A stretch of DNA of 64,000 nt from Amphibalanus amphitrite (taxonomy: Eukaryota; Arthropoda; Thecostraca; Balanomorpha; Balanidae): NCBI RefSeq assembly GCF_019059575.1, contig NW_024882965.1, positions 95,368-159,367 of the forward strand, written 5' to 3'. A program made the translations under genes and the position numbers. This document shows, piece after piece, positions 1-64,000 of the stretch; position 1 is the first letter of the stretch; every line of letters starts with the position of its first letter. The notes beneath the pieces are model-generated. The model searched no databases and had not been told where the DNA came from. It was given only the letters and a program-made list of their open reading frames with translations.

Positions 1-307
1 AAGTTGTGGGACTCATAATGGATACTAGATCCTGCAAGTTTCATTTCCCTGTGACATCTCCTCTGGCAGTGAGGGCGTTGCGAAGTTGCGACATCTGAAG
101 ACCGTGCAGAGGTTCACTTATGACGTCATAGGTCAGTGACCTGACCTGACCCAAAAATGCGGTTGGTGTCAAAAGATCCGGCTTGGATCAAAGGTCAGGT
201 ATGCCAAGTTTCAGCTTTCTATCGCTAGCGTGTTCGGAGCTATCGCGAAAAAACCCTATGGGGGGGCGGCACCCGCCCCCCCCCCCCCCTCGGCCGGCGA
301 GGGTTAA
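1..307 (+). mobile_element. Right end of a TTAA-flanked piggyBac-like element
   Basis: Only the right part is in the window. It ends with CGGCCGGCGAGGG (291-303) followed by TTAA (304-307), which is the reverse complement of the CCCTCGCCGG ends seen in the related elements at 5216 and 6271. Just inside the end is a G-run/C-run hairpin (260-289). The body has TGACCTGACCTGACC (AGGTCA half-sites) near 136-151 and a TGACGTCA at 121-128. TTAA duplication with a CCC-starting end is typical of piggyBac (Kolobok also uses TTAA). No transposase is visible. Confidence 0.6.
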
Positions 308-1379
308 AAGTGATGGACACCAAACAGGTATTACATATGTCACCCATAGGTGCAAAGAAACAATTTTTTGGGAGCAGTATGCACAATGCACGTTGCACAT
401 ATATGCTTTCATTCGTTTTTTTAGTCTTGCACAGTAATAAGCTAGTTGTGGTTTTTAGCCCAGTCGCGAACCTCTCTGTCCACTTTACAGTCCTTGGCCC
501 AGCCCATCCACAGCCCATCGATTATTTATAGGTATTTGAGGGCCCAGCCTGCAGCCCGTGACCCAGCCCAGCCCATGACCCATTGGGCTGGCCCGGCCCA
601 TGGCGAAGACTGCCATATAAGTCCACTTGCCAGAAAGCCCGTCGTGAAAACGGCTATTTTTCGGCAGACTGGCTTCGGGTATGACTTTGAGCCATTCAGT
701 TAGCGATGTCGATTCTACTCTGGAGTCGGAGTTAGTAAGATTTTGGTGACTCTGGGTCCAACTCCGATTCTCCTGTCCTGGCTCAGACCCATTATAATCT
801 TGCTCCACCCCATCATTCAGATCGCAAATTCTAAGATCGATGGAGATCCTATATCGATAAAAACAAGTATCATAATGCGAAAAGGCTCCAGACCGGTCAC
901 ACGTGGAAGAAATTATACCATGGAGCAGTATGTTTTTCCCTGGCGGCGTTTCAAGCTAACAAACAACCCGGTTACCTTAGTGTTCGTGCAAGTATCTCTT
1001 GTTGACGACGCGTGCGAAACGTCAGAAATTAGTGAAAAGCCTGTGTGAATACCACCGTCACTTATTTCCCTTCTCAGTAGCAGTAACAGCGGGAGGTCTG
1101 GGAGAGGGTCAAAGCGTTCAACCCTTCCGGCGCCCGTGCCTTCGCTAACCCTTTCAGGAACACGCGCGCGGCCGCTATTGTGCGCCCGTCAAACCCAGCC
1201 CGCCCTTTGACAGCGGGCGGGTCATCAGCGGTCCGCCCGCGTCCCTTCCTGTGACGTCACTATGGTCCTGGAATGCAAGCGAAGCGTAGCCCAGCGGTGC
1301 ATTGTTGTCATTGTTGTGGGTAGTGGTACATAGGCATTAAAAACAATCAATTCTGCTAGCATCAGTACACCGCCTTTTG
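308..1379. other. Unannotated, mostly unique sequence
   Basis: No convincing gene. The stretch has GC-rich, GGCCCAGCCCA-type low-complexity sequence around 495-600 and a TGACGTCA at 1252-1259. Short open frames here look like chance. Confidence 0.5.
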
Positions 1380-1409
1380 GGGCGACTCACGGAGCGAGCG
1401 AGAGGGTGA

Positions 1410-1840
1410 GCCTTGCACGTGCGAAATTGCGAGGGGGTACCTCCAACCGAGTTGTGCATGGCACCCTACTAACCGGTCTCTAGCGATGTGCCAAATTTGA
1501 GCACAATCGGCCCAGCCGTTCTCGAGATGTGGAAGCGGCACCCTGCACGTGCGCTCGTGCAGAATGGGTCCCAACTCCCAACTGACTTGTGCACGGCACC
1601 CTACTAACTGGTCCCTAACCGTGTAACAAATTTGAGCGCCATCGGTCCAGCCGTTCTCGAGATCTGGAAACGACCCCTGCACGTGCGCACGTGCAGAAGC
1701 ACCCCAACTCACATGGATGGATGGATATGCATTGCCTAGTGGGTGCCTACCTACATGCCAACTTTCAGCGCAATCGGCCAAGTAGTCACCGAGATATTGC
1801 AACAAGTAGTCACCGAGATATTGCAACCATGTAAAACTGA
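1410..1840 (+). repeat. Degenerate ~135-bp tandem repeat, about three units
   Basis: GGCACCCTACTAAC occurs at 1460 and again at 1595. Each copy is followed about 30 bases later by a CAAATTTGAGC...ATCGG...CAGCCGTTCTCGAGAT block. A third, more diverged unit follows from about 1675, with CTGCACGTGCGCACGTGCAG at its start, and ends in two back-to-back copies of AAGTAGTCACCGAGATATTG near 1781-1826. A long open frame on the minus strand across this repeat is a by-product of the periodicity and matches no family I know. Confidence 0.65.
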
Positions 1841-1914
1841 CAACTGACACAAAACAAAACTGACACCTCTTCGTTTTGCACGTGGCACGTGCATAAGGGG
1901 TCACCCACATGCAT

Positions 1915-2289
1915 GGGGCATTCCACGTCAAGTGGGACAAAAAATGACCATTTTGAACCTCACCTCCTCCGATTTTTGCGAAACTTTGTGAAACTACTCA
2001 TCTATATGTGAAAAGAAAGGAGACATTTTTTTGTCAAGATATGACGTCACGTTTCCGAGATACACGTCATCAAACATTGACTTAGGCAAGGCACATTATC
2101 ATCTTTAAAGCGTCATAACCATTAAAGCTTTAGACATATCACCACGAGACAAAGTGTGAAATGGAGGGAATAGATTAGGCTTTAATTTGAGGATAACAAT
2201 ATTGACGTAATTAGCTAATTAGTGAACTTAATTAAAATTCAAAAAATAAATTTTGATTTTCTGAAAAATGGGTACCCTTCGATTTTGCT
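1915..2289 (+). repeat. 375-bp interspersed repeat, arm A of an inverted pair
   Basis: It is bounded by GGGGCATTCCACGTCAAGTG on the left and, on the right, by a 26-base block (2264-2289) containing GGGTACCC. That block is a perfect reverse complement of 4587-4612. The same left boundary, slightly diverged, is found inverted at 4937-4961, so both arms are exactly 375 bases long. It contains a TGACGTCA (2042-2049). Family unknown. Confidence 0.7.
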
Positions 2290-2523
2290 GATTTTTACAT
2301 ATTTTATTCTCCTATACATTAGCTACATCATATTAAAAATTCAGAATGGGCCGACGTCTACGTAACTGTCTTTTGGACTTCGTAATGTCTGGTACTCGCG
2401 TGTTTCGTTTTAGCAACCAAGGAGAGGCGCTACTCGGAGATGCTTCTTTCTCCCCCAAACCAAAGCAAACCTAACCTGACCTGACGTGACCTGACCTAAT
2501 CTAACACGCGTAAATATGTACAG

Positions 2524-2725
2524 CCCTCACGGCAGTTGCCGACTGGCCAAATGCTACTTAGATACGAACACTAGCCCTCACGACATTTGCCGGCTGGCCA
2601 GATGCTACGTAAAAAAACAAATGTGTGTTAAAACACTTGAGGCTGACCAGCCGCGAGCCAGCCACCTTTAGATTACGAGGTGGGTACACTCGACACACTA
2701 ACTACTAGGCCACGAAGATAGCTGG
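2524..2725 (-). repeat. tRNA-like SINE head followed by a 51-bp tandem duplication
   Basis: On the minus strand, about 2725 to 2640 reads like a tRNA-derived SINE head. TGGCCTAGTAGTTAGTG matches a pol III A box. About 35 bases on, GGCTGGCTCGCGGCTGG resembles a degraded B box. Further along are two copies of a CCCTCACG...TTGCCG.CTGGCCA.ATGCTAC block (plus-strand 2524 and 2575). It is not a functional tRNA: the B box is eroded and no clean cloverleaf forms. The SINE assignment is inference. Confidence 0.4.
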
Positions 2726-2729
2726 TCAT

Positions 2730-3270
2730 CGCGGAGATGTAAGCCAGTCTTTTTTTTAATGATGCAATTGGGCATTCTCCGGGCAGCGCCTCTCTTTGGT
2801 TGCAAAAAGGAAATACGCCTGACTCTCCCAGCGCTAGGGGAGAAAGGCCCGGTTTTGCCAAAAAGTTGTAAAAAACGGAATTTCAAATGTACATATGTGG
2901 GGCGGTGGGCAACTTTATCGTGTGCCAATTTCATGGCCCTAGATCAATGTCTTCAAGATCAAATGAGGTTAAACGTGATCAAATTTGCTATAGTGACTAT
3001 TTTGCGTGTATACGCCCATAGCTCTAAGAGTAGCTGGCCGATTTTCCTATCTCTTCCTTTATACGACATTTGTAACTAGTGTTATAAGAATCTCTAGTAA
3101 ATCTAACCATAAATTTGGCAGTTAGTGGCCTGCTAAGGATGTCGCCGGCAGAGGCGGGGATCGGCCGACGCGGGAAACGTTTCATTCACAGATTGTGTTT
3201 GCACCCTAATAATTCAATTTTTACCTGCTGATTTTCGTATTTATTTGACTATTAGATTGCCTGCACATTT
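2730..3270. other. Unannotated sequence between SINE and MITE
   Basis: A plus-strand open frame (2759-3079) exists but shows no recognisable domain or codon pattern. I see nothing else to support a gene. Confidence 0.4.
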
Positions 3271-3274
3271 TTAA

Positions 3275-4151
3275 CCCTATTAGTGGCAGGGGGGGGTTGT
3301 TTTTATCCACCCCTCAGGTTTTTCGGGAATATCTCCGAAATCGCTGAAGCTACGATGCTGAAATTTTCTGACTTTTCCTAAAACTAAATTGGGCACATTC
3401 CCTGAAAATTTCAAGTTCATAACTTTACCAGGGGCGGCTCCAGAGCACTGGGAATTGGGGGTCCTATTCGTGAAGCGAGCCATTTGGGCAAAGATCACGA
3501 TGCTGCACCAGTTTTACGAACAGTGAATGAAAGGTATCATGTGATAACATATACAAAGTTATTGTTCATCCTCTTTTGACACGTTTTTGCTATAATAGGC
3601 GGATCCAGGCGTCCAAAAAGGGGGGTTATTTTTTACCTCCCAACATAGGTGCCCTGACACCGCCTATGCATGACCAATACAATTTTAGTCGTTCTCTCAT
3701 AAGAAAATTGTAACATAACAAGACCATTGCCACCCTTTTTAGAAACAGTACCAACAAAAACCTTATTTACTATACTTTTTGTGTACCCCCAATCTCAATG
3801 ATCTGTATCCGCCTATGATTTTTGAAAATGCATATTTTTAGGATCCATGTGAATTCCTGGGTCATTCTCTATCGATCGGCAAAAGTTGCGTTAAGATTGG
3901 TTCAGAAACCTGGCCGTGATAAACAGTCTAAAATGTATCTGCAATTTGCCCGTTTTTACCCCCCTCTACCCCCCTATTGACATTTTTTAATTTTATTTTT
4001 TTTTTTAGAAATGTAGATCTCGTTGAGCCAAATCGAATGCCGTTTGAATTTTGAAAATCGGCCGGTTAGATCTCGAGATATCAAGGGGGGGTCGTAAACA
4101 GCCCCCCCCTGCCACTAATATGGGGTAGCCAGGAGCCTGCCACTAATAGGG
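3275..4151. mobile_element. TTAA-flanked MITE with perfect 16-bp inverted ends
   Basis: The left end CCCTATTAGTGGCAGG (3275-3290) is the exact reverse complement of the right end CCTGCCACTAATAGGG (4136-4151). TTAA sits immediately outside both ends (3271-3274 and 4152-4155), as expected for a piggyBac-type insertion. An internal copy of CCTGCCACTAATA lies at 4108-4120. A G-run/C-run hairpin (4085-4109) is close to the right end. No transposase frame is visible, so it is non-autonomous. A smaller element (3595-3816) appears to be inserted in it. Confidence 0.88.
3595..3816. mobile_element. Small MITE nested in the 3275-4151 element
   Basis: ATAGGCGGATCCAG (3595-3608) and CTGTATCCGCCTAT (3803-3816) are inverted repeats with one mismatch, enclosing about 220 bases. 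TA lies at both outer edges. I could not settle the target duplication, so the superfamily (hAT or Tc1/mariner) is open. A second CCGCCTAT at 3661-3668 could be an alternative end. Confidence 0.5.
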
Positions 4152-4155
4152 TTAA

Positions 4156-4586
4156 GCCTTCACACAAAATTTGACACGAATCGATCATAATCAGCGGTAA
4201 GAAGCGCAGTGCAAAGATGGAACCGCCCCGCGCCGGCACAGTCTACCATTCAGGCGGCAACGGCCGGCGCCGGCCGACGCGCCGCTCCGGCAAGATATTT
4301 GACTTTACACCGGTATTACTAGAAAAGTTGGAGACCGATTTACCTATTGCTTACACGAGAGGATTTGCAATTCAATTATGGACAGATACTGAAAGTTTGA
4401 CGATAATACAATAATTATGGCGTGAGTTATTGGCGCAAAACAGGTGGGGTTGGCGAAATCCGCCCCTTCCACCGCCCGTGCTACGTTGCACTACTTGTTG
4501 CTATATCATCCAAAGCTATCGTTGGCCCACTCTAATTTTCTCAGCACGTGTGCCTTACGTGTAGTGGAAGACAATATCTAAATTTG
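4156..4586. other. Unannotated spacer between MITE and arm B
   Basis: Contains a short GC-rich open frame (4217-4414) with no recognisable similarity. No other signal. Confidence 0.4.
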
Positions 4587-4961
4587 AGCAAAATCGAAGG
4601 GTACCCATTTTTCACAAATTAGATTTTAAGAAATTAATTCAAAATAAAATAAATTCGAAATCACCGAAAAATGTAAAAATTGCCAAATTCAACTAGCATA
4701 ACTCCTTATGTACACGTTTTAGTTTGTTTGAAGTTAATAGCTTCAAAAATGTTGAAGCTATAGATCTTTCAAGATTACAATACACGTCCAATTCTGCTAA
4801 AAAAGCAGAAGTTTAGCGGCTTGTATCTCTGTAGCCCGAGGGCATATGACAAAATCCTTTCACCCTCAGAGGTTTCACCCAATAGCCAATAAGTATACCA
4901 AGTTTGAACAAAATCGCAGAGGTAGCCGATTTTGGCTGTCCCGGTTGACATGGAATGCCCC
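4587..4961 (-). repeat. 375-bp interspersed repeat, arm B of an inverted pair
   Basis: Inverted partner of 1915-2289. 4587-4612 is a perfect 26-base match to the reverse complement of 2264-2289, and 4937-4961 matches 1915-1939 with three differences. The middle is clearly related but diverged. Equal length with both boundaries conserved shows the same unit in opposite orientation. Confidence 0.7.
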
Positions 4962-5215
4962 GCATCGGGAATAGTCCAATACTTGGTAGAAGGAATGAAG
5001 CTACCCTACAAAAATTACCGCATGTAAATCGGTTAAGTGGTTGCTGAGATATAAGCGTCGCAAAATCGTGACCACGGCTGGCCGGCCGGGCGCTCATACT
5101 CAGAAATTTCCGTTATTCTACGCAAGACTCCGCTCGCTTCGCTTGCTCCATGTCTCTCTCGTCCAATGGTGTAGAATGGTGCGTAATTTGACCTCCAAAG
5201 ATGAACATTTTTTAA

Positions 5216-6104
5216 CCCTCACCGGCACAGGGGGGGGGGGGGGTTGATGCAACCCTCTAAGGATTTTCGCAAATAACTCGCGTAAAAAGCGGCCGATCGC
5301 GACGAAACTTTCCATACCCTCGCATTGATCAATTTTACACCTACCCTTAAAATTTTATGACCCTGACCCCAATGACCTTTGACCTGTGACCTCTTTTCCG
5401 TGACCATGTTTGGCCGAAATCGCGATTCGGCGTATGTCGGCTCGCATTAGCCGCGCGTTTGCAAGCTTTTCGTGGTTTCAAACGTTCAAACATGTGATTT
5501 GATGTTGCTCCCATGCATTAGGGTGGGTGTCAAGGTCACCTGAAGGTCAGGTCAGGTCATTGACCTTTGGTGACCTCGGTTCACTTTTTCGAGTTTTACA
5601 TGTTTCTAGACTAGTTTTTGGAGCTGAATTCGAATTTAGCAACCATTTGAACATTAACGAAGTAGTTTTAGTGCCTTCGTAACATGTTACGAAGCTGTCA
5701 GAGGCGGATGACACGTATTACGAATACCCGTCGCGACCCCTACCGGTTGACCTGATCTGACCTGACCCGACCTGGTCTAAACGCTTAACGACATCATCTG
5801 TGATTAAAACTAACACGATATTCGTGATCAGCACCCCGGAAAACCGCTTAGCAGCCACGCTTTACGACTTTCTAACAGGTCCCGACATTCCCGATTTTTG
5901 GGTCATTGACCTGACCTGGAAGGTCAACCGATGACCTAGGATCTTAAAGTTGGGTATCATTGGCTTCCTCTGGTGACGGGCAACACGCTCGTTTTTTCCG
6001 CGAAGCTCTAGCTCCATCAGGGGCCAAACGCAAGGGGGGGGTTGTACCAACCCCCCCCCCCCTTGTGCCGTCGAAGGACTCAAAATGGCCTGTGCCGGCG
6101 AGGG
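5216..6104 (+). mobile_element. TTAA-type MITE, family 1, copy 1
   Basis: It begins CCCTCACCGGCACAGG (5216-5231) right after TTAA (5212-5215) and ends CCTGTGCCGGCGAGGG (6089-6104), a one-mismatch inverted repeat. The right flank reads CCAT rather than TTAA, so that side of the duplication is lost or changed. A 14-base G run follows the left end (5230-5243), and a G8/C12 hairpin lies near the right end (6034-6062). The interior has many TGACCT (AGGTCA) half-sites. It shares long blocks with 6271-8220 and, inverted, with 8815-9669. No transposase. Confidence 0.8.
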
Positions 6105-6270
6105 CCATGACCTGATTCGAGGTCGAGCTCATGACCTGACCGGTAAAACTCATGTTGCATCCCAATCGATTGCTCATTGTAAAACTGAACGCATTGCAGC
6201 TGTTTTTACTGCTCTTCCATGTCTCCATCACATGTCAATTTTCCAAAAGTGCCTTTTTTCGACTGCTTAA

Positions 6271-8220
6271 CCCTCGCCGGCACAGGGGGCAACCATCCCC
6301 TAAGGTTTTTCGCGAATAACTCGCGTAAAAAGCGGCCGATCGCGACGAAACTTTCAGTCCCTCGCATTGATCAGTTTTACACCTACCCTGAAAATTTCAT
6401 GACCCTGAGCCAAATGACCTTTGACCTGTGACATGCTTTCCGAGACCATCTTTGGCCGAAATCGCGATTCGGCCTATGTCGGCTCGCATTAGCCGCGCGT
6501 TTGCAAGCTTTTTGTGGTTTCAAACGTTCAAACATGTAATTTGATGTTGCTCCCATGCATTTGGGTGGTGTCAAGGTCACCTGAAGGTCAGGTCAGTTCA
6601 TTGACCTTTGGTGACCTTGGTCCCTTTTTCGAGTTTTACATGTTTCTAGGCTAGTTTTGAAGCTAAATTCTAACTCAGCAACGATTTGAACATTTACGAA
6701 GTAGTTTGGTGCCTTCGTAACATGTTACGAAGCTGTCAGAGGCAGTTGACACGTATTTCGAATACCAGTTACGACCCCTACTGGTTGACCTGACCTGACC
6801 TGACCCGACCTGGTCTAAATGCTCAATGACATCATCTGTGATCAAAACTAACACGATATTCGTGATCGGCACCCCGGGAAAATCACATAGCAGCCACACA
6901 ACCCTCGCCCCGTTGGGGGGCATTTTGGCCCCATCTGTGGTTTTTCCTAAATAGCAAGAAAACGGCGGCGCGCAGCGCCGCCAAATTTTCAGTACCTTCT
7001 CGGGCATCAATTTGACACCTTCACACCAAATTTCAAGTCTTAGGTCAACTTAGGTCAGGAGTTATTGAGGTCAAACTGAGGTCATGTTCGAGCAAAAATG
7101 TGCAAAAAACATGCAATCTTGAAACGCTCACCAAATTTACAGTTACCAAGCAATTTCAAAGTTCTTTATATGGTCTAGCAGACAAAAAGCGGCGCTACAA
7201 AACTGCTATCTCGGAATTTCAAAATTTTGGGTTTTTGACCCCAAAAAATTAAAAAAATTGATGTTTTTAGAAAAACTAAAAAAATCCAAAAAAATCCGAA
7301 TTTCGAAAAAAACCGAAAATATATGATAGTCCCTGTGCTCTTCTATATACATACCAAGTTTCAGATCGATATCTCGTTTTTTGGCCAAGTTATAGCGAAA
7401 AAACTGTTCAAAAATGATGACGTCAAATTTTTGAACTCAATTTTTAGCGATTCTAGACCACGTAGGGCAAAACAAAGACCACCATTGAACTCCCCGTGAC
7501 GAACTGCATCGATTCGATACCCATTTTATGCAAAAATATCAACTTTGAAATTTGACCTAATTTGACCTGACCTTGACCTGACCTTGACTTGACCTTGACC
7601 AAAACGTGACCTAAGCTGTCCCAAAAGTCTGCCTGACCCACATAATCGCATTTGTCATGTAAAATGGACCATAAAATATGCATCACACGACACTTTCATA
7701 TTGTGACCCCCCAGTGACCTGACCTCTGCGACCTGACCTGGTATCAGTGACCTCAAATAGCAAAATATGTGTTTGAAGAACATTTCCCCATCGATGATTT
7801 TCAATGAAATGCATTTTACTCGATTTTACAACGCATTTCTTGAAATGCCTGTAAACGGTGAAAATTCGACCTTTGACCTGACCTGTGACGTCATCGGTTT
7901 GACCTAGGTCAATAAAATTGGGTCACAAGGTAGTTCCCTGATAGGGCTATCCAACACCGTTTGCCGCTTGTCGCTAGGTTGCGTGGTTCTCGAGATCTTA
8001 GGGGGGGGCAAATTGCCCCCCCCCCCAACGGGGCGCGTTGCTCGGCAGAGCCCAACGGGGCGCGGGTTAACGACTTTCTAACAGGTCCCGATTTTCCCGA
8101 CTTCTGGGTCATTGACCTGACCTGGAAGGTCAACCGATGACCTAGGACCTTAAAATTGGGTATCATCGGCTTCTTCTCGTGACGGACAGCACGCTCGTTT
8201 TTTCCGCGAAGCTCTAGCTC
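6271..8220 (+). mobile_element. TTAA-type MITE, family 1, copy 2, split by a nested element
   Basis: It starts CCCTCGCCGGCACAGG after TTAA (6267-6270) and is collinear with copy 1 up to the CAGCCAC near 6891-6897. It is then interrupted by the 6902-8066 element and resumes at CGACTTTCTAACAGG (8071). It loses similarity after GCTCTAGCTC (8220), about 100 bases short of the expected right end, so it is truncated. Without the insert it would be about 780 bases, against 889 for copy 1. Confidence 0.78.
6902..8066. mobile_element. Nested TTAA element, 1165 bp
   Basis: The left end is CCCTCGCCCCGTTGGGG (6902-6918). The right end contains CCCAACGGGGCGCGGG (8051-8066) followed by TTAA (8067-8070). 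The left flank is ACAA, a degraded TTAA. A second CCCCAACGGGGCGCG lies slightly inside the right end (8023-8037). A G8/C11 hairpin is at 8001-8026. It is rich in TGACCT half-sites, with a run at 7551-7600, and has TGACGTCA at 7418 and 7886. The uninterrupted sequence at 5864-5874 in copy 1 shows where it inserted. Confidence 0.75.
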
Positions 8221-8810
8221 TCAGAGGAGTGCAAAATAGAAATATCCCTGCACTGTAGACCCATTGGCTAAAACCTCTACTAGAAAGGTTTAGGTCTTTC
8301 AAAAGTGCTACTTCAACAAAACAGCTTTCGCGTGACACGTGCCACCATGGATGAAGCTTTTCCGGGGAAGTTGGTGGGGCAAAAAGGCATCAAACCTACA
8401 CTGACCGACTGTCAAGTTAAATAAAATGAACACTGAATCAATTCCTATATTTACAAATGTAACATTTTGCATAACACAGACATTCCAAAGCTCCTCAATG
8501 ATTGATTTGAAAAGCAACAAAGTCCTGCAAATCAGCTCAAGTTGGTGGGGCAAAACACTCATTGGTGGGGCAAAATGGCAAATTAATTGCGAGGCAGAGG
8601 AAATAGGCTTCCCAACAAAAAGGGCGGCAGGTCGATCAGCCCAACCACTGCAACGGTTACTGAGGCCTGAAATATATGCCTCTCAAAAGCGTTACAGGCC
8701 GGGCCGGGCCGCTATATGTAAATGCTGATATCTTTCCGTTACGAGTATCTTAAAAAGATTTCGCTTCGCTTGCGCTGTCCGTTCGCTCGTAATAATATTT
8801 CTCCTTCGTT
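8221..8810. other. Spacer with a repeated TTGGTGGGGCAAAA motif
   Basis: TTGGTGGGGCAAAA occurs at about 8370, 8543 and 8564, all in the same direction. Nothing suggests a gene. Confidence 0.4.
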
Positions 8811-8814
8811 TTAA

Positions 8815-9669
8815 CCCTCGCCCGTATTCTTGTTTGCCAGCGTCTAATGCATGGGGGGGGGGGGTCTGTTGGACCCTCCTTGCCGTTTGGCCTCTGGTGG
8901 AGCTAGAGCTTCGCAGAAAAGAAAAACGAACGTGTTTCCCGCGACGAGAGTAAGCCAATGATGACCAATTTTATGGTCTTATTTATGTCATTGGTTGACC
9001 TTCCAGGTCAGGTCAATGACCCAAAAATCGGGAAAATCAGGATTTGCTGGAAGTTCGTAAAGTGAGGCTGAAAAAGGGATTTTGCGGGGTACTGAACACG
9101 TAGTTCATGTTAGTTTTGATCACATACCTACCTATGATGTCTTAATGTATTTAGGCCAGGTCGGGTCAGGTCAGGTCAGGTCAACCAGTAGGAGTCCTGC
9201 CGGCCGGCGGCCATCCATATCAGGTGTTGACCACCACTGACAGCTTCGTAGCATGTTACGAGGGCACCAAAACTACTTCATAAATCTTCAAATGGGAATT
9301 CGAAATCAGCTCCAGAGACTACCCTAGAAACATGTTAAACTCGAAAAAGTGAAGCAAGGTCAGCAATGTCATCAATGACCTTGACCTGACCATCACGTGA
9401 CCTTGAAACCCACACCACAAAAAAGGAAATTGCGCGGATAATGTGAGACGACATCGCCAATTCGCGATTCCGGTCGAACATGGTCTCGAGAATCAGGTCA
9501 CAGGTCAAAGGTCATTTGGGTCAGGTCATAAAATTTTAAGAGTATGTGTAAAATTGATTAACTCGAGGGTACTGAAAGTTTCGTCGCGATCGGCCGCTTT
9601 TTGCGCGAGATAATCGCGAAAACCCGTGGGGGGTCCGTTCGACCCCGCAATAAGTGCGACTTGCGAGTG
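8815..9669 (-). mobile_element. TTAA-type MITE, family 1, copy 3 (inverted), with both TTAA flanks
   Basis: TTAA lies on both sides (8811-8814 and 9670-9673). The interior is a full-length inverted match to copies 1 and 2: GAAAGTTTCGTCGCGATCGG near the right, the run of GGTCAGGTCAGGTCA at 9165-9184, and GAGCTAGAGCTTCGC near the left. The ends are more diverged than in copy 2 (CCCTCGCCCG on the left; reverse complement CACTCGCAAG on the right). The hairpin is at 8853-8879. Length 855 bases, non-autonomous. Confidence 0.82.
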
Positions 9670-9673
9670 TTAA

Positions 9674-10471
9674 GTCACTAAAGATCTGTCAAAAGTAAAA
9701 AATAGGTTATTGCTCGAGATGAGAGGGCAAAGTTGTGCAGTTGGAGTGCTTTAACACATCATGAACTTACATGCATACATTCTCGAATTAAACATCAATA
9801 ATACCTGCTATAGGCATATTGCTCTTTGGAACGTCGCTTTCCGTATGGGGATATCATGGGTCTGAGCCAGCTGACACGGGTGACAGTTGACACCCCCTCA
9901 GTGGGGTTCTGACATGGTCTGCGTTGGATCACCCACCGGGCGGTTCCTCACAACCAGCGTAATTGACCGGTGTGAGGCGGCGACGTGAGGCACGCGCGGG
10001 ACCGTCTGTCCCCCCCACGCCGTGGCGGGCCGGGTCAGGGGAGCAGCCCCCTCCCCGCGCGGCGGGCGGTCGCCCATTCATCCGCGACCCCAGCCCCATG
10101 ATTCAGGGGTTGACAGAGGGCAAACAGCACGTATTTAAACTGGGCAAACAGACGGTGTTTTACGCTAGGGACATCTCGCGGCTGTGATTCACGATACTGC
10201 TTCGGCAAACTGCCTTTAGATGGTGGGTCAGTCAGTGTCCGTCTGCTGCTGTGCGCCGAGAATTAGCCCTATAAATTACGATGAATTACACTTTCTAGTG
10301 TGACGATACCGTCACATTATCATATGGGTCGCGTTTAGATGCAAATGAAGAAACGACTGCGTTGAAAAAAATATGTCATTTCATCGAACGTTGAAATGCT
10401 CGAAGTGCTCGCTAAAAAATAAACTCGCTAACTGAGCCCTAAAGGTCGGCTGCCGTGTTGCATTGCATTTA
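9674..10471. other. Unannotated unique sequence
   Basis: A GC-rich patch (9960-10090) contains a short open frame of low-complexity Arg/Pro/Gly composition. I see no gene. Confidence 0.4.
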
Positions 10472-10770
10472 GGCCAAAAACGCGGGCTGGGTGTAAGTTG
10501 TCGAGAAACAATTTTTGGCCTGAAGTGTTCTCTAAAGTATTATCTACATAGATCCAGGGAACATATTTGCTATCTATGATGGCTTAGGAGATATTGAATC
10601 TTAAGTCCTCCGGTGTACCCTGTTTTGCGGCGGCCCACGTGTTAAAAGCTGCTGAACATTTTTAGTTTGACCAAAAAACGCGGGCACAGTTTTGTCTGTA
10701 CGAAAATGACTCTTGTCCTATCGCACTCCACATGGGCTGAAAATTCAGAAACCAGGGAACATATTTGCTA
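10472..10770 (+). repeat. Two direct copies of a ~101-bp degenerate module
   Basis: Unit 1 (10472-10572) and unit 2 (10669-10770) each begin CCAAAAA(A)CGCGGG and end CCAGGGAACATATTTGCTA, with the same internal spacing (80 and 81 bases). The interior is strongly diverged. Function unknown. Confidence 0.55.
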
Positions 10771-13700
10771 CGACCGGTACTTTTCACGATTCAGACCGAA
10801 ACGTGAAAAAATAGCCCCCAAACCCTATGGCGGGCACCTCTCCGCGGCGCCCGGCCGCGGGTCGCTAGTTCCCGAAACGACACACCATGGCTCTTGCATT
10901 TCTTCCAAGGAAATCCCGTTCTCTCCCTTGCCATCGCCACAGTATTTATTTACGAAAGTCCACGTTTGGACGTCATCATTTTGTTTACATTTTGCACGCA
11001 TTGACGCTGCATGTCACTGATCACATCGTTACATGTCACTCTGTGCTGATTTCGCCATGGCTTGCGGTCAGGCGGCGCACTTGAGTGTTTTCATCATAAA
11101 GAGTCATAAGGCATCCGGTTGGGTAGTCTCCAGTCGAGGCAGGGCGTTTCCAAAGTCTCGGTTGCAGCTTGAAGCAGCGAGGCACGGTGTGGTGAAAGGG
11201 CACACTCGTAGCACGTGCTACCACTACTATCAACCGGTCTGGGCACGCCCTCCTCTGAATCACACACCGATCACAACATCCGAGCAGCCCCAGGGCGGCA
11301 CAGACGACCGATAGCGGATCGCGCAGCACCTCATGTTCACCCCACCATGCGGGGCTCCACTCCAGTGTCACGACTCACGTCCATACTACGTAAACAAACG
11401 CACCATCTCTCAATCCTGGAATATCCAAACGGGTAAACAAACAGCCATTTGCAACTACCATTGAAACTGGAACTGACCGACACATTCGAGAATATCCCAC
11501 ATCACGACCCTGGCATGCGCTGGTAGCCGAGAGTCACGCTATTGAACTCACACTCGCTGCACCAAATCCGGGCTAACTTACCGTGAGCACAATCCCCACT
11601 AAGCTGGTCAAATTAGGACGGCTCCAGTTCCTCTGGCGAGTGAACAGTTGCGCTGACGCTCGGTTCATCAACATCAGAGCGGCGCGCTGACGCGCTGCTG
11701 CGCCGAAAGCGCCGCCCGCAGAGAACCCATCGGACGATCCTACGTCCACTACAGCCCCCCCCCCTCCGTCGGCATACGATTAGAGCACCTATTTACTAGT
11801 CGGCAACAGCGCTATGCGGCCGGCCCGAAGGTCGGCGGAGAGGACCCACCCGGCGCTCGACAGGGTGTCTGACGGATAGTCTGCCGAGCCGAGGCAAGGA
11901 TAAGGAGGAAGAAACAAGTGGTTGACAGAGATGAGACACAGGAGGCAGGTAGGAATGTGTGATTATATTATACCCAAAAGCATGGGTGAGGCCGAATGAC
12001 AGGTGTAAGTTGGAAAAGGAAGAAGTGAGACAGATCAGGTGTCAGAGACGCAGAGAAGACACGGGCGAGGAAGATGGAAACAAGAGATGCAAAGACATGG
12101 ATGACGCTGGCAAATTGCATAGACAAGCTTTGCGACACACAAAAGGGGTGACATAAGCGATCCTCTATAAGTTAACGTCGCCCGAAACGTCCAACAATGC
12201 GACATGCCCCGTGGGCGCAGACAACGGGCTGACGTCAGCACGAGTTTCACCATTATCCACAGCGAATGAAAGCCGAGTGAACGCCGCCACGTCACTCCAA
12301 GCTACTGCCCTTACAATGTGGCCACCGAACTGTTCAGCGTGCAGTCGGTTCACCATGCAGGTCGAACAGACCCGGTGAGGTCACAGTCGGAGACCGTGAG
12401 TCGACGAGGTTCCGACCCGGAATGTGGGTCGGCTTCCTCAGTGGCTGCTCCGCTAACAAGATATAAACGACAGATAGATTGACGATTGTCGGGTTTCGCT
12501 CGAGACCAGAATAAATTTAGATGCAAAACATGTGAGACAAGTCCCACGCTGTAAAGTCTTCATGAAACCGATAAAATGTGGAAGCCAGTCATCAATCAAC
12601 TGGCTTTGCCGAATAAATTTATCTATTTGTGCTTCAGGCTATATGATGAGCCAAGAGGCTTTATTTATTATAAACACCAACACTAAACGGCAAATACCAT
12701 CAAAGGCTACAGTGAAAAGAAGAAATGGCATTATTAGTTTACGTCCGAGGTAAGACTGTACCACAATGCATGCAACTGGACATTATCTTTCTTACCATCT
12801 AGAGTGAAAACTAGTGAAAACTGAATGAAAATTCAAAACTGCCAACACGCGCCAGTGCCTGATGACTTTCCAAAACTCCTCAAACAAATACCCGGAGAAC
12901 GGTACACCGGTCCCGGCGATAAAAACACACCGCACGCGAGCGGCACGTCGCTGGTTTCGGCCCTCCAGTTTGCCTCGATGCGGCGATAGTGAACTACCCA
13001 AGTATGTAGTAGGCAACTGTCACGATGCCATGGACTCGTTCAGCGTCGTGCCGCTGCTCTAGTATCATGCCCACCGACCCTCCCAGCCCCAGACGGCGGC
13101 GATCTGGTCAACCGTGAGAACCCGACCCGAGCGGTGGGGTCAGCAACTACTACTTTCCAAGGTCCATCACAGATGGCGCCACCGCTCCTGCTGTGGGCGG
13201 AGATGCGCCGCTGTGTCCAGTGACGGTGCACGGTGACGGTGCACATCCCAGCCTGGCCCGGCGACCAACAGTGTCCGCTCGGCTCCAGAGGAGCACGGCC
13301 AGAGGCCAGGGGTGCCGGACTGATCGGGCCACCAACAAAGACCGGTTGAAACGCGGAAAGAGAGATTCCCATAGCTTGTCTTGCACATCGTAAATGTATT
13401 CAACCATATGCCAGCCAGCCAGGAATGTAGGTTATTTGGCTTAAGTAGGGATGCTGTCGATATCCCTACCGCTACGGGCCATCCCCCGCGCTCTGCGACA
13501 GTCGCGTCGTACAGCGGTTTGTCAATGTGCTGATGCAAGCCTTCAGGGCAAAATAAGCTTGAATTCCACATGCATCCAGTTCTCTGTAGGATTTGAATGG
13601 CGCACCCACACCACAAAATAACAGATGTGCTGTTTCTCTCCTTTGCACTGGGGGGAGGACACTAAATATGCGTTATCAGCCCCGGTCTGTTTTCCATCTC

Positions 13701-14330
13701 CCCTAAAACTCGCAGATGTTCATGTATGCATTAAGAGGCCATTAATCTGCGCACTGGCCTTGAAGACGTCCGACGCCCACCCGCTCGGGCGCATCTGACC
13801 GTGGAGGACCGCCTCGCTGCCGTATCGGACGCAGCAGAGCAATGGCACGCCGCTAAGTACGTCATGTTTGGCGCACTCATCACGGCTCTAGTTAACGATG
13901 ACGTCACTATCACGTGCCGGTTTACGCAGCGGTAAACAAACCGTATCGAACACGCAGCACTGCACGCCCACACGGCTCAAGACGCCACTAGGGTGGCAGG
14001 CAGTGTTTAATACCAGAGAGGGCAAAGACCTTCATGACCGTAACACATGCATCACGTGCAGATTAATCAGACGACAAGTCATAACGGAGGATTCAAACAT
14101 TAGGCCCCACCTCCCCAAGCTGCCTCCCACACAGGCAGATCAGACGCAGTTCTGCGTAAACGCTATTGCGACCGTATACATTAGGCATACAAGCAGGGAT
14201 CGAAAAGGCGGCTAAAGATGACGTCTAATCACGACAAACCCCGATGTTGAACAGCTACAGAAGTACCGTTACTCAAACTACGGAAGCGTAGCGACGAGAC
14301 TGAATGGACAGAATATGATCCTGGCAGCTG
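10771..14330. other. Unannotated GC-rich sequence
   Basis: Overlapping short open frames on both strands show no recognisable domains. A short tandem GACGGTGCACGGTGACGGTGCAC-type duplication lies near 13222-13244. TGACGTCA occurs at 12230 and 13899. I see no splice-supported gene structure. Confidence 0.4.
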
Positions 14331-15270
14331 ATATGTCCCCTTCTCCCACCAGACATTCAGCCCGTCCCAGCTATGGGATATGTTCGCCTGCGCTCACCAT
14401 TAGTATCCGGCGGGGGTCGGCTCGGTGTCCTGGGTCACGCTGCTCGGGGGGCTGTCCACGGGCGGTGTCACAGGGCACGGGGGCAGCCAGGCCGGGTCGC
14501 GTGGCAGCCGCCTCACCTGGACTCTTAGCCGGCGACGCCGTCCGCCGAATGGCCGGTCCCGAGCGGCGGCCGGGTGACGTCAGACTCGGGTGACGTCATC
14601 CACCGCTGGCGGCGGCCGGCGGCGCGCGCGTCTTCGCGGCAGGTCGCACACTGGTCCTAGTGACCTCCGAGACAGGTCACTCTCTGACCTCTGTGACCCG
14701 GGTCACCTGTGTCGCGGCTTCTGCGCGCTGTCGGCCGCGTCGCCCTCCCCTGGGCCCACATTGACTAACAGGTGCGAGAGACGACGACGCGAGCTGCCCC
14801 CGCCGTTGGACCCAACATTCGCCGCCCACCGCCGGTTGGCGGGGCCTAACGTTGGCGAGGGGCCGCGCCGCCGCCGACGCGTCCATGAAGGTCAGGTCAC
14901 CGCCGCGGCCGTCGGAGTGTCGGAGTCGACGATACAGGGGTCGGGACGCCGTAGGTAGTCGGGGTTGAGCGACGGTAGCGACGAGCAGTCTATCAGCTGG
15001 GCGATGAGGTGGGCAGAGCCGGGTCGGCTCCCAGCGAGGGTCGGTTCGGCTCAGTGCCGCGCCGTCTCTCGGGCCGGCCAGCTCCCAGCTCTGCGGTGCT
15101 GTGTGGAATGGGAGGTGCCGGCGTTGGGATGTAGTCATGTTCTCTCAGCTGGGCAGCCGGATGGGTGAAATGCATCCGGCCTCCTGGCTAGCCGGCGGCT
15201 GAGACGGCTTTAAGCCGCCGCTGCCGGCCGCTCAGCGCACGTCTCCGTGATAATCCGAGAACGGTCACGC
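14331..15270. promoter_or_regulatory. CpG-island-like stretch with paired CREs
   Basis: Very GC- and CpG-rich. It holds two TGACGTCA palindromes 16 bases apart (14575-14582, 14591-14598), followed by GGCGGCGGCCGGCGGCGCG and several GGTGACCT-like half-sites near 14660-14705. This arrangement is typical of CpG-island promoters, but no transcription start or first exon can be fixed from sequence alone. Confidence 0.3.
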
Positions 15271-16860
15271 CGCCGCCGTCGGCACGAGCTACTATAGGCC
15301 CCAGTCAGTTACCGACACGTGACACGCACTTTCGGCAGACCTTTCAAACATCCTTCGATAAGGTCATGGAAGGAGAATCATCGGGCTTGCAGAAAGCTGA
15401 TGCAATAGCAAATACCTTATGGCACTTCGGTTTACGCCGCAAACCAGATTCCGTATAAGCCAACTAGCCTAACGCACTGACGCCTAGCCTCATCAGGATG
15501 TTTCAACAGCTTTTAATCTAAATAGCATTCGACAACTGTCAAAGTTGAGACGGACAAGACGTATAAAACTACGACCAAAACGCATGTTGGGTCAGATTCA
15601 AAAAGCATTCTTTAAAAACCAAATCTAAATGTCATGAGGATAAAGTTTCTCTAATGCTTATCAGGTGCATAAGCACACCAGTATATCGCATACTTCGGCT
15701 AAACTCGCTCTTAGTGTTCCGCATTCAGTTCCGCTTCGCTTCGTCAATGGTATGTGGTTGGGTTTCATGGTAGCGCCATGACTATCCTCTTACTGTCGTA
15801 TTCATTCGCAGAAATCCCATTCAAGCTTAACGTCTCCGTCCCAGGCTAAGCCGACATGTAATTGCGAGGGCTATTTAAGAAAAGCTTGTTCTTTCTTTTT
15901 AGGATCGTAATGCATTCATCAGAAGATGTAGGTATTTGCTGAGTAGCTAGCTCTAAAAGCCATTGATGGAAGACCGAGAAATTAGGTACGTGAGTTCCAC
16001 CCGATGGGAATTTCATTCATTACTGGACGCGATCAAGTACAAAAACTGAAAATTTTATCTGACCAGTCCGTGAACGGCAGCACGGTTGTTATGACGTACA
16101 CCCTTTCGCTGGACTTCCGGTAATAAACTCAGCAATAAATCAGCAATGCACCCATTCGATCATCACTTTATGAATCGATGCGACCATATCCCTGCAGGGG
16201 CGGCCAAGTCGCACCGTTTCTGGCGTGCCTGTACGACCGGTGATCTCACGCGTCCGATCGCACCAGCAGACAGGACGGCGTTTTTCACCGAACACCACTT
16301 TTCCTTGTTTTTCTTTTGTGGACACTCGCCTTGCTGAGGGCACCAAAACAATGGTTACCGATCGATGGCATCACCGATGTCCGCCAGCCAGTGGCCTTCA
16401 CAAGCCTCAGTCGTTGACGGGCACCCCTGCCGGCCCCGGCCATTGAACAATTTATTGGCTACCGGCCAATGAAGGCGGGATCCTGCACTGTCCGACAAAC
16501 TGACAAACCAGGAAGGTGGACGTCGGCTTGAACCGGAGTACATTATAAATAACGAGAAAAAATAATCCCAAAATGGATCTGTCACAGGTGGAATTGGACT
16601 CTGCGTTAAAAACAGAGGAACAAACCTTCGACTGACACTTGGAAACCGGAGTTCGGTACGATGTACAGCAATCGAACATTCCTCGGACGCCGCCGAGTGG
16701 CTGTAGGCGCAAATTCCTGCGACAGTACGGTGTAAACGACAATTTTTCGCCGAGATGCTATCGCGGCCGCCTATAAACGCTTGCAGCGACGCCACGCTCC
16801 ATGTTTGGTGCAGCGACTGGCTGACGTCCCCTGGAGCTGACAAAACGTGCACGGCGCATT
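15271..16860. other. Unannotated unique sequence
   Basis: Several open frames occur on both strands at 16140-16852, the longest 165 residues on the minus strand. They overlap one another and show no known domain. Confidence 0.4.
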
Positions 16861-16862
16861 TA

Positions 16863-18219
16863 CAGGGTGTCCCATAAGTTCGTTCTCACATTATGTTTGC
16901 ATGTGAAACAGAGTACATTGCGTTTTGGTATATTTATGACCCCTCAATGTGCTCCCCATTTAATAGGCAAACACATGAATACATGCTGCGGCATGCCAAC
17001 CGGCATGTTTGGCTGCATAGCAGGCTTAAAGTTAACCCAGACTGACTTGACATGCGCCGTGAGCTCCTCAAGGCTGGAACAGCGCTACGCTTCAACGAGC
17101 CTCAACTTCAGCATAACCAACAAATTTTTATGAAATTTTGATCCGATGAGGTGCCTGGCATGTGATCTTGCCACAAACGCCTGTCACAGTCTCCTTGCAC
17201 CGCTTTTAAGCTTTGCTTGGCCTGTGCACTGATGCACTGTCTTGCCTGAAGATGGGCTTACGACCTCCCGGATGCCATTTTCTCCTCTATAAATGTGTTC
17301 ATACTCGCGGTTCGAGTTCAGCTTGAGCGCTGAAATTCCTCCTAGATGTTCTTGGAAAAGCATTCTGCTTCCCAAAACTGTTTCCGGGTTGCCACTTGTA
17401 ACTTGATCAACTCCAGAACGCCTATAACCCCACAACACAGTGACCCTGGCCTTTTGCATAGGAACATAACGGGACGAAATGAAGGCCTCCTCCTTCGCCC
17501 TTATGGGGTTGTTTTCGGGTTTGGACGGGTGTTTCATCTCGAATGTGGACTAGTTAGTCCAGATGACCTGGTTGATGTCATCAGCCCTCTAGTTTTGTTT
17601 AGCCTCAGGCATAACGAAACTCATGTTTGGCCATTTTAAGACGTTTTTGACTGTTTTGAGCCCTCCGGTAAGCAAAGCTTAAGTCACCTTGAGTTATGTA
17701 CCCCGAAAGAACACTCTTAGACAGCTGATAACCCATCCTGAAAAGTCTGTTTACCAACTTTCTAACCCTTTGACCTTTTTGATGGCCACTTTGGCGCCAC
17801 ACAGTTTTGGCCACTTGGCTCATTCCTGAGGGCTGGCTAGAAAGAGGATAAACTTGCAGTTATTGACTCCCAACAAATCATCGGCGTCACTTGCTGACTG
17901 TGCGTCCAGTTAGCGATGGATATTGGCTACCGACTGGTAGGCCTCAATCACCCTCAATCGTCGCGAATGGTCACGTGCTGACTAAATACTGAGACGTACC
18001 CGTATCGGAGACCTCTATGTTGCGGCGTTAGCCGTCTCTGTAGGAAGCGGGCTCTCTAGCAAAAACTATTTTGTCTACAGAAATTAGCTACTGTGGAGCA
18101 TATTTCTACCAGCCATGGCAACCATGTAAGCTCAGTTACGAACCAATTTCAGCGTGCCTTTAAGCAAGAAAGCCTAAAAACGTAAAATTTAGGTGAGAAC
18201 GAACTTATGGGACACCCTG
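16863..18219 (-). mobile_element. Tc1/mariner-like transposon with perfect 29-bp ends
   Basis: Bases 16861-16889 and 18193-18221 are perfect inverted repeats, counting the TA. The outward end reads TACAGGGTGTCCCATAAG. TA on both sides (16861-16862 and 18220-18221) is the Tc1/mariner target duplication. Length 1357 bases fits a full-length element, and eroded transposase coding sequence lies on the minus strand. Confidence 0.9.
17184..17823 (-). pseudogene. Decayed Tc1/mariner-like transposase
   Basis: This is the remnant of the DDE transposase that would cut and paste the surrounding element. Two minus-strand frames carry recognisable pieces. Near 17,800-17,605 a helix-turn-helix-like stretch leads into RRAQNSQKRLKMAKHEF, comparable to the 'lte..r.kRl..ak' linker of Tc1 transposases. 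Near 17,450 RVTVLWGYRRSG matches the 'vMVWGgvs..G' strand. In a third reading, FRQDSASVHRPS (Asp codon at 17239-17241) matches the second catalytic 'FQQDgAPaH' motif. Pieces lie in different frames with stops between them, and the final acidic motif is not clear, so the copy is dead although its termini are perfect. It could still be moved by a transposase from elsewhere. The family match is by motif only. Confidence 0.62.
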
Positions 18220-18221
18220 TA

Positions 18222-20379
18222 TATCGGCCCACGCGCTGCTGGCGCCCCGAGAAAATATGACGCGAGTAAAAAGGTTGTGCCGTGCCGGGGTGTGCCGGCC
18301 GCGGGCGGAGCGCCGTCGAGCCCGTGTCGAACGGTGTTCTCCGGTTGGATGGTCGTGTCCGACAGAACATTGAGCAGAAAACATGGGCCGGGACACAGAA
18401 CACAACATTTAGCTGCAGGAGCCGAGCCAGCTCACGACGAAGCTTACGCCGCGAGGTAGGCGCTCACCACCGTGCCTGTCCGTGCCGTCTGACCTCAGCT
18501 CGCAATGGGCGCCGGCCCGGAGTCTTCCAGGTGTGAGTTTTATAGACGGAATGCACGATAATGACACCACAGAGCGGAGTACGGAGGCGGGGGTCGCGAC
18601 CCGCGTTGTGTCAGCTGGGCGTGCACGGACGCATTCCGAGGGGCGGTTTGCCACAAACAGGATCTGACTGAGCCGACATTTCAGCGATGACGTTATTGAC
18701 CCCTGACCCGGCGCCGCCGGCGCGGCGGGCCGCCGTGACTGGTCGAACGGATCTGCGGCGGAGCCCGGGAGGGCGGCCTTCGGGAGAAGGGTGCCCCCTC
18801 AGCGCCCCCTCGTCACTCAGTAACAAGCATGTAGTGTCCTCCGTGCAGCAGATGACATCGCCAGCCATTGCTTTCATCAACAACCAATTGCTTATTGCAA
18901 AAAGAATAAGCCGCAACAACGGATGGTGGAAAATCGTCCATTGAAGTGTGGTGTGACTTGTTCTGTCCACCACTACCGCTTCTCTGCGCACCATGGGCGT
19001 GTGACGACATTTGAACTGTGTTCGCAGTTATTAAACAGGATGGGATGCAAGATATTGTCTCCGCATCCTGCTGAATGATTCAAGCACGCGGAAATATTGA
19101 CGAACATGATGAAATATCGAGGTTGCTGGCTGCAGAGCATCGAACATAGCAAATGAAACGACAGGAAGAACCGTCAGCCGTATTCCGGTAGCGTTTGAAC
19201 GTGCTTTCCCACATTTTTTTCTGTCAGGAATGCCCTCATCTATCTTCGCAGTGGCTTCTCGCTTCCTCCCTTTTCTGCTCCTACGTCCGTAGGACTGGCC
19301 ACGGTCCGTCGCGATGACACAGTAGCGGCGGCCGATTTCAGGCACCGGCGGCTGACTGTCTTCAGTTTGCCACCCGAGGGGCTGTTGTCATTCTATCACA
19401 GGTAACCTTATCTGAAAGGTGAACTATTTCCTGCCGAGCCAGCTGCCGATGACGCGTGCTCCACCACATTGCCGATGCTCCTAATAAGTCCCCGGCACGC
19501 TGTTACCTGCGGCTACACCCAGAACCAGCTGGGACGCCTTTTAGGCCCGCTCGGCCGGCGCTGCCGCCCAGCTGTGTATCTGTGTGTGTGTGACGTCACT
19601 GTCCGAGTTCCATTTCACAACACAGCCGTGTGGTGCTGCGCCGGAACAGTACGGGTTCACGGCCGCGGCCCGTCACACAGTGATGGATGCGCTGGGATGG
19701 GCGCCGTGCGGTACAGGATGCAGCTCGGGGAGTGGTCGGGCGGCCCAGACGGCATGGCACGTCCGGAGCCCGGGGGATAGGTGCATAAAAACAGCCCAAG
19801 GCAAGGCGTGGGAGGCGTATACGGCCACCTGGATAGATACTGTCACGATGGGTGGAATATACTCAGCAGCAAGCCGATTGGTAAATATGCACACAATAGC
19901 GCGGTTGCGATAGTCACCGCAAACGGCACGACTATGTGTATACGTACATAGTGCACATATATCCAGATATTCAGAATCGGGAAGCCGTCCGACGATTCAA
20001 GGACCCACATAGTCGTAACGGGACAAACACAACGTAACGACAGCGTAACATTTACGTAACACACCCTTCAACGGCGAGCAGGATAGAGAATTTCCACTGC
20101 ATGAATGAGAGAAGCTTGCGGATGTAAACGTCAAAGCGATTTTAAGAAAATCACCACACAACATTCTTCACTACTCGTATGCATAAGCTGTTGGGATTGT
20201 TAAGTCACAGAGGACCTGAAAGTGCACCCACCACAGGAATGGCTTTGGGTTCCCAGGAGCCGCTCCGTTAGCTACTTAATTGTGTTTACTTCTTTGCCAG
20301 CTTATCGTTCCATCGGGCAGTGGAAGCAGGATGTGTTCCCGTTTAGGATCTCCTGGAATTCTCAGACATTTTGCAATAA
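18222..20379. other. Unannotated sequence, GC-rich at 18230-18830
   Basis: The GC-rich part contains a donor-like CCAGGTGTGAGT near 18530, but no convincing exon. One TGACGTCA lies at 19591 after a short TG run. Open frames here look like GC-driven chance. Confidence 0.35.
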
Positions 20380-20383
20380 TTAA

Positions 20384-22312
20384 CCCTCTAGTGCCCCCGG
20401 TATCATATCTGTAAGTCAATTTGCAGAAAATTCGCCTGCTAATCATAGAGGTGAAAATTGTTGAAAACCCTGCTGTATCAGAAGTGGTACGTCTTGGCAA
20501 CCACCTGGTGGCAAAATTTTTAAGTAATGATTTCTCAGTTTCCCACCAGGTGATTTTGAAGAGGGTCAGTTTGTCCTTTGCCGAAAATCAATTTGAGATG
20601 CAAGTGTAAATTTAAGCATTTAGAAAACAAAAAATTAGTTATTTGGAAAGAAACTTGGCATACTGTGAGACAAATGTTCAACATATATCATAGTATGTTG
20701 CAAAACATCGCACCTTTTTCAGGGTCAAAGATATGGACCCATATTTTTGGGGATACTAGATATGATACAGTGGGCATAGCACTCCAATATTTTCTATGAA
20801 ATTTTCGCCGCTGCAACATACGGTGTGCCAATACCATAGTTTTCTCAGGTGATAAGCATTGCAATGGCCTGTGCGTCATTGCAAACGACGATGATACAAG
20901 ATGCATAAATTTGTGAAGTTCGCACCTCTTGCGCCAGATAACTCTATTTCGCTCCAGACTTAAAATGTCATAACGATATTGGTACGCTTATGCCGCCTCT
21001 CATCCTTGTCAATCTTCCAACATCTAGCTTTCTATGAGTGGCCTTACAAGCCTCATACATCTCGACTTTTCTAACGCTCATAGGAATATGGTTTTGCAAC
21101 TGTTTGACGATGACAAGACAGACTCCGGACCGAAGGGCGTGGTTCCTTTGATTTCCTATCTAAGAAGTAGGCAACCATGCACTGCTGCCAAGTTCCAGCA
21201 GGTGCCTGACACCTGGCAAGCATTTTCACTGCCAGGTATGTCATTTGTTGTCATATATTGACATATACCGCCAACTGTGGTAGCTGAGTGCCACTGAACA
21301 AAAAGGATTTATAGGTACTAAATTAACATGGATACCTACTACTTTTGTACTGACCATAAGAATAAAAGTTGCGGCATTGCGTAATGCGTATGCTCACCTC
21401 CATATGACTTATGAGGTCAATGAATATTGTGCAAGTTCCTGCCGATCGGTGCACAGTTACCTGTACCTGTGTTGTCTGACACGTACAACGGTTATTGCAC
21501 TGGTCAGTGCGCGGCTGTTACACTGACGCCGATGACATCAGGACCGCACGACCAGTCAAAGTACTAACTGACGATTCACAGGCTGAGAGTTTCAGTCACC
21601 CGAGATTGTCCGGCTATCATGAAGATAAACCAACATCGTCTTTGGCATTGATCCCGGTCCGTCGGCAGGCTGTCCAGCATTTTGCATCAGAACTGCTTCA
21701 CTTCAACCAATTACCGCGAGCCAACTGTAATGTCTTCATTTCTATATCAAGTATGCATAACGCATCTACGTTTGAGAAGCACGGCCCACATGTCTGAATT
21801 ATGAAAAAAATTGCACAAGTGCAACGCGCTGTATCGTGGAAATTGAAGGAATAGAAGGCACTCGTAAATAACTAAGTAAATAAATAAACTAAGTAAATAA
21901 CTAATAAAGTTAGATGCCTATGATTAGCGTTGTTCCCTAAGCACCGACTGAAAGGACATTTTGATACAAGAAGGATGCCAATGAAATATTAAGAAAATGT
22001 TCTGATAAAAAGTGCATAGTAAAGGATGTCTTGTTGGCATTTTACACATTTTAACTGCCACTTTTATCACTGAAATTTTTAATGATATATATTTTCTCAT
22101 CTATGTCTTCCCTTCCTTCTGTGTGGTCTGATACCACTAAAAATTACCAAGTGGAATGCCCAATGTATCATATTTGATACAAAATTTATTTCCGAAATTT
22201 TAACTGCGAAAAAATATTTGACTCCAGATTTCGAACAAGGGACCCAAAATGAATCATATGTTACAAGGTGCTAATTTTAGGAACCGTGGAACTATGTGTG
22301 GGCATTAGAGGG
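20384..22312. mobile_element. TTAA-flanked piggyBac-like element, family 2, 1929 bp
   Basis: The left end CCCTCTAGTGCCC (20384-20396) and right end GGGCATTAGAGGG (22300-22312) are 13-base inverted repeats with one mismatch. TTAA lies directly outside on both sides (20380-20383 and 22313-22316). The interior is AT-richer than its flanks and repeats a TGTATCATAT..GATAC motif (20398, 20755, 22165). I found no piggyBac transposase, so it is probably non-autonomous or badly decayed. Confidence 0.8.
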
Positions 22313-22316
22313 TTAA

Positions 22317-23979
22317 AGAACCAAAACCACCGATCAAATCTAAAGTAATATCAGATCAAGGTACCATCTGAGCGAAAAGCAAAACAGTGCATACTGCACA
22401 GTGCATACCTCAAGCATATCTATGGCACCACTGAACAAATTGGACGTAGCGCCAAAGTCGCACGGTCTCAATTACGTCAACTCATGCCAGTGGAGACACA
22501 CGTTAATGGCATGCCACACCTAATTTAGACCAAACCTAAAATAGCAACGGTATTGCTTTCTACTCTGCCGAACAGCCTCAATCAACTCAATCGATTTAAC
22601 TCTTAGACGTCATCGCCAAGAGTGGGTTATGTTTTTCAGTACCTGTCATTCCCTCGAACCGGTCAGCGCAGAACCCGTCTCGTCTGGTGACGCCATCATA
22701 TCTACTACAGCAACCCAGGTGCGGGTCGAGGCCAGTCTTCTTACAGAGAACGCGCGTCAGACGCTTTGTCTCTCGTCATCTTCCACAAACAAACACACAG
22801 CCGTGCATGAGCGGGCGCAGCAACACCTGACCGCAGACTCGTCTCGGACAGACAGGCAGACAGACAAGGCTGACAGACAGGGCAGACCGACAGGAGAGCC
22901 GGCGGACTGACGGGCGAGCACGCAGGCTGACACTGAGCGTTAGACGGGTGAATGATTTGTCGGTCTGCGGCTGGAACAGCGATGGCTTTGTGGCTCATCC
23001 GTGCTCTTAATGGTCACGACCTTCCGCAGTGACTTTTTTCGGCCACTGGCATGTCGTGGGACGAATCCATCACCCGGCTGACCTGTGCGGGTCAAATGTA
23101 ATGGTGGTCAGGTCAAAAGTCAGGTTGAATTAATTGATGTGTCTGCCTTTCACGATTTGCCCTCCTCTCTCGCCCTATTCCTACCCATATAACTCGAGTG
23201 CCTCAATGACCTTACGACAGACAATGACTTATAGCAGACACAACGTCTTCAGACCGCCATGTCTCCCACGAAATCAAGAAGCCACCCAAAGAATATCAAT
23301 AGTTTCTAAATGAGGGGTAAACGGCATCGCACTTTCGCACTTGAGAACTTATGGCAGTGTCTACTGGCGACACTGCGTCTCCGTCATATTCTGAGTACAT
23401 TCAGAGAAATCCAGGGCAATCTATGGAGGCCCGTTCGCGACGTGACCTCAGCCTCCGGTGGGTGACGAATCCGGCCTCTGTGCGGGGATGGGGTGAGGTG
23501 CAACGCGCCGCCGCACACTGCGTGGCAGGAGGCCCCGACCACTACCGTCCGGCACCAGGCACACGGCTGCCACAGCAGCTTTCAAAGGCACCGAAATTGG
23601 CCGCCACTTCTGCGAACGGACCTCAATCGCTTATATCTGATCGGGAAACGTCGGCGGGCAGCGGAAATCGTGACGAAGGTGAAAAATGGCACCGAGCGAC
23701 CAACTACCGTTCTACAGAGAGCGCTGGCAGTCGATTGAACAATTATTCCGTACGGACTTTTCCATTGAGCGGGCCCGCCGGTGGGACCGGTCAGTCAACA
23801 CCCGCCAGTCACCGGGGGAAAAATCACCCCACCCTCACCCTAGTGGTGCCTCCGACGCGCAGTTGCCGAGCGAGCAAATCAGCTCACAGTTTACAGCACT
23901 GCAATAAAACAACATTTTTCAGGAAAACTGATGGCACCAGACCGAAAAATACAAAGACAGGGGCTCAGTTCCAACATAA
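22317..23979. other. Unannotated sequence with a GACA-rich patch
   Basis: A GACAGACAGGCAGACAGAC-type run lies at 22847-22900. A 227-residue plus-strand frame (23351-24034) has low-complexity Ser/Arg/Pro/Gly composition, and overlapping open frames share the same DNA. I do not accept it as a gene. Confidence 0.4.
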
Positions 23980-24710
23980 AAAACTCGTGGATTGTATACC
24001 AGCCCCACCAGATCGCGCCGGAACGACGGACTAGTGGGAGCGAGCGCGACGCTGTGTCCGCCGAGGCCGACCCGAGCCAGACGCGAGCCGCCGCCGACGT
24101 CACGAGCCTTTGATCGGCCGCCCGGCTGGCGGAGACAGCTCATACGACTTCCCTCCGGCGGTGAGCGATGCATTCCCGACCGGGGCGTCACCGCCGACGT
24201 CTCTGGAGCGTCACAATCAGCACCACGTGCGCCACGGGGTCGTCCGCGGCGCCACGTGGGGTCAGGGAGGAGCGCCCGATGTGCGGTATCTGCCATCTCG
24301 GGGCGGTTCGGGTGGAGAACAGGGCGGTGCGACGCACTCCACCTCCACACACCCCGCGTGGGACGCATCTGCGGTACGGCGGCCGTGGCTGTGACGTTCT
24401 AATTAGGGGTCTCGTTCCTCGAACGGCCGCCCATCTACCGCGGATGACGGGTCGGTCGAGCGGGCTGGCACGGGGCTGAAGGCCTACGCACAGCGGAGGG
24501 ACGGGCCGGGTCACGTCAGGTGTGACGTCACAGAGAGAGGGGAATCTGACGTCACAGAGAAACACGCAACACCACGGAGAAAAAGGTGACGTTGTTGAAA
24601 GGCTCGTGGAGCGGCTGGTCGACGGCCGCCGGGTGGCGTCTGAAGTGGGGCATGAACGAGGGGGAGTGTGGGTGTAGAGGGGACGCCCGCACTGGAGTGG
24701 ACTCGTAAGT
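23980..24710 (+). promoter_or_regulatory. Candidate CpG-island promoter and first exon
   Basis: A CpG-dense block (23980-24500) is followed by two TGACGTCA palindromes 24 bases apart (24523-24530, 24547-24554). A textbook 5' splice site, ACTC|GTAAGTACC, has its GT at 24705. CREs about 150-180 bases upstream of a strong donor fit a non-coding first exon, but no TATA box, initiator or matching downstream exon was found. Confidence 0.3.
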
Positions 24711-25682
24711 ACCGGACAGACCTCTCTACTCACCATGAGATGAGGACCCAGTTCCTTCCCGTCATCAGACGCTATATCAGCAGGCGGCTGTATCCCCGCA
24801 CACAGCTGACGGTTCTCACAGACCCGCCGTGTTCATGGTCACCTGTTTGCGCTGGCAGGGGCGCGTTTTTGAACACCTGACCAATACAGAAGTGCATGTG
24901 CCATCGGAGTTCCGACCTAAATGTCAAAGGTCAAAGCTAACACTGTCATAAACATGCACAAACATCTGCTGATGTCACGAAGCTCGGGGAACCCATCTAT
25001 TCCCTGCCGTAATCACCTTAACCAATAATTCCCCTACCTTCAAAGCTCACCCGCCCGCACCATTACAAAGGCTCCCGCGCTATCGTCGCGCATTTTTCGC
25101 CGCTGACCAAAGAGCTCGCAGCTTTTCGCGCAGCTTTTCCAGCCAGCCGTGAGACAGGAGCTGCGCAAGCTCAATAGAAGCTGACTCGCTTAGATCACCA
25201 GCCCCATACGCTGACGGGACAATGGCGTAATGCGCTTATCATGACGCTCACAGCCCCTCCCAGTCCCCAGTTGCACTTAGCAACCAATAAACCGAGACAA
25301 CTGGGACCCCAGCGCAGCCTCGATCAAGGTCGTATTTAATATCTTATCAGTGCTGTTTCTGCACCCACAGTCAACGATGTCATCAATTGATCCAAAAAGT
25401 CCAGGCGCTTGCATCAGAAATCCGACTCATCTACCACTTGAGGTCCCTGCCTTATTCAGTCCCCTTATCAAAGCGCAAACACGATCGTTATCGAACACTC
25501 GAGCATCTCTAAATCACTGAGCAAGGTAGAAGCTAACACCACGGGTAAGCTAGTCACGTCATTCTTCACCGCAGAGGGCAGAGGTCAGGACTCCTGCTGA
25601 CCGTGACGGTCCCGTCCCCAGTGGAATTTCTCTCTCCTGGAAGTCGAATCAGAGCTCACGTGATGCTTCCGAGTGTCGATAT
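24711..25682. other. Unannotated sequence
   Basis: No repeat ends and no open frame of interest were seen. Confidence 0.4.
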
Positions 25683-25706
25683 GATTGAGACGAGTCCCCT
25701 CCACTT

Positions 25707-25845
25707 GGACTAGTGTCAGTTGGTCTAGTATCGTTTGGGCTAGTTCATTTGGTCTAGTGCTTTATTTGGTCTAGTGCCACTTGAGCTAGCTTCATTTGAG
25801 CTAGTGTCATATTTGGTCTAGTTCATTTGTGCTAGTTCCCGAAAT
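25707..25845 (+). repeat. Left subterminal array of the MULE
   Basis: About eight copies of a short unit, (T)TTGGTCTAGTGCC or TTTGAGCTAGTGTC, roughly 15-22 bases apart. It is inverted relative to the right array and is probably the transposase-binding region (inference from MULEs with tandem-repeat ends). Confidence 0.8.
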
Positions 25846-26071
25846 TTATTTGAAATATATAGTTCCCTGAGATGCTCGGCCATGTTTACCATGAAAAAGT
25901 TCGGTCTCGTTGTCGTATATATTTCGTTCGTTCGATTATGTATAACACACTTCAGATTTCAGATGTTCGGATGTTGGTGTACTTAGTTCAGATGCCCTTT
26001 TGCCGGAACAAACATATATAGAGTTTCTTCAAACCTTAAAGGCAACCCGCCCAAATCTTGATGTTTCGGAT

Positions 26072-27502
26072 TTAAACGTTCAGTGTGATAGCATATCCCA
26101 CGCCACGAAGGAATTCCGCCCGCTCTATGGTGCCTTCCGCTAGTCTGGTTATAAGTGTTGTCAGGCGTTTATTCATATTTTTAACAGTTTTCTTGGATTT
26201 TTGAACGTCATGACCCGCCTTAAACCTGAAAAGATCGTTAACTTGTAAATTTTCTTCACGCTGGAGCGCTGCGAAGCAACGGAAGATGGAGGGATGGGGG
26301 GAATCCAGCATGGCCTGTATCCCCGATGCCATCCCTCAAGCTTGGTTGTTCGGGGTATGCCAGATATGGTCCTTTCCTTAACATTCCACATTTCTTTTGG
26401 AATTTGGGGGTTTCGGCGAACCCCTCTGCGCCCTTGCCTTCCTATATATGTGTCCTCAAAGTAATCATAAAGGTCTGTTAATCCCTCGATGGCAATTTGC
26501 TCGACATATTCTTGAAGTTGTTCAAAAGCTTCGTTCACATTTTCAACGTCAAGGAAGGCAAGAGCGCAGAGGGATTTCACCGCTTCTCGAACTTCCGGTT
26601 GATTAATGTAATTTTCCGTTAGGCCAGCTCCCTGAACTTTCCGCCAAACCGCTTGAGTTAAATGAAAGAAACAGCCTGCTACACTCACTTGAGGAAATTC
26701 AGTTAACAAAGCGCGCTTACTAGCTAACTCAAAGTCCATGATGCAAAGATGAGGCGCAAGATTTGGGCGAGCATCCTTTAAAATTTGGAAAAGCTTTATA
26801 TATGTTTGAGTAGTTTTGTTGGGCAAAAGGGCATAAATGCAAGGAAAGACGTGTCCATTTGGCCCGCCAATGATAACATGTATGGTATATAACTGAAGAA
26901 ATAAAGTAGGTGCCACTTTGAATGTTCCGTCCATCATCCAAATGTTATTTTTGCTTAATTCGTCTAGCATGACTTCGGAAGAAAAGACTATCAGTCTGTC
27001 GTTTCCATCACCTTCATTGTCATACAGCAGGAAACGATGCTCTTCTTCTCCCCGTTTTGTCGTTTTGTACTTCTCTGGAATTATAATGCCTGACCTGTTG
27101 AGTGGCGCTACTTCATGTCCGATTTCTGAATGTTTTCGTTTTCTTTGGATACGTTGCGAAATTGCCTTTCTAGTTGGAGCTTCTGTTGTGGCTTCTCTAC
27201 TCAAATTCATATCACTTATAATTCTTCTTGGACGCAAATTTGACGTTTCTGCCTGTTCCATGGCTTTGTCCAATGCCGAAACAACTTCAACTCTTGCCGG
27301 AACTGGGGGGGTGGTTGTGAATTTGCCTAGTAACAACTTGTCTTTCGGTATGATATCGTAATGATGTTGAAACAGATCCTTTACATCCTTTGTTTTCGCA
27401 TCGCCAATTTTGAGTGGTAATATTTGAAGTAGGTATTCTTTCGGTAGACAAAACCTTCGAAGCTTAATTTGTCCCCACCCCTTGATGACTAAAAATTTCC
27501 AT
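26072..27502 (-). pseudogene. FLYWCH-MULE transposase, frameshifted
   Basis: This DDE transposase would excise and insert the surrounding element. A likely start ATG lies at 27502-27500, and the stop is at about 26072. The N-terminal FLYWCH zinc finger can be followed through two frames: FEGFVYRKNTYFKYY, then WRCENKGCKG and HNHPP. The largest frame (27336-26173) holds the MULE catalytic core: MDGTF with the first Asp (residue 136 of this frame), IMDFELA (Asp 201), the C-x2-H signature CFFH (222-225) and LEGWH, which holds the likely final Glu (334). The C-terminal helical part (HPSIFRCFAAL onward) lies in another frame. Total would be about 475 residues, normal for animal FLYWCH-MULEs. About four frameshifts, all next to short homopolymers, separate the pieces: near 27475, 27408, 27308 and 26322. 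Either the copy is dead or the assembly has indel errors. Confidence 0.88.
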
Positions 27503-27706
27503 AGCTACAGCCGATAACCCGTAATTTGCGTCTATCACACAACAAATTTACCTCGTTTCAGTCGAAACAGAAAAGGAATGAAAGCTGCCTCGTGAAGTTC
27601 TGTAAAAAAAAATAAAATAACCGCAAAATCTTTTCCTCGTGAGTCTAATTATTGTGCCAAGCATGATAATACACATCCATCATGGAAATGAGTCTGCTGA
27701 AAGCTA

Positions 27707-27857
27707 GACGAAATTACGGCACTAGACCAAAGGCACTAGCTCAAATGAATGGCACTTTGGCACTAGCTCAAACGAAACTAGCCAAACTGGCGCTAGACCA
27801 GCTGAAGCACTAGACCAATTGCACTAGCTCAAAAGGCACTAGACCAAATGATGCTAG
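27707..27857 (-). repeat. Right subterminal array of the MULE
   Basis: Copies of GGCACTAGACCAAA and GGCACTAGCTCAAA, the reverse complement of the left array units. Spacing varies from 14 to 30 bases. Confidence 0.8.
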
Positions 27858-27884
27858 ACGAAGAGAGTGGCACCCGATTGAGAC

Positions 27885-29240
27885 ACGTGATTATGACACG
27901 TGATAAAGAGCGGCCTGTGTCACCACTCGCCGACATAGATCAGCAGCTATACGCTCTACGGTCTCCATCACTAACTCGGTATGTTTGGTGGATGCCGGCG
28001 TGCAGCTGCTGTCCGGCGGCGCGGGCGGAGGCCACGGGCGGTGCCGCAGTGGGCGGTGCACGGACACCCGTTCGCACGCTCGCCGCTCGCGGCCGGCCCT
28101 GGCGCGACAGCTCGGATGATCTCACCGCAGTGGGCGGACCCACAAATCCACTACAAACGGCTTCACCGGGCGTCGGGCGGGGCCGGCCTGCGAGGTCAGC
28201 GGCGACAGCGGCCGAGGGCAGACGGCGCCCGGGGCGCGCCGCGGCCGGCCAGTGACCCAGCCGGCCGGCGCCGGCCCGCGGCAGTCGGAGCCGCGCCCCG
28301 GGGCACAGCCAGGTCGCCGCCGGAGCCGCCGCGTCGCTCTCTGTCTCCAGGTGTGCAGCCTGCGGGCATCCGGGGCCAGCGTGATGTAACGGCGCCCATT
28401 TTGGCCGGTGGTGATGTCAGCCGCCCGGTGCAGCGAGGTCGCCGCTGCGCGCCAGCGAAGCGGACACCGCGCACCGCTGCTGACCCCCGGCCGAGAGGTC
28501 AGCCACCCAGGCCGCTCAGGGTGACCTCACACCGCCGCGGGCGGGCTGGAAGCGAGAATGACTGACCTCGGGACCGCCAGGAGAGAGAACAACACCACAG
28601 ACCCCCACCCACGGCGATCGGCGGGGCACTGAGCACCGAGCACCGTGCGCGCCACTCGTGCTAGACAGGCCCACCACAACACCAGCTATGTGGCTGGGGT
28701 CATGGAGCTGGTAAAGCTCGTTCCGTCTGGTGCAAGAGACACACCTGACTCCACCACACTGCCACCAAAACTCACCAACAGAACAGCAATGTCGGATCAG
28801 CCACCGACCGACCGGGACAGCCACCGCACTGCCGAATAAATTGTCTCCGCTACTGGTGAGCCAGGCCCAGACCACAGCCTTCCATCAAGGACGGGTCCGG
28901 CCACGGGAGTCGTGAGCTGCGGTTTGTGTTGGTCAGAGGACGGTCGTTTCGCCAAGCCTCCGACACGTTATACGACGCAAGAGCGCCTGTCCCCTGCTGA
29001 ATTCACGATCCACTGATAGACGGGTAGGGGCGAGGCAAGCTCAGCTCAAAACTCTCAGGATTTCAGCCGCCAGTAGACGAGTTTAGTCCAGAGCGCAAGA
29101 ATCACCTTAACACTTTTCACGTCACCCGAGATAAAAAGGGATCATTCGGGGACATACCTGCGCGGCGCTGTGTCGTCCGGCGGCGTCCCTTCCCGTGGCC
29201 CGGTCGAAGGGGAGCAACACCACGACTGCCGCCGCGCAGA
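27885..29240. other. GC-rich, CpG-dense region without a clear gene
   Basis: The strongest GC and CpG density is at 27990-28560. Long frames on both strands are Arg/Gly/Ala/Pro-rich, as expected from base composition. A donor-like CCAGGTGTGCA lies near 28350. It may be a CpG-island promoter, but no core element is visible. Confidence 0.35.
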
Positions 29241-29640
29241 CATGCGGAGGACTCCAACAGACATACACCAGACAGCCGGGCGGCAGACAGCACACAGACA
29301 GTCGGTAGAGACAACAGATACAACACGGCTAGATGGCAGAACAGACAGCATTCACGGAGCGGTTGGGAGGCGGACAGGGAATCACTGCACCGGTGAGGGA
29401 GCACGGAGACAGTCGAAATGTGCTGGCACGATGGCTGACGAATACGATGCAGCTCGGAAGGCGACGGGACGAGCACACAGCCTGCCCTGATATGCGTTCA
29501 TACAATATATCGAAAGAATAGTCAGCAGCACCAGACCTCAGACAAACTAGACAGCACCAGACAGACAACACCACCAGCCGGCACACAGACAGCACCACCA
29601 GTCACCAGACGGACGACAGACAGTGCGCGGACACCTCGCC
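29241..29640 (+). repeat. CAGACA/CACCAGACAG-rich low-complexity tract
   Basis: Degenerate repeats of CAGACAGCAC and ACCAGACAGAC on a purine/C-biased strand, densest at 29535-29640. Open frames through it are composition effects. Confidence 0.5.
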
Positions 29641-31935
29641 AGACAGTGTGAAGCGGAACTGGGCGGCACGCCTGGCTGCCCAGCCGACTGCACTGCCCGC
29701 GCAGGCCGGAAACCCAGACTGTCCGAGCGCCGGTCGATGAAAAGGTCGCGTGGGTCAGACGGGGTCGTTTCGGGGGTCACCTAGTCGGTCGATATTGGGT
29801 GGCCTGCGCCTCATGGTATAAGTGCAGCGGGCCCAATCATGCTAAGCATCGTCAGGGCTTCCCCAAAAGCCCGGGAAAAGAGACAGCGTTGCTCTGGTCA
29901 CCTTTCGTTACCTTCTTCTTCTTTTTTGTAGGTACACACTACACACACAATCCACTGAATAAAATGTTCATGAGAAGTGTCCGTAAAGAAGTGTCACGTG
30001 TATTTGCACATGCCTTAAACACAACAGATGCGATTGGTCTTAAAAAATGCTTTCGTCAGCATAGCTATCCACAATCCAAACATATAAAACGCTGATAAAA
30101 ATATCATCACAAAAAGCACGTGATGAACCTGTAGATAGTACTGTTTGTAAGAGCATAAACGTATCAAATCGTATCTTACGTAAGAGTCCAAAGTACTATG
30201 AGTGTGGGAGTGGGCGTTCCAGATATCGGGCGGGGTACATTTTTGTGTCTGCAGCACACTAATGCGCGCCACACACCGAGATTTACACGCGATACGCCCT
30301 AAGCGCGCCGCGTCCCTGGCAGTCTGTCTGGACTGACGGATTAGGCCGGCGGCGGTGACAGTGCCGCACGGTTGGAGCGTGGGCAGCGACCGGGCCGGTG
30401 TCGCTACCCCTCCCTCCACCCCATGGGGCTCCCAACCCCATGACATGGAACGTTCTAGCGCTGGGTGGAGGGCAGATAAATCGAGGGAAGCTGGCTGCTG
30501 ATTGCAGATCAGTGCAATAGAGATGCCCCTCAATATGGTTGCGGCAGCTGATTAACATTGATCAGTAAATTTCTTAAGGTTTACTACAGAAATCGGTGGT
30601 GACGAGTGGGCTGAGGGAAAATCGGGCGAAATTCAGCACTGGGATGTTTTCTTTTGTTATTGCAAGTCACAGAAAGAAATGGCCAGTATCCTATCAAGAA
30701 CCACTTCGAATAATGACCTCGGACATTGGATGGGTTCTGGTCAGGGCATTTCTGTCCGTCAGGCGAAATGGTAATGAGGCGTCAACGCCTGGCACCACCA
30801 ACGCCGCTCGCGAAGCCGCTGGATGCTGCTGGCGGCCCGGAGACGGTGCAGTCGTTCCCGGAACGGCGGCCGTCGTTCCGCCGTTCCGACGGCCGTCTGC
30901 TGTCCCAGTGGCCGCCGGCCGACACACTGCCTTCCGGCGACAAGGCGCCGCTTCTCAATGGAGAGCCGACGGCACCCCTGCACACGACACGTGGCGCCGT
31001 GCAGACGGCACTGCCACACGGCACGTGAGCTCGTGCAGCCCACGAGCGGTAGCCGGGCGCGCCGCCCGCAGCTCTCGGTTACGGCGTCTGATTAGAGGAA
31101 AGCCTGCCCCAAACAGCTGGTCTACACGAAACGACAGATGCCTGGGGACGTCAGTGAGGGGTGTCCGGTTCTCGGAACTCAGCAGAACGAGGAAGGTAGG
31201 AGGAAGAAAGACAGGCACGCCGAGAGGAAGCGCGGCGCGAGATGTCCAGAACATTCCCCGGTACTTTCTGTGACGTGCGTCGACAGGTTACTAATGATCT
31301 TGTTTGACAAACCACTCCTATATATCTCTTCCGCATTGTCGTCTGTCCAGAACCCCGTCGTCTTTAACGTCAACTGTCCAGAGCCCGCCACCGGACCTCC
31401 GCGATGTTCCGGCGCTGGCTCCAGCTCTCCCCGTTCACGGGTCACCGGCGATGGCACTGTGTATTGGCTCAGTCACGGTCCCAGGGTCCGTCTGCAATCT
31501 GCATCCACAACAGAGTGAGTCAGTGTTGACCATCGCCGATCTGGGTCGGAGAGGCCAGCCGGCCGTCCGCGGCGACGCCCCGGTGATGGAACGGGGCCTC
31601 CACAGCTGCTGAAGTTGATAAACGGATTCATAAATTACTGCAGAAACATAACGAGCCCAGCTGTTACACCAGCTTGGACACTTTGACCACGAACAAATGA
31701 GCCACTCTACCAGACAACCTGCAGTAATTAGCAAGCTCTGTTGACCTGAGTGACCTCTGACGCGCCCCGTTCGGTCACAGTGCGCACTCCACCTCTGACT
31801 GCAGGTGACCGGTCCGGCGCGTGGGACGGGACCGAGTGACGTCTGTGAGGAGCCGCCCCGCGCCGACACGGCAGACCACGCCCGGAGCCTATGGCGTCCC
31901 TGACGTCAGCGGAGTCGTAAAACGGCGCCAACCAC
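29641..31935. other. Unannotated sequence
   Basis: Near 29922-29935 a pyrimidine tract ending TTTTTTGTAG, with an AATAAA 25-30 bases downstream, resembles a 3' splice site and a polyadenylation signal but has no supporting frame. GC-rich frames at 30596-31273 show no domain. One TGACGTCA lies at 31901. Confidence 0.35.
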
Positions 31936-31943
31936 CTGGACAG

Positions 31944-32185
31944 CACGACACCCGACACAATGACACCTGGCGTGACACCTGATACGATGACACCTGACAC
32001 GATGACACCCGGTTGACTACAGAGACATTTGACAGGATGACACCTGACGGCGAAACCTGATACAAAGTTGTTTGATACGACACCTGACACGATGACGACT
32101 TCCATATGACACTTGGCAAGATGGCAATGACATACGACCGCTGACAAAACGCCTGACAAAATAACTATCACAACGACATCTGATT
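31944..32185 (+). repeat. Degenerate minisatellite, unit about 15-16 bp
   Basis: About twelve imperfect copies of GATGACACCTGACAC. Copies decay toward both ends. Confidence 0.7.
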
Positions 32186-35100
32186 TTCGACACTGGCTGC
32201 AGTGCACGAAAGAAGCGGAAAGATTCACTTCCGACAGAAGCAGTCAATCTCGTGGACTTGACTGATTCGTTGTCCTCGCGAAATGCCTAGCACAGCCCAC
32301 CCTTTCCACTCTTCCCTTCATTCATCCTTTCGTCTTCTCATCGTCCGCAGGCCTCTCACGAACCCCACGGTCCATCTAACAACACACCGTGCCGGTTCCG
32401 ATCTCCCGAGTGTTCGCGACTCTGGCTCAGTTACCTTCCTCCCCCTCCCCTCCCTCTCCGGTCCCGGCGCTTCCACCGTGGGGCCCACGACGGGGCGACG
32501 TCGATTACCGGCCGCGATAGTACTGCCGATGACGTGAGCTCCGATCGCCAGATGGCAACTACCCATAGCCCTGATTGGGCGGGCGACCGAACACCGGCGA
32601 AAATATATTTAGATAGTTGTCGTACTCGATGGTGAGCTCATCCGATCTGTGCCGATGCCCTGTGTCGATATTCCATGCTCATCTGTCAGGGATAAGAACG
32701 CAAAGCAAAGGCAGCTCCTGGGTGATTATGTTACTATTCGATGCATTTAAAGTATGCGATGAATTACATGTTGTCGATGGCTTATCACTGAAATGAAAGG
32801 CCTTGAAGTCACATAATAGGAAGCTCTTACTTACGATGATAACTGATTGCTGTTTGATTTGTATTGCGATGACTGAAGTCAAGATTGAAGATGGCAAGAT
32901 TGTTTGAAAAGTGTTTATTTCAAAAACTTTCTCAATGGCTGAATAAGGCCTAACAAATAGTAAACATCTTCATTCCTGCATTTATAACTACAGTGCTGAA
33001 TAGCTCTAATCAACACCCCTAGATCAGCTCAATGCAATCGTCACCACTGCCTCCAATGAGCACACATTAAAAGCAGATCCTATCAGCGCGGTGTCGGTTA
33101 CAGATTGGACCCAGATACGGCCCAGGGAATTGGGCGGTCACGTCTCTCCAGCAAACACCGTTATTGCAGGGGTCGGCAGCACATTACACTTGCAGATAGC
33201 CTTGCACCGCGTGCCTCCGTACCAACGCAATGAGCAGGGCGACACAAAAATCTGCCATGACATCAACCGTCTGTGCCGGAGAGTTTTGTGAGCGACAGGC
33301 TCCGCTGCGATGAGGTCATCCGTAGATTGCCTGTATGTGTGTCTGTCTGTGTGCCCACTTTTCTCCCCGCACCGGGGTCAAGTGTGTCTCTGTGTGGATG
33401 TCCCGATGCTCATTGCCCTATGCCCATGCCACGGCACATCAATGGTGGCTTTGACCTTGACCCTGACACGTCGATCATGACCCTGTCGAGCGTCCCCTTA
33501 GGTCACCGACCCTGTACGCGCAGGCCCAGCAGTTGGAATTCCGTAGATTTCCCCAACATTCCGTACGTACGGCCTGTATTAACCGTCAGTCGGTTGTAGC
33601 TGCGACCGGCGAGTAGCACCCGGCACCCGGCAGCACTTCTCGAAATAGCCTGTCGTGGTCGGTAGCCCGTACAACCACACCAACACAGACAGAAAAGGCG
33701 CGGTGATGACAATCGAAAATTACTCGGACGATGTTTTTTGGTCATGAATGCCGGAGTCGGCTGGCGTGGGTGACAGTTTTAAGGGTCCACCGATAAAAAT
33801 AACACGTAAAATGTGTGAAGATAGCCCAAGTAAGGTAGCTTAAAACCAGTTTATAATTTACGAAATGGTATACCAATTATAGCAAAGGGGTTTTAAGCTG
33901 TATGATATGTCAGAATATTTCCGTAAGAACAGTCAGTCATAAATGGAGGCTTTATTTGAAATGCACATTCGCCACTGTCATTCTTTCTTAGCATGAATCA
34001 ATACATCAAAATGTGAATATCAAATCGAATTATCAATAGCTTGCCACCACCAATCACATGTCGCTACTTACCCTACCCTATTCTTTCTTAGATTGTTTAC
34101 AGAGCTAAGAAGAAACCATGCCAAGTTCACGAGTATCGGACAGTAATACTCAACGCTCAGTTTTGTCATCCCAAGGTGAACTGTTTATCCCAAACATGTC
34201 GAAATGTTTGCTGATTCCATGTAGCATGAATTTGTGCATTAATATCTTTACTTAGCTCACATACCTAAATCACTTATTTTTTTTTCGTAAAATGTGATGT
34301 AACACATGTTACCAGACTTATACTATATGCTGCAATCGTAACATGCCCTTCATAATAGCAGACATCTACATGACGTGAGATGGGTTGATATCCTGTTTTC
34401 AACTTATGTCATAGTAAAGCCACTTTTGTTTAAATATAGCCCGCATGACACCTTTCTTTTCATATCCTTAATAACTACGGTTGAGTATAGAACTGAGATG
34501 GTTTGTGGTTTCCATGAGATCACTAGGTATACGCCACCACCTAAAAAATATGAAGTAATAATCGGAATATGACATCCAAAGCAATGGTGATGGTCACATT
34601 ATAGCCATGGTGTCTGACTAAAAATGCTTCTTTTGAGCATACTCCAAACCGCAGCTCTTGTATTGGAGCAAATTGTGGTACGGGCAAACTCGTAGACAGG
34701 TTATTTTTATCATTTCTTTGAAAGATGATTATTTAAAACGTCAGCGTGTAACGACTCCCTCCCGGACATCCTTTACTCAATTAAAGGCCCCATGCTTGTA
34801 ATGAATCCAACCGTACGATAAGTAAACATAAAAACGCATATTTTAATATGAATAAACCAAAGTACCAGCTCATTTTGGAGTACACGGAATCTTTCCATGG
34901 GACAGCGCATATCAAAATAATTCAGCGTTAAAATCTGCACCGTTCGCCGGTCCATGCAGCTCCATTCAGGCCGGCGCTGCCGTTCCCAGGAAGCCGTTAC
35001 AAGTAGCGAGAGGTTCATGAGGCGGATGTTTTACGCGACTACCTGCCCGCGGCTCAGCGGCTGCCGTGCGGACACTGGCCGGACCGGAGAGGATTGCGGT

Positions 35101-36670
35101 GCTGAGACGGATAAACACGCACCCGGAACCCGTGCCACTTCACCCGCTCTCGGCTGAGGTTTATCGCATTTGGGTCATACCGCCGCGGCCCGTCTTAGCA
35201 ACCCCGTGAACTGATGTGTGAGAACCATAACCGGGAACGTTCACCATGAAACGACAACGTATGGGACCATGCAAGGGAATGTTCGTGAATCAGCTGACTG
35301 GCCACTAGTCAGCCACCGATCGTGAAAAATACGGTATTCGATGTTGATGGTCTGTTCTACGAACCCATTGTACTGAGAATCGGGGATCCAAGTTGATGCC
35401 CAATGCCCACGTATGTGATAGTGCACGCTATCAGAATCTATAATTGGAACTTATACTCCCAAGCATCTGTAACAGGGAAACTGCGTTGATATCGAGCACG
35501 ACGAGCAGACGAGTCATGCTCACATGTGTGAGAAAATGGTGGGCTGTATCATAAAATCTCCATTTCTCACGATATCACCTTCAGATCACATCAGGCACGA
35601 GATACAGGCATGTGTGACTGATGGGCCTAGTGAAAAGCAGTCGCTTCTCTGGCGTTTCCTCCCAGTATATCGCCTGCAATCTGAAGAAGCGTGTCCTCAG
35701 GCAGGCGCCGGTTCACACGGAGCCCATTGCCCGACGTCTCCCATCGGAGTGCGGCGCCATACCGAGCTGGTGGGAGCTGGGCACACTGGCACACAGAGCT
35801 GACGAGAGACCACCCCACCAGCTGCCAGAGCTCGGTCACAGGCCACCAACCCCCCTCCCGCACTGTCAGACAGCCCAGTGAACGACAGACCACCAACCCC
35901 TCTTCCCCTCAAACACTGTCCCCAGTGTGCTCCTCACACGCCCATCACGAGCTGTTCACATAGCCGAGCCACGTTCACAAACAAACAACAAGCCACACCT
36001 ACCACCAACAAAAAAAAATATAGTCGACTTTCGGAAGAGTGCCGCTTCTCTCTGAGGCACAACGAATAAAGTAATATAGTAAAAGAGAAGTCATGAAACG
36101 ACCCATGGACGTCGTCTGGGTTGAATCAGAGTGACGTCATTAAAACCAGACACATTTTGTGGTCAGATGACCTCCGTGATCGACGATGTCTATTCCAAGC
36201 GTGTATTGGATTCATGGACAATAAACTCGCATATATGGTCATCAATTAACATAACTCCGCTGAACAATTTGAATGAGGGTAGCTTCTTAGAAAGGTAGGA
36301 ACATCATGCCATTGATGGGATGTAATCGAACACATTTGGAAGGGAAAAGATTAACATCTGGCTGTAGATAATAGGACATGCATTGACGCATATACATTTT
36401 AAGAGCTTAGTGGTAGTGAATACAAAACTGAGTCCGTAAAACTTTGCGACTAATAGTTAAGAATTAAGAAATACATTCAAAAGGCAGCTTTGTAAAAATC
36501 CATTTTCGGCTGATCAGCTTATTCGGAAGTGGTTGCACTTCTGACCACTATGTGCGTCAGAAATATAGCAAATATCTTCAGCGCTGCAAGAACAGCGCGT
36601 GGACACAACCTATTCAGATCCACGGTACTTTGAGTGACAGAAAATATCGTCAAATCAAAAGTGTCCAAAA
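32186..36670. other. Unannotated sequence, alternating GC-rich and AT-rich
   Basis: No transposon ends, no domain-bearing frame. 33800-34800 is AT-rich and intron-like. A TGACGTCA lies at 36132. Confidence 0.35.
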
Positions 36671-36698
36671 ATATATTATATAATATTATATAATATAT
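36671..36698. repeat. Perfect 28-bp AT palindrome
   Basis: ATATATTATATAAT followed by its exact reverse complement with no spacer. It could extrude as a cruciform. Confidence 0.9.
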
Positions 36699-37230
36699 GC
36701 GCAGCTAAGATGCATTGGAATTGCCTTTCACATGACGTGATATTACGTGACATTCATATGAGTTGACGAAAACCGCACGCTTTTTCATCACACGATTGCA
36801 ACGCACAGTTTCGTTCCATACTTTCAGAACACTTTTATCGTGATCTAGCAACTATTCCCGCATGTCGCACAATCCTATCCATCAGACATCTCCAGTCAGC
36901 GACGGATCAGTGCGTCTCAGACCAGATCAGATCCCTATCCAGCCAAAGGGCAGACAGCAAAACTCCAATTCGCAGAAGTGTTTTCAAACGTCGACAATAT
37001 TGAGGCTTAAAGAACTAAGGTACGGACATTTTATTGGTTCAATTTTCCAGCTAATGCAGAAACGATGTCAAGGCGCATGTCACACGCCTGAAATTGAAAT
37101 ACGATTAACTGGAACCGCGGAAACAAATCTGCAAAAAGTACGTGCTAATATCACGCACATATGAATTTCCCACGTGGTCCGCGGTACCAGCAGGGCCCAG
37201 TGTTTCGCCACAGGGCTGAGTTTGCCACCA

Positions 37231-38008
37231 GGGCCTCGTTTCATAAAAGGAATTACTTACGGCGTTCCGTCAATTATGCCAGATTTGGCGTATTTGATGC
37301 CAATTCGGTTTCATAAAGCCGGAGACCGGAGTAATTCACGCCATCGAAATTACGGAGCTTCATTTACGGCAAATGCTCGATTCCAGACCAATTGATGCCA
37401 TTTGGGTTCCATAAAACGACGTAATTAACGCCAAATATTTTATCAAGTTCTTGATATCAGTGGTGTAAACTACGCACAAAAAAGTTGCGTGAATTTGAAT
37501 TAATGTGAAGATTCGAAGCTAATTTTTAATATATTTTATAATGTTGAGCCCGGTGAGGAAGAAAGAACAGCCAAAATGAGAAAAAGAAACTGCAAATCTT
37601 CTGTACCAGTCGCTTTTTGTGGCAACTATCAGAATTTTGTTTATTCGCCGCGCCGCGCCACTTTCGTAGTAAGGCACTTCTGCTTAGCTGGCTTTCTGCT
37701 GTTTTCAATATATTGATTTAATAAAGGATGGTCATCATTATCAATTTTGTTTTTTCATAAATACTTTTTAAGATTAAAATTCAACATAATTGTTTTATAA
37801 TTTCTCGTAAAAAATAAGTGTTGACACGAAATTGTAATTTGTAGGACGCTTGATAAATTACGGTAACTACGCAAATGTGCTTAGTTACGGAGGTGTAAAC
37901 AATTCCAGTTGTGGCTTTGTGAAACCGCTTCATTTGCGCTCCGTAGTTTGAAAGGGTGTGAATTACGGAAAGGTGTAAGTTACGGCAGAGTTTTATGAAA
38001 CGAGGCCC
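37231..38008. mobile_element. AT-rich MITE with perfect 18-bp inverted ends
   Basis: GGGCCTCGTTTCATAAAA (37231-37248) and its exact complement (37991-38008) bound 778 bases that are much more AT-rich than the GC-rich flanks. Inside, related motifs recur: GGTTTCATAAAGCCGG, GGTTCCATAAAACG and many TTACGGC/TTACGGAG words. I could not find an unambiguous target duplication, so the superfamily is open. No transposase. Confidence 0.8.
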
Positions 38009-41000
38009 AGGTGGTCAGTACCACAGCGATGGCGAGGCTCGCTTATCGACCGATGCCGCCTCGTTCGGGACCACATCGGTCGGTGTCAGCCTGCGGCACA
38101 GCCGTCAACACCCACACACAGCCGGAGAACCGGCCACATACCGAAGCCAGGCCACCGGCGGGCCGCGGCGCGCGGCCAAATAGGGCCCCGCCCTCGCGCG
38201 GCACGATAGTCATCCCTTCGGCACGCGCTAACGACGCAACGCGACGCCGTCACACGCCGGCGCACAGCTTCCCTGAGGAGCGAAAGCCCACGAGCGCAAC
38301 CCTAGGTCGTTGGTGCCACTCCGGCCGCGGCCAGTACAACCCGGACAGAGCGGACATTTCGGGAGCCGACACGGCAGCAATCGACTTCACGACACGGCAT
38401 CGGCCACCGTCACGACACGTTACTGGCGACGCTGTCGCGACACGATAACACGAGCGATAGCGAGTAAACAGGCGGTCGTGCTCCCGTCGACGGAGCCGGT
38501 AGACATGGCGTCGAAGATCGGCAGACATGGCGCGTTACTAACGGACGACTGCGCAGTTCGGGAACGGTGGCAACCAGTCATCGCCGATGCCATCAGCAGA
38601 GTCGACAACGGTTCACCGGGGCAGCAGCGTACTCGCATTGCGACGACGAGCAGCGAGACGTCGCCACTTTCCGTCAAACCCGGATAGTGTCGATCCGCAG
38701 CTGGGCGCCAGCACGACATCACGCGGCCTGGACAGGCGCCTTTTTACTTCACCCCCCCCCCCCCCCACAAAAAGTCAACACCGTTGTGTATAGAGAACGC
38801 TATTTCTGAGTACAGCGGCGCATGTGAGCCGGCCTCCGTTCCAGTTGGGCAGTAGGTCGGGTAAAAGAGGGCCAATCGGCCGCCGTCAGCCGCAGGTAGC
38901 CGGGACAGCTGTCGGCAGCCTTGGCAGTTGTGATCGAGGATAGTCGCCCGTGATGGCGACGCTCGACAGGGGCTGTCGGCGGCCTAATCTGATGCAGCAC
39001 GGCAGCGGGAAGACAGGCCTGCCTGAGAGACCGTCGGGCAGCGGTGTCCGGTCTGCTGCCGACCGTGTCGCCGAGCTGCCACAGCTGCGACTATCCCGTC
39101 GATCGCGACGACATGCCACGCGGCGGCGGCGCGGCGACGGTCCCACGCAAGCTCCTCCCCGGCGGGGGCCGCTGTCATTCAGCCGGGCCGAGTTGCATCA
39201 TCGTTGCACTCATGGCCGAAAACCGGCCGAGCGAGACCGTTCTCTACAGACTATTGCGCCCTCTGTGTGCGAAATAGCCAGGCTGCCGGGTTATCTTTAG
39301 TAACAGCTCCCGTCCCCACCACTGCGCACTGCGCAGTGTCAACCGAGGCGTCTGACTTCACGACCCACACGAGTCAAAGCCGTCACAACACGAAAGCATA
39401 CTGATAATACTTTACGATCGCATTACGGCCGTGCCAGTTGGAGCAACTCTGGAAAATACGCTCCACTATCCGGGAACACGTTCATGATCGTCTTCATCCA
39501 AATCGCGACACAACTAACAAAGTGAAATTGACAGAGCGTGAGGCGACACTGATTTTTACGTTTACTAGAAGCCGCAGCAGACACCAGACGGTAAAAAATG
39601 AGTCTGAGCAGGGCCGACATGCTGAGCCTGACAGTGCAAGATGATTTGTGTAATAGGTAATTTATATTCCGATTCACAACACGCTACAAAAGGCGGTACA
39701 TGACGCTCCCATTCATCACGATGTAAGTTGTGTGCAGTTTTCGGCATCCTAAACCGGACACAAAACTGCAAATAATGCACGGTGGGCCACAGCATTTCGC
39801 CGGCGGCATGGGAAAGTGATCGCGGAGGTCTCGGTGATTTATAGCCGCGGCTACTATCACTGCCAGTGGGTGGAGTGGAAGGGCGGAACTCCCGTCCGGA
39901 CAGCGCCATTCAAACAGGGCGGGCCCAAGGGCTGCAGCGCTTGTTGACATCAGACCCTCATGGCAAACGGAGCAACGCCCCCGCCCTGTAGTAAAATCTG
40001 ACAGGCGGAAGATCAGCAGCAGTTTTGTTATCAACTGACATCAGCTGACAGCGCGGCAGCCTGACACATGACAGGGCGGGTGACAGCAGCTCGCCAGCAG
40101 CTCGGCAGCAGTTCAGGGCTCCAAGGACAGGGGCAGTGAACATAAGGTCCATGTGTAATTTCTCTAGTATATAACGAGAAGACAGCTGACTTTCATGGTC
40201 CACTGGACTGCCGGGCCAAATGATGAGCTCATCGACAGTCAACGTAGATATTATATCAACATACGCACTTATCACTAAATACAGCATCCGGACCGGTCTA
40301 TTTGGACCCTGGGCGGGACTGGGCTACTTTCTCCGCAGCAAAACAGACACTTCAGCTATCGCTCTGGCATCTCCAACACTTGCAGATTCCCAAGGGTATG
40401 TCTGCTTAGCGCCTGACATATCAGAAACGCCCAGCAGAGTCACTGCAGGTTATGCTGCAGCAACCGTAAGTTATACAAACTTCGCAGTTCATTGGGGCAG
40501 TTGCATTAGCAAAGCAGATTGCCAACAAATCACACGATAAAAGCTTCGTTGCATACTAGCATTTACGAATGACTTGTAAGCTGATTGGTGAAGGTTTATT
40601 CTAACCCATGCCAGCAATGAATCAAGTATTATTCATTACGCGTGACCATCTTTGTCAGTCACGGCACACTCCAGCCTCGTTAGTTCACCCAGCCTCTACG
40701 TGCCCATTTGGGTCTCGGGCCCGTTCACATCGGTCCAAAAAAGCCGTCCGTTTATCAGTCATCCGCTGTCGAACGAAGCCCGAGGCAGAGAAGTCCGCCG
40801 GTACAGCATAGGGCGTAGGCGGCGCGGCGGCGACGAGCGACGGCGGGAGGGCTGGGCGGAGCCGCGGCCGGAGACTGCAGCAAGGCATAGCACGGTAACA
40901 CCAGAGGAGCCGCGCCCGCAGCGCTGGTTCTCAGCCGGTTTGTGGCGGAAATTCTGACGTAAGCACCAAACTCTTGAACGTAGAGTGTGGTTGATGGCAA

Positions 41001-41050
41001 TGAGAACAGAGTAAACTACCGTTGATAAAGCAACACAAAAAGTTTGACAT
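38009..41050. other. GC-rich unannotated region
   Basis: CpG-rich at 38000-39200 and 40780-40960, with long composition-driven frames on both strands. A 15-base C run lies at 38752-38766. No recognisable protein domain. Confidence 0.35.
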
Positions 41051-44000
41051 AGGCTGCTATTTCGCACGGGCGGATCCAGCCGTTTTCAAAGGTTTTCAAA
41101 GGGAGTTTTCAAAGTGTTGTTTTCAAAGCCGGCCAAAAGGTCAGGTCTCCGAAGCTTATCAATGACAAAATTTCCCGCTTTTCATATACTTGGATTGATT
41201 GGGATAGGAAGTGAGGATTTATTGACTTACCTTGCATGCATGTAGTCATTTTTTGTGAATTGCAGTCCTGAGGAGATTTTGAAGGGGAATTTGATATGGA
41301 AAGGGGGGCCAAAAAACAGAGCCAGCGCCGCAGCGCCGTGTGTGTATTTGTGCCGCTTTTTGCCCGCGTGGTCTGTGGGCGTCGGTCGGCGTCGGCGTCC
41401 CGGTCATTCGCGATGGTCCGCTGACGCTCCCATGGCGTCTCCCGCAGACCCAGCAGACGGACCCGGTGCAGATAGCCGGGAAATTCGGGCCGCCCGTGGC
41501 CAGCTGCCGCCGCCCGCGGCACAGCCGGTGCTAATCAGCGCTATTTAGCTAACGAGCTGTGGGCAGCGGCTCAGAGGCGACCTGTCCGACCAGCCGCCGC
41601 CCCCAGCGGCCCACACGGCGCCGGCCCAGCCCACACGCCCCAGAGGCCAGAGGCCCACCACGACCCACGCCGGCCCTCACCGGCCCACGCCGACCCACGC
41701 GCGCCCAGGGCGACACACTATCGACAAATCCAGTCGTCCAAAACTCTCCCCGTTCAGGATCTGACCCAGATGGTACCGGCGGAGAAACGTCTCCCACGTC
41801 CTGCTCCGGAGACAGGACAGTTTGTAACCGTTTGTGGTCCTGTCTTAGTGGTCAGATCGGCCACTGAAAGCTGTGATATCTCCTCGAGTCTACTGGTCAC
41901 GCGGCGCCGACCACGGACCGGGCTGTCGGCCACCGCGGCGCTCCGAGCGCGATATAAACGGTCTCCAGCCATCCATCACCACGCTTCCGCTAATCAATCG
42001 CCGAAAAAATAAACGGTGTCGGTCCGGGCCGCCGGGCACGTCGCGTCTGCCCGCCATAACGTGACGTCACAGCTCGGTTAGCGCACCGTCACGATACGTC
42101 ACAGTGCAATAAAGGCGTGACACGGCACCGCACACAGCTGTGGTGACTCCCCGCTCTGATAGAAGGCGGATCCAATTTCGGGGAACGGGGATGAACGCCT
42201 ATCTTTGATATGCTATCCATATTCGCTATTGCTTAGGCAGGTAATAGCGGAAGCTGAGGTCAAATGTTTTTATTTCATTTTGCTTTGAGTGCTAATGCTT
42301 GCAAGTCGTTGAAATACAGCTGCAGAAAATATATGAACCAGCTAAAAAAAAAAATAGCTTAATCATGCAAGATAAAGTTCATAAAACACTATTAATTACA
42401 TTTACTTCATCAACGCCAGAACATTGTTCCATCATCTACTAGCATTTCCACATTGTATTTCTGCCACTGGAAGCGTCACACTGACCAACCTTTTACCAAA
42501 TCCGGAATCGTAACACGCTTATGTCAACACCACATTTTACTGCGCAGTCTCGCAACATTGTCACTCATTCGGCGAAGACAATGGTGCCAGTCACGGCCAA
42601 GATAGTTCGCCTAATTACAAAAAGCTCGACAGCACGCGGGCAAGGATGCTCGCTCGTTCTTCGTAACGGCATGACCGGGTGACATTCCTAGCGCTGTCAG
42701 TTCGCTGGTAGCGAGTCGGTGTGAACAGCGGCTTAGCCAGCGAAACCTAATTGCACCTGCACGAACGGAGGCTAAGTGCTTAACACCCTCCTTGTAGGAT
42801 CACTTCCCCTGACATCCCTTCTTGACAGATGTGCATCGTGCGTTGTCACCGGCTTCCAACACGGCCACCGGCCACGGTTCGGCCAGAACGGCGCCACCGA
42901 CCCGCGGAGAACCGTCTCCAATCGGGGCGGATTGAATCAAAATCCGCAGAAGCCACAACTAGGCACTCTGCAGACCACAAAGACGCGCCGAGTGCGTGGG
43001 ACCTTGGCCGACCAAGGCCAAACGCAGCGTGCGCACACCCGTCCATCTGTGCGCGCACCCGTTGGCCGGAGTGCACCCCGCCGCGCAGCCTCAACCGCGC
43101 TGTGCGTGGTGCAGGCCCAGTCGTTACGACTGGACGGACGCACACGAGCCGTGAAGACCCGTCATTTCACGGCCCATAACCGCGCGGTCAAAACAACGCC
43201 ACAAAATCGTCACAGCGACGAAATGTCGTCACATCTGCCGGCCCGGCGTCGCATTTTTATTATGCCGCGTCGGAGCAGACGGCTCGACGCAAGGGACCGT
43301 GTCGGACGACCCCTTTCGGCGTCACTGCCGGCTGGCCACCGTAGCCGAGCGTCTCCAAAAGAAAACACACCAGGCGGCATGACTCCGCTCGAAGCTCCAG
43401 AGACCGCCATACATTTTATCACACCAACAGAGCACTGTGTTGGTAGATGTTGGTGTGACTCAGCACCAGTGAAGGTGCTGGATCACTCTGAGTGGATCAG
43501 CAGGGCCGTGTGCGCTACAGCCTCGTCACGGTATCGATCGGATCCCGCCCCAGAGCGTGGCTCTCCACCCGGTGTGGGCCCCGCGACCTCCGCCGCCTCC
43601 CACGCTCCGCCGCGCCGCCGGCCGCACGCCGAGCGGTCACATTAATAACAAAACATCAACAGACTGTCACGGTGAAGAATCACAGGCCGTGCTCGTTCAT
43701 ACGTCATCTTAATGAGCGATTCATTGCCATTTTTGTAGCGCGGTTCTCGGCGGAACGGGCGGTGGGGAGGAGGTAGAGTCAGTGGGGAAGGGAGGCCGAC
43801 CTAAGACCGACCTAAGGACCATTAGGGTAGCTTATTGCTGGTGCCAGTCGGTGCTTGACTGTGACCCACAGACAGGCCACCCAAACTGTGCAGCGACACG
43901 TGTCGCCTGGGACAGAAGTGCCGGCAGACACGAAAACCGCCACCGTTCAGCTATTTCGGGCGGGGTCCGCAGTATGGCGCGGCAGTAAACCTCAAAGTTT

Positions 44001-44791
44001 GGCGTGACCACGGTTGATAAACTTTGAGAGTTACGAGGGAAACTTGTTCGGTTAACTATTTGCATGAGTGTTAAGACAATATGCTCATCAATGGCTCAAA
44101 CGGCAAAATGTGTTTTAACCATATTCCAACAGCTTGAACTAGGTAAAAAGGACTGTGATAATATATTTTTAATATATCACTGTGAATCCAGCAATGCATG
44201 CCCACAGCTTTCGGTGAATGACGTGAAATACATCATACATGACTTCAGAAGCTAGCTAATGAAGCCATTGTCATTTGTACAGTAATATGCCAGGCAACGC
44301 CTGCACCAAACGGCTGTCGAATCAGCGAACCATTCCTTCACAGCATGCCAACACCCATGTCTGAGCCACGCATTTCTAAGCCCACCAAATCACTGGCACT
44401 CAAAAGCGAACATCACCTGGTAATGCTCTAGGAATCATAAATTTACGTTGAGAACGCCCTTGAAGGTCGTCTTTCACAAACGCCTCGTGTGAACTGGCTG
44501 CCGAAAAGGCGTTTAGCTGTCACGTCGCAGTGACCGCGAGGGAGCGGCGCGCACGACAAGGCCGAGCTCACCGCAGAAGCCGGATGTCCAGCGACCTTCT
44601 CCGGCTGATCCGCAGCTGATAGTGGCGTCGTGACACAGCCGCGCCCATCCATGGGTTCGGGAAGAGCGTATACCCATCAGGACTCGTTAAAAATACCCAT
44701 TCGGCTGCTGGAAAACTCTCACGATGCTGCTCAGAGGCACTCCCTGCACGGCTCCCAGCTCCTCCTGCTGCCCTCTCACACACTACCGAGC
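41051..44791. other. Unannotated region with a possible minus-strand donor
   Basis: Near 41067 GGGCGGATCCAGCC resembles a hAT-type end and is followed by four TTTTCAAAG repeats, but no partner end was found. On the minus strand GCAAG|GTAAGTCAAT (GT at 41231-41230) is a strong donor. The frame before it (41522-41233) shows no known domain. A 289-residue Arg-rich frame at 42776-43645 looks compositional. A TGACGTCA lies at 42062. Confidence 0.35.
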
Positions 44792-45037
44792 CTGGCTCCC
44801 ACACCTATAGCCTGGCTCCCAGATCCTAAAGTCTGGCTCCTAACCCCTATAGCATAGCTGTCAAACCATATAGCCTGGCTCCCAGATCCCCCAAAGTCTA
44901 GCTCCTAGATCCTATAATCTGACTTCTAGATTCTATAGTCTGGCTCTAATATCCTATAGTCTGGTTCCCAGATCCTATAGACTGACTCCCAGATCCTAAA
45001 GTCTGGCTCCCAGATCCTATATTCCGACTCCCAGACC
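44792..45037 (+). repeat. 21-bp minisatellite, about 11.7 copies
   Basis: Units follow CTGGCTCCCAGATCCTATAGT, with most copies 20-23 bases long and one to five changes each. An in-frame period of 21 makes an artificial open frame on the minus strand (44926-45480). Confidence 0.9.
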
Positions 45038-45610
45038 TTCCTTACAATGCTCCCTGACCCCAGTCTTTCCCCCTTACCCCTTGCACGACTCCCTGACCCT
45101 CTCGGTGTAGCCCCCAACTCTCCCCGATATAACGGCCATTGATCACGCTGTATCCCGCCGCGCTGTGAGTCCAGCGCGACGGCCACACGCATGCATTGCG
45201 TCAGCCAGAACTGCGTCACCGCTAGCAAAAACGGACAGGCGCGACCCCCGCAGCGCCGTGCCATGACATGCTGGACGTGAGGTTGCGCCGTGGGTCGCTC
45301 TGATGGAGGTCGGTGACGCTTCTCGAGCTCTCCATTCTGCGCATCAAACAGCATGACCGGCTTCGTCTGGCTCTCACCGGCTCTTCGTGGCAGCCGGCTC
45401 TCCGCGTAGGGAGATGTAGGGCCCTTCTCTGGCTTTGCCTTTGCCGCTGGCTGACAAGGTGGATCTGTAGTGACTAGCACAACTGCTGCGCCGCCCTACA
45501 AGCCAGTCAGTCCAGTTCATATGTCAGCTCAGTTCATACAGTATCACCCCGCCAGCCGTACCAAGCCATACCAAATATCAACCCTTTCTTCCCCAGCCGG
45601 GTCAATCGTG

Positions 45611-45710
45611 TCAGCATTATCCCTCCAGCTCCGTCAGTATCACCGCTCCAGCCGTGTCAGTATCACACCTCCAGTATCACCCCTCCAGCCGTGTCAGTAT
45701 CATCCCTCCA
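45611..45710 (+). repeat. ~22-bp minisatellite, about five copies
   Basis: Units follow TCAGTATCACCCCTCCAGCC(GTG), with one truncated copy in the middle. More degenerate copies can be traced leftward to about 45540. Confidence 0.75.
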
Positions 45711-47017
45711 CCCTCGCACCGTCCACGCTGGCTGACGTCAGCCGATGTCAGCCGCCTGGGTGGTCGGTGGGATGGCGGCAGCCCAGCAGGCTCGACCAAC
45801 GTGTGTGGTAGGCGTCACCCCGACCGTGGCATATCACAGGCCGATTGTCCGAGGACGGTCTGCGAGTTCTTGTCTTAAGTGTCTGTTTCTGTTAGCGCTG
45901 ATGGCTGACGTTGACCAGCTCAAACTGTTCAGAAACCTCCAGGGACCAATGTCATCGTCCTAGAGAGACCGACAATTGTCCGACGCTCCTCGGGTAAGTT
46001 TCTCGCAGTATCGGGTGAGCCTCTGACACTGCTGCTAGCTGGTCATCTGAACACAATCAGGCCTCACTGGGTACCGAGCATTACCGATAGTTTCCCGTAG
46101 ATGACAGCTGCCTTGACGGCCAAACATGGTACCCCGCACCTCCCAAGGATCACCATCTCTAAACATTCGCCATTCGGGCCCAATCCCCGTGCGTAACAGT
46201 CGCGCGACCATCACCCCACGAGATAAGCTGCGTGGACTGATCGCGCCACCCTGCTGAGTCATTCTGCGTGGTTGTTGAACGGCTGACCAGTGTGTCATCA
46301 GCGTCCAAACTGCGTCGTAGTTGCTCGTGATTAGGTGGCGGGGAGAGAGAGCGGTCACTGTTGCGTCACTCAGACACGCACCTGTTCAGCCTCTCTATCC
46401 AGCCCACCACACAGGAAATGGTAATGTGCCGTCTATCGCAATTCGCAGCCCACAGCCGCCTGATCAGTCCATTTCAGGAGCGAGGCAGACCCTACCTGCG
46501 CCGAGCGCGAGTGATCGAAAAACAACACACCGAAGCACCTCTATTCCGACAGGGTGGGGCCGCGTGGACCGGACAACACGGTCAACCAAGGCCAGCCCTC
46601 CGCTCATCCCAGCCCACCACTCTGTCCTTCCCTAGCCAATCCTTCTCACGATGCGCGGCTTACGTCCAGACGACCCACCACGCCGGGCCCCACCCCAGCG
46701 CATTCCTACAAACCATTCAGCTGCATGTCGAGCATGATGTTGTGACCCACCCAGGCACGGAGAGGATTGCGCTAGTGGACGCGGCGCCGACCCGGCCCGG
46801 CTGAGACTCAGGGTGGGGTCACTGGGCAGGGGCGACAGGGGACACTAAGCAGCTGCGGCCGATCAGACGGCACGCGTCGCCGCCGACAGCTCGGAATGTC
46901 GTCTGATGTCACCAGTGAGCTCTCTCTGAGGTCCATCACACCCGCTCTGGCTCGCCGGTCGACAACGGGTTCTATGGAGACAGGCAGAGCGGGTGGGGCG
47001 GCTGGGGACTGTCATCT
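45711..47017. other. Unannotated sequence
   Basis: A TGACGTCA lies at 45733 and a donor-like GGGTAAGTTTC near 45990. No domain-bearing frame. Confidence 0.35.
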
Positions 47018-47084
47018 GTCGGTGCCAGACATGTGCTTGGATCCGGAAAAATGGATCTGAGATCCGATCCCATGGATCCCGATC

Positions 47085-47250
47085 CGAGATCCATTCAGAT
47101 CATAGATCCAACCCCTCAATTTTGTCGAGAGATCTACTGGGATCATAGATCTGACCCTTCAATTTTGTCGCTAGATCCACTCGGATCATAGATCTGGCTA
47201 CCCAATTTTGTCGTGAGATCCATTGGGATCATAGCTCATAGGTGCTCAAA
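47085..47250 (+). repeat. 45-bp GATC-rich array, left end of the hAT element
   Basis: Units of the form GAGATCCACTCGGATCATAG, then ATCCAACCCCTCAATTTTGTC. About 3.5 units, period 45. Confidence 0.85.
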
Positions 47251-49019
47251 ATGTTAACAACTTTCTTTCATAAGAAGTTATGAATACCAAAGTATGGTTA
47301 GAAACAAACAATCTTATACAAAGAACATATTAGTAAAGGCATCCAGTTACATTATACAGAATACAAAATAAAGGAGGCTCATGACGGTCACAACTTGAGA
47401 GAATTGAGTTGAGTGACATGAAGATTGTTCACAGTTCACATACCAACAGAAAAGTTTGCATTAACAATTAACATAGAGGTAAGTCAAAGTAATGACTAAT
47501 GAACAATACATAACTAGGTACCTACCACATCACAATTCATGTTAGAATCTACATAATGATATTGATAAGACAATCTCATTGATCTTGCATTAGACAACCA
47601 TGAGGCTTTCCAGTTTCCAGCTACCACAATTGATTGATAAACAATAAAAGATGATACTGACACATGTGGCTTGGTTAGGTAAAGGTATTTCAATCTATTG
47701 AAATAAATATTTGATAAAATAAACTGAGATATAAACAAAAGTACAAAAATATTCAACACCCTGCGGAAGCGATGGGAAGCGAAATATCAATTGTAATGGC
47801 CTTGGATATTTACCGTAAAATGATTATTCAGTATCTGAATTGAACTCGTGACGTCATTTCAAATAATAAATGAGCTAGGCGTTCTACCTTCGAGTATAAT
47901 GAAAATAAATAAAAAATCAAACTGGAAATTCAAAAGTCTGGAGCTTTTTTTAAAGAATGTTCATTTTTTTCTGCCTCACATAATTTTACGATACGATTGT
48001 TTGTGAATATCATCTTTGTAGCGTTGAATTTAATGACGTAAACGTAAGCTGAAACGGTATTACATGGCCTTGAGCGGTGTGCGCCTTGCATCTTTATTTT
48101 ATTCACTTTTCAAAAGAATAACAATATCTTACGTCATTAGTTTAAAGGGCCTTTTACGGGGAATCTTTTGGAATCATTACGGTCTTGGTCAAATGAAGAT
48201 TTTTCATTGGTCAAACGATAATGACGTAATAAAACCATATTACCAAAACGTGAGCTGTGAATTTCGTTTGTCTTTTTTTGGGAGGCTCTCTCATAACAAA
48301 AGCACAGCATGGCACCACACGTGGCAGTTGGCACCTGGTGCCAAAAGTGGCCAAAAGTAAGTAATCTGAAGAAGTTGATGCCATTTTTGAACTTGTAATT
48401 TTATTAGGAAAGTATTAGAGGTTGGTTGTTATTCTTACTAAATCGAAATTGTGTTGCACATACTAATAGCTCATATGAACATTCTGGATTCAGATTGGGA
48501 TTTCATACCTGGCAGAAGTGGATTGCTGGATTATTTTTAACAAAACTGACCTATTTGGCTTCCAGGTTTGATTTCCTAACATCTGTCCATAGGCGGCAGA
48601 ACAGGGGGGGGGGGTGGCACCAGGGTACAGTGCCCCCCATAGATTTTGGCATTTTAGCATTAGCCCTACTGGCGTTGCAGAAAGAATGGGACCAAAATGA
48701 AAATCTGCAGTGCCCTGCTGCCACTGCATCTGTCTGTACTGTTTGTTCATTGAATTAAAGTGGCTGTAGCTTGTTGATAAGATTGTCATCAGTGCTGTCA
48801 TGAAAAAGTTACAATTGGTCACAAAAAGTAGCAATATGCATGTTCTTGGTTTATTTTTAAATGTAGTACAAATGTTGTTTATTTAAATTCAAATTTAATG
48901 ATGATACCTAATGATCACAAGTGGTCTTAACCAATAACCATGTCCACAAGTGATAATTCTCAATTGTATTGCACTGTAAGGTGTACAATTATGTAGGATA
49001 AGGGTTTCATTGGCTACAT

Positions 49020-49229
49020 GTTGTCGTGAGATCCATACAGATCATAGGTCCTCCACAAATTTTTGCCCGCTGGATCCACAGAGATCATAGATCCGACCCC
49101 TAAATTTTGTCGAGAGATCCATTCAGATCATAGATCCAACCCCTGAATTTTGTCGAGAGATCCACTCGGATCATAGATCCAACCCCTCTATTTTGTCGAG
49201 AGATCCACTGAGATCATAGATCCAGCTCT
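49020..49229 (+). repeat. 45-bp GATC-rich array, right end of the hAT element
   Basis: About 4.5 units of the same repeat as at 47085-47250 and in the same orientation, although the terminal repeats themselves are inverted. The second unit is the most diverged. Confidence 0.85.
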
Positions 49230-49257
49230 CGGATCCAAGCACATGTCTGGTCGGTGC

Positions 49258-50284
49258 TGAGCTGCAGGGGCCCAGATCGGGAGCTGAGGGGTGCTGAGGA
49301 GACGAAAAGGGAAGACAACTGCGGTAGCGGCGGGAAGCTGTGATGGCGCTGTTCAGCACCGCGATAAGAAGCACCTGTGTGGCAATGGGGCCACCGCCTC
49401 ACTGTGAGCGAGATCCAGACGACCAGGTAGGGTGTGGTGACGATTTCAGGACGATACCGGACGATGCGGGGCGATAACAGACGATGTCGTGATCAACAAA
49501 CACAAAACTCGTCGAATGACACTCTCAACCCCGGCTTTAGCACTCGGCAACCAGGTGTGAAAATAAAATACAAACATTGTCCAGACAGCAGTGGAATGGA
49601 CACCACAAACTTGGAAAAACAGACCTTCCTTCATGTTATAAGAGTGGTTATACTTGCTAAATCAGGATCGCGGCGACAATACATCAAAGCTTGCATGTAA
49701 GTCTGACCAGGCCAGACACGGACACGCGGGTCGTAATGGGTGTGGGGAGGGGTGGCCGTCTGCGCGGGAGGGGCGCTGGCTGCGGCCGGAGAGCGACGCT
49801 CTCCCCCCGGCGGTCGGACCAATGACCTCGAGCTGCGCGGCGTTGGCAACAACCGGTGATAACGAGCTAGGCAAGGCAGAGAGAGGGAGGGAGATGGAGA
49901 GAGAGGAGAGGAGGCGGGAGAAAAGCTCTCCGTCTGGGCGTGGGCCGGACCGGGCCAGTCACGTGTTCACGCGGCCCAGTCACGTGGGTCGGCTCGTGAC
50001 GGTGCAGAGTGCAGCCCAGGTGACGCCCCGCCGCCGCCGCCCGCAGCCCAATCAGCCGCACGGTGACATCACCGCGCCAGGGCGGCTCCGGGCGGCTTTG
50101 GGCGGTCCGGGTGGCCCGGGTGGAGGTGCGCGTGGCCGCGGCCGCCCACTGCACCGCCCCGCACCTGGCCGAAACGCGGCCACCAGGAGACGCCCAAGTC
50201 CCACCGCAGCCCCAATCTAAACAAACCGCACACCAAAACCCGAACAGAGAGTCAAGAAAGTCACGAGATACGAGGACATCCTGT
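49258..50284. other. Unannotated sequence, CpG-rich at 49720-50220
   Basis: GC-rich frames on both strands, Arg/Pro/Gly-biased. CACGTG E-box palindromes near 49960 and 49982 follow each other, as in some CpG-island promoters, but nothing fixes a start. Confidence 0.35.
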
Positions 50285-50311
50285 TTTCGGCAATGCATTG
50301 CATTGCCGAAA
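50285..50311. repeat. 27-bp perfect palindrome
   Basis: TTTCGGCAATGCA, one T, then the exact reverse complement. Followed by GGTAATGGTATCATTGTAATGG, a short degenerate repeat. Confidence 0.85.
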
Positions 50312-52690
50312 TGGTAATGGTATCATTGTAATGGTACGATTCGTGTCTTTTTAGCTCCACAAATGACAGATGGCCTACATCGAACATCAGCTGGACACGA
50401 GCTAAACACACCCAGCTGCTGGCTTCGTCGACATTTTAGGGAAAAACAAACGCACAGCGCCATTTCGGGAAACGGTCCTGAGCATGGCACCGTGTTAATC
50501 CGGCCGTCGTGAGTCCGGATTTAGCCTCCGAACGGTACACTGGAACCCGAAACTGCGCATCATTTAGCAGCCCTTGGATTCGGCCAACATTTTACCCAGG
50601 CTTAGGGTGCGACACACTTCGAACTAGCTATTCTACCAGCTTTATGAATCGCCTGCTTCGACCAAAAAGGTAGTATCAAATTGCAAAGCTTGTCATTTGA
50701 GCTTATCGCTATTCGCTATAAAGGATGTCGTTTCAGCCCACCAGCGCTCTCAGTCATACATTGTTATTACTCCATTTAATGATGCGGCGGTCATTAATTT
50801 TGGCATGACGTCACATGTTGTCTATGAAAGGGCGGTGAACCGGTCGGATCAATGCCATCAATCATTCATCTGAGTAATCCGCCAGCTTGACATGAGACGC
50901 CCATAAGGCCGCCGAGGAAATTAGAGACGCAAATCGCCGCCTGTAAAAGGGCCATCGACTGTCATATAGCCCGATAAAGCTACATACACACGACACAAAG
51001 ATGATCAAATGTAGCATCAGCTGAGAAACATTTGACTTTGAATAGGACAGTTTATTACGCCTATATGTCATCTCATGGTCGAAGAGCGACAGCTTCAAAA
51101 GGAATGTGTGTGGCACACTCCAAGATATTGTTATAAGGTGTAGGAGTAGGAGTAGGAGTTATTATAGGCGTAGGAGTTAGGACAATTGTGAGTTTTTAGC
51201 GACTTCCGATGAATATTATTTGGCGGGCATATTCACAATACTCAAATCCAACTATGGGTTCAAAATGTATCTCAAATTATTGACGTAAGTGCCCTCCTAC
51301 GGCAAGGATCGTAGCGTGGAATGACAAAAGATGGGAGAAGTAGCAGTTTATGATGACTATAAACAGGGCCTTAATCATGTATCCATAGTTAGTTTGAGAA
51401 GCATCTGTATGAAAAGCATGAACAGAAATAAGAGTCATGACATGTATCCAAAGGAAGGAACATGATTTGAAACCTTTCTGGACAGAAACTGCGGCAAAAA
51501 GCCCATGGGAAGAAGTAAGAACAATGACGCGTTATGGATGAGCAGGAAGAGGAACTAGGCCCCGAAATACAAACATATTCCTGAAAGGGAACAGGAACTG
51601 TTACAGTGTATTTACCGATGTACCTACTGAACATACGGAAACAGCTGCACGGAAGGGCCCACGGTTGGACGGGTTCTACATACCATATTTGGAACAACAG
51701 TTAGTGCTGCGAGCTAAACAAAGGCATGTAAACACGAATAGGACGCAATGAAGAAGTTCGGGTGATGTATGACCACGTAATTAATTCTACATAATAATGG
51801 CGTACGACATGTCAACATACGCGAAAAACACGATAACTATGGAAAAACCGGGAGTTAGCATTAATAGGGTGTGAAATATGTCATCAACTCGTCTAATAAA
51901 AACGGTGAAAGACACGTCTGCGCCACACACAACATTGTTGAAACAAATTAACCCGTACACGCACCGGGATTCACGTGAAGTTTTATGTAAACCGTTAAAA
52001 ACCTATCCCATTAACAAGTTCCTGCTTCATTGTCACGCTTGGTTCTCTCATCGTACACCGGAACAGTTCGCCGAATCACTGTCTGGCCGGTAACTCACGC
52101 AAGGTGGGTCGACAAATTGGCCCTTGTCCCCCTAAAAATAGCAGACAGAGTCGTGCTGTAGTTCTGAGAACGGAACACAGGCACAGAGTGAAGGTTATAC
52201 CATCGAAGTTCCCATGTAACCAGCCTCTGCCATTGATTGGGCCGGACGTCCGGATCCTAGAATCCGGAGGTGGGAATAAACAGGATCTGACAGCCAGCTG
52301 CCGTCCGGGGCCCGGTCAGCCGCTGACCTTTCCTCAGCTGCAGCTCTGTTTATTCTATCTGTTTATTTTCTCCCTATCCCTACCGCATCGCAGCTGGAGG
52401 GAGCACCGGTCCGTTCACAAGGCCAGGGCGGCCCGGCTGCTGATCCTGAAGGGGTGCAGTTCCGGGCCGGCGCCCCGCCCGTCCGTCCGTCCGTCCGTTC
52501 ACGGCTGAAGGAAATGTGTTTGGACTGCTGTCACTCACGGAGGCGAGACTGGGAAGAACCACCTCACAATACACACGGGAAACTTCCAGGCTTGCCCGAT
52601 CCTACACACGACCCCGAGAATGTACCGTTTCTAGCTACTCTGTAGTCAATCGCCGAAACCAACCGACGCATCGCAGGCCCAGCATCCGGT
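50312..52690. other. Unannotated sequence
   Basis: A short GTAGGA repeat lies near 51140-51160 and five GTCC units at 52481-52498. A TGACGTCA lies at 50806. No domain-bearing frame. Confidence 0.35.
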
Positions 52691-53160
52691 GTAGCCCAAT
52701 CGACGCGGCGCCGGTTTGATCCGACCGACGCGGCGCCGGCTGGGGCGATCCAGCATCCGGCACGGTCCGTTCGACGTGGCGCCGGCACGGTTCCACCGAC
52801 GACGTATCGGCGCCGACGCGGCCGTCCGACGTCCGGTACGGGTCAGCCGACGAGGAACGATCCAGAAACATCCGCTGACCATGACCCTGCATTTTCGTCC
52901 GACTGTCCGTTGGAGGGCCGTACATATGAGCCCCGCCGGCTGTGACAGGCCTCTGGAACGCGGACGACAGGCATTGATAGCTGCCTGGCCCGCCTGGCAC
53001 CTGTTTGACATTCGTCCGGCACTCGTCCGACATTCGTTCGTCGCCCGTTCCTCATCCGGTAGGTGCTAGGCAGGATGAGTTCGAACAAGGGCGAGGCCGT
53101 TCCTCGCCCAGTCCGTTCGTTCGGTAGAATGAGTCCGAACAAGGGTGAAACGGACACGGG
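52691..53160 (+). repeat. Degenerate GC-rich repeats
   Basis: CGACGCGGCGCCGG or close variants at about 52700, 52729 and 52773, and ATGAGT(T/C)CGAACAAGGG at 53073 and 53128. Repeats explain the overlapping Arg-rich frames on both strands. Confidence 0.5.
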
Positions 53161-56100
53161 GAAGGAGATCCGGAGTGTGGACCACTCTGTCGGCACGTCG
53201 GAGTCACGGCGACGAGGAAGACGACGTGCCACGCGCTACCCAGCCGGAACTCCGGAATAGACGGCCCCGGGGCTAAATCGGTCGTCCGAGTAGCCGACGC
53301 TCGTGTGACTGTGTAGAGAGAGGCTGTCAACCGTGCATACATAGTACTGCATGTAGTCCTATCCAAGTGTGAGCACTGCCTGAAGGTCTGGTGTCGCGAA
53401 ACTGTGGCATGAAAAAGCATGACTACGGTGGATGGGTCAGACCAGATGAGGACTACTATCGAACGGAGCTCTCCCTGACGACACCGCTTTGCCACTCACC
53501 ACTGCATAAATGAAATTCACGGACATACTCGAAAAATTTTCAACAGATTTTAACAAATGTTAACTCATGCACTGCAAGCTACAAAACTCAAAGACCATCC
53601 TACCCAGCACTCACTGTCTGTCAGCATTTGCGCCTGTCAACACCCAAGTCAATTTCAAAATAGCCACGTCACGGTGAACCGGTGTACCGGTAACAAGTTC
53701 GGCGCCTCTATGTCCGCACACTGCACCCATGTTAAAACAAACACACACATTGCAAACGGGTCGGGGCTAAGGCAGCTGCCGTGCGATACTTCAAGTGCTT
53801 GCTCAACCCAGATGCAGCGGCACCCATACAGTGCGTCTGTCTACGAGTATAGTGTAGACTGTTTAGGCAGTGTGTAAATTATTTTACAAGGTGAGCGTGA
53901 AACGTGCCGCTATTTCTGTCCGGGCTTTCGTAGGTCATGCCGGTTTGCAATTTATCCCGAGCCACTTACCTTGTTCGGGCTGTAAAATATCAGTCTCCAG
54001 CTGCCAACGAGCTCTTCTGTGTGCTCAACCACCCGTCAGAGTGCTAACTTGATTAGCTATTCAAACTTCCCACTATTCATTATCAGTGAAGCGACCTATC
54101 CAATTCGTCCTTACGACCGAGCTCGTGTGCATATAAAGCATAACATACATTTGCACCACAAATAAGGAAAACCGACAGCCGTCGAATACATGCATCCGTG
54201 TTGAAATCCATGCAAATCCGCCCGCATTTTAGGCCGTCGTGACAGCTCTTTGCACCTGTGAAGCGATTACTCCGCGGCTGCCGTGAAGTGCAGCTTAGGC
54301 CTGGCGGGAGCGGAGGTTTCAGTGTCGGTCTTACCGAACGCACCCCGCCCCTGATCTCAGGGGCGCCGCTCGCTCAGCGCTTCTCTGTTGAGCAGGCGAT
54401 ATAAATCACCACATTCCAGTATGAATGGAAACACAAGCGACCGGCCCACATGGCCAATCCTTCTGGGCCCCGCCCGGACGCCCGTTGGTGTGGGACCGTC
54501 AGCGGCGCCCTCTGAGCAGCAGGGAGAGATGGGCAGCCCCCACACCACCCCCGGGCACCGTATCGTGCGTGTCGCACGTGCCACGGCCAATTCATCACCA
54601 CATGGGCCGGCGGCTCACCAAAACTGCCGGTGTATCAGATAGGCCGCGAAGGGTGAGCAGCGTGTCAGTCGGACAATGACGCCGAGCTGAAATGGCCGGG
54701 CAGTGGCCGCTGGCCGGCCCAAAACGGGTGGATCTGATGGAGCCATTGGGGCGCTGCGGCCTACGCGCGGATTCCGCAGGTGTTGGCTGATGAACGTCGG
54801 ATAGCCGGCCGGGGCGGCTGGCGGCAGGGGAGGGAGTCCGCGGCGGGCTGGACGGAGCGGACCGCCACCGGCGCCGCCCGGCACTCCCCTGGCTGCACGT
54901 CCTCCTGCTGTCGAGAGAGACAGCCTGAGCTATGGTGACAGCTCTGCACTCGGACCACGGCAGGGCGGCGTGGCCCTGCTCGGGGCTCAGCGAGAAATCA
55001 GCAGTCCGGAGAGTGGTGCATCCAGCAGTCAGCATCCAGCAGTCAACAGCCAGCACCCAGCAGCCAGGAGCACCAACCGCCGGGACTGGACTGGCAACGT
55101 CCTCCCCTATAACCTCTTCCGAACCCGTCCGGTAACCACGAGGTGTAGCCGATTCGTTAATTGGCGCCAAACTGCTGATAACCAGCTGACAGCAAACAAA
55201 TAGGGGAGAAGCAGAACCTGTGCTGGTGTCAGCTCGTAAATGCCCTGGTAAATGACAGTAGACGGGCTACATCAAAATGTTATCGCAGACACAGCACAGC
55301 AAACAGTTGACTGCCAGCTGCCTAATGATGTTTCGTTTAACAAGTTACCGATATCAAGTAAATCAGAAACGATGTGTGGACTAGACCCCTTTGGTTTGTG
55401 AAGCTCTATGATGATAGATGCTTGATATGTTCCATTAGATGGAATGTGAAGGCTACATACATATACATATATCATTTTCTACACGTCATTGTCACATCGA
55501 CCAACTACTATAAAATGTTTCATCTAGCACAACAAACTTAAATGTAAATCGATCCAACTGGATTAAACAGCATATCTGTCGCGAAAGCTGCCTGAGAAAC
55601 ACCCGTGTAACCGGCTATAGTGTTTAGTGCATTTTATGGGCCTAGAGTGTGAGTTAAGTGCCACGTTATCATCGAACAATACCGAACTGGTTAGCAACCA
55701 AGTTAAAAAACACGTTAGTAACAACAGTCGGTAACAGGTCACCTAGTTTACTTTTCCTCGAAGTCGACCGATTCGCATTTCACAGGGGATGAGCGACATG
55801 CTCCTGACCAATGTTTTGTCCTTTTGTGTTGCAGATATTCGTGCACGTCGAATACAAAACATTGAAACGCTGCCCACGCTTCTTACTGTTATCGTATAAT
55901 GTAAACTGCACATACCTCATGTCCATCCGAAACAAAATGATCTGATGCTTGCTCAGCAATCCCAGACACATGTAACACAGTCATAAAAAATGGCAAAAAG
56001 TCCCTCTAATTACCCAGTAATACTCTCAGCAGCTCGTTCTCGTAGCTCGCAGAAACAAACAAAAACCATCGGATCGGACCACCCGGTCGTTCTCAGAAGC

Positions 56101-57009
56101 GTGGCCGGCTGACCCTGGATTGGGGGCCGGCAGGCGTGGGCTGACCGAAATTCTGGGACAGTCGTCTGTGCGAGCAGCGCACGAACCTCCCTGCACTTCG
56201 ATACAAATCCAGTCACCCAGTCACACCCACACATGGGACGAGACACACAAAATCCGACATACCCGCCAACTCCCACGGAGACACTTTTAAACTAGGGCGA
56301 TAAGTGATGTGGGCGATAGACAACGTAGAACAATGATCTGCTAAAGCTCTTCAGGAATCCTAGATCAAGGAACTTCTGATCGCCAGATGCCTGATTTGTG
56401 TACCTGATTCGCTGTTCGTAGAATCAATTTACTACTTTAACCATTATGTCACAAGATTTCTGAGATAATTCCCCTCTTATCCACATCCCTTATACAACGT
56501 GGGATCCCATTAGCCAGAAGAACCTAGAATTACTACAGTCTCGGCGAAGTGGGACGAAACATCGGGCCACTGAGGGCGTTTCCCAGAATTTGACCCAGCG
56601 GCGGAGGGAGCCCCGCATAGCCGGCATTTCCGTTTGAGCTCGTGTGGGCTGTGGTCCCCGAGAAGCTAAAGGGAGGCGGGGAGGCGGGGGAGGGACGCGG
56701 AGGGACGGGGAGCCGGGCAGACTCCCCCGCTGGCACCCCGTCCACTATGCACCCCCACTGGAGTGGCTAGTTTTTATCATCACAAAGACCACGGATGACG
56801 AAATGGGCCTTGGGACGCTAAAAGTGGCACATCACAAGCACAAAGACATCACAGCCCACATTCTGGGACAGAAGAGCAGTGGGGACTGTGAATATTTTGT
56901 TGTGATGTCGTGACATTTCAGAAACAAGCAAACTTATTTTGAACGAAAGTAAAAGGTGGACATGACCAAAAACCAGAGCTTTCATAGGGAGGGAGGGAAA
57001 ACAGTGGCG
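53161..57009. other. Unannotated sequence
   Basis: A strong minus-strand donor CAAG|GTAAGTGGC near 53966 is preceded only ten bases earlier by an acceptor-like TATTTTACAG, so any exon there would be a 10-base micro-exon, which I do not call. CAGCA-rich words repeat at 55017-55075. No recognisable protein. Confidence 0.35.
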
Positions 57010-57170
57010 AAGCCAGCGACAAGCAGGTACTCACCGCATCGTTGGTGCCCAGCCGGCCCGCTCAGAACCCATGACGTCAAAATGACGTCATACGGCGGAG
57101 ACGACCGGGCCGGCCAATCGTCAGCTGCACGGCCGCCGCATCTGTCAAAAAAGCGTGACGTCACACATCA
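57010..57170 (-). promoter_or_regulatory. Candidate minus-strand CRE promoter and short first exon
   Basis: Read on the minus strand, three TGACGTCA palindromes (57163-57156, 57090-57083, 57079-57072) and an inverted CCAAT box (GATTGGCC near 57120) lie in GC-rich DNA. An ATG overlaps the last CRE (about 57073), and 36-40 bases later comes a good donor, GATGCG|GTGAGTACC (GT about 57034). Clustered CREs with a CCAAT box are common in CREB/ATF-type promoters. The exon is a guess, as no partner exon is identified. Confidence 0.33.
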
Positions 57171-57645
57171 AAAGACTGACAGAACACCAGCGGAAGCCAT
57201 CACGACACGGTCACAAAAACGCCATGGTTTTAAGCTTCACGCAGCTTACACAGAGTCTGGACTCGGCACTAAAACGACTCACAAAGTGCCGATGTTACGT
57301 CAGCCATACGTGCGTGCCGATTTAGCCATGGCCCGATTCTGCATCAGATACCAATCTCTGCCTGACTGATGGGGGAGGGACAAATGCGACGCACCGAGAC
57401 CAGACTCTGTGACGTCACTACCGGCCGTTACTGGGGGTTATGCCACCTGAGCGGGTCCCGGCTAGAAGCAGGCGCATGGCCAAACGACGTAATTTGGCAC
57501 TCAGCTCAGTCAGACAGCATGGGGCGAGTGGGCGGTCGGTAGCGCGTGGTGGTGAAACAGCACCGATCGTGACGTCATCGGGCCAAGCACGTTAACAGAG
57601 CTTAGCTAGTATTGTTCAGGCGGTTTCGTTCTAATCAGCGGCCAC
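57171..57645. other. Unannotated sequence, more CREs
   Basis: TGACGTCA at 57410 and 57570. No gene seen. Confidence 0.35.
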
Positions 57646-57720
57646 GCTTGGTTGCATTGGGTGGAGCCAGAGACGTTATCAGGACTCAGAAGTGCAGCGT
57701 TCGACCACCGAACCATGACC
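57646..57720 (-). repeat. Degraded tRNA-like (SINE?) segment
   Basis: On the minus strand TGGTTCGGTGGTCGAACGC resembles the A box and D arm of a glycine-type tRNA, followed by GCACTTCTGAGTCCTGA, which fits an anticodon-arm position. The B box is poor, so it is not a functional tRNA. A tRNA-derived SINE relic is the best reading. Confidence 0.3.
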
Positions 57721-60700
57721 AGATCACAGTGGATTGATTCATTGTGTGACTGGTATCGGCGGGCCATCGTCCGATGCGGATAGAGGTTGAGCTAGTGGAC
57801 AAGCTGGTCTGTGCTACGTAATTCCTGAACCTTTATCGAGCCTGGCATTTCGGATGACATAATGAAAAGTCATCTGCCCTAACCCACCAGTCCGCGATCT
57901 TCTGATGATCATAGTGGATGCATAATGATGACGTTATGATGGACGTTCCAGTATCGAACATCCCGTGTTCCATGATACGGTACCACGACCAGCCGAGTGC
58001 AATAGATGGCAAGTCCCTCCCTAAATAGATAGACAACCCGCTGGGCGCTCTGACCAATTCAATCAACGAGTGAAGGAAAGTTCAGAGCTAAGTGTCACGC
58101 TGTTGACTACGTCTGACATCACGATTGTCAATTAGGTGGTATAATGATCTCAACAGAGCACCAAAGCAGAATGATGCATAAAGCCGGGCGAGGCGTCATC
58201 GAACTCTATCCGAGTGGAGGCTCAATTCAGTTGCCAGACCCATTCTAACATCCGGTGTGTTATTTGTTGACCTGCTCGAGTCTCTCGAGGTTAAACTAGC
58301 CACTCTGAAATATCTGACTAACCGTGATAATAAACCTGCGCCAAGATTCGCGTCTAATTACGGTTTGGCAAACCGTGAAAGAAGCCTAGCGTGGAGCGAT
58401 AAACACCACTGAAATTTCCATTCAAACTGAATTATGCTGAATGCATACACGTATCAATGGGAGCTAGTTCGAATCATTCTTAAAATCTATGACGACATGG
58501 CTCTTGCAGAATGCGCCTGCAACGGACTACTCGCATTTCTCCAGTCTTAAAACCCGCGTGCCGAGGCGTGCAAAGGTTGCAAGAAATAAGTTTGTGGGTG
58601 AACCGAACAAGTTATTCGAGGCCTTATTATCAATCATGCACATGTTACGCATTTCCCACATGACCAGTTGACCATTACATAACAGCTTCGAATACGTTAT
58701 CAATGCCCCCAGGTTTTACGAACAGAGTCGAGCCACTGACACTTCCACGTGCTGCGAGCATGATCAAAGCCGCAGGTCTGTCCGCCCGCAGCCGCAGCCG
58801 GTTCGCGTGTCTTTCTCGAGCCGACTACGCCCTACGGTAGTGGTCAAAAGCCGGGATCAGCGGTGTAGCCGCGACCGGCCGCGCCGACCCGTGATTTGTT
58901 GTGAAGTTGAGCCCTCCACAGTTCGGAAACGCCCGCCGCTTGAGGTAGCGATTGGTGAGTTTTGTAACTCGGAGCTACCGTGACGTGAACACCGCAAAAC
59001 GAACTGGTGTAGGTTCACATAAGCCGCAACGTTCTCAGGGTGGGCATTATCGGTGCAACGATAAACCCACGAACCGACCAAAACATGATTGCTGATTTCA
59101 CAAAGTCGACCACTATTGTGTGCTCACTTTTACCCGGTTATGCGTTTTCGTTTAATTTGTTTAGCTTGTGTGAGACTTGCGAAGCTAACGAACGATATCA
59201 CAAAACAGATAGAAGATACTATTTTTAATCATTGTTAATAGGGAAACTAGAAGCCATTCAAGATTTATTCGAGATTTCATTGTAAAATAGTAGCGCTATC
59301 GCAGCATCGCCTTCAGTAGTTTTCCCATGGCGGGCGCCGAATCTCAGATCGAGCGGGTAGGCCGCTACTCAGGTATCGGCTTTCCTGTCCATTGTAGCAT
59401 TTGACATAGGCGCCAATCATATTCGGCACTGCCGAAATAAGTTGCTGGGGTCACCTGGCGGCCACCTATGCCGGCAAAGGAGAGGAGGCGGGCCACCAAA
59501 CTTCCTTCGTCCGGTGGCCGGAAGGTTCCCCTCCCGATGCGAATCGCTACCATTGTCAACAAAATAGTCAACAAAGTGCAGATGTGAGATATATTTCATG
59601 AGAGACAACTGACCCTGGGCGTTTTAAAGTCTCGTAAGTCATACATCTTTGTCTCATAGCCATGACCACTGACCACAGAGCTGACAACGATCATGACTAC
59701 GATCGTCCACATTTCACGTCGCCTTCCTCTGACGAAAATCATCATCACCGTCAACAGAACGCAGCTAAGAATAGTCACAAAGGTCGTGTCTAAGGACTCC
59801 TGACATAGTTCCCCCGGCCGCAGTGTGTCACCGTGGCCTCAGCCGTACTGGTAACGCTGTCTATGACTGCAGCGGGGTGCCGTTATCAGCCGCCAGCCTT
59901 CCTGCTCATAGTAATTATAGTAGCGGTGGCCGGCCGAGGAATATTTACTCGGCGCCACGACGGTGACCGGCTGAGGTCACTCGAGAGGAAGCCGCCGTGA
60001 GAGTTTCCTGAGCCGGGCCCGACGGGGAGCGACCGACGGTTCCCGAGACGGGCCTATACAGAAGGCCGTGCAGGTAGGTCACAACAAAGCAGCCGCAGCG
60101 GCCGCGTCGGACAAAAGAACAGGGTGCTTGACGTAGAGATTACCAGGTGTTGTCCATCTGAACTGCACAGTCACGTGACCCATTTGACCTTCGGATCCAA
60201 TTCTGGTAGTCAATTCTGGCGCTTTTGTTACCATAGCGAAAAATATAACCCCGTGTTCAAAGTTTTGCTGACGACTAAGATTCTGCGTAATCTGGCCAAT
60301 GACGTTCGAGAACCGCGGCCAAGCCCCGCTGATCTTGAACGTGATTGGTCGGACGGCGTTTAGAATCTTCGTCGTCCGGGAGACTGCGAACACGGGGTAA
60401 GCCAAGGGGTAAACAATCTGTGCGTGGAATGGGGAGTGGTGAATGTGTAAGGGCGATGATAGGCTGATTCGTCGATTTTTATTTATACTTTTATCCTTAT
60501 TATACATTCTGATCATTTTGTTTATGTTCAGGAGTTTTCTCTGTTGATTTAACATCAAAAACTTTGTGTTTTACTGTTAATGCCAAGTGCCATGTTGATA
60601 TTGAAATTGGGTTACAATTCCATATTCACCTGTTTTTCTATGGCCTGTTGTGCATCATATTATTGGTAATGTGAATATTGGTACTCCATACACTGCTATT

Positions 60701-60751
60701 TTTGGGTATATATTAATGTCTGACCTGATTTTACTTCACGTCTTCACTTCA
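57721..60751. other. Unannotated sequence
   Basis: Mixed composition. ATAGGCGCC near 59407 and GGCGGCCACCTATG near 59457 form a weak inverted pair, perhaps a tiny MITE. The minus-strand frame at 60079-60558 shows no domain. Confidence 0.35.
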
Positions 60752-60894
60752 CCTTATATTTTCTTGCAGCAACAGTTATCACACCATTATTGTGCAAAAA
60801 TAAGGGTGGTGTTTCGCTCACCTGGTTGACTCACCTGGTTGACTCACCGCAACACTTGCCAGCCACTTTTGATTTCCATAGAGACATCAACAAG
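60752..60894 (+). other. Possible 3' splice site and left half of an interrupted exon
   Basis: ACCTTATATTTTCTTGCAG (60751-60769) is a good acceptor. From 60772 a frame is open for 41 codons to the target duplication at 60887-60894 (Ile-Asn-Lys). If the hAT element is removed with one duplication, the same frame continues at 62754 (Pro-Ile-Pro-Pro...) for 34 codons to TAA at 62856-62858. I recognise no family, and a 13-bp tandem duplication (60817-60842) in the frame argues for caution. An open frame of 76 codons could be chance. Confidence 0.28.
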
Positions 60895-62745
60895 CAGGGG
60901 CGGCGCCACGGGTTTTCGATAGGGGGGGACGGGGACCGAAAATCGAAAATCCCAAAAGTAGATACTGATTGTGTATGCAAAAAAAAAAAAACGAGGCACG
61001 TAACGCCGCGAAACTTGGCAAGGCCCAAAACACATCGAATGGTGCATCCCGTTTCCAAACTTATCCTAGGACAATTAAGATCGATCACCTTTTCAAGCAT
61101 CCTTGCCTCTAAATCAAAATTTGCAGTCTTGCCAACTCAAAGCTGGTTTCCTACAAGCTGCGAATTGCTTAGGTATGAGTAGCAGTGCTAGCTATATATT
61201 CTTACGTTTCGTGCTTTCAAATTTTCGATCTTACGTCTGGTCAGCTTCAGGGCTTCACCATCATATAGTCATGGTGGAGGAAAAGTGGGAATGTCTTCTG
61301 CTCTGACAAGTGCGCCAAAACTGCAATATAATTTCAGAATCATGACATCACCACCTGATCCATATGTAACGGGCAGGGTGCAGCTAATGGCTAGCCGTCA
61401 GTGGTCATGTCATCGGTGGTCACTCAAAAGGCCATGCTAGGTCATGGAAGGTCACCAGCCGTTATTTGATCACACTTTCTGATGGATTTTACTTGCCAAG
61501 AGCTTCGCGGGAAAAACGAGCGCATGCACCGTTGAAAAAATTGAGTGAAAGGGTCTCAGGTCCGGCGACCTCTGCAGGTGAAATGCCCCAGGGTAGGATT
61601 CCGGTGCTTGTTGATTAACTTCGTCAAAAATGGCAGTAGAGCTGTGGTGTCGGCACCATTGTGTTCGTCATGCTCGAGCTGGCACGACCTGCATCGTTCT
61701 CATATTCACCCTCCAATCGTAACTACAGCAGGCGCTGTTACGATAGCTCGGCAAAATCCAGAGACCTTCATTACCTTCCTTTGGGAGGTAATGAAGGTCT
61801 CTGGAAACCTCATCCCACATCTCTTTAGCATTAGTGGCTCTCCTTATGGAACAGGTTTCTTGACTGGTCTGTTTCACCCCAGAATTCAAAGACTATAATA
61901 GTCAAGGTAAATCCGAGCGCACCACAGTGAGCACAATTTGATAAGCTGGTGTATCTCAATTTTCATGTAGAACCTTTCACGTATCACGAACCTAAAACCC
62001 TTTCGTGCACTCATGCAAAAGCAACTGCCATGTTTCAACAGCTGGTAATGGCATTTTCACAGCCGCTGACGTAAGAAGGGGAGGGATGGGGGGCTCGATT
62101 AGACCCGCCGACCGAACTTAGTTTTGCAGAAAAAAAAAAACGAGTGCTATCGAACCCCTTGACGAGAGGGAGTCGATGCTATATCCAATTATAAGGTCTT
62201 GGGCTACTGCGTGCTTTTTTGGTCCTGCCTGTGATCTATCCGAACACTTCTCCCCACAAGTGCTGGGGTTAATGGCATAGATTTCAAATGGTTCCTGTGG
62301 TAGAACTGCCATGCTTGAATTTGACTAATTAGGAATGGAAAATTTTCATATGGTAACGGAAATCTATGGAATTTCAGTGAACTTGGTTTTATCGGCAATG
62401 GGGTCTGGCAATGGGGTGGGGAGGTTATAAGTAATAACCCTGCCTGGCGCCCCAAAAAGGGGGCACGATCCCCGAGGCCCTGCCGATCACCTTATAACTA
62501 CAGGCATCACAGCTCCACACCTTTTGCAGATGGCCAGGACCCCCTGCGATGCATCCCAACAGCAATCTTTATTCAGAACCTGCCTTGATTAACCAACGAT
62601 GCCTTAAATGCGACGGATAGCTCTAACTATAATGCATTATTATCAACTATTGAACGGCCCTCGCCGATAGGGGGGTACTGTACCCCCCTAACTTTCGATA
62701 GCGGGGGACCTGTCCCCCCCGTCCCCCCCGGTGGCGCCGCCCATG
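60895..62745. mobile_element. hAT-type element, 1851 bp, perfect 8-bp target duplication
   Basis: The left end CAGGGGCGGCGCCAC (60895-60909) and right end GTGGCGCCGCCCATG (62731-62745) are inverted repeats with one mismatch. TCAACAAG is duplicated directly on both sides (60887-60894, 62746-62753). Both features are diagnostic of hAT. TTTCGATAG-G-run motifs near each end (60914, 62692) extend the inverted similarity. No hAT transposase is seen, so it is non-autonomous. It contains a 49-base hairpin (61757-61805), and a fragment resembling TTAA family 1 (AGAGCTTCGCGGGAAAAACG at 61500-61519). Confidence 0.92.
61757..61805 (+). repeat. Perfect 20-bp stem hairpin
   Basis: TCCAGAGACCTTCATTACCT (61757-61776), nine bases, then its exact complement (61786-61805). 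Two or three more pairs can form in the loop. It lies inside the hAT element. Confidence 0.9.
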
Positions 62746-62753
62746 TCAACAAG

Positions 62754-62858
62754 CCTATACCTCCAACACTACCAGAGGTTGACGCTAGCTCACAGATTGC
62801 GCTGGCAGCGCCAGCGGGCAGCGCGCCCGTGAAACACAGCCAGGGGTTTCCTCTGTAA
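62754..62858 (+). other. Possible right half of the interrupted exon
   Basis: Continues the frame described at 60752-60894, starting Pro-Ile-Pro-Pro and ending TAA (62856-62858). It is rich in Ala, Pro and Ser with no known domain. Confidence 0.25.
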
Positions 62859-64000
62859 CGTCATTGTTGTATAGGTACTTGGGCCTTCATCAATTGTTAA
62901 CAGCTACAAAAATTGGAATTAAAAATGTCCAGGTATTATGAGCATCAGCCAAACAGGGAAGTGAATTTGGCTACAGCCCATCTTGCAACGCCTCAATGAA
63001 ATTTAACGAGAACCTTAAATTGAGGGAGCAGCTACATAACTGAGGTAAAGCCCATCAATCCTTGTGGATTTACCTACATAACTGAGGTAAATCCACAAGG
63101 CACTTTGAGTTCAAACTATGAAGTGACTCCAAGCGAAATATAACAGAAATTGGGACTTTGTGGAGCTTAGAAATAATCTGCTTAGTGCTGGATGAATGTT
63201 TTCACTTAAAATAAACACCACCATATTTGAGTCATGAAAAAGTGTTTGGTAAGCATAAGCTTGTAGCATAAAAGATGTTTGTGAAATGTCACTAGATTTT
63301 AAAGTGTTAGTCTCTGCACATTGATTCTCTGATTGTTTGAATGATGAAGTCTCTGCACAGTCTCTGATTGACTGAATGAGCTCTGCACTCTGCAGTCACA
63401 ATAATGAAGTTCATGGGAAGATATGATTTGTAATAAAAGAATGTATATTTTGAGTTGATTTTACCTATTCTGTGAAGATCATAGTATGTTAACAGCATTC
63501 CAAACAGGGCATGTCAAAGGTTGGATGGATCTTGCGATTTCCTTGAAGTGTGACTGTTTACCATATGTTGTTTTTTTTTATTCAAAGTTATTGTTAAAGT
63601 CAACCAACTTTTGCAACATTGAGGATCATACTTTAGCTTTGGAAACAAGACATATTATGTAGTTATGCTGATCTTCTTTTCCAGTCTTTGATTATCACTT
63701 AATTTCATTCACTTTTGATGTAGTGAAATTCATGATCATTTTAATGACAAGCTACATTTGAAATGTATTGTTGCTCCCTTTTTTACCATGCATATTTTTG
63801 TGTCTTGTGAGGTCTCATATCAATATAGCAATAACAAGAGCAGTAACATGCATAGTTTGCTTGTGTTGTCATAACTTTGTACAATATTTCCAGCTTTATA
63901 ATATGCAGTTACCTCACATTAGGCATCACACATATATTTTTTCCTGCAGGAGAAAAGACACAGAGCCAACTAGTGACTCATGTTTGTGCTCCTATCACTT
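62859..64000. other. AT-rich, intron-like sequence to the window end
   Basis: No domain-bearing frame. A hairpin lies at 63060-63100. Near the end TATATTTTTTCCTGCAG (acceptor ending 63949) is followed by an open frame GEKTQSQLVTHV... to the last base. It may be the start of an exon that continues outside the window. Confidence 0.35.
63060..63100 (+). repeat. Perfect 16-bp stem hairpin
   Basis: CCTTGTGGATTTACCT (63060-63075), nine-base loop ACATAACTG, then the exact complement (63085-63100). CATAACTGAGGTAAA also occurs just upstream (63036-63050), so part of the arm is duplicated. Confidence 0.88.

Follow-up and report, generated by a model that had tools for sequence, protein, structure and literature searches.

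The window analysed here, a stretch of 64,000 nucleotides from Amphibalanus amphitrite, contains a Mutator-like element (MULE) of 2184 bp at positions 25692-27875, with boundaries that agree to the base with those predicted in an earlier sequence-only reading. That reading had described a FLYWCH transposase between inverted arrays of short units, the whole bracketed by an identical 9-bp target duplication, and each of these components was recovered. The parts of the element are as follows:

25683-25691, no strand: left copy of the 9-bp target-site duplication, GATTGAGAC, identical to the right copy
25692-25709, plus strand: left terminal 18 bp, ending before the first CTAG core
25710-25835, plus strand: left array of nine CTAG-centred units, with cores at 19, 34, 49, 63, 80, 95, 110, 127 and 141 of the element
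26009-26060, plus strand: within the 3' non-coding region, an inverted copy (81%) of the MULE-domain coding that the element carries at 26757-26808
26072-26335, minus strand: C-terminal transposase part, in a frame different from that of the MULE domain
26653-26943, minus strand: MULE domain of the transposase (PF10551), which falls within the open frame 26176-27504
27311-27488, minus strand: coding for the FLYWCH zinc finger (PF04500), divided among frames in the window copy
27704-27857, minus strand: right array of ten CTAG-centred units, with cores at 19, 34, 49, 63, 80, 95, 110, 137, 151 and 169 from the right end
27858-27875, minus strand: right terminal 18 bp
27876-27884, no strand: right copy of the target-site duplication, GATTGAGAC, identical to the left copy

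The limits of the terminal segments follow from the CTAG positions, and the FLYWCH stretch combines a Pfam match at 27311-27418 with a remainder inferred from open-frame copies of the element. Elsewhere in the window, similar 43-bp units form two tandem arrays 1.8 kb apart (47086-47234 and 49014-49224), and positions 44792-45035 hold 11.6 copies of a 21-bp unit.

The arrays at the two ends of the element consist of units of about 15 bp, centred on CTAG and placed in inverted orientation. The first seven cores of the window copy lie at the same distances from either end (19, 34, 49, 63, 80, 95 and 110), and the 18 bp from the end to the first core are likewise equal on both sides, as they also are in the related families B and C wherever a duplication defines the end. 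Complementarity between the arms 25691-25809 and 27758-27876 amounts to 77% across 119 nt, and the element has the inverted ends of short tandem units that characterize the Foldback type. With up to two mismatches allowed, the window has 13 occurrences of the unit TTGGTCTAGTGCC, of which 11 fall within the two arrays, against an expectation of 1.18 and a maximum of six in 100 shuffles; CTAG pairs 14-17 bp apart number 15, all of them inside the arrays, with 1.40 expected. A chance origin of the arrays was rejected on these counts. As units were located via CTAG, its presence in 19/19 units reflects selection, but the T found four bases before CTAG in all 19 was not a selection criterion. Outside CTAG, the left and right ends match at 50 of 68 positions.

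In the window copy the PF10551 match (E 5e-16, 59.4 bits, cut-off 27.6) assigns the element to the MULE superfamily, and the PF04500 match (E 1.6e-4, 22.2 bits) is slightly below its cut-off of 23.6 and lies in a frame other than that of the MULE domain, with the FLYWCH, MULE and C-terminal parts each in different frames. The transposase is thus frameshifted, and the copy not autonomous, as assembled, although some of the frameshifts may be assembly errors. The sequence-only reading had called the element structurally complete, which is true of the structure (ends, duplication and domains) but not of the gene. Three other genomic copies (L012, L013 and L014) retain an open frame of 475-476 amino acids from ATG. 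The Pfam scan of open-frame copies covered L013 and L014, where the FLYWCH finger is entire (E 8.8e-10 and 1.7e-9; 39.0 and 38.2 bits, against the same cut-off of 23.6) and both FLYWCH and MULE score above cut-off, which bears out the proposed identity of the transposase. Both proteins have an N-terminal FLYWCH finger and a downstream DDE domain, the arrangement of Phantom/Muta transposases, and the spacing of the catalytic residues (D-D 65, D-H 24, D-E 134 and W-E 18 residues) is nearly equal to the 69, 24, 136 and 18 that we computed for Muta1 from the residue numbers given in PMC5225508. No relatives were found in viral contigs, phages or prokaryote genome contigs. In the non-coding 3' part, a plus-strand frame over the inverted MULE-domain copy (25946-26140) is still protein-like (15/25 identical, E 3e-6), and the 52 bases of 26009-26060 are unchanged in four of seven other full-length copies. 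The transposase coding also contains a 25-bp inverted repeat of 92% identity (26419-26443 and 26552-26576).

Searching the host's own genome (807.6 Mb, 2644 contigs) with the element revealed a family, here family A, at a minimum of 34 places, comprising the window copy and 33 others. Both ends were found in 25 of these, and the nine places with a single end are omitted from all two-ended comparisons. Exact target-site duplications of 9 bp flank 18 of the two-ended copies and 8-bp duplications flank six, with none at L027; these lengths fall within the 8-11 bp of the MULE superfamily. L009 and L010, both with 8-bp duplications, have common flanks (214 nt on one side and 1000 on the other), thus leaving 24 independent sites. 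Besides the window copy, at least seven near-full-length copies (93-99% identity) begin at query positions 8-10 and stop at 2193-2194, the predicted element ends, and many shorter copies accompany them. The sequence-only reading had named similarity extending past 25692 or 27875, and other insertions lacking a 9-bp duplication, as evidence against it. Neither objection was borne out: similarity stops at both positions, and 24 of the 25 two-ended copies have an exact duplication of 8 or 9 bp. The recent insertion that it had proposed is confirmed too; pairwise substitutions among the eight full-length copies amount to 0.18-1.23% (4-17 substitutions between the window copy and the other seven), and a 159-bp left end is identical in 16 places, window included. 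Paralogous empty sites, in which the joined flanks align through the junction, were identified for three insertions, L025, L029 and L041; the best of these alignments are about 90% identical and that for L029 has small gaps near the junction. One such repeat copy without the element lies in the window itself, at 1364-1622.

Four copies at four different sites (L035-L038) have one internal deletion in common, which fits movement in trans. Copy L041 is 158 bp long and consists of ends alone, 71 bp from the left and 88 bp from the right with a one-base overlap, flanked by an exact 9-bp duplication; it may have jumped at this size or shrunk later. The 18 nine-bp duplications display a weak palindromic target preference, GTW...WAC, with G outermost at 21 of 36 duplication ends (P 1.8e-5, post hoc, the base having been picked after looking). 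Longer copies carry inserts that were considered as captured host genes, an idea that we set aside, several of the 11 inspected having inverted edges like those of nested mobile elements. The 1.2-kb insert nested in L016, which has inverted edges (CCCGCG...) and is probably another mobile family, is 76% similar to window positions 7194-7923.

The series of CTAG positions, referred to below as the ladder, is unaltered at the left end in 20 and at the right end in 19 of the 25 two-ended copies, and eight single copies (L014, L023, L027, L029, L034, L037, L040 and L041) have units or cores lost or shifted. A sister family, B, was identified by protein search, with a transposase 59% identical in amino acids over query positions 10-488 (L053). 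Its ends were compiled as nine end rows from six loci, with L054, L063 and L071, which are one flank, counted as one site. The first seven A cores are also present in eight of the nine rows, six of which have the complete ladder 19, 34, 49, 63, 80, 95, 110, 127, 144, 159, 174, 191, 208 and 223; the plus end of L053 lacks 49 and has 175 instead of 174, the minus end of L070 lacks 191, and in the plus end of L056 the first eight cores are visible. B ends were located with a pattern that already demanded CTAG at base 19, but independent support for this position comes from duplications read by eye just outside the ends, exact 8-bp ones at L056 and L070 and a 9-bp one with one mismatch at L053.

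An ungapped comparison of the A and B arrays over about 110 bp, made with one A copy and two B copies, revealed identity at 28/28 core positions (27/28 for one B end) and at 33-36 of 68 other positions, while slid registers reached at most 0.29. When A is compared with the ends of L070, the Fisher P for cores against other positions is 1.7e-6 to 2.1e-7, to be read with the proviso that array positions are not independent. Preservation of core and spacing amid such drift suggests that the transposase reads the array in register. The ladder could instead be merely inherited, if the families split recently and their arrays have not yet acquired indels, in which case selection on the register would be unneeded. 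Common ancestry of A and B does predict the same starting array, and their unit numbers (nine and ten in A, 14 in B) differ at the inner side only; inheritance alone, however, sits poorly with non-core positions that have drifted to 33-36/68 while the cores remain intact, and with the unit or core losses and shifts that do arise, as in the eight copies of the young family A, and we consider it unlikely. Still less probable is that folding back, into a hairpin or cruciform, is the main function of the arrays in place of protein binding along a ladder. The arms are indeed inverted and complementary, and composite inverted ends mark Foldback-type elements (PMC3169594), but a match of 50/68 outside CTAG would make a poor long hairpin, each end retains its own sequence across copies (the left end being identical in 16 places), and it is the cores and spacing that are kept. 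The split transposase might suggest an ancient, fossil insertion in the window whose flanks match by chance, but this is scarcely credible given the exact 8-9-bp duplications at 24/25 two-ended copies and the 4-17 substitutions that separate the window copy from the seven others of full length, family data that already contradict it.

Helical phasing was evaluated as the cause of the uneven step order and rejected: when the observed steps were permuted 20000 times, 9562 of the orders reached the two-face score of B. The mean step of the B ladder is 15.69 bp, which is 1.5 turns of 10.46 bp, and among 20000 random ladders built from steps of 13-17 bp, 320 attain its two-face score; phasing may thus explain the mean step, but does not explain the order of steps.

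Genome-wide, CTAG at successive steps of 14 and 17 occurs at 377 places, compared with 33 for control steps of 16 and 14 (both figures count copies, not families) and 517 for a backward control of the same search with the pattern GATC. Among 100 listed of the 377 places, 24 belong to A (in nine cases the left array read inward), 37 to B, 11 to a third family, C, 26 to an unrelated repeat and two to others. Family C retains part of the ladder and was discovered via the 14,17 steps; its other spacing is independent of that discovery. An exact 9-bp duplication, ATCCGGTAC, flanks one C copy (C11:672.8-674.6 kb). Counting from this duplication puts the start of the first core at base 19 on either side (as CTAT on one of them), and the steps that come next are 18,15,14,17 and 15,14,17. 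Next to a C array on C29 lies a stretch that matches the protein at 45% over query positions 368-488. A B-like copy on C128 has an 8-bp duplication with one mismatch, and no duplication was found at the C copy on C68 or at the B-like copy on C1. The CTAG array is absent from L072 (34% amino acid identity) and L073 (42%), the two more distant relatives in which the ladder was checked; the other relatives lie at about 35-53%. The repeat CTAGTTATAGGATCC..., which has the 14,17 steps too, was set apart, as only 3-5 of its 23 spacer positions match the A, B and C types. A repeat with CTAGTTATAGGATCCTAG... (for example at C2:698997-699031), to which 26 of the 100 listed places belong, has the same 14,17 CTAG steps with different letters.

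Taken together, the element at 25692-27875 is very probably a member of a young multi-copy FLYWCH-MULE family of the Phantom/Muta type with Foldback-like composite ends, in which the arrays most likely act as FLYWCH binding ladders. A mechanism is proposed where transposase from open-frame copies excises the element by means of its DDE RNase-H-like domain, by analogy with Muta1, which no longer transposed in yeast once its DDE motif was changed (PMC5225508). Insertion would follow with a stagger of 8-9 bp, and frameshifted and deleted copies would have moved in trans. Each unit of the end arrays would present a putative site for the FLYWCH finger with CTAG at its centre, neighbouring units being separated by some 1.5 helical turns and the first core beginning 18 bp inside the cleavage point, and several transposase molecules could assemble along the ladder. 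The sequence-only reading had suggested that the arrays may be how the transposase recognizes the ends; the conserved ladder is established here, and binding in register is predicted from it. We further put forward, as a proposal about evenly poised between right and wrong, a spacing code in which fixed CTAG distances (19, 34, 49, 63, 80, 95 and 110, with 127 too in the A left end and in B) would be read in register by a transposase multimer, and the letters between cores and even the terminal motif would be free to drift. If this is true, the ends of one family might in principle serve the transposase of a related one.

Foldback (FB) of Drosophila and TU of sea urchins also have inverted ends, short tandem units and 8-9-bp duplications, with arms longer than those of family A. 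Galileo, of the P superfamily, has tandem units inside long inverted ends, as does family A, but its transposase is of the P type with a THAP finger whereas that of family A is a MULE with FLYWCH (PMC3688188). Sites in the Galileo ends are bound by the THAP finger, which is a precedent, in another kind of transposase, for a finger binding to end repeats; the Foldback and Phantom repeats as binding sites were called untested in that account from 2013 (PMC3688188). Closer is Tm1 of root-knot nematodes, which, as described in PMC3169594, likewise has composite ends with 13-15-bp tandem units and unlike motifs at the two outermost ends, duplications of 8-10 bp, mostly 9, in 45 of 53 complete elements, and a protein of 496 amino acids with FLYWCH and MULE that its authors assign to Phantom, all resembling family A. 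The Tm1 unit, CGATTCAGTATCCGC, is without CTAG and its FLYWCH is without the last histidine, unlike family A, and unit number differs between ends and between elements (PMC3169594).

The Muta MULEs of Aedes aegypti, placed in Phantom by PMC6446971, are described in PMC5225508 as having a FLYWCH finger in 13 of 14 families and a DDE MULE transposase of about 500 amino acids, as here, with 8- or 9-bp duplications and many deleted derivatives, like family A. The Muta1 gene has two exons, whereas a single open frame suffices in family A, and Muta1 insertion showed little or no sequence preference (PMC5225508), whereas the nine-bp sites of family A favour an outer G. The 145-bp terminal inverted repeat (TIR) of Muta1 consists of a 10-bp terminal motif and nine 12-bp repeats with 3-4-bp spacers, and Muta5 has nine copies of a 15-bp repeat (PMC5225508). 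Of the 12 MULE families with long TIRs in this mosquito, 10 have array ends (PMC5225508), a feature that the sequence-only reading had regarded as unusual. As FLYWCH-MULEs with array ends and 8-9-bp duplications are known from Muta and Tm1, family A is a new family of a kind already known. In the titles and beginnings of abstracts of a library that covers few subscription papers, we found no report of a conserved end-unit register across MULE families; the Phantom/Muta-type element itself is known, and the ladder is the part not found in print. With its young copies, open frames, shared deletion derivatives and 158-bp ends-only copy, family A provides a natural test system, and a sister family that keeps the core and spacing but not the rest makes the question of binding accessible to direct experiment.
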